NCBI RefSeq assembly: GCF_028502605.1
Contig: NC_079236.1
Coordinates: 1,240,001-1,304,000 of the forward strand
Direction of reading: 5' to 3'
From: Trichoderma breve
Taxonomy: Eukaryota; Ascomycota; Sordariomycetes; Hypocreales; Hypocreaceae
DNA: 64,000 nucleotides
Positions within the stretch are counted from its first letter, which is position 1, and each line of letters opens with the position of its first letter. Below the pieces are notes generated by a model. That model saw only the letters and a list, made by a program, of their open reading frames with translations, searched no databases and was not told the origin of the DNA. Both the position numbers and the translations under genes were made by a program. Below, one piece after another: positions 1-64,000 of this stretch.

Positions 1-392
1 ATTATTTTCCCTGACGCTGTTGGTTCCTCTTCACGTAGCAATTCAATTTCCAATGCAACTTGTCGCGTCGCACGCATTACTATTGATGCCTTGCAGCAGT
101 CCATCGTAAATCATTTCCCCTTTCTCTCCTTAACCGCCACAGGCTCACTCTCCCTCTCTCCTTTTTTCTCACCATCCCGAAGTCTTGATATCCCCAATTC
201 CTCCCCCAGCGCTGGACCATCCTCATGCGCCCAAAAAGAAACAGCTCCAGAAAATCCTCCCCAGAAAACATCGTCAGGGAATGTCACAGCCAAACTCCGG
301 CTCCAGACTCGCATCGCCCCGCACGCGAATCTCGGCCAGCGGCAGCCAAATAGGCTAATTGCCCACTCGTGAAAAAAAAGGAAAATAAAACC
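1..392. other. Upstream non-coding stretch
   Basis: No gene can be supported here. The stretch is C/T-rich around 110-190, as in fungal 5' untranslated regions, and probably belongs to the small gene starting at 393. The long minus-strand frame across 111-686 is antisense to that gene and has no recognisable domain. Confidence 0.4.
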
Positions 393-770
393 ATGTGTAC
401 CTTTTTCTGGTGCCACGTCCTCTGTCCATGTCCGTACGAAAAGGACTGCGCCATGGCCAGGAACCGGATCGTCTTCTGGGACGGCATGTGGCGTCACAAG
501 ACGGCCAAGCAGGCCCCTGTTCCGAACTCCGGGACGACGTGTGAGAAGCGCAAGGAGAGGTTCGGACAGGACGCCGCGCCCGACTGGAAATGTCCGTTCC
601 GGGATTTGCTGGGGTGGATGGTGGAGTTGACGTACGTGGTTGATACGAAGCCGTGTGCTGAGTGTAGACACAAGTGCAAGGCTCACTTTGACAAGAGGAC
701 GGAGGAGGAGGAGAAGGCGGCCGAGGCTGAGCGGGAAAGGGAAAGGGAAAGGGGGGATATACCACAGTGA
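393..770 (+). CDS. Small Cys-rich hypothetical protein, 125 aa
   Basis: Single exon from the ATG at 393 to TGA at 770; the frame opens further upstream only through non-ATG codons. The protein begins MCTFFWCHVLCPCPYEKDC and has further cysteines in C-E-K-R-K, W-K-C-P and K-P-C-A-E-C-R-H-K-C. The tail is Glu/Arg-rich, EEEEKAAEAERERERERG. Short proteins opening with M-C-[TQ] and scattered CxxC/CxC pairs are frequent in filamentous fungi and have no known role; metal binding is possible. There is no signal peptide or membrane segment, so a cytosolic or nuclear location is likely. No domain was recognised. Confidence 0.55.
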   Translation: MCTFFWCHVLCPCPYEKDCAMARNRIVFWDGMWRHKTAKQAPVPNSGTTCEKRKERFGQDAAPDWKCPFRDLLGWMVELTYVVDTKPCAECRHKCKAHFDKRTEEEEKAAEAERERERERGDIPQ

Positions 771-1697
771 TTCTAATGATTCGGTTCGATGTTATGGGCA
801 ATGACGACATGAAGCATGATGGATGCCGATATGAGTTTGTTCGAGTGCGGAATTGATTTCAGCCTGGTATTGGTATTGGACGAGTTGGGATGGGTAATGG
901 GATGAGAGGCGGCCCTTTGGATAGGGGCTGGATTTCAAGTCGCGAAGACTGGTACTTGATGGTATCCCAGCGCCATCGTTATTGCATTATTGATGTTGAC
1001 AAGCATAAGCAAGACTGTCAGTCAAGTTGTTCGAATTAAATAGCTTATGATATACGAGAAAGAGAGCATACTGTTTCAACGCAAATGACACGTTGCAATG
1101 TCTTTACATCCATTCCCATCATTACTGAAGCTCGTAGCTAGAGAGTAATCGAAAGAAGTGAAGATGAAGAAACATATAGAGCAGTATCCAAATGCCACTA
1201 TGAAGAGAGTGATCCAGTTATGTCCAGGTGGAAGTGTCTGTGGAAAGATGGCTACATATATCAAGAGCCCCTTGAGACGTTCTACATTGCCCATCGTGGT
1301 CACGCCTGAGCCTTTGGACACTCAGTCCCATTGCATATCAACACCCTTCGAAATACTTCCTCCATCCAAACTACCTTAAGACCAATGTGGGTTACACTAA
1401 ATCTATACGCAGACTCTCAACCGACTGCATATGTATGTACTCAGGAGCTGAGCTGCTGCGTTACCCTGCAGGCAGCCATGAGATCCACACTGCAAGGCTG
1501 AGCATCCCCATCTCCATCCAGTCTCCAAACCAAAGCCCCCCCCCCTTCCGGTTCACTGCTGCCCTCCCAGCACGGCAACATTGACCAAGACAAAAAGGAT
1601 CCTTTCATCCTCATCTCTTGGCCCGGAAATTTCCCCGGATGGCATGATGCACTCACAACTTCCCCGCAAACACGGACAATTATGCACCACCCAAATT

Positions 1698-1703
1698 GCG
1701 GGG
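1698..1703 (+). promoter_or_regulatory. Possible CreA/Cre1 site
   Basis: GCGGGG matches the fungal carbon catabolite repressor consensus SYGGRG, 355 bp before the fucosidase ATG. A ten-C run at 1536-1545 would give related G-rich sites on the other strand. A role in repressing a secreted glycosidase makes sense, but the motif is short and occurs by chance. Confidence 0.3.
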
Positions 1704-1958
1704 GGAGGGATTGTGCCGGCAGTGTCGATCTTGGCCTCAGAGATTCATCCGAGGCCCCGATTTTCAAGCTATGTACGAGACCAGCCTGTTCTACCAAGAA
1801 TCTCTAGAACGTAGTCTATGCAGATACTTCTCCCGGAACGGCAGTTGTTTGCGTTGCTCACAAGGTACATGTATACGTGGAGAAGGCATCATCATGCCAT
1901 TGAAGATCCCCGCAGCGGGCAGGCAAAAATACCCGTCGGCTCGTACGTGATGGTTACG

Positions 1959-1965
1959 TATAAAA
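1959..1965 (+). promoter_or_regulatory. TATA box of the GH95 gene
   Basis: TATAAAA lies 99 bp before the ATG at 2058, a normal spacing for a strongly regulated fungal secreted-enzyme gene. Confidence 0.5.
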
Positions 1966-2057
1966 ACAGGGCAATTGTTTACAATGATGAGTTTTGGTTT
2001 TAATGGGCAAAGAGGTTTCTGCGCCGTTCGATTGATTAGGTGGACAAATTCGTCAAT

Positions 2058-4952
2058 ATGAAGGTTGCTGTTGTGGCCGCGTTGGCCATGAGCCAGACTG
2101 GTGTGGCGGCGAGGAAGTTTTGGACCTCAAAGCCGGCTGATCCGGGGAATGTGTTGATGACTGGATTTACCATTGGTAACGGGAGACAAGGAGGTGAGCT
2201 TGGTTGAATTGGCAGATGAAAGAATTATAGTTGTAGGTTACTGACGGATGACCACATATATAGGCTTACCGCTGGGCATTCCCGGTGACGACTTGCTTTG
2301 TCTCAACGATGATAGCATCTGGCGTGGTGGCCCGTTTGCAAACTCGGTAAGACATTATGGTTCTACAATGATCATATATACATGTAACTAAGACGCAAAT
2401 AGAGCTACACGGGAGGGAACCCTTCATCATCTCTGGCTCACTTCTTGCCCGGAATCCAGCAAGCCATCTTCCAGAATGGAACAGGAGGTATGTTGTCAAT
2501 ATTAGTAGTGTATTCAGAGATGTTACTAACCTGTATCATCAGATGAATCCGCATTATATGGTGGAACGGCAGATTACGGCTCCTATGAAGCCCTTGCCAA
2601 CCTCACAGTCTCCATTGCGGGAGTCACCAAGTACTCAAAGTACAAGAGAACGCTGGACCTGGAAACAGCATTGCACAGCGCCGAATTTACTGCAAACGGA
2701 GCTACTTTTTCGACGTACGTGGGATATCCTACCCTTATAGATCTATGTACTTACTCTTGCATCTAGTGTGCAGTTCTGCTCCTTTCCCGACCAAGTCTGT
2801 GTCTACCACGTCAGCTCCAACAAACCACTCCCCCAAATCACCTTTGGCCTGGTCGACAATTATCGCACCAACCCGCCGTCGACTGTCAAATGTTCATCTA
2901 GCGGCATCTGGTTGAGCGGACGAACTGTGGCCGACGATGGTGAGGGTCTCATTGGCATGAAGATTGATGCCCAGGCTCGTGCTCTTCCTTCTGCCGGACT
3001 AAAAGCCACATGTAAAAGTAACGGCCAGACTGTTCTTAGCACAAGGTCTGTAAAGTCGGTCACCATCGTCGTGGCTTCGGGCACAGAGTACGACGCAACC
3101 AAGGGCAATGCTGCACACAACTACTCCTTCCGAGGAGCTGATCCGTATCCTGGTGTTGCAAAGACGATCAGTGCCGTATCCAAGAAGAGCTACAACACGA
3201 TCCTTCAAAGTCACGTTAGAGACCATGGCGAGTGGTTTAACAAATTCACATTAGATCTACCGGATCCCCATAACTCTGCAGACGTCGACACGATGGATTT
3301 GATCACAAACTACTCGACAGAAAAGGGAGATCCCTTTGTTGAGAATCTGCTGATTGAATATGGACAGTACATGTTCATTGCTTCGTCGCGGCCTGGATCG
3401 CTGCCCCCGAATCTGCAGGGTTCATGGGCTCCAGATGGAAACCCAGCGTGGAGCTCTGATTACCATATCGATGTCAATGTGCAGATGTATGTAATTACCT
3501 TGTTTGAACTTCATCATCTAGATTTTACTAACAGAAATTCCATCAGGAACCACTGGCATGTCGAAAAGATGGGACTGGGTGGCCTGACTGATCCTCTCTG
3601 GGACTTTATGACCTACACCTGGGTCCCTCGTGGGACAGAGACGGCCAACCTATGGTACAACGTGAGCGGTTGGGTCGCCTTTACCAATACCAATATCTTT
3701 GGCCATACGGCGTGAGTTATCTAGCACATTTATTGGGGATTCTTCTTCTGACGTTGAGCAGACAGGAAAACGACGCAACTTGGTCGAATGTCGCACACGA
3801 CATTGCCTGGATGAGTATGTGTCTAATCACTGATGACAGCACATGACGGAAAGACATTGCTAATCATGTTCGATAGTGGCACACGTGTGGGATCGTTACG
3901 ACTATGGCCGCGACAAGAAATGGTATGCCTCCGTGGGATATCCTCTCATGAAGGGCGTGGCGAGCTTCTGGGTGGACATGATGGTGCCGGACGAATACTT
4001 CAAGGACGGCACCTTGGTTGCCAACCCTTGCAACTCTCCGGAGCATGGCCCAACGGTAAGTTTACTCATTTAGTTGTTCAGAATTGAGGCTGATAATCCG
4101 TGATAGACTTTCGGATGTGCTCAGTTCCAGCAGGTGGTCTGGGAACTCTTTGACCACATCATCAAAGACTGGGATGCATCGGGTGATACTGATACGGCCT
4201 TTTTGAAGAGGGTCAAAGAATCATACAGCAAACTTGATCCGGGCGTCCATGTTGGAAGCTGGGGCCAGATCCAAGGCAAGTGTTTTAACCCGTATCAAAG
4301 ACAGAGAGACAAGGAGAGTGAGCTAACCCTCTTTGCAGAATGGAAGATGGACATTGATACTAAAAACGACACGCATCGTCACTTGTCTCACCTGTACGGA
4401 TTCTACCCCGGCTATGTCATCTCCAGTGTCTATGCAAACAACAAGACTGTCATGGACGCCGTAGCTACCAGCCTGTACTCTCGCGGAAACGGCACCGAGG
4501 ACTCCAACACGGGCTGGGAAAAGGTCTGGCGAGGAGCCTGCTGGGGTCAACTTGGTGTCACTGACGAGGCATACAAAGAGCTCAAGTACACCATCGACAT
4601 GAACTTTGCAGCCAACGGACTGTCGGTGTATACAACTGGCAGCTGGCCGTATGAGGTCACTCTGCCCTTCCAGATCGATGCCAACTTTGGTCTTTCAGCG
4701 AATGCGCTGGCTATGCTGTATACCGATCTGCCCAAGAAATGGGGTGACAACAGTGTGCAAAAGGTGATTCTTGGACCGGCGATTCCCAAGGAATGGGCTG
4801 GTGGAAGCGTGAAAGGAGGGAGTTTGAGAGGAGGCGGAACGGTCGATTTTAGCTGGGACGATGAAGGAGTCGTGAATCGGGCGGTGGTGCATGGGAGAAG
4901 GTTGCCGCTTGTGGTGGTGAATAAGAATGGCAAGGTGCTGGCAAGACACTGA
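2058..4952 (+). CDS. Secreted alpha-L-fucosidase, glycoside hydrolase family 95
   Basis: Removes terminal alpha-1,2-linked L-fucose by inversion (family knowledge), here outside the cell. Ten exons by phase and homology pattern: 2058-2193, 2264-2346, 2403-2487, 2543-2714, 2767-3486, 3547-3711, 3762-3814, 3877-4055, 4107-4275, 4339-4952; 791 aa, the usual GH95 size. A signal peptide begins [20 protein letters not shown]. The N-terminal beta domain shows [10 protein letters not shown]. The (alpha/alpha)6 barrel carries N-V-Q-M-N-H-W near residue 400, N-S-P-E-H-G-P near 527 (Glu, presumed acid) and F-Q-I-D-A-N-F-G near 700 (Asp). All expected catalytic motifs are present. Intron 9 starts with GC. 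The next gene is 0.7 kb away. Confidence 0.9.
4276..4338 (+). other. GC-AG intron, in frame, inside the GH95 gene
   Basis: The boundary reads CAAG then GCAAGT, and the intron ends TTTGCAG. It is 63 nt long and open in frame, so retention would add 21 residues. Removing it gives G-Q-I-Q-E-W-K, the expected GH95 motif; retaining it inserts a Gln/Arg/Lys-rich stretch there. Confidence 0.75.
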
Positions 4953-5666
4953 AGAGACAATGTTAGCTGAAATATTGAAAGAATGAAAGAACAGAACAGA
5001 CAAATGCTGTTGTGCAGTAATCTCTATCTCAATCTCTTTGAAAGATGGAAGATGGAAGATGAAGGATGCGATGTGGAGATTTGGGATCAAAAAAGAAACG
5101 CACTGGAAGCTCCCCCCCAGTTTGCCGCTAAATAAACAACGGCGCCTGTAGAAGCTTAAATTAGCGCACCGCCCTTGTGCCTGGTGGCGACTGTGGCCAA
5201 TGAATGACGCATCCCGCATCAGAGGCGTCACCAAACTGGCGCTTGCACGGCCAACCAAGAGACGCCGTGATGACGTTTGCATGTGACGGGCGCCTGTTTT
5301 CCAGGAATAAAGGAGGATATCACCATGATGCTATTTAATGGCTTTTGTGGTGGCGTCACCCAGGATATTTTTGCGCAGTTGAGCTTCTGTCTCTTCCAGC
5401 TTCTGCAACATCTGGATGCCCTGTGTTGCTGTTTAGTTGACCCATTTCAGTGCCTTCATCAGCTGCTGCATGCACTGAACTGATCTGAAGCACCGACAGC
5501 CCCGCCGACGAACCACTGCAAACAACCCCGCGATTTGATTGCGTTGCATCGCATCGCATCGCATCGTCTGTACATTAAATCTTCATCCTATCAACGTCTG
5601 CAAACATCTACGCCTTACTTATCCGGTTTTCTTGCATCATACTTCTTCGTCATCATCATCACCATC
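4953..5666. other. Intergenic region
   Basis: Holds the 3' end of the fucosidase gene and the promoter of the spartin-like gene. A GCATC unit is repeated four times at 5546-5565. No TATA box or gene is evident. Confidence 0.45.
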
Positions 5667-7450
5667 ATGGCCTCTGGACACAATGTTCGTAACAGTCCTT
5701 CTCTTCTCTCATCCCATAGAACCCTCAACTAACTCATCACCTCTCCAGGATCCGAAGCTGCTCTACTCGGTCGAGGGCATCAAGGCTTACCACATCGCAA
5801 ATGGCACCGAGCAGTCTCTAACGCCCTCAGGGCCTCAAACCCTATCGCTGCTCATGGTCCCAACCTCGTCTGGCTTTGCTGAAATCGGCAACGGAGAACA
5901 AGACTTCTATCTTCACCTTCATCTCCCCCCCGAGCTCGATCTTCCACTTCCCGCAACCACGCAAATCTACCACCAGCCCCCCAGCAGCTATCTGATTCCG
6001 CGATGGGATCTCGGCCCCGGCAACGGCGCATTCACACGCCTAGAGTTTCCCGTCGTTGGAAGCAGACCTGGCGTGCAGGAAGACGTCGACACTTTTGAGA
6101 CGATTCTTGCGCAGTGCACGGCATTCCTCGAGAGAGCGCCAGCTCCCCCTCCAGAAAAGCCCCGCAGACCTACCGGTACCGAACGCAAACCATCCGATGC
6201 TGCCAGAGCAAAGGCAAGAGAAGCTGGCAGAGATGAACCGCCCGCTTACAACCCCGCCAACTTTGAGCCTGGCGAAGGTTATGCGCAGGGCAGCCATAGC
6301 TCGCACGTTGCAGGGCGCATCGTGCTGGTTGACGAAGAGGATGGCAGCGTCATGGGAGAGCTGAGCGACGGCTTCAACGTCGTCGAGGACGGTGCTATCA
6401 AACCAGGATCCAAAGGTAAGCATATTCTTATGCCATACTTCTCAGTCCGCTGTTGCCAGAAGCTCACATATTTTGTCTACAGAACCCGTCGAGATTATTC
6501 TTCCCGCCGATGGCAGCCACAACATTTCCGTTCAGCCCGCCTACGACTACATCGAAGATACTATGCACCCGGCATACAGAACATCAACTATTGTCTCATC
6601 AGCGTCAAAGGCCTCGCGGCTGCTCATTACCACATCCGACTATGTCGCAAAAGTGATGCAGAACCAAGCCGACAACTTGACCAAGAGCATGAAGCCTGCC
6701 GCAAAGCCCATGACATTCGCCCCCACGACTCACGAACACATACGCCGTATCAACCAATATTCCACCAAGGTCGCCACCTTGTCGGCCCAGACCATTGGTT
6801 CCATCAATCAGTTTGCTCAGAATTTCGGCGCTGGCATGTCCAAGCGCAAGGATGGTCGGGCTCGAGGATACGACAAGGAGGGAAATGTTATCGAGACTTA
6901 CAAGCCGGGCGTGCTCAACAAGAGCTTGATGGCCTTTAACACGGTCGTCGACGGCATGGAACATGCTGGGCGGACTTTGCTTACCGGTACAACGTCGAGC
7001 ATGTCCACGGTTGTTGGCCACCGCTGGGGCCCTGAGGCGGGTGAGCTGTCCAGAAACCTTGGGGCCGGGTTCAAAAACGTCGGACTCGTTTACATCGACG
7101 TTACTGGTGTTTCTCGTCGCGCCATTCTCAAGAGCGTTGCCAAGGGCATGGTTGTCGGCAAGGTCAAGGGAGGCGGCCAAATCATTGTCGGCGGCGACAA
7201 TGGATCTGACGCAGCCCTTGTCTCTGGAGGCAACGGTAACGGTAATGGCAATGGCAATGGCAGCGGCAATGGAAGAGGCAACGGCAACGGCAACGGCCAC
7301 GGCAATGGGAGAGGTAACGGAAATGGCAAAGGCAATGGCAATGGCGATTCAAGCACAATACACAACACATACGGCGGCGAAATCAACATCCCAGGGAGCA
7401 ACGATTGGGACGCAAAAGGGGTTAGAGAGGGGAAGAAGCCGGCCTGGTGA
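5667..7450 (+). CDS. Spartin/senescence-domain protein
   Basis: Exons 5667-5684, 5749-6415 and 6483-7450 give 550 aa. The first exon encodes only six residues (MASGHN), and its donor is the weak GTTCGT; frame and homology pattern require it. Residues about 265-455 form the senescence/spartin-associated domain, with T-S-D-Y-V-A-K-V, G-S-I-N-Q-F-A-Q-N-F-G and R-W-G-P-E-A-G. In animals and plants this domain links to lipid droplets and endosomes; the fungal role is little known. The tail after the domain is an Asn-Gly repeat (listed separately) followed by a conserved-looking end, N-D-W-D-A-K-G-V-R-E-G-K. No membrane segment or signal peptide is seen. Confidence 0.85.
7229..7346 (+). repeat. GGCAAT/GGCAAC repeat coding for Gly-Asn tract
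   Basis: About 20 imperfect 6-nt units encode alternating Gly-Asn, interrupted by Ser, Arg, His and Lys. The codons vary (AAC/AAT, GGC/GGT/GGA), so the tract is old enough to have drifted at synonymous sites while keeping the amino acids. Confidence 0.85.
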
Positions 7451-8165
7451 TGTGTCTGTGTGTGTTGGAGTGTGTATGACTGGTGCTGTACATTGATACC
7501 ACTGATATGAGTGATGACCACCAACCCAGTAGTGCATTTGAACGTTATTTTGTAATATGATATACGCAAATACGATTCTTAACATGTTGAGACAAGCAAA
7601 TCTCGCTACTCTCACGATTAATTAATCCTTTGCGACAACTTGTCCGTAGACTTTGCGCCAAAGAATGAGGATCACGTGCGCACGCGGACAGGCGATGACG
7701 GCACAATTCCGCCAGCTCAAGATAGCTTCTAGAACTATCAATTTAACCAAACGCGTCAAAGAGGCGCTTTGCTTTTGCTCTCCCACCAACGCTCTCTCCC
7801 TCACCATGCAAAAATCACGGATTCTCCGGTTCTGAACGAATAGTCTCCAGCTTCAAATTGCGAAACTCACCGCCTGCGATGCCAATTCGCAGCTCGAATG
7901 CTTCGTTTGCCTGACCCTCGTCCGCCGTAACCCCACCAACTGAACGAACCGTGTCCCGCGATCCAAAGATTGGCTTCAAAGCAACCAATGTGCCGATTCG
8001 AGCTCCTAGGCGTCGTTATTCTTATCGTTCAGCGCATTAGCGACTCGCTCAAGGCCAGAAAAGCCAGCAAGAGGTCCGTCACCGGCACGGAATGCTCGAC
8101 CTCTCATAGCTCTGACGCCTGACCCTGACTTTTTCGCATTCTCCCAGATCTTTGCAGCCCGAGCC
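7451..8165. other. Intergenic region
   Basis: Terminator side of the spartin-like gene and promoter side of GCP4. No TATA box or coding sequence was seen. Confidence 0.45.
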
Positions 8166-10430
8166 ATGCTCCACGAAATCCTCCTCTCTCTCTCGGGGCA
8201 TCCGTCGCCTCTCCTCCGAGCCGGAGCTGCCGACTCGAGCCCGGTGTCCGGCGTCACGCCTTCGGAACGTCAGCTACTAGCCTCGGCGGCGCATCTCAGC
8301 GACATCCACATCAAGCTCATCAAATACGCCGGCCAGACTGCGGGTTCTCACCCGTCGCCGATATGCAGGGCCGTGGGAACAGCGATACAGTCGATCCACC
8401 TATCTGCGTTCCAGCGCAAGATATTGGAGGTGGAGGAGAGCATACTCAAGGAGGACCCGGAGCTGGTGGGCGAATACAATATCGTGCCTCTGACGGCCGT
8501 GATGGGAGAGTTTACGCAGTGGACGAGGCGCTTTGAATGGCTCTGGGATATTGTTCAGTTCATGATGCTCAAAGATGAAAAGGGCCCCTGTCGCGGCTCT
8601 CAAATCATGAATCGCCTGCGGACTGAGCTGCAGAGCGGCTATCGGGACGTTGAAGAGGCGGCGATGAGCTTGGTAACGGTGGCAGAGACTGCATGGCTGA
8701 AACAGGTGTCGGCTTGGGTTCTCTATGGGAGACTGCCAAACCTAGGAGGCAACGACTTTTTTATCCAAAAGGTGGACGGGACTGCCGAGTACATCTACGA
8801 ACCAGAACTACTGCCGGGATTCGTCACACCAGCCACAGCGACGTCGATGCTCTTCATCGGCAAATCACTCAACCACACGCGTGTTAGAGCAACAGTCGAC
8901 TCGGGCATGGGAGGATTAGATCATCTCTCTACAAAACTTCAAGAGCTGGCCAGTCTATCTTTCCCCGTCAATGGCGCAACATTCGCCAGAACCATCGTCT
9001 CTATTCGACTATCACTTTCACAAAATACCCTTCAAAAGATCTTACCCACAGCCAAAGTCATTGAGACTCTGCAGCTGCTCCGAGAATTTTTCCTGCTGGG
9101 AAGAGGAGAGTTTGCCATGGCCTTGACGCAAGAGGCGGACGACAGAATCCGAAACCGCTGGAGAAGAGCAGGAAACTTAGCGCATGAGAGCAAAGACGGT
9201 GTAAAGAACGTTACCGTGAAAGACGGAGAAGTCTCTGCCGTTTTGGCAAGGACCTGGGCTGTCCTGGTCGCCATGCAGCGGAACCAAGTAGAAGAAGATG
9301 AGCTGTTAGAGCTCGCAAGAGATTTACTTCGGCTACACCTCACCAAAGCCAGCTTGACGCCCGTCAACGTCAGTCCAGGCCTCAATGCTGAGGAAGCCAA
9401 GCTGCTTGCCTCGTCACCATTTCGAAACTTACTCTTTTCAACTCCCGTCATCCTATCCATTCAACTACCATCTCCCCTCGACATGGTCATCTCACCCTCT
9501 GACCTCCAACTCTACTCCTGCATTAACTCTTACCTCATGTCTATGCGTCGAGCCCACATCCGCCTCACCGACCTATGGAAAATCACTTCTCTACGACGAC
9601 ATCATCCTGCACCTCGTGGAGCAACCGAATACGCCGGCATCCTCCGAGAGCGGTGGTCAGCCCGATCAGCAGCCCTCCGAAGCTCCTGGACAACCGCCAG
9701 CGCAGCAATCTTCTTCCTCGGCGAAACAGAAGCATACTTTCAGACAGAAATAGTCGAGGGCCTCTGGGAAGGCTTCCTCACCTGGCTAACAGGAAAAGAA
9801 CGACGGCGAGAAGGCGGTCGCTCCGGCGCCGCGACTCCAGCCGCACACTCTGCTAAACATAGCACAGCAACGATGGACTGGAGACCCAGCTCCTCCAGCA
9901 ACGCCGCGAATCCAAACGACGTATCTAAAATCCTCTCTCGTCCTGCTCCTGATCCGCAAACCCTCACTACAGCGCACTCTTTGTACCTCCGCACGCTCGT
10001 CCACCGTCTGCTCCTCACACAACCCACCTTCACGAACCTCCTCTACACGCTCCTCAACCACATCGACCATCTCGTCACGCACATTCAGAGACTACACTCC
10101 ATATTCACATCCATCGACCTCGAGACCGACGCCGGCGTGCTCGACTCCTCTACCGATCTCAATCGCGAAGAGCAGCATACTATGGCGCTCATTCGGGGTG
10201 TAGAGGAAAAGATCCAGCGGGGCATAGAAGACGTCATTGCTGCGCTGCGGGCGCTCGAAGGCGATGTCGAGTTTCTCGCAAGGTGGGAGGGCCTTGATGG
10301 CACGGAGGATGGGCATGAGGAGTATGGCGATGGGGAAAAGTATGTTCCTGTGAGGGTTGGCGGGATTAATCGTCTGTTGATGAAGCTGGACTTTGGAACG
10401 TGGATTACAACTCAAGGAGAATATATATAG
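8166..10430 (+). CDS. Gamma-tubulin complex component 4 (GCP4)
   Basis: An intronless frame of 754 aa. The start M-L-H-E-I-L-L-S-L-S-G-H-P-S-P-L-L is the characteristic GCP4 N terminus. The GCP N-terminal (GRIP1) region spans about 1-330 with E-Y-N-I-V-P-L and F-E-W-L-W-D. The C-terminal gamma-tubulin-binding region spans about 330-750 with I-N-S-Y-L-M-S-M-R-R-A-H-I-R-L-T-D-L-W and ends L-M-K-L-D-F-G-T-W. GCP4 is part of the gamma-tubulin ring complex that nucleates microtubules at spindle pole bodies and septa; filamentous fungi keep it while budding yeast lost it. Fungal members are longer than the human protein because of loops, here near 560-620. The ATG at 8166 fits the family start. Confidence 0.88.
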   Translation: MLHEILLSLSGHPSPLLRAGAADSSPVSGVTPSERQLLASAAHLSDIHIKLIKYAGQTAGSHPSPICRAVGTAIQSIHLSAFQRKILEVEESILKEDPELVGEYNIVPLTAVMGEFTQWTRRFEWLWDIVQFMMLKDEKGPCRGSQIMNRLRTELQSGYRDVEEAAMSLVTVAETAWLKQVSAWVLYGRLPNLGGNDFFIQKVDGTAEYIYEPELLPGFVTPATATSMLFIGKSLNHTRVRATVDSGMGGLDHLSTKLQELASLSFPVNGATFARTIVSIRLSLSQNTLQKILPTAKVIETLQLLREFFLLGRGEFAMALTQEADDRIRNRWRRAGNLAHESKDGVKNVTVKDGEVSAVLARTWAVLVAMQRNQVEEDELLELARDLLRLHLTKASLTPVNVSPGLNAEEAKLLASSPFRNLLFSTPVILSIQLPSPLDMVISPSDLQLYSCINSYLMSMRRAHIRLTDLWKITSLRRHHPAPRGATEYAGILRERWSARSAALRSSWTTASAAIFFLGETEAYFQTEIVEGLWEGFLTWLTGKERRREGGRSGAATPAAHSAKHSTATMDWRPSSSSNAANPNDVSKILSRPAPDPQTLTTAHSLYLRTLVHRLLLTQPTFTNLLYTLLNHIDHLVTHIQRLHSIFTSIDLETDAGVLDSSTDLNREEQHTMALIRGVEEKIQRGIEDVIAALRALEGDVEFLARWEGLDGTEDGHEEYGDGEKYVPVRVGGINRLLMKLDFGTWITTQGEYI

Positions 10431-11334
10431 AAAGAAATATGTGGTTTATTCATTTTGGAGACTGGCGTCATCTCGTTAGGTATTGGTTATTACGCCAGGC
10501 GTTGTAGTAGTATTCTCATATCAAATTCACTTAATAGAAGGACTAAAAAAAAGAAGCCATCAAGATGGAGCCAAATGATTTCATTCTCAATTCATGGCGG
10601 CCAAAAAAGGGTCAAAATATCCCAAGCCAATCTATCTATGTGTGCCTTATTTATATACGCTATATCCAATGCTGTCATATCAAAAGTCATATCCAAATCC
10701 ATATCCCAAAAAGAACAGCGCAACAATCTCTTGGCGCAAAAAAGGGGGAGGTTGTGATTAGAAGTGAAGAAGAAGGAGAAAGAAAAAGCAAAAATGTTCC
10801 CAAGCGCCAGCAATGTATATATGTATGTAAATGTATCCCGTTATATATCCCTTTCCCATGCAAATTATGCAAATCCCTTTTTTTGTTCTCTCGCTCGTCG
10901 TCATGAAGGTTGCGCTTCATGTTCAAAAAGTCACCTCAGATTCCAATTTCAAATTCCAAAAAAAAAAAAAAAAAAAAAGCAGACGCTCGCTAATGTCATG
11001 ACATGTTCATAAAAAAAATCCTTTTATCTTTCCGGTCGTGATGTGTTATACAAAGGAAAATGCAAGACAAATGAAAGGTCAAATGAGTGTGAGGTAGAGA
11101 CTGGACGGATGAGTGCGTCCCATCGCTTTATTCTATAGTGTTTCGTAAGTCGTGTTTCATGAGATTGTGATATTGTGGTTTGAGTTTATGTGTGTTTGTC
11201 GTGTTATTCAAGATTTTCTGAGTTGTGTAGAGTTCGTTGTGTTTTTATAGAATGCGATGTGTCTGTGTCTGTGTCTGTTTCTGTGTTGATAGTGTTTATG
11301 AAAAATCTGTCGATGTAGTATGTAATGGTACGCT
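10431..11334. other. Convergent 3' intergenic region with poly-A tract
   Basis: Lies between the 3' ends of GCP4 (plus) and the Ser-rich gene (minus). It is AT-rich, with 21 consecutive A at 10958-10978 and TGTGTC repeats at about 11250-11287. No gene is supported. Confidence 0.5.
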
Positions 11335-12951
11335 TTAATAAGCAAGGACAGTGTGTCCCCTGAGGTTTCGCAGGGGGCCAAGCGCATGGGCCTTGTTCAA
11401 TAGGCCGTGAACAAGAGCCTTTGTTCGGGGCTGCGGGACCGAAACAGTGATGTTTTTGCTCACAACAGCGGTAGAAGGAGCGGTGGTGGTGGTTGTGGCA
11501 GTCGCTCCAGGAGCAGTGTGAGGCCGAGCTGGGGTAACAGGACGGGTGTAAGTACCAGCCTTCTTAGCCGGAGGCCAGCGGCTGAGAATGGAGTCGTCAA
11601 CGACAGCAATGAGGCCGGTAGCGATGATGACACTAGAAACCAGGTTAGAAACAGGAAGATGTGTATGCAGTAGGAGGGCAATAACTTACTCAGCTACGTC
11701 AGTAAGAGCCTCAATGATAGAGCTGTCGTTGATCCACATGTAGCACGGGGGAATCCAGTTGCCCGCAGCCTGGTCAGCCTCGACCTGGTTTGGGGCCCGG
11801 CCTTCCGGCGTAATAACCGCCACAGGCTCCGTCTCCTTGTCGCGAATCAGATGGAACGCGGCCTTTCCAAGCGCCTTGTCCATAACACGGCGCCAGGCGT
11901 AGGTGTGTCCCCACCACTGAAAGTCGTACTGCTTGCCTGGGCGACGCACAATGTCCACGCGGGCGTAGTTGCTGAACTCCAGCTTGAGCGTGTTGAGCGG
12001 GATGGGTCGGGCCGAGGGGAGCTTGGGCTCGTCCGAGTCGGAACCAGCCACATCCTCAGAGTAGATGGAACCACCGCAGCCCCAAGAGTTGTTGCTGCCG
12101 ATTGAAGGACGACGAGGGTTGGGAGTAGTAGCCATGGCGGCAGCCTTTTCAGCAGAGGCGCCGCTGGATCGGCGGAATGAGGTCTTGACCGAGCGCAGGG
12201 CACTGGTGACGGAGCGTGAGAGCGAGGATGAGGAAGAGGTTGCTGGTCGCTCAAGGAGGGGATTGGCACCCTTGGAGTTGCAAACCTCGCGGCCAGAGTC
12301 GCGGCAGTATCGTCGCAGGGAGAATTCTCGCTTGGCAAGATCATGCATACGCAGGTGGAAGAGCTGGATGGCAACAGCACGGCGGCGACGGGATGAGTTA
12401 TCCGGCACAATGGCGTCGACGCGGAGGTTCATGTTACCATCGGCGGTTCGATCGTCATGTCGGATGGTCAGACGGTCCATTGACGGAAAGAGATGCGCAA
12501 ACGTCTCGGGATCTGAAGATCGGACTGAGATCTCGGGCACTGGCATGCAGTTGTATGGAGGCAGTGTAGAAGGAGGAATACCCGATACGGCGCAGTTGTC
12601 TCCCTCGGCATCCTTCTTGTCACTGTCCGAGTCGTGGTGAGACTCTGAAGACCTGTCGTCTGAGTAGGCAGAGTCGTATGTGTAGACGGATGAAGACGAG
12701 TCTGAGCCAGTGTCAACGATGGATTGGGGCAGGTCTTCCCAAGTATCGCGCTCCCAGGTATCCCTCGATGAGTGACGAGAGTCGTCGTAGTAGGAACCAG
12801 ACACGTAGCTGGAAGTCTGATCGTGTTGACGACTTGACGCATAGTAGCGGCTTGAAGCTGTTGTGGAATTCCTACTACGAGCCATGCTAGAGGCCGTGGT
12901 CCTGCTAGCCCTTGACGCCGCGCGAGCCTGTCGCCTTGAAGGGACGGCCAT
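11335..12951 (-). CDS. Ser-rich conserved-type hypothetical protein, 519 aa
   Basis: Exon 1 is 12951-11690 and exon 2 is 11632-11335. The exon 1 frame runs into TAA right at the donor (GA then GTAAGT), so the 57-nt intron must be removed; its acceptor is TTTCTAG. The N-terminal half is Arg/Ser/Tyr/Asp-rich and looks disordered. From about residue 160 the protein appears folded, with R-L-T-I-R-H-D-D-R, L-E-F-S-N-Y-A-R-V-D-I-V and Y-D-F-Q-W-W-G-H-T-Y-A-W-R-R. A segment D-V-I-I-A-T-G-L-I-A-V-V-D-D-S-I follows, then a Thr/Pro-rich tail. The W-W-G-H-x-Y-x-W-R pattern and beta-like spacing recall LURP-one/tubby-like folds, but this is only an impression. No signal peptide. Function unknown. Confidence 0.8.
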
Positions 12952-13063
12952 TGCTGTTAGGTGTTGAGCGATAAAGGGTTTTGAAGTAGCTGGATTGAGA
13001 ATTGATAAAGGCTGTTATCAAAGTGTCTTTGTCTGTTGTAAAGTGGTTGTAGTTGTTGATGTG

Positions 13064-13071
13064 TTATATAA
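13064..13071 (-). promoter_or_regulatory. TATA box of the Ser-rich gene
   Basis: TTATATAA (palindromic) lies 113 bp before the minus-strand ATG at 12951. Confidence 0.4.
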
Positions 13072-16000
13072 GACAGAGGTAGGTGTAGGTGTTAGTGAAT
13101 TGGGGTCTTGTCCTTGGTGAGAGTCGGTGTCGGTTTATATCAAGAGCACAAACTAATGACAAATGCGACGGCGACCCAATCATGCAATTGTGCACATAAG
13201 CTGCAAGCTCTATCGAGTTTTCGGAATGTAGACGGCAAGGGACGTCATTAGAGTGCAGAATGCGTGTGTTTTGGTCAAAGTAAAAGTGCTATATCGAGCT
13301 ATAGAGTCGAGAGTCTTCCAAGCGTAAGATCATGATCGCACCCGTGGTGTGATATATGTGCAAAGACTCGACCCCCTCCGTTATGTCATCTCACACTTCG
13401 GATGCGCCAGTCACTCGTGCATTCTAGCGGATCTATTAGGCGGCAAGCCACTCTCGACTCTTTACTGTGTTCGGCATGCAGGCCTTTGGGCCAAATGAGA
13501 GATACAGCAAGGCATGCAAGCCCAGAGGAGGGAACAAAACATGGAGGTGGTTAATGGGACAGGGGCGTGTGAACCGGGTAGAGTCCAAAGGCCCGCCGGG
13601 GGCTGTGTGTAAGGCGAGTGGCCCAATACCGGCTTGCTGGCAAAATACGGGGGAGTGTGCGCTTGGTCAAGCACCAGCAAGGAGAAGAGCAGAATTTTCA
13701 CTCCAAACAGAGGCTCCAATTCGTGGGCAACGGGCCCAAGAAGGGGCCTGGGCAGTGAAGGGGACGCCAGCGCAATGGGCCGCAGCCGCAAAGTCGACAG
13801 CCGCGTGTTCAACGCTCTAATGGCAGACCCTAGCTCGCGCATATCGATGGATCCCCCTCCTCTGTAAGTCGACCTCTAGGCTTCTCTTTTCGCTCCAGTG
13901 TCCAATGGCGGCCGCGGCTGCACGATGCAGGAGCTTAGAGCCTTGGGTCTTGGGCACTCAGAGACCTGCAACTCCTGGAAAACCAACATCCCCAAGGACC
14001 GTCCGGACATGGCACATCTGCATCAAAGACCGAGTTGAGTGCATGTTTCCCCTCTTACATGCCGTACAAAGAATAGCCCGAGGAGCTGTTTCGGCGCATC
14101 GTAAAAAAAGAGATGGAGCCTGTGGTTGGGGTAAATCAGTTTTGCTTCGTCCGCGATGTCCATCCCTGTTGCCGCGGCGCTTTCTAGGACCTCTCAGAGC
14201 CCACCACCCTGAGATGCGTCCACAGCGTTCTGACACATATGAGATCGATGACACCATAGTGCTCCGCCAGTGTTGGTTGTAGGCTTGTAGCAGCAGTATC
14301 ATGTATGCAAGGCGTCAGCAGCGATATGCTATGCCGAGAAATAAAATTTTATCCATGCTGTTTCATTTATTCTGCATTTTTTAATGGTTTATTCCCATGC
14401 CATTTCTCCTTTGGCCTTGGCTTGCTCGCCCGATGTCCCTGTAGCATTTTGCTGCTTGTCGTTTCCGATAGTGCCCGGTTCGCGAGTAACAATACCTGTA
14501 ACCCCCGGTTGGCTTCCCGCTCTGCTACGTGGCGAGCAACCGACCACGATGGAGATGGAGATGGAGAGGACTTCAGCTACCAGCTCGTAACTCTCACCTG
14601 TCCCATAACGCTAGTCGTCTGCGCAGATGATGAAATTGGCGAAGAAACAAAGGAGAAGTCGCAAGATGCTCTCCTCGCTTTCGGCCATGTACTGCGCAAA
14701 TCTTGGGCTCTCACCGTCGGCAAACCCCATATGGCCGCTGAATGACCATGTGCAAAGCCCAAAGATTCATCATCACCTGGAGGATCGGTGCAGTCATCGT
14801 CGACTTGACAAGGCCATGATAGTGGTCCCAGCTGTAAGCCAACAGTCCCTGGCCCTGTCTGAGACACCAGGCTCTACTCGTACAAGTACAGTACGCGCAA
14901 CAGCGCACGAGAGAGCGCCCCAAGAGAGTCACACGTCCTTGCCAGCCTCTCGGTACCGGGAGCGCCGCCTCACTGAAAATAGCACTGCTGCGTATACATG
15001 GTACGAGTACTGTACACTGATAGTCGGCACTATGGCTAGCCAGCGCCCGCCTCTGTCTCCTTGTCCCCTCTCCCAAGCTCGCGCTCTCTCTCTCGTGATG
15101 ACAGAGACCTGTTCCCCTGGACACCTGGTGCTTGGCGCTGGATCTGCCAGTGGGCGCTTGGGTGGCACCAGAGTGAACAAGTCACCGCCGGAGCGGCGCT
15201 CTAAACCTAGGCTGGCTGCTGCCGAAATGCGCTGGCAGGCTGATTGGACGAGAGCCCAAAGGATAAGAAGCTTGCCGTTGACACATCAGCAGTTTGTGGC
15301 TGCAGCTAGATGGATTGAGCGAACAGCAAATCCGCATCGGTACGATCGATGGGGCCGCCATGGCTGCCCAACTTCAGGCAAAGACTGCCAGGCCACTCGC
15401 TCGCTTGAGCGTGTCTCTCGGAAAATAGCAAGCACCCTTGGCTTGGCTTGGGACATGTGCATTATTCGTCCCCGTGTGGTGTTTGTTGTCTCGTCCTCAT
15501 TCATCACTGGCGGATGACACGCACGAGGCCCAACAATGCAGATTTCGATTTGCATTTTGCACTGTGGTCTAGATGCATGCATTTGCGGCTGCATAATTCT
15601 TTGACCTGACGAGGCACCGTGTCATTGGCCTGCCTGCTCGGGAAGAAGATGAGAGAAAAAATGAGCATCCATCAGGGTAGCATTCTATATCGCGAAATAA
15701 TCACCAATGGCAATGGGCAATTGGCTTTTCCTGATGCTGAGCAGTAATCAGGCCCTCAGCCTTGCCTATCACAAGCTTGCAAAAAATCTGCGATGCTGCG
15801 CGGTTGCTTTTATCCTCTGCCGGCCTCATTCGCCCGTCATTTTGCGCAAGAATCAGTTGATTGAGCTGCACAGGAGCCAATGCAGGCATTCCCAATGCTG
15901 ATTTCCCCCCATTGATTATCGTACAAGAGCGAAATGTAACGGCATGAAGGGCTCGGATACGTCCAGCTGCCAGCCCGCCGCCACCAGCGACGACGAAGAC

Positions 16001-17649
16001 ATTATCCAGGTGAATATCCAGTTGGCTCGATAAGAGCGACGAGAGTTGCATCAATAGCCTGTGGTGCCAGCGTGGTGTGTGTCGGCCACCCATTCGTCCA
16101 TTTCACGCCACTTGCGAGTCGTGCCTTGGACACGAGCTGGCCGGCAGACGATGCGACGGCTTGGCCTTTAGCCCGCCAGGCTCTGCGCTTTTCGTCCAAT
16201 CCTTCCAGGCAATAGTATGGAGCATTCTCGCTGTGAATATCGACAGCAGCACCAGAGCATAGAAATTGGCCACCGCGTGACGCTCTCGTAAAGGCATACC
16301 GAGGTCTGTCATGGCTTTTGGATTCATGTTGCGGCATGTACGGCAAGCTTCTTTTTTTGCCTCTTCTTTTTCACCGCGATTTGCCACCAAATGGATCAAG
16401 CATAAGTCGTCTGCCATCAGCCGTTTCTGATAGAGCTCATGTGGGGGACATGGCTTTCAGAGTCCAACCACACACGCACCCCGCATAATTACATGTTGCA
16501 CTGCAGGGAGGGGGAAGACAGATGACCTCGCGATAATGCCGTCTGTCGAGTCGTTTTAGAGACCGAGGACGGCAGAGGACTTGGATTTCGCCTGCCATGT
16601 GTACACGACCGGTAGCGAGATGGAGTGGTAATAATTAATTGTACGAGACACGCAGAGAAGTGAGAAGTGAGGAGAGGAAAAGAGAAGATGCAGGCGACAG
16701 AATCAGGAGATTGAACAATATGCAGTGCATGGAGGTTGCAGCTTCCCAGGTATCAATTGCTGCTGCCATGCCCGATGGTTATCGATAGCAGCTTTGGGCC
16801 TCGGTCAGTGATGTCACAGGTGAGGCAACAAAGTGCAGGTACACGTACATGAGATGGGGGAAACGAGAGCAGGGAAAAGGGAGGAAACGATGGGACAGCA
16901 CAAGTACGAGTACCTCCCACGAGTCCGTGTAATCGTGTGATAGTCCATCCAATCGCCCGTCTCCAAATTTAGCACTGCAACTGACGGTTTGCTTCTAGAA
17001 CACGGAACGGAACCATTCATTCATTCCATCATTCACTGTGGACTGACTATTGGATTCAACGTTTCCTCGATTACGGAGCTCTCATACAGTACAGGGGCTA
17101 CAACGACGGGAAGCAGCATCGATGGCGGCTCCGAGAACCTGGACGGACATGGAGTGCTGCTCAACACTGCCAGACACCGACGCTGTTGACTCGTAGCATG
17201 TGCTCGTATGTATGTACTACCTTACCTTACCTTGCTGTATGTACCGCCCAGACATGATATGCCGCCTTTCGGATAGCCGCATTGCCTTGTTCCCTCACTC
17301 ACATGCTGATGGTGCTGGTGTTAGTGCTTGTGTCACCTTGGTTCCGCGCCCTCGTGCTCTCTCGTGCTCCCTCGTGCTCCTGCTCCTTGCTTCATGCTTC
17401 ATGGCTCATGCGGGCCTCTTACAAGCTAGTATCACCGTACATACTCGACGTCCACTCAAACACGCGACAAGCTTCCATTGGCCGGTCTGTGAGCCTCTGC
17501 AACGCTATTTTCAGGTACCAGGCTTCAATCTCGAGATCCGATTCGCCTCTACCTCCGGAATAATATTCCCCCCTGGCCGCCACCTCCGAACCCCTACACC
17601 GTCTAATCGCTGTCTCTCTTTGCAAACTCCCCGCTATCGGCCGCGATAC

Positions 17650-17677
17650 TCCACGATGCTCCACGATGCTCCACGAT
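17650..17677 (+). repeat. Short tandem repeat CCACGATGCT
   Basis: A 10-nt unit is repeated nearly three times about 250 bp upstream of the amidotransferase ATG. It could be a chance microsatellite or a cluster of protein-binding sites. Confidence 0.6.
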
Positions 17678-17919
17678 TCGGAAACCCAAGGCCCAAGCCA
17701 TTATCGCGGTCCGGATGCTAGTTAGCCTGGACCCCTCCTCGTATCTCCTTCATCCGTTTTGCCGTCAGCTTTGTCGCTCTGGCTTGACGCATCTCCATCG
17801 CCCAACTCTGCCCTCCAATAAACGCTTCTTCCCCCTCGAGTCCAGACTCTCTGCTCTGCCACTGGCTCTGGCTCTAAGCGAACATCTCCGCCCCGGTCCG
17901 TCCAAGCTTGCCCCCGAAG

Positions 17920-18786
17920 ATGACGGCCGATGCCATCTCCGGCTCCGGGCCCGCATCCGGCTCCCCCCAGCCTCTCCGGCTGCTCATCCTCGAGGCCGAC
18001 ACGCCGCAGCCCATCACAAACGCCAAATATGGTGGTTACCGCGGAGTCTTCACTGCTCTGTTGACGGCGGCGGCGGAATCCATGGTTCCGCCACGGCAGC
18101 TCTCCGACGTGGCCACAATCACGGCGCACAACATTGTGGAAGACATGCAGTCGTACCCGCCGCTGGACGATGTCGACGCCGTTCTAATTACTGGCTCGCG
18201 TCACACGGCATATGAGGATGACCCCTGGATCCTAAAGCTGGTGGAGTATGCAAGGCAGGCCATCGACACCGGTCGCATCAGAGTCGTGGGCGTGTGCTTT
18301 GGCCACCAAATCATTGGCAGGGCCATGGGTGCGCGGCTCGGCAGGAGTGATAAGGGCTGGGAGGTTGCCGTCACCGAGGTTGACTTGACCGACAAGGGCA
18401 AGGCCATTTTCCAGCTTGACAAGATGGTGAGCTCCCTGTCGCTGCTTTCACTAGGTTGTACTTATTGCTTGCGCTAACACGCACCTTTCTTGCAGCGGAT
18501 TCATCAGATGCATCGCGACGTTGTTCTAGAATTTCCCAAGGGTTCCGTTCCCCTCGGCGGAAACGACATGTGCCCAGTCCAGGCCATGTACAGCCCTGGT
18601 CGTTACATCTCCGTCCAAGGCCACCCCGAGTTTACGGGTGACATTGTGACCGAGGTCCTCACCAACCGACACAAGGCTGGTATCTTCTCAGACGATATGT
18701 TCGAGGACGGCATGAAACGTACGCCCATCGAACACGACGGCGTTACCATCGCAAAGGCGTTTCTCAACTTCATGAGGAGCGGTTAA
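17920..18786 (+). CDS. Class I glutamine amidotransferase-like protein
   Basis: Exons 17920-18426 and 18496-18786 give 265 aa; the 69-nt intron is in phase 0 and ends TTGCAG. The fold is the GMP-synthase-type amidotransferase. It has V-L-I-T-G-S-R-H-T-A-Y-E, the nucleophile elbow V-G-V-C-F-G-H-Q-I-I-G (catalytic Cys near 128), and the His/Glu pair in V-Q-G-H-P-E-F-T. The triad is therefore intact. The protein resembles small stand-alone fungal amidotransferases (yeast YLR126C type) that carry no synthetase domain. The acceptor substrate is unknown; gamma-glutamyl or glutamine hydrolysis in the cytosol is likely. Confidence 0.88.
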
Positions 18787-21700
18787 GCATCCTGACAAGA
18801 CACGATAGCTGAGGTGGAATAGAGGCACACTATGCAAGCGCTGATTCGACTGCCTCGTGCCCATATTAGCAGTAGGAGTCAAGGCTGGCACACTTTTTTT
18901 ATGTACAAATACTCTTTTATGCATTCCTACTTCCGATTATAGACGAATCACATTTGCCAAAGTGCGGTGAGCTCTCACCTGCAGTGGGAGTTGGCTAAAA
19001 TCCCATTCATACGTTCACGTCCATCCCCGGAAGTTTCCATGCGGTGCTTGCCTTGGGTTGCATATTCTAACGCAGAGTCGCAGTAACCTCGCACAGAGAG
19101 CATAAACTGAAACATGCATCCGCCATTTGGGGGTTGGGACTCGGCGAATGATGATTGAGGTGGTGACATGACGCATTCTGACCCCCAGATTTTGCCTTGG
19201 GGACTGAGAGTTTGAGATGCTGATCGTTTCAAAGCGCATTTGATCACACAACAACAAATATTGCTGAATACTGTGCTAGACCAAGATTTGAGTCTTGCCT
19301 TATGACGAATATCGAGGGCCGATCGGAGGTGATCTACACCGCTACGGCCGCTTCCGACAAGATCAGATTTGGTGTTGCAGTTGCAACTGCAGTCACATGC
19401 GAATTCTGCACCACCGCAGCCACCAAGCAATGCAAAACGTGCGCTGAACTCGTCAATTCCTATAACACCACTGTGCCAGTAAAGAAAGAAAAAAGAATGG
19501 TCATATAGAAAGAATAAAAATGACAATGGCATTAGTTTCTTTTCGCGGTGATGTAAGGAGGACTACTACTTGAGTTACAGTTAAGCACTACTAGTTCAAA
19601 CTTGTTCGGAACTACCTCGAGTCTAATCTACTAACGGGGGCGCTCTAATGATGATTGTCAGTTCTCCCAAGGCTTAGATGCATTAATTTTGCCATGTTGA
19701 TTTTATTTACAGCTGAACTTTGTGAAAAATTGGTCTGTTCAATCCAGCTCTAGGGTAAATCATCAGCTCTTGGCTCGGGCTACTTGGGATGCGCTCGGGG
19801 AAAGTGCTTTCGCTACATTGCAGAGGGCCTAAATGCTCCAATCTCTCTCGTTATAAGCTTATAGAATTTGGTTAGATAGAGAGTATTTACATCGATTTGT
19901 GAAGTTAGAGTACTAATCTCTATTGCTTTCTTGTAAAGTATATAGGAATACAGAATCGTCGTCTGGTAATCTACGTCGAACTCACTCAATTGAAGCGATA
20001 TGTAAACATATGATACGTGAAACCAAAACAATATAAGCCGGCTCAATAATCCCACCACATCCAAAGTCCATATTGTCCCGGTTATGATATTGCCTACTGC
20101 TCTAGGCTGACTCTCATTCTTCTATTGAGGCAAAAGTCATCCTCCTCCTCCTTCTTTACGTCTGGCCACAGAGGACGCGTCGTCTCACACTATTACATGA
20201 TGTAACTACAAGCTTACAAAGTATGAAGCATTCTAGCTGCCCTATATGGTGAGTCGATTACTTCAAACACGGTTCGGGATTTCGCTGCTAGGGATTTCGA
20301 CTGTCTTATCCAAGTATACTACCTCGTCAATGATGTGGTGAGAAAGTAGATTGGAGCACTCCATCAATGCCTGAAAAGAGCGATATCCGGCCACCTTCAT
20401 CAATGGTCACATCGCTCTCTTCCCATAGGCAGCAACAATGGCAGGGGTCTGTTCGGCTTTCCAGTTCCTCGGGGCGGAAGTCTTCACACAGCCACCTTGA
20501 CAGCAAACTCTAGTCGGGGTAAGCCGCTGAAATGAGCAGGTCGCTTTCTTTATTACCAAACGATTTGCCACTGGTAGTGGAGATGATGTATTGGCATGAG
20601 GAATCACTTGTAGGTTGTTGGTTGGAACAAATACAGACATCAAGGTACACATACCTAGATAGGTAAAGAATGAGAGGGGAGCGGAAGCGGCTGTGGCTGC
20701 CAATGGTAAGAGACAAGAGACACCTGTAGTTTAATGAATGAAACAGCAAGAATTTGAGCAGTAAGTAAGAAACTTGCCACATTAGGTTCAGAAATGCGAT
20801 GTGCTGCAGCAAGTGGTGCTTCTTTGATGCTGTTTGAGGCTAGGTCCACGATGCTTCACGTATCCTTGAACAAACGGCTAGTACATGTAAACTCGGACAA
20901 TCCGCGAGTGCCGAGAAGCCCTTAAGCTCGCAACCAAGTGGATAGTCAACGGTTGTTTTCATCGCCAAGATCTCATACGTTACTTTCTCTAGCATGAGTG
21001 AATCGTATTACACTATACTCCTATCGACTAATGCCCATGCTAAAGATCTCGATCAGAAGCCACAATACTAACAAAATGACAGTCGCTACACCTAGGTAAG
21101 CACGCACAGACAGACAGAAGCAAACTCAATGTTGACGCGTACCTGTACCTTACAGTGAAAGATTTGTTTCATGCGTTCAATGTCACGCAACCTTGCCTCC
21201 TGCCCTATGCAGGCATGGGTTGAGCTGTTTTACCCCTGGTGCTTACTAGCTACCCCTGTCTTAGATCCATTGCTTGCCTGGAATCGAAACGCGCGGTAGT
21301 TGTTTGCCAAGATTGAACGAATCCTAAAAGTGAGCATCATCGGTCATTGCCCGTATTGCATCTTGTTAGTTACTCAGAGACCTCGTAGCTTTGTTGTCTG
21401 TGCTAGTTGACCATGCTCCCCGTTGAAAGGCTTGTATCTCCCATATGCCGGCATTTAATTAGGCGAGTCACGTCAAAAGTTTTATTCTCCGTTGACAGGC
21501 AGCGAAAAGTTGACTTCCCCTAGAATCAGCTGATGTAGATCATCATACCAGCTAAAAATAAGCGGAGCACTCAACTTCTAATTTAGGCAATCTGGATAGG
21601 TAAATGGATTCGATGAAAGCCCGCTTTGTGCGAACTGCTCTAAGCGCTAGACACCAAAGCAGAAGCTCCAAGATCCAGGGCGCTGTTCGATCTATCCATG

Positions 21701-21953
21701 TCCTTTGAAAGCATGAGAAAGACATCGGCATGCCCGTGCTTTCAAAGCTAATGGCAGATGCAACGGTTACACGTGGCTGGGGTAGAGTTGTAGTTGCTTG
21801 GGGCATACGAGCCGAGAAATATTTGATTATATGGATTAGAAACACAGCTTAGGAGGCATTGAAACAAGTATATAAAGCAGTGGTCTGGCACAGTTCATCA
21901 ATTCATCTCACCACTCATCTCAAGACAAAATTTCAAGCTTCACTACAATCAAA
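18787..21953. other. AT-richer gene-poor region
   Basis: 3.2 kb with no supported gene. From about 19500 the sequence is AT-richer, with many short stop-interrupted frames, unlike the flanking genes. That could reflect old decayed repeats or simply a non-coding spacer. Minus-strand frames at 18975-19532 and 20407-20703 have no domain pattern. No inverted or long terminal repeats were recognised. Confidence 0.45.
21869..21876 (+). promoter_or_regulatory. TATA box of the small secreted protein gene
   Basis: TATATAAA lies 85 bp before the ATG at 21954. The leader between them is CA-rich (TCATCTCACCACTCATCTCAAG), typical of highly expressed fungal genes. Confidence 0.6.
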
Positions 21954-22388
21954 ATGCAGTTCTCCCTTGCCATCGCCGCCTCCGTGCTGGCTGCCACCGC
22001 CTCGGCTGCTCCCGCAACCGTCTCTGGCACAAACACCAACGGCTCCATCTTCATGTTCGGAGACCCAGCTCCCGCTCGCAACCTTCTCAACCAATTTGGT
22101 GCTTGCGGCCTCACCACCTACTTCGTCGGCCAGGTCCCCGACGACATGCCCCTGGTTGCCATGCCCGCCAACATCTTCGACCAGTTCGGCTCTGCTCAGC
22201 ACAACACTCTCTGTGCCAAGATCATCACCCTCACCCGAAACGGCGTTACTCGCCAAGCTGCTATTGCGGACCGCAACCTCAGCAACACCAACTCCATTGA
22301 CATGACCCTTGATCTGTGGGAGGCCTTTGGTGGACACGACAACGATGGCAGCATCATTCCTGGCTTCAGCTACGTCATTAACAACTAA
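21954..22388 (+). CDS. Small secreted protein, double-psi beta-barrel (RlpA/expansin-like)
   Basis: A 144-aa single-exon protein. The signal peptide is MQFSLAIAASVLAATASAAP. The mature part has G-A-C-G-L-T-T-Y-F, N-T-L-C-A-K-I-I-T-L-T-R-N-G-V-T, A-A-I-A-D-R-N and I-D-M-T-L-D-L-W-E-A-F-G-G, ending G-F-S-Y-V-I-N-N. The order of one Cys early, C-x-K-x-[IV], a V-x-D-R-like strand and the final L-D-L-x-x-x-A-F helix matches the double-psi barrel of RlpA, barwin and expansin domains. Only two cysteines are visible in the mature protein, fitting one disulfide. Such proteins bind or loosen wall polysaccharide, and some act as effectors. There is no second expansin domain. Confidence 0.7.
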   Translation: MQFSLAIAASVLAATASAAPATVSGTNTNGSIFMFGDPAPARNLLNQFGACGLTTYFVGQVPDDMPLVAMPANIFDQFGSAQHNTLCAKIITLTRNGVTRQAAIADRNLSNTNSIDMTLDLWEAFGGHDNDGSIIPGFSYVINN

Positions 22389-23763
22389 GGGATTTGATGG
22401 TGGTGGCCTGCGGTTGAGTAGACTGCGACCTGTACATATTTCTACTCTCTTTCTGATGTACATATTTATGACTTTTGAGCCCTCTCAGCTGGAGATTTTT
22501 GTATATATATGATCCTGCGTGGGAGGGCAGATGTTGATATGAAAGCAAATCTATAAATGGTCTCCATTGAGGATTTGTGTAAATATTACGCTGTTTACAA
22601 ATGATATTTTCGCTGAACCTTGTGACATGTACTGGTAAATTGATAAAGACCATGTATATGATGTGATGGAATTGGGTTGCATGTAAAGTCCCTTATTAGA
22701 AACTAATCTGTCTATCAATTGAAAGTATAATAAACATTGTCCCGTTGTAATAAGGTAGTCATTCGTAGTGCTACAAGCTTAAGACAAAGATATGACCATT
22801 AAAGTAGGTTTTGTAACAAGGGTTAAGGAGAATAAGAAGTGCTGAAGTTAGGAGCAGAGGCCGTTTGATTGCTCATATGTGTTGTACATCAATTTTTATA
22901 TTTTATGGAGATTGACATAACATATTATAAGAGAAATAATCAATATATAGATCTTTTGCATGCACAGGGAACGATATTTTGATCTTATACTTGAATGATT
23001 GAAGTCGGCGTTTATACGTCTCTCGAACTCAAGTGGTATGGAGAGCTTCAATGCATCGTATATTTCTCTAATGCTGTATTTATTATTTATTAATCTTCTT
23101 TTTACGCCAACTCAAACTCAATTGTACTCATTTCCTCGTGTAGCCAGAACCAGTTACGCCATCTGGCTCCAGCTGCAGGTTGCCAGGGGTTCACCGCAAG
23201 CTGCCGATATCATGTGCTCTTTATTGTAGAGAGATAAGTGAATACCAAGTGTATAGCAACTCGAATTTCCTGCCAAAAATTCACCGCCCTGTTCTGCCTT
23301 GCTTTTGTTGCTCATCTTCTTCGATCTCTCGTTTTCAATCTCCCTCCTCTCCAATCTCCCTTCTCTCCCATCCCCTTCTCCAGTTTTCTTTCTTTCTTCT
23401 TTTTCTGCACCTTCTCCGACTTCCATATTTTTTCTTCCTCAGCTATTCATTATTCAACACATTCTCCTCATACGATCACATCTCGACTGCCTATATATGG
23501 GCGTCCTTTTACTCTTTAGCGATCCATATTATCCTTTCTTTCTCTCCTTTGCTATAACCTATTGTCCTTTGAGATATATCTTGCCTTCTTTAACCCTCTT
23601 TAAAAATTCTCGAAGGAGTAGATCTCTACCTCGCCTCATCTGGTTCCATTCTACTAAGGCTTGTGAGCTACTTATCGTGATCAATGTATCATGTCTATCT
23701 TTTCGGTTGTGAATATATTTTTTACTGATGTATCCTTAGAAATATTAACTATTAATCGCCGAT
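22389..23763. other. AT-rich intergenic region and CT-rich leader
   Basis: The stretch 22400-23150 is strongly AT-rich without a gene. From 23280 to 23600 the plus strand is extremely C/T-rich (runs of TCTCC, TTCTT), the usual look of a fungal promoter and leader, here for the SNF2 gene. Confidence 0.5.
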
Positions 23764-26700
23764 ATGCCTTCTTCACCCTCAAGAGCCCCCTCGGGGGCGA
23801 AAAAGCGTCATGAAAAGAGCTCTAAGAAGAGCAAAATAACAAAGCGCGAGTCACACAAATTGCCCAAGTCCACAGCGCCTGTGATAAAGGCCGAGACAGA
23901 CGAGAACGGCGAAACTCAATCCGCTTCGAATCCGAATCGAGGAATCTTTGAGCGTTTCATGCGACAAGAAGTTGGTGAGCCTTCACGAGAAGAGCGAGTC
24001 GTCCCCAACAACAACCTCGATCACGACGACCGAGGGGCGACGAAATCTGAGGTCGCAAAGACAGTTACGCAACAAATTGTCTGCTCAAACACAGCTGGTA
24101 GCACACAGCCTGCTCCACCAGAGAACTACCAGAATAAATCTGATGTGGCTAAAGCCTCAAACAATTCAGACGCAATTGTTAAAATAGAGGGTAATCTTCC
24201 GCAAAGAATGAAAGATATTCCTAGCAGTGTTCAAGAACCAATCGACAAGATCAGCCAAACAGAGAGTATTAGCCAAGTTGAACTGCAAAATGATGGCGAT
24301 GTTGCAGTTCCACAGTCAACAACTAAGCATGACACGGGAAATCTTCAGCAGGTTCAGAACAACGACGATTCGCCAAGAGAGCTTCCTAAGCAGGACGAAC
24401 ATAGCAAAGTCAAAAGTGAGAAACCAATCCAAGATGGAACCTCGGAAGGGGATGCTGCAACATCAAAGTGTGATGAGATGACCGATGTTGATCCATCCAC
24501 CATCTCTGCTGACCCCATTGCGACTCCGGAGAAATCTCACAAGAAGAGCGGAAAGAAGCGCAAGCACAAGCATTCCCGCAAACGATCTAAATCTCGCGAT
24601 CGTTCAAAATCACACAAAAGAAGAAAAGGATCAGAGACATTTGTCCCCAATCATCAACGAGATGATTGCGAAAGCAGTGGTGATGAGGAACAGTCGCAAA
24701 ACGAGTTCGATGTCGAGCAAGCAAGGGCAAGGATCCCCAAAGGGTGTAGCGTCCGGCATGAAGGAGAACAGAAGGAAGAGCTGAGAGATGGTAAAAGGAT
24801 TGCCAATCAAAAGAAGTTTACAAAGATGTTCAGATCTGACCTCAAGGATCACCAGCTGACCACTTTGTCTTGGATGGTAAACAGGGAGAAAGATACGACG
24901 CGAACAGTTGATGGGGGCATAATAGCTCACGATATGGGAATGGGCAAAACGGTTACGAGCTTGGCATGCATTGCAGCTAATAGGCCACCCAAGAAGGATC
25001 GAAAGATATCCGCTCAGGCGACACTTGTTATTGTGCCCAACAGAACAGTTGCCAAGCAGTGGCTAACGGAAGCCAAGGTAAGTTTTTTTGAGAACCACAT
25101 GATTATTTTACTGATTCCTTTTCAGAAACATTGGTATGAAGAGGCAAGCTCGCTTGTAACCATCCATACTGGGAACGATGATGACCACCTTTTGGCGCAA
25201 TATGAGAGGCAATGGATCGTGTAAGTTGCATCTTCCATATGGTGCTCCAGGACCGGAGAAGCTTATCAAACATAGTCTTGCAACATATCCTCAAGTGCGA
25301 AATTCCTTTCCGAGTCAAGTGGTTATGGATTACCTACATGCTCAATATGCAGATGACCAGCGTTTGCTTAAGCAAGAGTTCAAAAAGCGAGCAAAGTTCT
25401 TGTTCCGTATCAACTGGTTCAGGGTAATTTTAGATGAGGGTCATGCAGCTACGAAGTGGAACGGACGCAGTAAGTCTATATGGTTGATTCAAATTAGAAA
25501 TCTCTTTGGCTAATTCGATCAGCCTTGGATGCATGTACTCGGATACAGGCGAAGCACCGGTGGGTCTTGAGCGGCACTCCTATTCAGAACAAGCCAATAG
25601 GTGAGGCCAAGAATGCTCCAGAAAACGGTGGATGTGGTAATTGGAGAACTAATATGGTATTGTCAGAGTTTTATTCGTATGCGACTTTAGTCTGCTGCGA
25701 GTACCGAGGCACCCGACGAGTGTTCAGAAATGACTACATTGTCAAGGTAAGAGCGCTCTAACAGTGGTGTTTAAGCACAAACTAACAAGCTGTGTTTGAT
25801 TCAGGATGCGACAAATGCCGACTTTGACTCTCTCGCCAGCACTCTCATGTATCGGGGGTAGGTCACTTGCGTAATGCAAACACACACAGTCAGCTGACAA
25901 GGAGTAGAACTGCAGAAGGGAAGCTCAACATTCCACCGACAACTCGCCGAGAGGTATATATTGAAGTTTCGCAAGAAGAGCAAATGATATGCAAGTACGT
26001 ATGCAGTTGTTAAGACTGGAGTCATATGCGCCATGTGTGAGAGCAGGTACTGACAAGCAAAGTGCCATCGATTCGTTCTTCAAGGCTCAACAGAAGAAGC
26101 ACGAGAGAGATAAAGAGCGAGCGGGAATGCCCATATTTGAAAACGAACAAGACGAAGATGAGGTGGAAGATATTAAGCCAGAAGAAGATGATGAAGAGGA
26201 AGAAGAAGGCGTGGTGAAAAAGGACAAGAAGTCCAAAATCCAAGCGTCAGCCCATTTGCGTCTCAGGCAGGCTCTGTCTCATCCATACTGCCTAGAGAGG
26301 TTTTTTATGGGGAACTATCTCAGTGAAGATGAACTCAAGTCACTGGCTTCGGACTTGAATTCAATGAGCGACAAGAAGACTGTGATTGAGCAGCTCGAAG
26401 CGGATGAAAATTGGGCAGAACATCTCGGCCAATACCAAAAAGGCCTTGATATACTCAAGTCTCGTGAGGAAGCGTTTCTAGGCGGGATTTTCGATATGAA
26501 CAAGCTCATGGATCTCGTGATTCTCCAACGCACAGTCAATGTACAGAAGTGTGGCGGCGCTGCTTGCAAATCTCAGATTCTCTCTCGTTTCAAGGTAAGT
26601 AACCGTGATTGATCGCAATTTAATTCTTAAATTGGCTAACTGGATCGTTGAATAGTGTGGCCATATGTACTGCGAACAATGCTTCGGCCGGTTAATGATG

Positions 26701-27750
26701 CGGAGGAGCAGCATGCCGGAAGCAGAGCGATCAGGCGTAAGTCTCTATAGTTCCCATTAGAAGCGAGATGTATACTGATCATACGTGCACAATCTGAAGC
26801 AAATGAAATGCCCCACTGATGGTTGTGGTCAAGACCTCTCGTTTGTAGAGCAAGTGACTACTCTGGTACAGCTCGCCTCCATGGCGAACCAGGACAAGGG
26901 TTATGTGGAGATTGGAAGAGATTGGCTCAAAAATACAGTCCAGGCGAGACAAGAGCGATCTCTGTTTTTTATTGCCAGCTCCTGCTTCTACGGCCCACGG
27001 ATTGTCCCTCCACCGAGTTCGAGGCTCACAGCGACGATGGCCGTCGTTATGACTTGGCTGACCGAGGCACCCCAAGACAAAATCATCAGTAAGTGAATGA
27101 GGATACTCAGACAAGGGTCAATGGACTAACGCATGAGCAAATTAGTTTTCACGCAATTTGTTACGACGCTCAAGATGGTGGGCTATCAGCTCGAGACTCT
27201 GGGTGTTAAATTTGTGTACTATTGCGGCACGTCGCCGAAGCAGCAGCAGGAACACTCAATGCATGCGTTCCATAATGATCCAGAGACGCTGGTCATGGTG
27301 AGTCCCAACATTTCCTGCTTCAATGCACTGCAATAATGAATAGACGTATCCCTTACCTCTAAGAAATAGGTCTCTACCTTGAAGAGCGGCGGCCAGTCGC
27401 ACAACCTCACTGTGGCGAACCGCGTCATAATCGTCGACCTTTGGTGGAACAAGGAGGCCGAGAAGCAGGCCATCGGCCGCGTGGTCCGGATAGGCCAGAA
27501 GAAAGAGACATTTTCGGTGCGCATTGTCACGAAGCACGGTATGGATGATCGTGTTATCAAAGTTCAGACGGGTAAGGAGGCAATGGTGGCCCGAATATTG
27601 CAGGACGACGGACACGAGCGAATAGAGGTTGACGATGAGCGCCTCGAACAGATCTTTGAGCGAAAAGAAGGCGAAGAATCAAGGAAGAGAAAACGAAAGA
27701 GAAGAGAAGATCCGTTTGAATCGAGAGGGGGCGATGGTATGGCATTTTAA
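23764..27750 (+). CDS. SNF2-family ATPase with internal RING finger (Rad5/Rad16/Uls1 group)
   Basis: Twelve exons, inferred from phase and SNF2 motifs: 23764-25077, 25126-25220, 25276-25469, 25523-25600, 25667-25746, 25805-25857, 25908-25994, 26042-26594, 26656-26736, 26800-27088, 27146-27297, 27370-27750; about 1118 aa. The junction at 25994/26042 is least certain. The N-terminal 340 residues are disordered, with a strong Lys/Arg nuclear signal near 260-290. Helicase motifs: P-loop D-M-G-M-G-K-T near 390, V-I-L-D-E-G-H near 522, then H-R-W-V-L-S-G-T-P-I-Q-N. After an acidic insert comes a C3HC4 RING (C-G-G-A-A-C, C-G-H-M-Y-C-E-Q-C, C-P-x-x-x-C). The C lobe includes I-I-I-F-T-Q-F and Q-A-I-G-R-V-V-R-I-G-Q. 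The product is a DNA-dependent ATPase, probably also a ubiquitin or SUMO-targeted ligase. Confidence 0.85.
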
Positions 27751-28918
27751 GAGGCCGGTTGACAGAAGCTAGAGTTGATTCCGAGGGCTTACATCTTTGA
27801 GGCGTTGGGGGATGCTGCGACAATCAACGAATCACTTTGCTCCATATTTCATTTTCATCTCGATTATTCTTTTTTGGAACTCATTCGGAGAGAGTATGAT
27901 ATCGGTTACGGAGCTGGACGCGATACTGGGGACTGGAAAAGCCGGTGGTTGTTTTATTGGGCGACTGGAGCTGGATGGCGGTTTCGAGGAAAAGAATGGT
28001 TTGCTTCTGGGAGTTTGAGATTATAGGGCTGCTTCAGATTGGGTTCGGAATCTTCGTTTTTACAATTTGCTTCAATATGCAGCTGATATAGCGCAGAAGT
28101 TTACTCATATAATAGCTTTCAACTCATCTAGCTTGAATCTTAAGTCTAGTTTCTTGGGTCTTGCCTCACAACAGACTGCTGGAATTTCTCATCGTAGACA
28201 ATGGTTTGAGGGCCAGGTACATGCAACAAATTGTGAATGTGTTAACAGACACCATGTTGTTACTATATTCGTGTTTCATTTGGTTACGGGGAAGTCATAA
28301 TGTTCGTCGCTCTTTGTACTGTCTTGTTCGTAATGCGCAGGAGAGTCTTGAGATTCAGACGCTGCTACGCCACTCGAACACCACACAGGAATTGAGGCCC
28401 TGCTCAAAAATTTGCAATATTTACGAAGCACTAGATTAGTACCTATCACCTGGCGGTATTTTTGTACGGGTTCTGCCTCATTGAAGCAAATTATAGAATT
28501 CTCCTCAGTGATTTGACTCGATGAATCTGCTCAATCTGCATAACTACTACAACACCAATCAGTCCGCCGCTCAGCAATACCATTCCAAGCGAAAGGCGAG
28601 TTGAAGTTTTGTATGATCTCTTTAAATCCGAGATCATAGCGACATCCGGCAGAATGGTTTGCATCTTGACTCCAAATTTGCAGCCATTATCAGATCGTTG
28701 CGGCCGCCTGCCAGCTGCCTGGCCCACTTTGGCTCAACTCACCTCTGCTTCACTTCCCTCCCACTTTCTACTCATCTTCTTCTCCTCCTCATCAGAAGAG
28801 TGGCTGTTTTCTTTCTCTCTCTCTTCTCCTCTTTACTTCTCTTCCTCTGGGAAACCTCATTCATCTCCTTCCATCTCAGAAGCACTCCTCTCCACCACTT
28901 CGAGAACTCGGGCGATCT
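27751..28918. other. Intergenic region
   Basis: Downstream of the SNF2 gene; no gene seen. The last 200 bp (28720-28910) are strongly C/T-rich, marking the promoter/leader of the next gene. Confidence 0.45.
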
Positions 28919-30157
28919 ATGGCTCGATTGAAAACCCGAACCATGGCAAGACCAGCAGATAACCAGATTCCTCCAAAATTCGAGATTTCGGATTTAAGCA
29001 TCCAACTTGGCAATCCGCTTTACCCTGGCGCTGTTCGATGTGTCCAGGCATACTGGAAACAGGCAACATCAATGACTCCCGACCAACGTGATCAATACTT
29101 GTTGTATTTACAGAGCATGGACCAAAGGGATTCTTTCGTAGAGCCTTTGCTAGGGGAGAATGTGACTTCTTTGGTGATGTTTCAGCGATTTTGCAGTTTG
29201 AGTGATGGATTTCCCTCCAAAAGACTGTCATGGCCAGCTTACCTGTTTCTCTCAGCCTGGTATGTATACCTGCCAACAGAGTACATAGCCAAAATCGAAA
29301 ATCTTCACGGCACCTCCTTGATCCAAGATCATACGGCCAAGTACCGAAGCATTTATCCAGCGCCTCCAGAGGTTCCATGGAAGCCAGAAGTGGTTGAAGC
29401 CATTGTGTCCAGCCAGCAGCCGAATGCTATTGCGCCCATCATGAAGAATTGCTCAGTCGCGCCAGCTTCAACTCAGAAGCAAAATGGAGCACTGGAGCAG
29501 CAAACGGACAATGTTGCATCAACTTCATCTGGCAACCAACCAAAAAGTACTGCAGCCAAAAAGAAAAAAGACAACAAATCACCAGCCCCGACATGCCAGC
29601 AGCAAAATGATACACCTACCAAGAATAAAGATCCTGCAACACCAGCCGCGACTAAGCAGCAGCATGCTACGCCTAAGCAAGAGAAGCCTACTGTTGTGCG
29701 AGCCTCAGCCAACATCCAGCAACAAAATGTTGCTCCCGCACATGGCAACAATGAACAGACACTTGCTTCTACAAGCAAGCAAGAGAATACTACATCCGCG
29801 GTAGTTGAACTTCCGCCGGCAACTCCAACAACACCGCAGTCTGTGGGAGCGGAATCATGGAACATTGACAATGTTGTCGGCATCTTGAGCGAATCGAAAA
29901 AGAAGCGGCTCCTCTCTCCAGCCGAAAGCTCCTTGAAGCGAACAAGAGTGAACGACAATCAGCAAGCAACAATCACCAAAAGCGCTCTCGAGAAGTTGCA
30001 GTCTACTGTGGAAGACCAGGGTGCCAAATTGCAGGAGGCTTGCGCTGCAGCTGAACAGAACAAGCAGACTCTTGACAGCATGCAGAGCGAATTGCGCCAA
30101 TTCATGTCGGCGGTCGCCTCGACGCTGCGAGACATCAAAGATCATCTAGAGGAGTGA
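28919..30157 (+). CDS. Unrecognised coiled-coil protein, 412 aa
   Basis: A single long exon; the ATG at 28919 is followed by a second in-frame ATG at 28943. Residues 20-160 look folded and helical, with N-P-L-Y-P-G-A-V-R-C-V-Q-A-Y-W, D-Q-Y-L-L-Y-L-Q and W-P-A-Y-L-F-L-S-A-W-Y-V-Y-L-P. Residues 170-310 are low-complexity (Gln, Thr, Lys, Ala, Pro; repeated Q-Q-x-x-x-T/A-P), clearly disordered. The stretch K-K-K-R-L-L-S-P-A-E-S-S-L-K-R-T-R near 325 looks like a nuclear signal. The last 70 residues form a coiled coil (L-E-K-L-Q-S-T-V-E-D-Q-G-A-K-L). This build suits a nuclear scaffold or regulator. No family was recognised. It follows the SNF2-RING gene, but a shared role is speculation. Confidence 0.75.
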   Translation: MARLKTRTMARPADNQIPPKFEISDLSIQLGNPLYPGAVRCVQAYWKQATSMTPDQRDQYLLYLQSMDQRDSFVEPLLGENVTSLVMFQRFCSLSDGFPSKRLSWPAYLFLSAWYVYLPTEYIAKIENLHGTSLIQDHTAKYRSIYPAPPEVPWKPEVVEAIVSSQQPNAIAPIMKNCSVAPASTQKQNGALEQQTDNVASTSSGNQPKSTAAKKKKDNKSPAPTCQQQNDTPTKNKDPATPAATKQQHATPKQEKPTVVRASANIQQQNVAPAHGNNEQTLASTSKQENTTSAVVELPPATPTTPQSVGAESWNIDNVVGILSESKKKRLLSPAESSLKRTRVNDNQQATITKSALEKLQSTVEDQGAKLQEACAAAEQNKQTLDSMQSELRQFMSAVASTLRDIKDHLEE

Positions 30158-31521
30158 GATCGGTTGCCTCATTCTTGTGGAGGATACATTTGCTGGCCGG
30201 TTAATATCACAGAATGGATTTCGAGATGCTCCCAGTATATAAGGAGAACATATATCTGGTTATGGGGTTCGTTTCATGGCTACATATTGCCAACGGCGGT
30301 AATAATCATGTCGACAGGTTTTCATTAGTTGCTAGATGTATCATATCGCACAAACATGTCTCGAGGGCATGGGACGATAGTATTTGGAATTGATCCGCTC
30401 TGAATCCCCTATCTTGCCAATGCTGGTGACATGTCTCCCAATCACATCGGACTTTGAACTAGATGCTGTTGGTGCCATCACCATTTCATGTGACGACCCC
30501 TGGTAGCGTGTTCTCATGGGTTTGCGCAGGGGTATCACCTCTGATGGTAGAGAACCCCAGCATGTATATGACAGCACCTCTTCTCAGCTTCTGCTTCTTT
30601 TCCTCCACACACTGACTTGCCATCACTTGTATCACACACCTAGGAGCCTCGTTTCCCATTCCATGATGGTAACATCCAGGAACTTTGAGCTGCCAAGCAA
30701 TTGAATAGTTGCTCAGGTGCGGGGAGCTAGAAAATGTCCTCTCCAGCCCACGACCAACGTGCAGACAACTCGTTTGCTGTGACCAACAAACTAGCAACCA
30801 ACAACCACCCGCAATTGGCACTAGATCCTTCCCAAGCCTCTCGTATCCTCAGGCTTTTCCGAGTGATCTGGGCGTTTTGATCTTACCTTTTTTTGGTCCG
30901 TTTCAAGAACACACAAGCCATGATCTTCGGCGATGAAACGCAAAAACGGGCCATGGCCTCTCGAAAGTCCCTGCGATGGGTAGGACAGCAGGGGGAGGCT
31001 TTGGACAAGACTCGAAAACGCCAACCCAAGCCAACATGCCGCTGTGTTGTCTTTGCATGGGGAGACACGCACAAAGCCTGATTTCTGATTTCGGGAATTA
31101 ACAGACAAGCCGCAGACGGGGATATTCCGAAATGAGGATAAAAGCTGGCCCCCCCTTTAAGCCGACTGATGGGTGTCGGAATGGTGCATGAGAGGGAATT
31201 GGAGAAGAGCAGCAAGGCCCCCTCTTCCTTGACGAGAAGTTTTTTTTTTCTTTCGGTATCCTGTCCGTCCCGTCGTGACAAACACGGGTCTGTACTCCAG
31301 GACTCTCCCGTCTGTGCTTCTGCAAAGAGATTTCGCCTTGACGGACTATTAGAGAAAGGGGGAGAACGTGTTTGCTTGGGTTTGATTGCTGCCTTTTTCA
31401 CTCATAGACAGTACTTCTGCACAGACACCAATCCCAGACCGCTGCTCATATCCAGGGAGTTGAGTCCAGGAGAAGCAGCAACATCGACAAACCAAGACGC
31501 AGGCCCAAGTCAGCAACCATC
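30158..31521. other. Intergenic region
   Basis: Promoter region of the Cys-module membrane protein. Frames on both strands (for example 30883-31401 minus) lack domain patterns. No TATA box was noted. Confidence 0.45.
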
Positions 31522-32541
31522 ATGGGAAGCTCACTAGACTTCTCGTGCCCCAGGGGAGGTAACTACTATGTCTGCGAAGACCAGCCAACTCGCTTCGTGG
31601 GATGCTGCACCATCAATCCATGCATCACCTCGTCCGGCCTCTGTCCTGACAACGACCTCCAGCCCCTCTCGTTCAATCCCGATGCCTACGACCAGATCCG
31701 GGGGCAGAATTGCCTGGACACCGGATACCAGTGGTACGTCTGTCGCGACTCGTCGCCACCGTTTCTGGGATGCTGCTCCCAGGACGCATGCATGACAACC
31801 GGCTGTCCGAGGAACAAACTCGGAGCTGCGAGTTTGAGCTCAAACAGGGCGCAAGCAGCCCCTTTCTTGTCTGGGGGCTCTTCATCGTCAACGACAACAA
31901 CAACATCTTCATCAACAACAGAAACAACCTCATCAATATCGACATCGACAACAAGCAGAACCCCCTCGACAACGCTGAGCACAACGGCGAGCACGACTGC
32001 AAGTGCCACTAGCACTCAGCCTGCTGCCGTGTCACCTCCAACGCATAATACGGGGCTCAGCAAAGGCGCCATCGCGGGCATCGCCGTGGGAGCAGTGGCG
32101 GGAGTCTGCATCCTCGCCCTGGCCGCCTTTTTGGCTCTGAGGCAGCGGCGGAAGAAGAAGGGCCCAAGCATAGTCATCACGGCCAGCGGCACCGGCAGAA
32201 AGGATGAGTATGGCGACGACTCGCTGACCGAGTATCATGACAAGACGGCAGCAAACGCACACGAGCTGTCAGGAGCCGGCGCCGGCCAGATGGCGCAATC
32301 ACAAGCACTCCATGCTGGTGCCCAGCCATCTCCGGGCCTCGAGTCGCCCATCTCAGAGCTCCCCGCAACGCCGTCGACGCCAGGCAACCGACACTTTGTC
32401 TCCGTTGGCAGCTCCGATGGCGTGACGGGCAGGGAGAGCGAGCTGTCCGGCATTAGCGCTTCACCAAAGCAAAGTCCGCTGCTGCATCAGTCGTTGTTTG
32501 AGCTTGAGGACTCGTCAAGCCGCACATTTGTGGGGAGGTAA
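31522..32541 (+). CDS. Single-pass membrane protein with two Cys modules and Ser/Thr stalk
   Basis: A 339-aa single exon. Two similar Cys modules come first: about residues 5-40 (S-C-P-R-G-G-N-Y-Y-V-C-E-D, F-V-G-C-C, N-P-C) and 64-95 (N-C-L-D-T-G-Y-Q-W-Y-V-C-R-D, F-L-G-C-C, D-A-C). A Ser/Thr-rich stalk covers about 117-170 and should be O-mannosylated. One membrane helix lies near 182-205 (G-A-I-A-G-I-A-V-G-A-V-A-G-V-C-I-L-A-L), followed by the stop-transfer R-Q-R-R-K-K-K and a 130-residue cytoplasmic tail. The layout is that of fungal wall sensors (WSC/Mid2-like), but the Cys modules are not WSC. No N-terminal signal peptide is visible, so it is a type III protein or an upstream exon is missing. 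Confidence 0.8.
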   Translation: MGSSLDFSCPRGGNYYVCEDQPTRFVGCCTINPCITSSGLCPDNDLQPLSFNPDAYDQIRGQNCLDTGYQWYVCRDSSPPFLGCCSQDACMTTGCPRNKLGAASLSSNRAQAAPFLSGGSSSSTTTTTSSSTTETTSSISTSTTSRTPSTTLSTTASTTASATSTQPAAVSPPTHNTGLSKGAIAGIAVGAVAGVCILALAAFLALRQRRKKKGPSIVITASGTGRKDEYGDDSLTEYHDKTAANAHELSGAGAGQMAQSQALHAGAQPSPGLESPISELPATPSTPGNRHFVSVGSSDGVTGRESELSGISASPKQSPLLHQSLFELEDSSSRTFVGR

Positions 32542-34628
32542 CGAGATATTGATACTCGTACATCTCACGACATGAGATTCCGGAGGACTTCCGATGCCTA
32601 TGACCAATGGCCGATGCATAAAAGTTGCATTGGACTTGTTGGTACGACTATTTTTTTTGTTTCTCGTACAACTAATCCTTATGCCCTTGACGTACGGATT
32701 ATACTGTAGCGCGTGGATTCTCTCCTCGTATACGTGGCAGAGGGGGGTGGCAGTCGATCTTGACGGGCTGTGGCGGACGGCTGTTTCGGGATACGAGCGA
32801 CGGCTTACAACTTGACGGCGGAGTTTGAAACCTTTTTTCACTTGTCTCATTTTCTCCCAACTATTGCTTCTTCCATTTCCCTTGGCAGCTTCTATGCATT
32901 GGCTCCCTAATTCAATTCTTAATCTAAAAAGTTCCGGCTGTATTGTATTGGCTGCATGTGTGTGTGTTTTGTTTGTCTAGACTCCATAATTTTTCTCTCT
33001 CGTAGGCAAACCTTCGAAATTGCAAGTCTCACAGGGTGGGAATGGGCCTCATTCCACACCCGGGCTTGCGCGTACCACCCGTCTCTGCCCTTATCACAGC
33101 CAATCAGACGCACATGTCTGACCAGAAACCGTTACGAAACACTGCAGCTTCGGCCAAAAAGAACAAAAAAGAATGGAGGAAACCAGGTAAAACAAGGAAT
33201 GAAATAAAACAGAAATATGCTTCGAGCCGTTCCGCGCCTCAGTCGGCCTGGCTGCTCGCCCAGCTGGTGAAAATTCAATCGCCTTTGGGGGAGCAAAAAG
33301 GCAAAGCCCCAACCAAATTTCTTGCTGCGAAGAACGTCGGGTCATACAAACGTCATGATTCCACAACGCCAAGTTGCTACGAAGATGTCCAGTCTTTTTT
33401 TCCTCCTTGTTTTTTGCCCGGGACAAAGACGCCTCTACGCCCTCTCTGGAGTGGAAGGGCCATAAAAAAATAAAAGGGCCAAGCAAATGTTTGGCCCAAG
33501 CCACGGGGAAGCCGCAGGGATTGGTCCACTTGAGGCGCAGCCCGTGCGGATTACGACATGTGAGACAGCTTATTGTATACAGTGTCTCTGGTATAGCTTG
33601 TGCTTGTGCTTGTTTTTCTCTTTCTAATTTTTATTATTCTTTTTTATCCTTTTATGCGTGTGTGTATGTCTCTTGTCTTTTGCCGTATCCCGTTTCCCGT
33701 TTCTGGGGCGATAACTCGAGGGAAGATCGCCGAGCTCTGCCCATGTACACGAGGGGCGTCTAATTGGGGAAAATTGCCTAATCAGGACGAACATTGACAT
33801 TCCATGACCAGACACAGAGTCATTAGAGCCTCATCATTGCAACCTTAGAAAATAAATCACCAAATCTCATCTCATAAACAAATCCCAACAGCATGGATTC
33901 TCTCCGATCGCCGGCATTGTGCCATTTGCCAGCATTCAAATCTCATAAACGCCCGCAGCCGGTGTGCCGAGGATACGTCACCATTACCATGCCATGCCTC
34001 CTCTCCGCGTAACACTCAGCGCCGATCGGTTGCAAGCCACCGGGAATAATCCCTGCAAGAGACACATCTGTGCTGTCGCTTCTTTGTCCCGTCAACTTGT
34101 AAGAGTGAGCTCTGGCTCTGCTCGTATTGGTGGTGATGAAGCTCTGCCCGGACGTACAAGTTACCAATGGATCATGCAAAGGTCAGGTATCCCACTTTTT
34201 CACCGCGATGTATACGGGGATCTACTCGTTCGAGTACCCCGTGTCCAGAGAACGCCCCCTTGCCTACGTCAACACTGTGTGTATGATTGTTGTGTGTCTC
34301 TCTTTTCCTCATCGCCCCGTGGATCCCCCAGCTGTGGCTGTTGCATGAATTTTCTTTTTTTGGGCAAGGGAGAGAGAATGTACTCGTAAAGGTGAGTTGA
34401 GGTGTGTAGGTCCAGGCCGCTTTAAAGGGTCGTTGTCTCCCTCTGTTTTGATCCATACATCTCTCGCTCACTCACCTCCCTTTGCTCCTGCGCGGCCCAT
34501 ATATATACATATATATATAAATACCAGCATATAAGTCATCCGTTCACCAAGCGTCCACTTGCACTCCTCCTTCTCTTCCTCCCCTTCTTCCACCTACACC
34601 AGACGAAGAAAGCATCCAATCGTTCACC
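32542..34628. other. Intergenic region
   Basis: 2.1 kb without a supported gene. The frame at 33036-33473 is Lys-rich without motifs and judged spurious. The 3' part is the promoter of the GPI-type protein. Confidence 0.45.
34512..34523 (+). promoter_or_regulatory. TATA element of the GPI-type wall protein gene
   Basis: An alternating AT stretch, TATATATAAATA, lies about 105 bp before the ATG at 34629, followed by a C/T-rich leader. Confidence 0.5.
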
Positions 34629-35165
34629 ATGAAGCCCCAAACTTTCGTTGTCGCTGCCCTCGGCCTCCTGTCCGGAGAAGCCATGGCCCAGGGGCCTCTG
34701 ATCTCGTCTGTGTCTGCCGCCGTCTCGTCTGCTATTGCCTCTGGCAGTGCCATTGCTTCCAGCATTGCCTCTGAGGCCTCGTCCGTCGCCAGCAGCATCC
34801 GCTCAGAAGCTTCTTCCGTCGCCTCCAGCGAGACCAATACCGCAACCACCAGCAGTGAGACCACCTTGACAACTACCATTGCCACCACCACCACCCAAAC
34901 CACTGTCGAATCTGCCACCACAGAGTCTGCCACCACAGAGCCTGCCACTACCATCCCCGGAACCACCAACAGCGAGACCACCATTCCTGGTACTACCATT
35001 CCTGCTACTACCATTCCTGCTACTACCCGCTCCGCTACTACTCGCGTCACCACCAGAACCTCTGCTACTACTGCTACCTCTACCGGTCTGGCCATCGCTC
35101 CCACTGCTGATGCCAAGCTGCTGGCTCCTATCCTCGGTGCTGCCGCTGCCGTCTTGATGCTGTAA
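34629..35165 (+). CDS. GPI-anchored Ser/Thr-rich cell wall protein
   Basis: 178 aa, intronless. The signal peptide is MKPQTFVVAALGLLSGEAMA. The whole mature part is Ser/Thr/Ala-rich and has no cysteine. Internal repeats include S-A-I-A-S-x-x-A-S at 30-65, A-T-T-E-S at 95-105 and T-T-I-P-[GA]-T at 105-130. The C terminus is a GPI signal: a small-residue site (A-D-A or similar) followed by the hydrophobic L-L-A-P-I-L-G-A-A-A-A-V-L-M-L. Such proteins are heavily O-mannosylated and fixed to the plasma membrane or wall glucan. A long minus-strand frame (34544-35116) is only the shadow of this repetitive coding sequence. Confidence 0.85.
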   Translation: MKPQTFVVAALGLLSGEAMAQGPLISSVSAAVSSAIASGSAIASSIASEASSVASSIRSEASSVASSETNTATTSSETTLTTTIATTTTQTTVESATTESATTEPATTIPGTTNSETTIPGTTIPATTIPATTRSATTRVTTRTSATTATSTGLAIAPTADAKLLAPILGAAAAVLML

Positions 35166-36593
35166 ACACTTGTCTCTGGAACTACTATCTATCTATTTCT
35201 TATGTTGGGCGGAGGACTTGATATGGAGCGGAAGTGAAGGGAGGAAAGAGTCGACAATTACTACGAGGGAAAAGGAAGAATTACGCATACACGGGACCTA
35301 CTAATTAATGTGTTTGTCTACTCGACACACGACGGCGTTAGTTACTTCTTTTAAATTGATCTCTCAGTCTCATCACTGTGCTTTTTTCCTTTTGTTTTCT
35401 TTCTTTCTTTTGTGGGATGTTTCGGTGATTAATGGTCATAATGGATGAAGTGAGGTGCTCAAAAGAATTAATAGTTCTTGACTCTTGCTTGATTTGAATG
35501 TTACAGCATATTCAATGGACAATATTGCAACTGAATGCAACCGTGACTGCAGAATGTCACCTGTTCGTGATGTTGCTTACAATAATTGAGCGAGTAAATT
35601 ATCCCAAATTACACCATTTCATCTGGAATTCATCAGCCTCTTCAACAGGACCTAAACTAGAACGTTTAGCTAATTAGTTGAACGGACCGCTTCAGCCGTG
35701 GCTGGCTCGGTGATGTCCCGTTTCTGTGGCGGGCGCCTCGAGGGCGTATGTGAGTATGAGGCGAGATTGGCTAGAAACGAAGCCATTTGGGTTGATACAG
35801 GAGTTGTAAAATTGAATACACAACCCATGTCCTTCTGAGCTATGAAAATAGAGTAAGTTGATAATAAGAAGATGCGCTCATGGGTAGTGCGATGTAGTTC
35901 ATACAGGGTCGCTAGTAGCTTAATTGAGATGCTTATGTTCAGTATAGTCTAACGGTGGAGTTCATTTACACGAACAAGTCGAATACGCATTGAATGGTCA
36001 TTCACTTACCTACTCAGCTATGCAGTTTCTTGACCTTTATGGATACGCTTCATAACAACTAAAGATTTGTAGGAGAATAAATCCAAGATCTCTCCTCTGA
36101 AAAGTAAGGGCCTTAAAAATGTCACATTTGTACATTATTGTGAACTGCTTTAGGGATTCAAGTCTGTCTCTATATTAGATTTTTGTAGAAATTGATAGAA
36201 ATGAATTATACTCTCTCCAAGACTCATCGCTCATCTCTCAGCCAGCAGTCAAAACTCTACCTACGATAGGATACATGCATAATTGCGGCAAAAGGCATTC
36301 AGCAGCTTGCCTTACTGCAGAGATATGGCAAGAATAGATGGGCCTAGAATATTGATTAGTTGTAATTAGTGAGATTTACCAATCTCTTGTCAAGTTGATG
36401 CAAATTATCACCTATTCGGCGGTGTCAGCGTAAACCAGCTGTTGAGCACCTGCCACCGCCTTCACTCGCTCTCCTCAGGCAACAACTCGCCAACCTCTTC
36501 TCTTCTGTTTGCTATTTCTCTCTCATATCTCTCTTTTCGCATTTTCCATCTCCATTTCTCTTCCTTGAAGCAACTCCTGGACCTCATCTCACG
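35166..36593. other. AT-rich intergenic region
   Basis: 1.4 kb with no frame of note. It is AT-richer than the flanking genes between about 35300 and 36420, then becomes C/T-rich (36460-36590) as the leader of Arb1. Confidence 0.5.
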
Positions 36594-38263
36594 ATGCCAC
36601 CAGAGATGGATTCCGCTGCAATTCCCGACGGCGATGGTGCAAAGGCCGTCGAATCACAGCCTGAGGTGGACGAAAGTGTGATCTCGATACCGACCCTTTC
36701 GGTCACAGGAGCTGGAGCAGAAGCTCAGGAAGAGGAAGCGGACGAGGACGCTCTGGATGACGCCGTTGATCCTGCTCAACCTTCAGCGCCCACGAAGAAG
36801 AAACGAAAGAACAAGAAAACAACAGTCGCCAGGGGTCCACTGGCATTGCCCAAGAATCGCGGCAATGGATTTGAAGGTATGACGTCTCATCTTTGACAGC
36901 TTTTTCAATAGTGACTCGAGGCTAAACGATGGTAGAGTATTTTGCAGACCCTCCCATGACTCCTGATGAAGCCATGGAGGAGAAACAAGAGATATATTCT
37001 CCGTAAGCAAATCACAATGACATGTTGGACAATTCAAGAAGCTAACAGGTAGCCACAGAGACATTTCTTTTGAAAGGTATCATCAACGATTCGAACGTCC
37101 CTTCTCTCTTCTGGTTTCAGTTCAACTAACCTAGTACACCTCCATCTAGACGAATTCAGTCATGCATTCAGCGTTTCCGCTCTCGTCGCCGTGTCCAATA
37201 TCCGAGAACTACCTACTTTGACGACTACCTCTTCCTTGGTGGCGTGGATACGAACCAAGCTGCCTACTCTGGACTTGATCCAAAGGAACTCAAGCAACTC
37301 ACACCTGCACAACGTCGCGAAGCCACGGTTAGGGATGTCGTCTATGAAGGTACCAGTGGTGGTGACCGCTTTTACAATGGCGACGAAACCAAATGGACTG
37401 TCGACTTTGCCAGCGTAGCAGCAGGCTTCCTCTCCAGAGCAATCATCCCCTTGACTGGTCTTCAGACTGGACCAATGGAAGACGCCATAGATGTGATTGA
37501 GAACTTTCTTCGATACGTCCTCCATCACGATGTCTGTCCCGAGTATGAAAAGAATGTCAAAGAGGCACTGAATGTCTGTCTGATGGCTAGAGAAGAATGG
37601 CCCATGCTCAACTCTTTGCAAGCCGCACTTCCGGGTCTCTTCAACTTTGCTGCGACGGAGTTGTTCTCGAAGACTGATCCCGATGCATGGGCCCTTGATT
37701 TGTTTCAGATTCCCGAGGGGTTCGATGCGAAGTCTGTCTTCTATTCGGCCATTACAATGCTGGGCGATACCAAAGTGTTTGAACATCTTGTTGCTAACGC
37801 CGTGGAGCTTGTCAACCAATATGAATGCACTCTAGAGATAACAAAGGTCCATCTCCCAACCAAAGAGCTGATCGAGCGATTCCAGAAGCTTGCCATCACT
37901 ACAGACGGCAACAAAAAGATCCGACTCATGGAACTGGGCAAACTCACTCTCAAACCAGCCGCGATCGAGGATGGATGGGTCGAGCCGGACATACAGCATC
38001 CGCTACAGGGCAAGGAGATTGAGTTGTATTTCGAGCAAAACATCCTTGTCAACCTCAAGCCAGGTATGAAGATGACGTTGGAAATCTGCGAACTTGGAGC
38101 TGACGTTCGTTTTGTCAAACATATTCGCAAGATTGTCCCCTCATTCTACACGTTTCTTGCGCAGGAGTTGATGGTACACTTCAGGGTTCCAGAACAAAAT
38201 GACCGCGCGGCGCCATCAGTGCACAATCCTACGGCGGAAGACAGTCAACCAGTGGAGGAGTAA
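36594..38263 (+). CDS. arb1: Argonaute siRNA chaperone (ARC) complex subunit Arb1
   Basis: In fission yeast Arb1 and Arb2 bind Argonaute, help load siRNA and support heterochromatin (family knowledge). Exons 36594-36876, 36936-37002, 37059-37076 and 37150-38263 give 493 aa. Exon 3 is only 18 nt. It restores the family motif running from F-E-R-R-I-Q into C-I-Q-R-F-R-S-R-R-R across the exon 3/4 junction. The N terminus is acidic, then basic (K-K-K-R-K-N-K-K), as in Arb1 proteins. The folded core runs from about residue 120 to 475, with Y-L-F-L-G-G-V-D, W-T-V-D-F and F-L-R-Y-V-L-H-H. It converges with the Pmp3 gene 413 bp away. The presence of Arb1 implies an RNAi/Argonaute pathway in this organism. 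Confidence 0.88.
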
Positions 38264-38676
38264 ACATACGGGACATTTCATTGCATTGAGTTAGTTTGAT
38301 CAGTTTATCATAAGTAGCACAGGACTATTAGTTCGGCCATATCAACGCCGTCTCTTCCTACCGCATAGAGAAACAATGCAGAACCCTTTGACCCTAATTG
38401 ACATGTTCATGAAATTCAACGCTTTGTGTGGTACATAATAAGAAAGAGAAATAAGAAAGGAAAAGAAAAATTGAAAAGAGAAAGCCCAGATATCTAAACA
38501 AAGAGCAGCTAAAAGGGCAACGCATCATCATCCCCTCTACTCTCCATCCACCTGATCTTTGTTTGCAGCATGATATATATTTGTATCGCCGCTCTGTTAT
38601 ATGGATCCGTGTCTGTATCCGTTGGAATTGTTTGATAGTCTGATAGACTGGTGGCGGCAAACTGCATTTTTCCCGT
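38264..38676. other. Convergent 3' intergenic region
   Basis: A 413-bp stretch between the 3' ends of arb1 and the Pmp3 gene. It contains an A/G-rich tract at 38440-38480 and no gene. Confidence 0.5.
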
Positions 38677-39289
38677 TTAATCGCGTGTCTGGACCTTGTG
38701 GTCGCCGGCAACAACCTCGGCGTACGAAGGAGGAACACCCTGAGGATCAGAGCTGCCCTCTCCAGAGTTTGCACCACCGTTCTGCTGAGGTCGAGAAGAA
38801 GGGCTGGGGTGCTGCTCAGGCCGAGAGGTGGTACCATAGTTCATACGGCCCTGCTCCTCCTGGGGCTTGGGCTGCTGGCAGTGAGCGCCATGGGGCGTCT
38901 GAACGTAGACATATGTGACACGGCCGCCTCCGTGCTCGTTGGGGATAGCCTCGTACTCGTACGCCGGCTCGGGGAACTTTGCGATGATGTACCAGGCGTG
39001 GAGAAGGCCGGGGATGAAGCCGAGGATGCAGAGGAGGATGTTGATGAGGGAGTCGGCGCTACAGATGCCGCACTTGACCCAGACTAGAGACCACGGTTAG
39101 TGAGTCCATCAGGCAGGCAACAGGCAGACAGGCAGGCCACAGGCAAACAAGCGAGCGAAGATATTTACAGCAGACAGAGCTGCAAAGCAGACGATGATGC
39201 GTAGATGGTGGGGTGATGCGATGCGACTTACCAGGCAGCGGGGGGAAGAGAATGGCGAGGACGCCTAGGAAGATGTCGGCAGAGCACAT
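38677..39289 (-). CDS. Pmp3-family plasma membrane proteolipid with long C-terminal tail
   Basis: Exon 1 is 39289-39232 and exon 2 is 39083-38677, with a 148-nt intron; 154 aa. The Pmp3/UPF0057 core fills the first 55 residues: M-C-S-A-D-I-F-L-G-V-L-A-I-L-F-P-P-L-P-V, then the second helix I-N-I-L-L-C-I-L-G-F-I-P-G-L-L-H-A-W-Y-I. These are two membrane helices controlling membrane potential and salt tolerance in yeast. The extra tail of about 100 residues is Gln/Pro/Ser-rich and disordered and ends with P-P-S-Y-A-E-V-V, a PPxY motif. That motif could recruit a Nedd4/Rsp5-type ubiquitin ligase and so control turnover. Tailed versions are common in filamentous fungi. Confidence 0.88.
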
Positions 39290-40348
39290 GATGATGGATG
39301 ACTGGCTTTTGTTGTTGATGACAAGAATCGAGGTCTGAAGTTGAGAGTCTATCGCGAGTATTGAGACGAAGAACAGGCGAAGAACAAGAAGAAATCAAGG
39401 GTCTCTTGGTTCGTCGGTTTTCTCGCCCTACCAGAAGGGAAGGATAAATGATAAAGAGCGCGAAGTGGGCTTGTGACGGATGATGACGATGCTTGGAGCT
39501 GCTTATTGAATGGGGTTGCGTAATGATGGGGCGGAAGGGGGAACTGTGATTGGCTGGGTTTAGGGGGAGGCAAAGGTACTAAGCCACTGAAGGGAGAGGC
39601 TGTGGACTCACTAAAAATTACGTTGGGGTGGTTCGTTATAGGGTAGATCCGAGAGAAGATGTAACATCAGTTATTGGAGTCATAACTGGGTGATTATATT
39701 GATGGTGTATGGTGATGTTGCCACTGTTTGTTCAGAAGCAACGCATGAACACTTCAATTCTTAAATATACAACTAAGTTTCTGGCACATGGAAAGCGCGG
39801 TGTGTCCGCCTGCAGCCTGGCCCTGAGTTGAGTCACCACCGAATCACTCACACACACAACATCACGCACACCTAATCCAATCAAGTCTAGCATCCAAAAG
39901 GCTATGCTGTAGCACAAATGCTACCGTACCCTTTGAGTGAAGTGAGGGCATCGCTCCATTAGTACTAATCATCCCTTTTCCTGTGGATGATATTGAAAAG
40001 TCACTGCAGAATGATTCATGATCCAATACGTATCAGTCGAATCACCGCCTCGTATTCATGCTGCAAAATGCATCCCTAGCTTATGCAGCTTTCATGCAAT
40101 GGAAATCGCATGACATGACACGCTTCTATATACCTTAAACATAAAGCCGTCCCTAGATAAAACTGGGCCACATACCCTCGCTCGGTCAAGCCTCCTCTCA
40201 CCGAATCTCTCCCGATATTTAGCCTCGGTCAGTGGGGGCTGACCTTGAACTTTTCTACTACCAAGCAGCAGCCTTGCCATTAGCGCGTCTTCATGTCCTA
40301 ATTCACCAACTTTCAATCCTGCGCCTTGCAGGACTCCAACCCGCAAAC
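39290..40348. other. Divergent promoter region of Pmp3 and Prp22
   Basis: About 1.06 kb shared between the two divergent genes. No gene, TATA box or repeat of note was seen. Confidence 0.45.
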
Positions 40349-43300
40349 ATGGACGACCTTTTGAATCTCGAGCTTCTGTCTCTCGTTTCAAAGGTCACCT
40401 CTGAACTCCAGAACCATGTTGGAATCAGTGACAAGACCCTCGCCGAGTTCCTCATCGCACAGCGTCTCGAGAGCAAATCTAGCGATGACTTCCGCAAGAG
40501 GCTCGATGGGCTCAATGCCGACTTCCCGCCCAGTTTGATCGACAGTTTAGATCGTCTGGTGGTGGCGATGCACCCCAAGTTCAAAGGGCAGAATGGAGAT
40601 GCGCACCACGACGAGCATCATCACCATCGGACGTTCGAGGAGAACGAAAAGGTCTTTAGCGGTCTTGCTATGCCCGATAAGACACCCGGCTACAACGACG
40701 GCGCGGACGCTATCGATGATACACTGGCGCTTTTGGAAGGGCTCGAGGGCAAGGCCAAGAAAGAGAAGGCATCTAGAAAGAGGAGCAGAAGCCCAGAAGA
40801 TGAGCACAGAGAGTCAAGGTCACGCCGGCATAGATCAAGATCTCGAGATCGGCGGAAGCGGGACAAGTACAGGTCGCGGTCACGGTCGCAGGACGCCGGC
40901 AATGAAGACTGGCGAGATGGATTCCGAGAGTCTAGGAAATCACGAAACCGACGACGACACGACTACGATGACGACATCGACCGTGACGACTTCAGCCGCG
41001 CTCCTGCACCCGAGGTGGATGACCAGCCCATCATGAACAAGATCTACCAGGGCCATGTCACTGGAATTAAAGATTTTGGTGCCTTTGTCAACCTTCACCA
41101 CGTCAGAGGAAAGGTTGACGGACTGGTTCACATTTCTCGCATTGTATCTGGTCAACGGGTGACTCACCCCTCAGATCTGCTCTCCAGCGGGCAGCAAGTC
41201 TGGGTCAAGGTTGTCAGCATCGAGGGCCACAGGATAGGATTGTCCATGAAAGACGTCGACCAGGAGGACGGCCGAGATCTTGAACCACAGGCGAGGTTGA
41301 CGACTGGTGCAAACATGGAGGCGCTTGGTGGCGGTGGAAGAAATGGTTTCGTCGATGTTGCCCCCGCAATGCCTCGCGATTCTTTGGGCCCCCCCAGACG
41401 ACAAAAGAAACGAATGACATCTCCAGAGCGATGGGAAATCAGACAGCTCATTGCATCCGGAGTGGCAAAGGCCTCGGACTATCCCGATCTCGAGGAGGAT
41501 TACAATGCGACGCTGCGTGGCGAGGGCGAGTTGGAACTGGAGGAGGATGTTGACATTGAAGTTCGAGAGGAGGAGCCGCCATTTTTGGCTGGCCAGACTA
41601 AACAGTCTTTGGAGCTTTCCCCTATTCGAGTGGTCAAGGCCCCTGATGGATCCATGAACAGAGCCGCCATGGCAGGAACAACGCTTGCCAAGGAGAGAAA
41701 AGAATTGAAACAGAAGGAGGCTGAAGAAGCTGCCAAGGAGGAATCGAAAGAAAACCTGTCAAATCAGTGGAATGATCCAATGGCCGATCCCGATAAGCGC
41801 AAGTTTGCCAGCGATCTAAAGCATGCGAGAATGAACACTAGGACAGACGAAGAGCCTGAGTGGAAGAGGGCGGTTATTCCCAAGGGGCAGTCGCTGGGCA
41901 AGCGTACTAACCTCAGTATCAAGGAGCAGCGAGAGTCTCTGCCCGTCTTTGCGTTCCGTTCGCAGCTGATAAAGGCAGTGCAGGAGAACCAAATCTTGAT
42001 TGTGGTTGGAGAGACTGGCTCGGGAAAGACAACCCAGTTGACGCAGTATCTCGCAGAAGCTGGGTTCGCAGACAACGGCATCATTGGATGTACGCAGCCT
42101 CGTCGTGTCGCCGCCATGTCCGTTGCGAAGCGTGTGGCGGAAGAAGTTGGCTGCAAGCTTGGAGAAGAGGTTGGATACAATGTCCGTTTCGATGATTGCA
42201 CCAGCCCTGCCACCAGGATCAAGTACATGACGGACGGTATGCTACAGCGAGAGATTCTCATGGACCCCGACATGAAGCGGTATTCGTGCATTATGCTTGA
42301 CGAGGCCCACGAGCGAACTATTTCCACCGACGTCTTGTTTGCGCTGTTGAAAAAAGCACTCAAGAGGAGACCCGATATGAAGGTCATTGTTACTTCAGCC
42401 ACTCTTGATGCCGACAAGTTTTCCGCCTACTTCAACGAGTGTCCTATCTTCACAATCCCGGGCCGAACGTATCCCGTCGAAATCTTGTATTCTCGCGAGC
42501 CTGAATCTGATTACTTGGATGCTGCGCTTGTCACTGTGATGCAGATTCATCTAACAGAACCCAAGGGTGATATTCTTCTATTCTTGACTGGCCAAGAGGA
42601 AATCGACACGTCGTGCGAGATTTTATATGAGAGAATGAAAGCCCTTGGACCGAGCGTACCGGATTTGCTTATCCTACCTGTATATGCACAGCTTCCGAGC
42701 GAGATGCAGAGCCGAATTTTCGAACCTGCTCCCCCTGGAAGTCGAAAAGTTGTCATTGCCACGAATATTGCCGAGACATCCATTACCATTGACGAGATTT
42801 ACTACGTCGTTGACCCTGGTTTTGTCAAGCAAAATGCCTATGATCCCAAGCTCGGAATGGATTCCCTGGTTGTTACGCCCATCTCCCAGGCGCAAGCAAA
42901 CCAGCGAGCCGGTCGAGCTGGTCGAACTGGTCCTGGAAAATGCTTCCGTTTGTATACAGAGGCCGCCTACCAGTCAGAAATGTTGCCAACAACCATTCCT
43001 GAGATTCAGCGACAAAACTTGGCAAACACTATTTTGATGCTCAAGGCAATGGGCATCAACGACCTTTTACATTTCGACTTTATGGACCCGCCGCCAATTA
43101 ACACGATGTTGACAGCCTTGGAAGAGTTGTACGCCTTGAGCGCACTAGACGACGAAGGCTTGCTAACTCGTCTGGGGCGAAAGATGGCAGATTTTCCCAT
43201 GGAGCCGTCACTGGCAAAGGTGCTCATCGCTGCTGTTGATCATAAGTGCTCTGATGAGATGCTCAGCATTGTAGCCATGCTCAATTTGCCCAATGTCTTT

Positions 43301-43936
43301 TACCGCCCCAAGGAAAAGCAGTCGCAGGCCGATCAGAAAAAGTCCAAGTTCCACGATCCTCACGGAGACCACCTGACGCTTCTCAATGTGTATAATGCCT
43401 GGAAGCATAGCGGCTACTCTAGCCCCTGGTGCTTTGAGAACTTTATCCAGGCGCGGTCAATGCGTCGTGCCAAGGATGTCCGAGATCAGCTTATGAAGAT
43501 CATGGAGCGCTATAAACATCCGGTCGTCTCTTGTGGACGTGACACGCAAAAGGTGCGCCAGGCTCTCTGCACGGGCTTCTTCCGCAATGCAGCGCGCAAG
43601 GATCCCCAAGAAGGGTACAAGACTCTCACAGAGGGCACGCCAGTGTACCTTCATCCTAGTTCGGCCCTCTTTGGAAAGCAAGCTGAATGGATCATTTACC
43701 ACACGCTCGTGTTGACGACGAAGGAGTATATGCACTGCACGACGAGCATCGAGCCGAAATGGCTGGTCGAGGCAGCTCCGACATTCTTCAAGGTGGCGCC
43801 GACGGATAGACTAAGCAAGCGGAAGCAAGCTGAAAGAATTCAGCCACTGTATAATAAATTTGCCGGAGAAGACGACTGGAGACTCAGCGCCCAGAAGAGA
43901 GGTGGAAGGGGTGGTGGCGGTGGTACTTGGGGCTAG
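40349..43936 (+). CDS. prp22: DEAH-box RNA helicase Prp22 (DHX8)
   Basis: Releases spliced mRNA from the spliceosome after the second step. The gene is intronless, 1195 aa, the usual fungal size. The ATG at 40349 (MDDLLNLELLSLVSKVTSEL) is the family start; an upstream frame extension has no ATG. In order: an N-terminal helical domain; an Arg/Ser/Lys-rich region at about 150-210; an S1 RNA-binding domain near 230-300 (I-Y-Q-G-H-V-T-G-I-K-D-F-G-A-F-V); then the helicase core with G-E-T-G-S-G-K-T near 553, D-E-A-H near 650, S-A-T and Q-R-A-G-R-A-G-R. HA2 and OB-fold domains complete the C terminus, which ends Gly-rich. All motifs are intact. The S1 domain distinguishes it from Prp2, Prp16 and Prp43. 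Confidence 0.95.
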   Translation: MDDLLNLELLSLVSKVTSELQNHVGISDKTLAEFLIAQRLESKSSDDFRKRLDGLNADFPPSLIDSLDRLVVAMHPKFKGQNGDAHHDEHHHHRTFEENEKVFSGLAMPDKTPGYNDGADAIDDTLALLEGLEGKAKKEKASRKRSRSPEDEHRESRSRRHRSRSRDRRKRDKYRSRSRSQDAGNEDWRDGFRESRKSRNRRRHDYDDDIDRDDFSRAPAPEVDDQPIMNKIYQGHVTGIKDFGAFVNLHHVRGKVDGLVHISRIVSGQRVTHPSDLLSSGQQVWVKVVSIEGHRIGLSMKDVDQEDGRDLEPQARLTTGANMEALGGGGRNGFVDVAPAMPRDSLGPPRRQKKRMTSPERWEIRQLIASGVAKASDYPDLEEDYNATLRGEGELELEEDVDIEVREEEPPFLAGQTKQSLELSPIRVVKAPDGSMNRAAMAGTTLAKERKELKQKEAEEAAKEESKENLSNQWNDPMADPDKRKFASDLKHARMNTRTDEEPEWKRAVIPKGQSLGKRTNLSIKEQRESLPVFAFRSQLIKAVQENQILIVVGETGSGKTTQLTQYLAEAGFADNGIIGCTQPRRVAAMSVAKRVAEEVGCKLGEEVGYNVRFDDCTSPATRIKYMTDGMLQREILMDPDMKRYSCIMLDEAHERTISTDVLFALLKKALKRRPDMKVIVTSATLDADKFSAYFNECPIFTIPGRTYPVEILYSREPESDYLDAALVTVMQIHLTEPKGDILLFLTGQEEIDTSCEILYERMKALGPSVPDLLILPVYAQLPSEMQSRIFEPAPPGSRKVVIATNIAETSITIDEIYYVVDPGFVKQNAYDPKLGMDSLVVTPISQAQANQRAGRAGRTGPGKCFRLYTEAAYQSEMLPTTIPEIQRQNLANTILMLKAMGINDLLHFDFMDPPPINTMLTALEELYALSALDDEGLLTRLGRKMADFPMEPSLAKVLIAAVDHKCSDEMLSIVAMLNLPNVFYRPKEKQSQADQKKSKFHDPHGDHLTLLNVYNAWKHSGYSSPWCFENFIQARSMRRAKDVRDQLMKIMERYKHPVVSCGRDTQKVRQALCTGFFRNAARKDPQEGYKTLTEGTPVYLHPSSALFGKQAEWIIYHTLVLTTKEYMHCTTSIEPKWLVEAAPTFFKVAPTDRLSKRKQAERIQPLYNKFAGEDDWRLSAQKRGGRGGGGGTWG

Positions 43937-44371
43937 AAAAGGGGGACACTGGTGTGGAATCATATACGTTTGGGGGTGGAAGAGGAAGCTCTTTCTCACA
44001 ATTTTACATATTGGGGGTGCATTGTGTGTATTTGCATGGAGTTTTTCGGCTGATTATGATGGGAAAGAATCCGAGTTGAATATGAAACTAGCGGTTATCT
44101 TGGACAAGGAGGTGGTCGTTGACACAATTCTAGAATGCGAATCTAATTAAGAGTGAGATGCGTTCACGACTCAAAGTGTTGTTCACCTTGAGTACTTTTA
44201 CTGGCTCTTTTTGCCATTTGTGATTGAGTTCATTTGAGATCCATTATTTGTATAGCTAACTGAGCACTCGGACGTTAACTGGCACTGAATTACATGCGTG
44301 ATGCACTGCAGGCTTCATCCCCCATCAAGCCTGAACCACATTCTTAAGCCTGAACCTGGGTGACCAACTGT
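43937..44371. other. Convergent 3' intergenic region
   Basis: 435 bp between prp22 and the minus-strand secreted protein gene. No gene is seen. Confidence 0.5.
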
Positions 44372-45046
44372 TTAAATAAGGAACCTGATGACCTTGAGCT
44401 GAATCAGGTTCGCAATCTCCTCTGCCGGAAGCCGTTCCTTTCCACTGGCCTCAAGATGCTCCTGAAGCTCATCCGCAGTGAACTTTCCGAGCGTTCCAAC
44501 GCCGAGGCCAAAGTGCGTTCCATCGCCAAGCTCAATAAAGGGCTCGCCGATCTCATCAACGCTCGTGCAATCTGCATCACGATTAGTACATAAATAAATG
44601 CCCACTAGCAGGTGCTGAAAAAAAGAACACTTACTCTGGCTACCAGCCAGCTCCTGAAGCTCTGCCTGCCTCTTACAATGCGGCAAAGGCGAACAAGGCT
44701 CAATAAAGCGCACCTCCTGGATCCCCGTAATCTGCTTCTTCTTGGACGAGCAGCACGAGTGGGCTTGTTTCACGCTGCACTCTTCTTTGCCGCATTTAAG
44801 GTCTTTGTCCTTTCTGTATACTTTGACGTAGTCTAGCTCGTTGCCCTTGTCAGTGTAGAAGGATGCTGCGGTGCCGGAGGTGAGGCCGTAGCATTTGTGG
44901 ACTTCGTGGATGTCGAAGTCGACGTAGGCGCCGCCGGCGCAGTTTTGTTGGTCGAGGTAGAATTTGGAGTTGCCGGCGTGGACAACGGTGGCGAGGTTGG
45001 AGGAGAGAAAGAGGAGGGAGAGGGCGGATGCGAGGATAGAAGGCAT
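44372..45046 (-). CDS. Secreted Cys-rich hypothetical protein, 203 aa
   Basis: Exon 1 is 45046-44635 and exon 2 is 44571-44372. The signal peptide is MPSILASALSLLFLSSNLATVVHA. The mature protein has about ten cysteines, including Q-Q-N-C-A-G-G, H-K-C-Y-G, L-K-C-G-K-E-E-C and S-C-C-S-S, all before or at the intron except one. The second half after S-Q-N-C-T-S is acidic and helical (F-T-A-D-E-L-Q-E-H-L). The 63-nt intron has no stop in frame; splicing is favoured by GTAAGT and the GATGCAG acceptor, and removal joins S-Q to N-C-T-S. No family was recognised. Size, signal and Cys content fit an effector-like or wall-associated secreted protein. Confidence 0.75.
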   Translation of the reverse strand: MPSILASALSLLFLSSNLATVVHAGNSKFYLDQQNCAGGAYVDFDIHEVHKCYGLTSGTAASFYTDKGNELDYVKVYRKDKDLKCGKEECSVKQAHSCCSSKKKQITGIQEVRFIEPCSPLPHCKRQAELQELAGSQSKCSFFQHLLVGIYLCTNRDADCTSVDEIGEPFIELGDGTHFGLGVGTLGKFTADELQEHLEASGKERLPAEEIANLIQLKVIRFLI

Positions 45047-47035
45047 GATGAGGAAATGAGGTGGTTACTGTGCGGATGTAAATGGTGAAGTTGAGGGTGA
45101 GATTGGAGATGATGCTGGAGAAGTATCTGGTATTGAGGGAGTTTTCGATGGGATCGTGGAGATACTTATAGTTGTTTGTTTGTGAATGAATGGTGTTGAG
45201 CTACATATTCTCAAGGAGGTGTGATATGCTGCATATTGATGGGTGGAAGAATAATAAACGATGTCGGTGAAAGCGAAGGCCAAACAACATACGATCCAAC
45301 GATATCTTGAAGCTCGTTGATGTGTTGGGTATGTGAAAGAGGTTTTACGCTAAACCGGCTCACCGCAAACAATGCTCAACAAGTAGTGTTCTAGACTCTG
45401 ATGATGTCCCATTGAATCTAGACCCTGACACATATGGCAAAAGAGAAGCTCAACGCCAAGGATCTTCAACATTCACGCTAAGACGCGAGGGCTTGAAGAG
45501 ATGTCTGATCCTCTGCCGATCCGGCCTCTATCGTGAGTGATTCGGTCAATATTATTTGAGCGACAAATTTTCAAAAGGAGATTATGAAAAAGGTTGTAAT
45601 GAGATGACGAGAAAAAGGGAACATTGAATCTCTCTTGTTGGTGATGCTGTATCCATAAGAATGTGAATTGGATAATGTGGTTGGTGTTGGATGTCAACGG
45701 TACCAATTGAGAAACAATAAGCGAAGAGTGGAAAAAGTATTCATGAAGCTGAGCTCGCGAGATTACATGGCTATATCTTACTGCTCTTGTTGCTCTTCTT
45801 AGACGTATCTACCTGCCTCTGCAAGTATTTGATGCTATCGCCATTGAGGTATTCTCATAGCCTCTCTTGCTTTACCATCTTTCTTTAGTATATACTTGGA
45901 TATCTTGTGCCACTCGAGTCAATTGTAGTTTACTTGTCATCGGATATGTGTAATTATGGGCATAATCTTGGATTTGAACCCGATTTACTTGTTCACTATC
46001 AGAAATCTTGCTCACCTTTCAGCTTCCAGAGACTACCCATCTCCCGGCAATCTTACCCGAATTCATGTATACATTTTTTATGTAATCTAAATGCACGTAC
46101 ATCTGTGTTGGCTCGCATGGTTCTAGGCCGCCTCCAAGTCAAAATCAGCCCGTTCATATCTGAATTATCTAATTTGACGACTCTTTGGACCAACCAGCGT
46201 GGATGCCTATCGTAAGGCTGTACACGCTTGGACCTGTTAGTGTGGTCCAACCACATACAATTTGGCGAGAATTGTGCGAGCATGTTGGCTTAGTTCTCCG
46301 CGAAGCGGAAATGTGAAGAGCTCTCTAAGATTTGGAATGTGATCATGGGGTATGTAGGCAGAGGGACAACATAACACATGAACACCAGCGGCTGTTTATT
46401 GGCTGTGTAACCGAGCTTCTCTGTGGTTATTTTGTGGCTGGATACACCCAGGTTAGTCGACGCCGATGCTGCTGTTGAGTTGAACATTCGGTTGATAAGA
46501 GACGTGTGGAATATGATTCCATGTGCTTGTGTTTCCACTGTCATCATCACACACCGAGTTTAATTTTATGCTTGACAGCGTACTAGTACATGTAGATGCC
46601 TGCACTGGGCCTACCTATTCACCAGCTTGCAGCCATGCTGAATACGTGTATACGGCGTCCTAGGTACATGCCATTATACAGGTTGAGCAAATGATTGGGC
46701 ACAATTATGGTAGACTCTGCTGTCAAGCTAAAGACGTTCACCAAGCTGATTACAGACACCTACCTGGGTATTATATCCCGTACATACCTACCGAACCTTA
46801 CAAAATAGTATCTTAACTGCGTCATAGATCTTATCTCTGCATGGAATAGCGTTTTAGTGTTTGCACTTGCAAGCCAACCGAGCGCCCCTTGTTCGTATCG
46901 TGCCTAATTTTGCTCCGGGCTCCAAGAGGGCTGAGCAAGCCTCGCGATGCAGGTGTCAGCGGCTAATAGGGATGGAGAGGCTCAGCCTTTGGAGCCCTGC
47001 TCCTTGCAGCAGGCTGTCAGTGCGCCATTTACCGT

Positions 47036-47067
<32 letters not shown>
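47036..47067 (+). repeat. Poly-G homopolymer, 32 nt
   Basis: Thirty-two consecutive G on the plus strand, preceded by ACCGT and followed by AAGATATAG. The length may be an assembly or sequencing estimate. Confidence 0.85.
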
Positions 47068-47068
<1 letters not shown>

Positions 47069-47631
47069 AGATATAGAGTGATGATGGTGTTATTTTGGTC
47101 AGGAAACAGCTGTGAATGACAAAGGAGTTGTCCTGTATTGGTCACCTACATGTATCCTGACTGCATGTGTAGGCATGGTATTGATAGTATAGGCAGGGCA
47201 TGGGGCATGGGGCATGGGCTGTTGGTGGTGACACTGGATTCTATCAACTCCCAGATGACCTACTTTTGCTCTCTGTGCTTCTGTAGGATGAGGGCGTGGC
47301 TGTGGTTCTGGCGCTGACACGTATTGGCATGTAAGTGAACGGTTTGATGCAGCATTGGCACCATGTGGTTGGACATGTCTGTGCTAAAGAGTCACGCGGG
47401 AGTGAAAAAAAAGAAGAGCATTACATAGGTGAACAAAACGGCCGTGAATTGGAGATTGACCCGCTGTTGACGCGGAAGATAGCGGTGCAACAGCTGGTTA
47501 CCTAGTGCTAGCATTAGTTGTTTCATGTCATTGAATCCGGGCAGTTGAGCAAACATCGAATCACGGGCACACAGTACGTAAGAAGATAGATGCCGAGCTG
47601 GGCTGAGGAGAGACAAAGGACTGGAGACATG

Positions 47632-47648
47632 GAGAGAGAGAGAGAGAG
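47632..47648 (+). repeat. (GA)n microsatellite
   Basis: Eight GA units in a wider A/G-rich stretch. No gene context. Confidence 0.8.
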
Positions 47649-48612
47649 TGGGTGGAGAGATTGAGCGTGAGAGAAACATGCAACCAAATGATTCGAAGAC
47701 CGAGAAGTAAAAGAGACCTGGAAAGGCTGAGAGGCTGAGATGAGGATGATTCCTAGCTGGCCTGAAGCTAGCTGAAGAGCTCTCACGCTCACTCGGTGAC
47801 TCTATCTCCGGGTTCCCCCCTGTAAGTCTTTACATGATGTGTGCTAGCTGTAGAGGCTGCCACTGCTTTATACGTACAAGACGGGGATATGGAATCCCGT
47901 CCAGAAATCTGTCAAATCCTTCCAACCTGCATCGCTCTCGTTATCGCTCCGTGCCATGCCATGCTAGTCTATGCCATTACGTGCATTTTGCCGCGTGGAA
48001 GGTGAGGAATCCCAACCCAACAGTGCGCCTTACCAAGATCTCACACGCATTGCCGCTGCGATTGGCCGGCGCTGAAAAGCGCTGAATTTGGTCTGTGTGG
48101 CTCAGCACCAGCAGCCAGGCAAGGGGGGCGACAAATTGCTTGGGGGTCAAAAGACGCCTGTGGACGCCTGTGGCTCCGGCTAGCGGGCTATGGCCTGCTG
48201 TAATGGGCTGAAGAGGGCGCTAAGGCGTGCAACCCGCAGGCTATGCCGAGCCGGGCCTGGTGGCGGGAAACAGCACAGCGCTTGTGCTTGTGCTTTTGTC
48301 GCAGTTGAGCGAGTCGGTCAGAAGCCGCCACTCTGTTTTGTCTGCACGGTCTGTTCACCTGCAAGCTTCAATCCGATTCACCAACCGGCGCTGCCACAAG
48401 GCATTTTTTCCCAATTCCTCTGTGTTCTTCTACTCTACTCTACGCCCATACATAAAACCTCGAGCCTCTGCCCTGACTCAGCGCCTCTCTTCCGATGCTC
48501 GACATGGTCGCGCGATTCCTGTGACTGCGGCGGTCCTTGAAACCCGAGTCATCTTGCAGCCTGCAGGCGTGCCCTATTTCGGCGCCAATCACGACCCTTT
48601 TCCCGTGCACTC

Positions 48613-48619
48613 TATAAAA
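48613..48619 (+). promoter_or_regulatory. TATA box of the multikinase gene
   Basis: TATAAAA lies about 89 bp before the ATG at 48702, followed by a GA-rich leader (48644-48670). Confidence 0.45.
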
Positions 48620-48701
48620 CATTTTGCATACCTACTTTGAGTGAAAGAAGAAAGAGAGAGAAGAAGAAGAAAGACCTGGATCAAGACCAGGACATCACAG
48701 C

Positions 48702-50005
48702 CATGGGAGGAAAAAAGAGAATTCCCACTCCGGACCAGCTCCGCGACTACAACTACGCCGTTGCCGGACAGTGAGTGATCCCGCGCCTTTGTCTGTGATG
48801 CGTGCGCGCAAGGAGGAAGAGACAGAGAAAGCAGAAGAAAAGACTTGTCTCATACCATCGTGATCGTGTGTGCTAACTCATCCCTCTTGCGCAACAACAG
48901 TGCGGGCACCTTGTGCGACGCCGACGGCGAGCTCTTCATCAAGCCGTGCACGCAGACCGAGATCGACTTCTACCAAGCCGTCGAGACCCAAGGCTATCGC
49001 GACTTTGCCGACATCATGCCCCTCTTCATGGGCGAGCTGCGATTAAGCAACCCCGAAGAGGTGCCCCTTGACGATGGGCTCATGGGAGTCATCGCGGGTA
49101 ACGGCGACCTCAAGACCACCAAAGAGCAGATTGCCGCGACAATCGCAGAGCACGTCGCAAAGGTCGCCCCTGACGCCACCTCAGACCAGACCACATGGGT
49201 TCCTACACAGGGCAAGAAGATCAAGACGGACAAGTCGGTGGTGCTGGAAAACGCCTCCTTTGGCTACAAAAAGGCAAACATTCTCGACGTTAAACTTGGC
49301 GTCCGGCTGTGGGCCGATGATGCCCCTGCCGAGAAGAAGAAGCGCTTTGACACAATCTCGTCGCAGACGACGCACGGAAAGCTGGGCTTCCGCATTTCCG
49401 GCATGCGAGTGTATCAAGGCTCAGAGGACGAGTCCACGTGGGACGACGAAGGCTACACAATCTACGACAAGGATTTTGGGCGGCTGACGGTCAACGACGA
49501 CAACGTTGTCGACTCCTTTCGGAAATTTGTCTTCAACAAGGCTGCTGGCGTCGACCAAGAGTTGGGCAGAGCCGTGTGTTCCGCCTTTGTGCGAGATTTG
49601 CAGCGCATCGAGCAGGTCTTGGCCAGTCACGAGACCCGCATGTACTCGTCGTCTCTCCTCTTCATCTTCGAGGGCGACGGCGATGCGCTCGCCTCTGCGA
49701 TTGAAAAGAACAACGAAATCATGGAGCGTGATTCGGCCGAGTCATATACCTGCCCACCGGTCGAGCGCGCAGGCATGAGGTTAGACAACCGGATGGACAG
49801 CGGCATCGTCTTGGAGGATGAGGACGACTTTGAAGATGTGGATGAGGACGAGGACGACCTCCAGCTGCCCCAAATCTACACTCTAAAACTCATCGACTTT
49901 GCGCACGCAAACTTTACCCCTGGCCATGGGCCCGACGAGAACACCCTTACTGGAGTCAGAAGTCTTTTGCGGATTTTCAAAGAGCTGGCTGGCGAAGATG
50001 ACTAG
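48702..50005 (+). CDS. Inositol polyphosphate multikinase (Arg82/Ipk2 family)
   Basis: Phosphorylates IP3/IP4 toward IP5, feeding inositol pyrophosphate signalling and nuclear gene control. Exon 1 is about 48702-48770 and exon 2 is 48901-50005; about 390 aa. Splicing creates the conserved A-V-A-G-H-A-G-T-L-C-D-A-D-G-E-L-F-I-K-P. The signature is I-L-D-V-K-L-G-V-R-L-W (family P-x-x-x-D-x-K-x-G), followed by S-S-L-L-F-I-F-E-G-D and L-K-L-I-D-F-A-H-A. All kinase motifs are present. An acidic insert, E-D-E-D-D-F-E-D-V-D-E-D-E-D-D, precedes the last motif. The frame through the A-rich stretch just after the start codon should be confirmed. The 130-nt intron has a clear TGCTAAC branch site. Confidence 0.88.
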
Positions 50006-51030
50006 ACTCATGCACGATGGCATGGCTTTCTTTTATTGGTCGCTTTCCCCATGTCTGTACCTGTATATACAACAAGACCGCACTCCATTGGCATGATGGG
50101 AGTGGCTACTGGCGTTGTGGGAATTTGATGGCTTCCTCTTGCAAAGAAGAAAAAAAAAGGATGGGCAATATTTATACCTTTTGGAAGGAGAATCTTTCCT
50201 GATACCCCAGAGAAGTCTAAATGACGAGGAAGGGAAAAAAACACAGAGAGACAATACCCAAAACTAGGTGTTTGTGGTGTTACGTTGGTTTGGACAAAAC
50301 TTTGAAAGGTAGAGCTCGGCTCCGCATGGAGATGGGATGGGAGGAGATTATGTGTTTTTTTACTGCCTATAATGACGATATGACGGCTTAGGCGCAACGG
50401 AGGTTTTTGCTTTCCTTGTCTCTTTATTACTTTTACGTTGAATTTTTCATCTGCTGGTGTTTAGGGGGTTGGGGTGAGGATGAGATGCGGTTTATATGCA
50501 TGGAATGGATTATACATGAAGTCATTTAGAAAATAGTGTCATCTATCTAGGTACAGACAATATACAGCGATAGAAGCTCTCACAATTTCTCTCTTATTTT
50601 CTCTCACATGTTGCTCTTCCTATTCAACTCTACATTTGGCTTCAGGTTGCCTCATCACTCATACAGAAAGAGTTATATATATGCCTAACGATCACATTTG
50701 ATGCAAGATCTGGGCACCAACGCAGCCCAGCTGGAATCTAATTCTTAGCGCCATGCTGGAAGACGTCAGCGGGCCGCTGGCTCTCCAATTAATGGGCGAT
50801 TCACAATCATGTTAGCAGATACCTTTCACTGTATGGCATTTTAGCTACCCGAGGCTGTATCTTTTACCTCAAAGCTAGGGCCCCACACGTCGCACTGGTT
50901 CCCGCTTTGCGCTTGTCGGTACGTATCGGCAGTATCGATTTCGAGCTTCGAGCTTCGGCTTCAAGCTCCAGCAAAAGTTGCGACACTCCGCCATCAGCCT
51001 TGCTCTTTTTTCTTCTTTATGTAGGCGGCC
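50006..51030. other. Intergenic region
   Basis: Between the multikinase and clp1. No gene; the 3' part is the clp1 promoter. Confidence 0.45.
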
Positions 51031-52618
51031 ATGTCCATTCCCGGCCTTGGGCAAATCCCGGTACAAGTGCGTCACTCTTTGCTGAATCTCTAAACTGTTG
51101 AATTGTTTGTTGGTTTGACTGCGATCAGCTCTACTGACATTCTCGACTCTCTTCCTCTCTCCAGGCGGCCGTTTCCTCGACACGAACCATTTCCCTTCGC
51201 CCGGCTTGGGAATGGCGATTCCAAGTGCCCCCGGGCAGCTCCCTTACTCTTAAGATCCTCTCGGGGACAGCCGAAAAGGACGGCGTCGAATTGCCGCTGC
51301 GCAATGCCTACACCTTCTCCGGCATCAAGTCCAAGATCCTGACATGGCACGGCTGCGAGCTGGAGATTGACGGGCGGTGCGACAATGACTCTATCGCCGA
51401 ATACTCGAATCCGGCTGCGAACCCGGCGACTTCGCACGTAAACCTCCACGCGCGGCTCAACGACATGCGCGTGGACGCCTCCAGACAGCGCCGCGAGGGG
51501 CCTAGGGTGCTGGTGGTTGGGCCGCCTAGCTCGGGCAAGACGACGCTGGCTAAGACGCTGACGAGCTATGCGACGCGCCAGGGATACCAGGTTATTACGG
51601 TCAATGCGAATCCCAAGGAGGGCATGCTGAGTCTGCCTGGGACGTTGAGCGCCAGCGTGTTTGCGACTGTCATGGACCCTGAGGCTGTGGATGGTTGGGG
51701 CTCGACGCCGACGAGCGGACCGAGCACGATACCTGTCAAGTTGCCGATGGTGTTTAACTATGGAAGAGAATCTGCGGAGGATGATGAGGATCTTTATCGT
51801 GAGCTTATCGCGAGGCTGGCTGGAGCGGTTAGCAGCCGGTTGAGTGAGGACGACGAGGTCAAGGGGTCGGGAGTGATTGTGGATGGGATCGGAATTAGCG
51901 AAGACGGTCAGATTGGGCTAGAGCTGGTGGCACATATTGTTGATGAGTTTTCGGGTAAGTCAGTCCAGTTCAAAGCTAATGAGTTCATTGTATCTGTAAT
52001 CACGAGACGGCTAATATCTTGCGTGTAGTCAACATTGTGGTGGTGGTTGGGTCGCCCAAAATCCACACTCAACTTTCGAGCCGGTTTGCAACGGAAAAGA
52101 CAAGTCTTGGGGAGACGATACAGGTGGTTTCCATTGACAAATCCGATGGAGTAGTGGAGAGGGACGAATCGTTTCTGGAACAGTCGCGCGAGGCTGTGAT
52201 TAAAGAATACTTTTTTGGAGACGCAAAGAGGACGTTGAGCCCACAGATTCAACAGGTCGACTTTGATAGTCTGGTCATTTACAAGCTGGCAGACTGTAAG
52301 TCAACCCGCTTTCTCACTATTCGTTACACAGGCCATTGACAGTTTGCATCTACAGATTCACCTGATGAAAAGCACAGCTTGGTCACGGAAGAGCCCTCGT
52401 CTCTCATGCAGCACTGGACCTTTGCAGTTATGAACGCCTCTGTGCGTGATAGCCCGGACGTGGTTCGCGCAGCCAACGTGATGGGCTTTGTGTATGTGGC
52501 GGACGTAGACGAGGATAGGCGGAAGATTAAGATTTTGGCACCGGTGAGCGGGAGACTGGGAGATAGACCGCTAGTATGGGGCAAGTGGCCAGAGCCGTAC
52601 ATCAACTTGTTGGGATAG
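51031..52618 (+). CDS. clp1: mRNA cleavage and polyadenylation factor Clp1
   Basis: A subunit of cleavage factor IA that binds Pcf11 in mRNA 3'-end formation. Exons 51031-51066, 51165-51954, 52029-52295 and 52356-52618 give 451 aa, the normal length. The tiny first exon encodes MSIPGLGQIPVQ, a typical fungal Clp1 start; the donor GTGCGT was preferred to GTACAA six bases earlier, and both keep the frame. The N-terminal beta domain has W-E-W-R-F-Q-V-P. The P-loop is V-V-G-P-P-S-S-G-K-T-T near 125. The central kinase-like domain has D-P-E-A-V-D-G-W-G and I-V-D-G-I-G-I. The C-terminal domain ends W-P-E-P-Y-I-N-L-L-G. Fungal Clp1 binds ATP but usually lacks kinase activity. Confidence 0.92.
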
Positions 52619-55083
52619 AAATGTCTTGGAGAAAGCAAGTCAAAAGTTTTGTCATGAATATTGCGTGCACGATGGTGTGACATGGACTTGGTGTGATGTT
52701 TAACACTTGTTGACAGGTGACTGACGGACTCGAGGCTTGTGTTGCCTAAGGAATTCGTTTTATGCGAGGGATGAAAGTACGACGTTCTATCTCGATTGCA
52801 AGACCAGCACGATGGTGTTTGGTTGGCTGCGCCTTCGTACTCGGAGCACTTTATGCTGTCTGATGTATCAGGTGGCATTGCCAAGGTACACCATATGCAG
52901 CAACGACATCACATGGTGCAGTTTTATCCGAACAGAAGCGAACAAGAAGAGGCATTTCAACAAAAAGACCAACGCAAGGGAAGAGGGGGCAAGGGGGAGG
53001 CTTAGCATCGGTTTTGCGATTTAGAAGTTGGCTCTCTACTAAATGATACGGTGAACACGCGTCGAGCCAAGAAACACCAGCCAAGAAGACTGGAGGAGAA
53101 GAGCCAAGAATCTATGAGGAGAGAGAGCATGGGTGAAGTGCTCCGGCTGTGCCCGGGTTGGTTATGCTTAATCAATTAGTGGCTTGGTCTGTGGCGGAAA
53201 GCTGATGATTGTGAAGCTTTTCATCGTTTTGCGTTGCTTTGGCACAGTGCTGCTTTCTGATGCGATGGAGTTACATGGACTTATACATCACGGCCGAGGA
53301 AGCGAGAAGGTTTCGCTTTTGTCTGACTGTACGTACAGTATTGGTGTGGCTCAATCCGTCTTCCGGGGCCGATGCTGTCGAAATTGCGTATTACTTGAGT
53401 CTGCCCAGCACTATTCAATGGCCGGACTAACACGGAACGAGACAAAGGTGTGGATGAGACGTCGAGCACGTGTACCGCCACTTTTGGGCAGCGGAAGTGC
53501 GGGCGCGGGATACGTAAGATTGACGGGGTTTTTGAGGTAGTGGGAATGGTGTGTCTGCCAAGAGAATTGGCGTTTGGATAGAGGCAAGTGGTTTCTTTTT
53601 TCTGGAGACATTGAGGTGCGGGGTTTTGATATGAAGATGATGAGGATTGTGGTGATGCTGGAGATGGGCTTGGGATGTGGTGGTTTGATGAGCTACCCTG
53701 GATGATGATATTGAAATTGGGAGGCTCGAGATGGGGGATCTCAGAGGAAGCAAAATAGAAATAGAAACGGACCTCGGCCGAAAGTAACCCAAAACACAAT
53801 CTATGACGGTTTCTGGACTGGAACAAGATGTCTAAGCACCCACTATGGCAACATGGTTATATACAGCCAGATGCCACTATACGACGCCGTGCAGCCACTG
53901 ACACGCTCCACATTGATGCTATCCTCTGCTGTAATCCCCCTCCGGGCCCATATCACCGGGGGGCGGGGCATATGAAGCTGCCGTTCGATTGGTCTGGGGC
54001 CGTGGTCACGGAGTCGCTAGTTTGAGGGCAGATCCCGGCAAAAGGTTTGTTTCTTTGCAGTGACATGACATGATTGCTGGCGTATTGGGCGTGTGTTGGT
54101 TTGATTGATTGCCGCTGTGCCGTGGGGTGCAGCAGCACGTGCCCCGATGGGATAGTATTTGGAAAAGCTGAGGGGGGATGGGATGGGAAAAGTCAATCGA
54201 TTCTGCTGTGGTTGGTTGATGTTGATGTTGATGATATTGAGATTGATGTAGAAGAGCTGTATTATTGGATGGATATACGGAATATGTACATAATTGCTGC
54301 TCTTGTGTTATCAAGTCACATGCTGTCCTATTATCGATAGATGGATAAGCGGCAATCAGCAGTGACGAAGATGAAGTTCTCTCCAAAAAACAAAAAAGCA
54401 AACTTCCCTCACCATGAACTCAATCTCGCATCATCCCTCACATAGTGTCTCTTGGCACATCACACACAAGCAGCAATTGCGAAACTAGCTCCAAGCTGCA
54501 GGGTGGGCTGCGGCTTTGTCTCCAAGCGGAAATCGGGTCTCTCATCTCTTCTCCCCCCCCCCTCCACACCTTGCATATCGTCTTTCTATCTATCCGCCGC
54601 CTCCGTTTGATAACAGCGTGCTGTTTGCCCAGCCCGCCTGTGATTTGTTGGCTTGGTTGATCGGCCGGCCAGGTGCTTTGGGCCAAGATACAAGCTCCAT
54701 CATTATAAAGCCGAGTGGGAAGCTACACTCTTGTCTCCGGGATGCTTGCTTCCCCTTCTTCTTCTACCCTTTGCCTTTCCCAGGCTTCACTTCGCCTCTT
54801 TTTTTGTCTTGTATTAAACAAGGTTGTATCTTATAGCTACCTGTATAGTTAGCCAGACGGATCTTGAAGGAACTTGAATTTTTTTTTCTCTTCCCTTCTA
54901 TCCCTCTTCTTTTGCTTCATCTCTGCCCCTCTCGTTCGTCTCTGCCCCTCCAAACCCCCACCACCAGAAAAAGGGCAAGGAGGAACAGCCGTTTGACTTT
55001 TACCCCAAACAAATTCTATATATATAAATAAAAAAGACCTCGTGTCTTGTCCCGGCTGGAAACAGCTTCTCGATACCCGTTCG
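52619..55083. other. Long intergenic region, promoter of the ENA ATPase
   Basis: 2.46 kb without a supported gene; frames such as 53281-53826 (minus) and 53184-53540 have no domain pattern. The last 400 bp are C/T-rich, and an AT stretch (55017-55030, TATATATATAAATA) sits only about 55 bp before the ATG. A long regulatory region fits a salt- and pH-controlled transporter. Confidence 0.45.
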
Positions 55084-58000
55084 ATGGGAGAGACCGTTAT
55101 TGTCGTCACGAATGGTGCACAAGACGCCAACGCCTCGTCGGACTCGTCGACCCTCTCCAGCAGCCAGGACGACCAGCCTCCTATAGCGGAACCCCCCGAC
55201 ATATTAGCTATAGAGAAGCCGCATTGTCCTCACACCCTTTCAGCCCGGCGAGTTGCTGAGCTCCTCCAAACCGACGCCGAAGATGGACTAAGTGTCGAGG
55301 AGGCTGCCGCCCGCTTGGCTCGGGACGGCCCCAACACTATCAAGGGAGCAAAGGGCATCTCCATCTGGGAGATCTTTCTCCAACAGGTTGCCAATGCCTT
55401 GACTGCCGTGCTCATCGCCGTAATGGCGCTGTCCTTTGCCATTCACGACTTTGTCGAAGGTGGCGTGGTCCTGGCCGTCATTCTCCTCAATATCATCGTG
55501 GGGTATGTTGCAAAATGAAACTGACGCAGAAAGGAAGAGACCAAGCCTACTGCTATAGCCATTATTTCTTTTCTTTCTCTTTCTTTTTTTTTACTTCTCT
55601 CTTAAAGGGAATCATTTACATGCTTCCCACTACTTTTCATGTCTTGCTCACACGTTATGAAACAAAATTACAGGTTGATCCAGGACTACCGCGCTGAGCA
55701 GACAATCCAGTCGCTCTACGCCTTGTCTACTCCCAAATGCAAAGTCATCCGGAATGGGTTCAACGATACCGTCAAGGCAGAAACCCTAGTCAAGGGTGAC
55801 CTGGTCTGGCTCTCCACTGGAGACGTAGTTCCCGCCGATTTACGTCTTGTTCAAGGCATCAACCTCGCAACGGACGAATCTCACCTTACGGGTGAATCTG
55901 TAGCCATCAGCAAGAAGCCAGATGTCATCTTCAACGACCCCGATCTCCCCATGGGTGATCGCACAAACTTGGTCTACACTGGAAGCTCTGTGACTCGAGG
56001 CCGAGCGACTGGCATTGTAATATCCACCGGCATGAAGACCGAGGTCGGCCAGATTGCCGAACTGCTGCGTCAAAAGAAGAAGCAGAACACTGGCTCTGGC
56101 CCCGTCAGCAGGTTCCTCATCAACTGCTATCAGACTAGCAGGAACATTCTTGGCCTAGAAGGGACGCCTCTGCAAGTCACTCTCAGCAAGTTTGCTCTCC
56201 TGCTATTCGCTTTGGCCATACTACTAGCCGTCATTGTCTTCTCTGTTAGTAGGTGGGACATTGACGACAATGTTCTGCTGTACGGCATTTGCGTTGGCGT
56301 CGCCGTTATTCCGGAGTCCCTCCTTGCCGTACTTACCGTCACTATGGCTGTCGCTACCAAGGCAATGGTTAAGGGTCATGTAATCGTTCGCCAGATGCCG
56401 TCTCTCGAGGCCGTTGGCGGAGTGACCAACATTTGCTCCGACAAGACCGGCACCCTCACCCAGGGACGCATGATTGCCCGCAAAGTGTGGCTTCGAGGCG
56501 GCCTCGTTGGGCTTATCGAAGGCACCTCCAACCCCTATGATCCGAGCAGCGGCACCGTGTCGTGGTCCGGATCACTCGTAGGAACTTGCTTCAACGCCTT
56601 TCTCGACACTCTCGTCCTATGCAACAACTCCACCGTTAGCGACGGCAAGAAGGAGCTTGAGACTGACTCCAGTAGTGTCACAACGGCCTTTGGGTCAGAT
56701 GAATGGAAGGCAGTGGGGGAGCCTACGGAGATAGCTCTCAAAGTCTTTGCTCTGCGCTTTGGGAAGAATAAGACTGCCGGCGATGAACTCGTCGCAGAGC
56801 ACCCCTTTGACTCGTCGTGCAAACTCATGAGTGTTGTCTATGGTAGAGACATCGATGCCAAGTCCCAAGTGTATACCAAAGGTGCCGTTGAGGTAATTGT
56901 GCCGAAGCTCGACGAATCTGAAGAGCTGAAGCAGACGATCCACGCCATGGCGGAGGAGCTCGCTGCTGAAGGCCTCAGAGTGCTCTGCATTGCTAACAGA
57001 ACCCTGGACCGGGAGAAGGAAGACGCCCACGACCGTGCCCAGGTCGAGAGTGGCCTTCACTTCCTGGGACTTGCTGGTCTGTATGATCCTCCTCGTCCGG
57101 AGACGGCCGGTGCAGTGTCGCAATGTCGTCAGGCCGGTGTTGCCGTGCACATGGTGACGGGCGACCACATCAAGACGGCGACAGCGATTGCATACGAAGT
57201 TGGCATCTTGTCGCATGACGTACCCTTGTCCCCGAAAACTGTCATGTCGGCGATCGATTTTGGTAATCTCACAGACGACCAGATCGATGCCATGGATACC
57301 CTTCCGCTTGTCATTGCCAGATGCAGCCCCCTGACCAAGGTCAGGGTCATCAAGGCATTGCATCGCCGAAAGGCGTTTTGCATCATGACTGGTGACGGCG
57401 TCAACGATTCGCCAGCGCTGAAACAGGCCGACGTGGGCATAGCCATGGGCGATAGGGGAAGCGATGTGGCCAAGGAAGCGTCGGACATGGTGCTGACGGA
57501 TGACAACTTTGCATCCATCGTGACAGGCATCAAGGAAGGACGCCGGCTTGCAGACAATATCCAAAAGGTAGGCTTGTTGGCCCTCCCCCAAGCCACAAAT
57601 ACTTGTACAAAGATGATTGGGCTAACGCGTATATGTTTGTAGTTCCTTTTGCATCTCCTCACTTCCAACTTGGCCCAGGTCATCCTTCTATTGATTGGGC
57701 TGGCGTTCAAGGATGAGGACAAGATCGCTGTGTTTCCGTTGTCGCCACTCGAAATCCTATGGGCTAACCTGGTCACCTCGTCACCCCTTGCTCTTGGCTT
57801 GGGCTTGGAAGAGGCGCAGCCAGACATTCTGCAGCGTCCGCCCCGCAACTTGCGGTCGGGAGTCTTCACCTTGGATCTGATTCGGGACCAGTTCGTGTAT
57901 GGCACCTGTATGGGGTCTCTCTGCCTGGCGGCATTTATGCTGGTGGCTTATGCATCTTCTGGACAGGGCTTTCATGACCTGCCTATCGACTGCAATGAGA

Positions 58001-58413
58001 ACGGCCACGGCCATGACGGATGCGGCCTCGTGTTTCGTGCGAGAGCCGCGACGTTTGCTACTCTGAGCTTTTTGCTCCTGATTACTGCTTGGGAGGTGAA
58101 GCACTTTCATCGCAGTCTGTTCAACATGGACGAGAGGTGGAAGGGCCCCTTGTCTGTCTTTAAGACAATCTATCACAACCATTTCTTGTTCTGGTCCGTT
58201 GTTGCGGGATTCATCATTACCTTCCCCGTCATTTACATTCCTTACGTCAACAAGGTTGTGTTTAAGCACCAGGCATTAACGTGGGAGTGGGGTGTCGTGT
58301 TTGGCTGCGTGGCGGTCTACATTGTGCTCATTGAAGCCTGGAAGGCCATCAAGCGCCGCTTTAGCCTCGGCATCGACAAGCATCCCAACCAGGCAGCCAT
58401 CTCGCAGGCGTAA
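55084..58413 (+). CDS. ENA-type P-type ATPase (sodium/potassium export)
   Basis: Pumps Na+ and/or K+ out of the cell at ATP cost, important in salt and alkaline stress. Exons 55084-55502, 55674-57567 and 57643-58413 give 1027 aa. The ATG at 55084 follows a non-ATG frame opening. The cation ATPase N-terminal domain lies at about 45-115. The actuator loop has L-T-G-E-S. Transmembrane segment 4 is G-V-A-V-I-P-E-S-L-L-A-V-L-T-V-T-M-A, the ENA (type IID) version. The phosphorylation site is C-S-D-K-T-G-T-L-T, and the hinge is M-T-G-D-G-V-N-D-S-P-A-L. The last exon holds the final membrane segments (L-L-L-I-G-L-A-F and others). All catalytic motifs are intact. It converges with the GTPase-fusion gene, 495 bp away. 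Confidence 0.93.
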
Positions 58414-58908
58414 GTCTGTATGTGGCTGAGTTTACTAAGTTGTTTGAGTTCCACAAGGCATACCTGAGGGACAGACAGGGACTTTTTCATTCTTTCACTC
58501 TTTCTCGAAAACTTTTCTCAAACAGTTTGGCTACTATACTATCTATCATCAGAATGTCTACGGTATAAGGATAAGTATAAGTTATGCAGTATTAGGTTAT
58601 TCACTCGTTTGGCACAAATTGGAATCTTTTTTGGTTTTGAGTAAATTCGTCTCTCCTGTCAGATAACGCGTAATTTCATTCTAGTAAGTGATATGTGTGT
58701 CTGCTGCGTAGGCTATCTAAAAAGCAAAGTGTCGTGAACCGTATCTAATGCTTGCGTGGAACGTAAAGTTGGTATATAGTTGGGATAGTTGGTATATGTG
58801 TGAGTGAGTTTGAGCCGATGGGCTGGATGCTTGGAATGTGACAGAGATGTTTGGTGTGAGTGTGTGTGTGAGTGTAAGTGTGGTTAAGATGTTTGGATAA
58901 GGTGTTGC
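58414..58908. other. Convergent 3' intergenic region
   Basis: 495 bp between the ENA ATPase and the minus-strand fusion gene; contains a short GT repeat near 58857-58870 and no gene. Confidence 0.5.
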
Positions 58909-61900
58909 TTATGCAGTCTTGATGTCGGTTTGGATGACCTGTGTTTTGAGTGTTAGTTTGAGGGAGGAAGATTGATGGGTGAGAGAGGGGAGACGTACGA
59001 ATTTCCAACCGCTGATGCCTTCCCACTTTCCGCGGACGTACATTTCGTAGCTGGGGGATGAGATTAGCTTCTAGTTAATGTGACTGAGTTGATGGAGTTT
59101 TTGCTTACCATTGCGGATCGCTGATGCGGTCGACGAGGGGTTGGATGTTGGGGTTCTGGGCGAGAGCCTCGGTCCAGTTCCACGGGTCGGCATCGGAAGC
59201 TGCCTTGTCCTTGAGCTCGTTGGCGGGACCGTTGGGAATGTCCGTGTAGACGCGCTTCTTGGTCTCGCCCTTGAGGAAGTTGGGGGCTTCGCCGGTTTTG
59301 CTGCCCGTGCGGACGTAGCCTCCTGTGAAGGTGACTTCTGGGACGAGCCTGAGTTGAAGAATGTTAGTATTGACGAGGTTTAATGGAGGTGGCATAGGGG
59401 ATGGTTTACTTCATCTTGGCGGTGTATGTGATGGACATGAGTTGGGTGTAGCCGGAGCAAGTGACGGTTGTCCTGTGAATGAGTTAGTTAGCTTTGATGG
59501 GATTGGGATGGAGGGAGTGAGTGAGTGGGCGTACGCTCGGTTTGCCGGGCAGATGACGGGGCAGTCGAAGTCGATGTTGAGGGTGACTTCGTTGCGCTTG
59601 GTGTCTACGAAGGTGTCTGATCCGTTGAAAGCGGCCTGAGATGATGAGTTAGTTTGCGTAAGAGCATATTGCTTGTTGGTTCATGGTGAAGACATACCTT
59701 GATGTGGTCGGTGACGACTTGCTCAATACCAGTGGCGGAGGCGTACCTAATGGGTGAGATGATTAGCTTTGTTTGATGAGTGAGAGAAATGACAACTTAC
59801 TCGTTTTGAGCGGTAAACATGGCGGCGTTGGAGTGAGTGATTGCCTCCGTCTTTTCTTCCTTGATGGCGATGTTGACCTGAGTGCTACACAAGAGGGTTA
59901 GAGGCAAAAAGTTGGGATGTAAGTTGTGGTATACTTACTTCTCGTCCTGAGCTGGCACTGTGAGGGTTTTGACCTGTATGGGGGTTTTGTTTCAGCATCA
60001 AAATAGATCGACAATGGCGGGCTAAAAGGGGGAGTACGGACGGTGAAAGGAGACAGCTCTTGGATGATGGGCTCGTCGAATACGAAATCAGAGAACTCGG
60101 CCGTCCAGTTGTCGAAGCGGAGACTTGTGCACTGCTTGTTCTGAACGCCAAATCAGTTAGCCTACCCCCCTCAAATCAAAAGTATGAATTGTTTTTTCTC
60201 TTTTTCTTTTCTTCTCTTGTCCTTTTTGTTTCTTGATTATGATGAAGATATGTACATACGCCGTATCCCTTTGGCTTGCTCAAGTTCTTGAGCAGATATG
60301 ACCTTGAGTTGCCTTCGGGGTGGAGCTCATGCTGGAATTCTGACCCGCTGGATATCCAGGACATGCCGAGGAGACTAGCGATTATATGTGAGTAGGAATC
60401 TTATTAACCAAATAATGGCTGAGTACAAAGATTTTTTGCAGAATCTGAGCAACCAAATTATGGCGTAATAAGGAGATTTTTTTGCATACTTGGCTAGGTC
60501 AGCGAAGGGGCGGCTTATCCCGTGTATGACTTTGGATTCCAGCTCCGAGGTCGTTGATTCATAGCTGATGCCCTGCGGTGGGGAGTTAGTCATGATGAAA
60601 AGAAGGAGAAATAAAAAGGGCGAGGCTTAGGAAACAGGGCGGCGGTGGTTTCGAACCTTTAACTTGAAGACAGCTTGAGCGCGGCTATGAAAGACTGTTA
60701 GTACATGGAATATCATGGATTGTCAGGGTAAACTTGAAGGAAAACTCACCGAATGTTCTCGTACAGCGTGTCGGCTTTGCGTTCAAACGTCTCCCAAGTC
60801 TTTGTTTTCGTGTCAGCGATTCTCCTCCCCAAATATCGTGGAAACTTACCTCGGCCTGTTTCGTCATCTCACCACAAGCCTCTCCAAAGTAGGTCATCTT
60901 GGCCTTCCGGACAGCCTCCTCCAGCTTCTCGGGCGTATCCAGCGTAAAGTCGACGACGCCGGACAGGACCTCGTTGACGCATCGGTTGAGGGCCTGGCGG
61001 TTCCACTTGTTAACGAGGGAGTCCAGGAGCAGCAGCTTGGCGATGTGGTAGTCGGAGATGCCGCTGGCCAGCCTGTTGCGGGCCTCGGTGACGCGGAGCT
61101 TGGCCTCTTCTTGCGAGAGGCTGAGGTGGGCGACGTTGCTCTCGAAGGCGGCCTTGGCTGTGCTTTCGCAGGTGGCGAGGTGGGATGTGATCTTCTCCTT
61201 GGACAGGAACCTGGTGACTTGGAGCGTGTCGCTCTGGTTCTTGAAGTCGTCGATTTGGGCCTTGACGACTCGGTCTAGCTCCTTGTCAATGTATGACAGG
61301 AACTCCTTCAGAACTGTTTGGAAGTGTTAACAGCTGATGGTAAATGAGGTAGGAGACATAGGATATTCTTACCAGCCGAGTACTTGTCGCCAAATGTGCT
61401 CTTCTTGGCAGACAGTTGGTTGTCAAACTCGTTCAGGTAGTGGTCATACAGACGGTTGCTCATGGACTTCTCCTTCAAAAAGGTTATGAGGTTTTCACGG
61501 GTTGCTGTGGTGTCAGTGAGGGCCTTGAACTCTCCAACATCGTCCTTGGGCAGCAGAGACTCGTCCAGCTGCCTCTGATAAGCTGCGAGATGTTTTTCTA
61601 AAGAAAGAAGAAATGTTAGTCAGGATATCGACAAAGAGCGATTCGTAGTCTCATCTATTTAAACTTACCGAGTTCCTGGGCAACGTCCTTGGCCATCTCC
61701 TGCTCTCGGACAGTAACCTTTGCCTTGACAAGGTTCTTGGCCTTGTCAACCTTTTCCGCGTAATTCGTCTTAATCGTTTCTGCATTCTCCCACAGATACT
61801 CAGTATCAATGGTGTTGTTGTAGTGCGTTAGATGAGAGCTCTGCTCCTCATCCGCGCTCGTCTCCCAGATGGACTCATCGCCAATCAGAGTCTCCTGGTA

Positions 61901-64000
61901 AAGTTTCTCAAAGGCGGCAGCAATTGCTTCGGAGCTTGTCGTGTCCTGCTCAACAAGCCATGAAGCCCAAGCGGTATTGAGGTTCTGCTTGGCAATCGCC
62001 GCAGCTGTGAAGAATGCGCGGTCGTATGTGACTGCGTAGTTTCCCCTCAGAGCCTGCTCGTCGTAGGATGAGATCTTCTTCTTGTAGGCTTCCAGCAGGT
62101 CGCCGTGGAGCTGATCCAACATCTTCTCTGCAGTGTTGGATGAAATGGATTTGAAGTCGGAGACTGCATCATTCACGGTATCTTGTATTGAGGCAATCAA
62201 ATCAGCCAGCTCCTTCTCGGCGAATGCCTCAATCTTCTGGAGGTTTGCGGCCAAGACTTCATTTCGCTGGCCATCCGACTCCTTGATAAGACTCTCACAT
62301 GTATCCCTAGAATTGTTAACGAATACCCAAGAATGGTGCAGTAGGGTTTGCTTCTTACTTGATGGTCTGTTGTGAGAGATATTTGAGCGAATTACGCACA
62401 TCGGCCATGCATTTGTGCATAATACGATCGAGTTTCTAAACCCAACTCATTTAGCACAAAAGTGACGTACAAAGAGAAAAGAAAGATGAGCATACCTTGT
62501 TGCAATCCTTAGTGCTGATGAGTGCTGGGTCCTGGATCAGCTTATTGCATGCTTCCCTAAAGTCGTGGTGGAGTTTGATGTGGGATCTGTTAATGGCCTC
62601 GTTTTCGGCCGCCCGCCAAATGTCGGGCACGTGAAGCTGGCCGTTTTGCTCAAGCCGGTTGATGGACTTGACAATGCTTGACACAAAATCTGCGGTCGAA
62701 GCACCAGACAAGGGAGCTCCGGCGACGAGTCGAGGAGTTCGGAGCATCTGGGACAGCTGGGCCCGCAGGTTCTTGAAGTCTTTGACGTAGTTGTCGTTGA
62801 AATCATCGAGAACAAGGAACTCCTTGGTCTTGTCGTTGATCTGGCTCTGCACTCCCTCCTTGAGAGAGTTACCGCGAAGCAAGTGAACCTAAATTTGTGT
62901 AAGCTCTTGTCGCTTCTCCCTTCTTACGTCTCAAATGTTAGGTCATGAGATGGCTTACTGTAACACCTTCGAATTCGGAGGCCAGCTTCTCTCGAATCTT
63001 GTTTCTCCTCTTTACCGCCTCCGTCCTGCCAATTTCTTTTTTGAGGATGTTCTTTCTGACATCATCCACTGGTTGGGTGATTAGTATTATTAAACAATGT
63101 GAAATGGTGATTCATTTCGTATCATGTAAAAACTTACCCGAGCCTCCAAGATCATACCTTTTGACGACTGTTAGACCTTCCAAATCTCATGCATGTCGAA
63201 TGGAATCAAATTGGAAACTCACTTGTTGATAATAATGACCAACTGACCAAACTTTGGTCCACTGGTCTTCTTGTCACCACCGAAATTTAGCTTGTTAGCG
63301 GCCAGCGTCATCATCGCCAAGCTCGTCAGGATGGTGTCCTTGGCAACATCTGTAGTGTTGAAAACGATGACACGGGAGCATAGAATGGCGGGAGTGAAGA
63401 GCATGATGCTGCAATTACTTTAGCATCTGCAAGCATGGTAAAAAGGGTGGATGCTACTAACTCGTATAAGTCGCCCTGGTCTCCATGGCCTTCTGTGTCG
63501 AGGAAGGCAACCTTTTGAGGATTTGCCAATGCCACCTCTACGCCGTCATCAAGCCTGGAGAATTCCTTGGCACCCATAATCTTGTTTCCCAGATTCGTAC
63601 CTGTGCGAGAGATTGAGTTAGTAATCGTCAGCAATATGCACAGTGATTCTTCTTACCTCTTGTCCACGATTCGGCTCCGGGGCTGGTGGAAAACAGCGGC
63701 TCCTCCGTGCATCCCGCAAGAAGGTTCATGAGGGTTGATTTGCCACTACGCGTCGGGCCCATGATGCTGATGAGGTTGAGGGCATCGTTAATCTGTCGCA
63801 GGTGATGATTGACGTCGTCGTTGCACTGAAGCACGTAGTTGATAGCCTCGTCAGGGTCGACGTCGGTAGCATCATCGAGAGCAATCTTTTCGCTTGCCGT
63901 CTTGACGCTGAGGGCTTTGACACTGGTGGCCTTTACACTGGTGGCCTTTACGCTGGGGACATGAACACTGGTGGCATTCTCACTGACAACGATCTCGCCA
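58909..64000 (-). CDS. Partial large GTPase fused to C-terminal aerolysin-like beta module
   Basis: The 5' end lies beyond 64000. Twenty-three exons fit in one frame (about 1208 codons): 64000-63657, 63600-63462, 63408-63223, 63157-63138, 63068-62959, 62888-62496, 62435-62359, 62306-61669, 61597-61373, 61313-60850, 60799-60750, 60684-60657, 60572-60490, 60374-60260, 60140-60042, 59973-59939, 59884-59801, 59746-59698, 59635-59535, 59472-59410, 59348-59109, 59050-58999, 58938-58909. Seen: P-loop G-P-T-R-S-G-K-S-T, then S-W-T-R-G-T (switch I-like), D-T-E-G-H-G-D, and N-K-Y-D split by an intron. The order and D-T-E-G resemble GBP/atlastin GTPases. A long helical stalk follows. The last 316 residues are beta-rich with alternating polar residues and a V-T-C-S-G-Y...S-I-T-Y-T-A-K pattern, like the aerolysin/natterin pore-forming group (inference). 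No separate promoter fits between the parts. Confidence 0.75.
60375..60489 (-). repeat. Intron with imperfect 45-nt tandem duplication, open in frame
   Basis: The plus-strand stretch starting ACCAAATAATGGC at 60407 recurs as ACCAAATTATGGC at 60452, each ending TTTTTTGCA. On the coding strand the intron stays open until its own TAG acceptor and would encode two similar hydrophobic segments (S-P-Y-Y-A-I-I-W-L-L-R-F and S-L-Y-S-A-I-I-W-L-I-R-F). Confidence 0.7.

Follow-up and report, generated by a model that had tools for sequence, protein, structure and literature searches.

The question raised by this locus is whether a GBP/dynamin-like GTPase and an aerolysin-type pore-forming module are joined in a single fungal polypeptide, and what such a protein would do. 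The window, which is the whole 64,000-nucleotide stretch of Trichoderma breve DNA that was analyzed, holds most of the gene, and the gene starts 509 bases past its edge (Table 1). A sequence-only reading had proposed that 23 exons keep one frame, and this was borne out, as exons 3–25 lie at least partly inside the window. In the splice search, 24 exons coding for 1291 aa fell in a single frame, counted from an internal ATG that we chose, and exons 1 and 2 were placed by comparison with P0001, a protein of Trichoderma semiorbis annotated in another project. The window protein and P0001 are both 1326 aa long and differ by 9 substitutions. Their identical N-termini are partly a product of construction, because exons 1 and 2 were set from P0001; the remainder of the comparison is independent.

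Table 1. Features of the GTPase–aerolysin gene (window positions; numbers above 64,000 lie past the window edge).
Feature	Position	Strand	Basis or remark
Whole gene	64509-58909	minus	25 exons, 1326 aa
Window part of gene, exons 3-25 of 25	58909..64000	minus	Splice search; exon-by-exon P0001 match in own genome
Exon 1	64509-64452	minus	Beyond window edge
Exon 2	64380-64296	minus	Beyond window edge
Exon 3 start	64213	minus	Beyond window edge
GBP/dynamin-like G domain, aa 176-425, exons 3-8	62769..63831	minus	PF02263, GBP5/GBP2/GBP1 profile, predicted fold
G1 / P-loop GPTRSGKST, aa 200-208	63733..63759	minus	GPTRxGKST in 11/11 homologues
G3 DTEGHGDQ, aa 268-275	63476..63499	minus	DTEGxGD in 11/11 homologues
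G4 NKYD, aa 341-344	63151..63227	minus	Split by 65-base intron, exons 5/6
Stalk, aa 441-1010	60657..62723	minus	Predicted helical from about aa 474 to 1003
Stalk-to-module bridge, aa 985-1038	60799-60490	minus	
Aerolysin module, aa 1011-1326, exons 15-25	58912..60572	minus	Aligns to aerolysin residues ~95-421
Segment aligned with hairpin-bearing part of aerolysin, aa 1136-1180, exons 19-21	59591..59841	minus	Alignment
Stop codon	58909-58911	minus	Best score in splice search; close alternatives exist

A split into two transcripts near position 60600 had been feared, and the bridge between stalk and module does have features that would suit a gene model wrongly fusing two adjacent genes: its exons are short (28–83 bases) and there is an unusual splice donor, GTTCGA. 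We nevertheless consider such an error very improbable. The bridge is unbroken in 11/11 homologues, with a 20-residue insertion in P0011, and it falls in blocks (aa 971–1050) that are 38–50% identical to the Rasamsonia and three Xylariales proteins, so that comparison of the homologues argues for one polypeptide across this point. The profile search for stand-alone modules, which could return proteins of ~180–570 aa only, found a single match among 3307 candidates, P0012, a 221-aa piece from Hypoxylon.

The homologues themselves, seven from Trichoderma, one from Rasamsonia and three from Xylariales, are 45–100% identical, and all 11 with E ≤0.001 among 7999 scored candidates have the full GTPase–stalk–module layout. 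The same domain order, which the sequence-only reading suggested looking for in other fungal proteomes, thus occurs in three fungal lineages. In separate trees of the GTPase, stalk and module the Trichoderma and Xylariales proteins formed clades every time and there was no conflict on any well-supported branch, which indicates that the parts have travelled together. Alignment A3 used 10/11 homologues, as the annotated model of P0007 lacks several stretches, and the region identities also leave out P0007. Overall, sequence comparison and predicted structure support a single polypeptide made up of a GBP/atlastin-type large GTPase, a helical stalk and a module with the aerolysin fold, an arrangement that distant ascomycetes have retained. 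Among the papers listed, judged by title and abstract, no description of a GBP-type GTPase–aerolysin fusion was found, which agrees with the earlier remark that no family with this layout had been described.

The GTPase signature noted earlier was found in full (GPTRSGKST, SWTRGT, DTEGHGD and NKYD). PF02263 (GBP) matched the window protein with an E-value of 4.4e-11 (42.9 bits against a Pfam cut-off of 21.1) and P0001 with 4.6e-11, and was matched in 11/11 homologues. A profile search with the G domain led to GBP5, GBP2 and GBP1. When solved structures were searched with the single sequence of the window protein, GBP5 was matched (E 0.0088), and aerolysin was absent at E ≤1. The G4 box reads NKxD in 8/11 homologues and NKYT in P0008, whereas the annotated models of P0005 and P0007 do not contain the whole box; an RD-type G4 was found in 0/11. 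In vertebrate GBPs this box differs: GBP5 has WTLRDFCLG (TLRD, or RD), whereas the Trichoderma protein has IINKYDLG, with N-K opposite R-D in the profile. Because its G4 lacks TLRD (RD), we describe the family as GBP-like and do not file it as GBP. The C-terminal helical domain of GBPs, which we take to be Pfam GBP_C, had no Pfam match in the window protein at E ≤1, and predicted-fold matches to GBP1 reach into the helices with a large rmsd.

Two structure models were predicted, with modest mean pLDDT values of 57 and 63, and neither addresses assembly. The one with mean pLDDT 63 matched both folds, GBP/atlastin in its front part and aerolysin in its tail, and among the 50 fold matches listed (from VIA-align 2, a re-ranking of Foldseek candidates), 37 were to GBP, atlastin, RNF112 or Sey1 at the front and 13 to aerolysin at the back. 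By profile and predicted fold, the front part is a GBP/atlastin-type large GTPase of the dynamin superfamily. The helical stalk had been put at about 750 residues; the wholly helical portion of the predicted model is shorter, at ~530 residues (model residues 310–839). Between Trichoderma and the other homologues, identity across aa 441–1000 is ~40%.

At the back, PF01117 (Aerolysin) matched the cut-out C-terminal piece with an E-value of 7.7e-6 (25.8 bits against a cut-off of 24.3), but the listing for the window protein at full length, to E ≤1, did not include it. The four non-Trichoderma homologues matched it with E-values of 7.6e-19 to 1.1e-22 (68.6–81.2 bits). The profile, for which module alignment A2 used 6/11 homologues, covers aerolysin residues 115–328 and the predicted fold a wider range, including the long twisted-strand fold of aerolysin domains 2–4. 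Since the core matches residues 95–421, the module is without the N-terminal lobe and stops short of the propeptide region. The sequence-only reading had called the module aerolysin/natterin-type, and the aerolysin half of that claim held, in one model of mean pLDDT 63 as far as structure prediction goes; by profile and fold the module is nearer to aerolysin than to Dln1/natterin-type proteins. No lectin or DM9 domain was matched in the window protein (Pfam, E ≤1) or was among the families listed for the 11 homologues at E ≤0.1. The module's final 36 residues form the best-conserved block, at 71–78%. In the three of 11 homologues scanned with NCBIfam, the pore-forming toxin family BSAP5b matched the module of P0009 (E 3.8e-8) and P0008 (8e-5), with scores of 33 and 22 bits where the cut-off is 380, and did not match P0001.

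The segment aligned with the hairpin-bearing part of aerolysin bears on whether the module can make a pore; it was placed using the residues that we presume make the pore hairpin. At aa 1155–1171, the helical moment exceeds the beta moment in 7/7 Trichoderma proteins (no value being significant), whereas the beta moment is the larger in 3/4 non-Trichoderma homologues. At aa 1139–1152 the beta moment is the larger in 5/7 Trichoderma proteins and 4/4 others, with no p under 0.05. This moment test is weak, as the segments were picked by us and the best shuffle p was 0.048. Both predicted models render the segment helical, at low confidence, and in Trichoderma it is among the least conserved stretches of the module: identity within the genus is 66% at aa 1150–1182 versus 86% for the module (6/7 proteins used, P0007 omitted). 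On weak evidence, then, the hairpin segment appears partly beta-like outside Trichoderma and helical-looking in Trichoderma, and being poorly conserved there as well, it places pore activity in that genus in doubt.

It is consequently possible, though we lean against it, that the module is no longer pore-forming, at least in Trichoderma, and serves as a membrane-binding or ring platform in a tethering or remodelling GTPase like atlastin or Sey1. This would fit with PF01117 being matched at E ≤0.1 in 4/4 other homologues as against 0/7 full-length Trichoderma proteins, and with a predicted G domain and stalk that resemble atlastin and GBP about equally. However, besides the beta-like moments described above, the module is well conserved outside the hairpin segment. 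Working aerolysins commonly have variable hairpins, so that variability in Trichoderma is not decisive against a pore. The fungal protein also differs from the membrane GTPases atlastin, Sey1 and RNF112 in its aerolysin-module tail and in the place of its hydrophobicity maximum: over windows of 19 residues this is 1.72, at aa 278, within the core of the G domain.

The Raffaelea and Podospora aerolysin-like proteins, which are secreted or carry a signal peptide, are induced during infection or on contact with non-self (PMC7441637, PMC3689799). Fungal aerolysin-like proteins that stand alone have been proposed to act offensively, and the present protein could likewise be a secreted toxin against competitors, nematodes or plants with the GTPase as a passenger, which we regard as improbable. 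The N-terminus is clearly more hydrophobic in five homologues than in the window protein (best means over 9 residues of 2.66 in P0009, 2.46 in P0005, 1.60 in P0010, 1.58 in P0011 and 1.36 in P0008). In the window protein itself this mean reaches no more than 0.34 within the first 48 residues, with no hydrophobic stretch there, and of the regions measured, the N-terminal 170 residues show the lowest conservation between Trichoderma and the other homologues. Secretion is further disfavoured because a GTPase with G1 and G3 boxes kept needs cytosolic GTP. The window protein is probably cytosolic.

The genome setting was also surveyed. All 18 P0001 matches in the own genome (E ≤0.01) fall within one gene, and a six-frame PF01117 search of that genome gave no match, although short exons could hide even the fused gene from it. 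The gene is thus single-copy, and it is conserved across Trichoderma, in contrast to many allorecognition genes. No HET or NACHT domain was found in the 10 scanned of 14 window ORFs of ≥300 aa, four of the 10 being matchless. PADLOC, run on three of the 11 homologues, gave weak G-domain matches to mads_8 in P0001 (E 0.0017) and P0008 (E 0.0042) and none in P0009. A scan of prokaryotic genomes returned at least 27 loci, those listed matching only query residues 134–267 in the G domain, and these were set aside as generic P-loop similarity.

For the protein as a whole, we think the chances evenly balanced that it is a cytosolic GTPase of the GBP/atlastin branch with an aerolysin tail, whose GTP-driven assembly leads to a pore and to compartment death or intruder killing. 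The specific version, a single-chain, GTP-gated beta-barrel pore built by assembly in the cytosol, is more tentative, at somewhat short of even. In both, the GTPase would stand in for the receptor lobe and propeptide of aerolysin; in the mechanism proposed for the first, it would do so together with the stalk, as the control element, and at rest the stalk would hold the module apart or shielded. A signal would then lead to GTP-driven pairing of G domains and self-assembly, bringing several modules together; the clustered modules would bind membrane from the cytosolic side, and their hairpins would thread into a beta-barrel pore, at least in the Xylariales and Rasamsonia proteins. Hyphal compartment death or the killing of an intruder would be the likely outcome, as with fungal receptors bearing HeLo pore-forming domains, and we infer an immune, incompatibility or cell-death role. 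The HeLo domain is helical.

There is precedent in fungi for pore-formers of the HeLo type linked to P-loop or Rho domains, and in Podospora a gene for a secreted aerolysin-like protein is 18-fold up in incompatibility (PMC3689799). Fungal NLR/HeLo and P-loop–HeLo systems likewise combine an NTPase with a pore-forming effector, within the same chain or the same pathway (PMC3689799, PMC9815663), but the NTPase class and the pore-former differ from those of the Trichoderma protein. Natterin/Dln1-type proteins and the fungal lectin-aerolysins (LSL, Raffaelea, Podospora) have lectin domains where this protein has a GTPase and stalk. Aeromonas aerolysin (PF01117) shares the module, as aligned by profile and fold, but its N-terminal lobe and C-terminal propeptide have no counterpart here, where a stalked GTPase would act as the control part and there is no hydrophobic N-terminal stretch. 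Compared with vertebrate GBP1, GBP2 and GBP5, the tail is an aerolysin module instead, and, as the C-terminus reads TDIKTA, there is no CaaX, in contrast to GBPs.

GBPs act upstream of separate pore-formers, and what usually sets immune pore-forming effectors free is a protease, a ligand or amyloid templating. With an aerolysin core fused to a GTPase, the switch for such effectors would be of another type, and a single gene would offer a simple setting in which to ask whether assembly of the dynamin kind can push a beta-barrel into a membrane; in Trichoderma, a genetically tractable genus, the fusion is directly testable. If true, this protein would be an ascomycete, single-protein counterpart of the animal GBP-to-gasdermin pathway. 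It would set fungal GBP-type GTPases beside a pore, and would hint that the pairing of a GTPase with membrane killing predates, or arose apart from, the animal pathway.

The gene under study almost certainly encodes a GTPase, a helical stalk and an aerolysin module in one polypeptide. In the window protein, the Pfam GBP model (PF02263) was matched with 42.9 bits against a cut-off of 21.1 (E 4.4e-11). Pfam did not find Aerolysin (PF01117) in the full-length protein at E up to 1, but recovered it when the C-terminal 288 residues were scanned by themselves (25.8 bits against a cut-off of 24.3, E 7.7e-6). A full-length Pfam scan of the 11 database homologues (P0001–P0011) returned GBP in all 11 and Aerolysin in four, these being the non-Trichoderma proteins (E 7.6e-19 to 1.1e-22). 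When solved structures were searched with the single sequence, GBP5 was matched at an E of only 0.0088, and no aerolysin was matched. Profile searches matched the front to GBP5 (E 2.9e-11), GBP2 and GBP1, and all six matches of the module at E up to 1 were aerolysin chains (best E 1.7e-4). These results bear out the sequence-only reading, in which the protein had a GTPase of GBP/dynamin-like type and an aerolysin-type C-terminal module.

The gene lies at the right edge of the window, with exons 3–25 at least partly inside it. A splice search trained on codon use in the long ORFs of the window predicted a 24-exon gene of 1291 aa, starting at an internal ATG picked by the analyst; exons 1 and 2 were placed by comparison with P0001, the annotated Trichoderma semiorbis homologue, using bases past the window edge. 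The single reading frame from GTPase to module that had been proposed earlier is retained in the full model, and P0001 agrees with it. The host genome is probably that of a close relative of T. semiorbis, because the window protein and P0001 are equal in length and differ at 9 positions. The fusion gene appears to be single-copy at the sensitivity used, since 18 of 18 matches of P0001 pieces in its own genome (38.5 Mb, 9 contigs; E up to 0.01) fell in this one gene.

Features of the window, with positions in window coordinates
Feature	Position	Strand	Description
Fusion gene	64509 to 58909	minus	25 exons, 1326 aa, single stop at end
Segment aligned with aerolysin pore hairpin	59591-59841	minus	aa 1136-1180
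Convergent neighbour	55606-58413	plus	looks like P-type cation ATPase (CSDKTGTLT in ORF translation); intron likely near 57640
Arb1	37130-38263	plus	Argonaute siRNA chaperone complex subunit (PF09692, E 1.8e-106)
Two overlapping long ORFs	5539-7450	plus	466 and 361 aa; no Pfam match in the first (466 aa) at E 1e-5

The same domain order also occurs elsewhere in fungi, as the earlier reading had proposed checking. From 5.8 billion proteins, 7999 candidates were scored against query residues 140–1291, and 11 homologues were returned at E up to 0.001, each spanning the entire query: seven from Trichoderma and one each from Rasamsonia byssochlamydoides, Annulohypoxylon, Jackrogersella and Hypoxylon. 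They represent 92 member sequences, and a profile search added none to the 11. The G domain, stalk and module averaged 59%, 40% and 54% identity between Trichoderma (six of the seven proteins used) and the four others, compared with 21% for the N-terminal 170 residues. Separate trees of the G domain, stalk and module all contained a Trichoderma clade and a Xylariales clade, their sole difference being the position of the long Rasamsonia branch, drawn by midpoint. The fusion is, as judged from these alignments, conserved and very unlikely to be an artefact of the gene model, because identity across the stalk–module bridge (aa 971–1050) was 38–50% without a drop and the part trees conflicted on no well-supported branch.

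Part of the NKYD region is missing from the annotated models of two homologues, P0005 and P0007, and the latter also lacks LLGMSWISS and TTVTCSGYTQLMSITYTAKMK; these gaps are probably missed exons, which hide domains from automatic annotation. A 221-aa protein of Hypoxylon sp. CO27-5 (P0012) holds part of the aerolysin module alone, and would be a truncated copy or a wrong gene model.

The G1 and G3 motifs conform to GBP in all 11 homologues. GBP5, however, reads WTLRDFCLG where the fusion-protein family reads IINKYDLG, and G4 is NKxD in 8 of the 11 and RD in none; because of this, the GTPase is best placed, by its motifs, in the GBP/atlastin class and is not called a GBP. The sole other match to the GBP model in the same genome at E up to 0.001 (L001 1417-3262) is a GTPase that we take to be Sey1-like, naming it from its sequence. 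Pfam and fold comparison both recognized the module as aerolysin-type, and on these criteria it is assigned to the aerolysin family, with pore formation putative.

Aerolysin itself has an N-terminal receptor-binding lobe and a C-terminal propeptide. Neither has a counterpart in the fusion protein, because in the fold comparison the match begins near aerolysin residue 95 and stops near 421; the GTPase and stalk sit in the place of aerolysin's control elements. No hydrophobic stretch was present in the first 48 residues of the window protein (best 9-residue mean 0.34), and its most hydrophobic 19-residue stretch (1.72, at aa 278) is inside the G-domain core. N-terminal hydrophobicity was higher in some homologues (maximum 2.66, P0009). 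The window protein looks cytosolic.

The weak point for a simple pore reading is the segment aligned with the aerolysin pore hairpin, which was helical, at low confidence, in both predicted structures. At aa 1155–1171, the helical moment exceeded the beta moment in 7/7 Trichoderma proteins and the beta moment was the larger in three of the four others (best shuffle p 0.048). That split was absent from the second segment tested, aa 1139–1152, where the beta moment was larger in five of seven Trichoderma proteins and all four others (p < 0.05 in none), so the split is a lead only. Within Trichoderma (six of seven used), aa 1150–1182 were 66% identical compared to 86% for the module, and when T. 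semiorbis was compared with the four non-Trichoderma proteins, the module was least conserved in the blocks of aa 1131–1210. A role as a scaffold or in remodelling, with no pore formed, is a tentative reading that we consider somewhat doubtful. In the Trichoderma lineage specifically, pore function may have been lost or changed, with the other members retaining it. For a GTP-controlled membrane-attacking function we judge the chances to be even.

Among the open-access matches listed, judged by titles and abstracts, no paper described a GTPase–aerolysin fusion. Homologous proteins are on record, with 'Aerolysin toxin-domain-containing protein' and 'Guanylate-binding protein N-t...' among their database names, yet as far as searched they are undescribed. 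Szczesny 2011 (PMC3110756) lists lectin, crystallin, DM9 and ubiquitin-fold domains as partners of aerolysin domains; Pfam found no lectin or DM9 domain in the fusion protein. The K62 killer toxin belongs to a different aerolysin-like family, mostly of Ascomycota (PMC12691639), and secreted aerolysin-like proteins occur in Raffaelea (PMC7441637) and in Podospora, the latter 18-fold up during incompatibility (PMC3689799). Neither aerolysin nor guanylate turned up in term look-ups of papers on fungal cell death, immunity and NLR effectors (PMC12881547, PMC10197012, PMC9815663). Single fungal chains joining a P-loop domain to a pore-forming effector are already known, as HeLo with P-loop or Rho (PMC3689799). 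The combination of a GTPase with aerolysin is new within our searches, conserved and directly testable.
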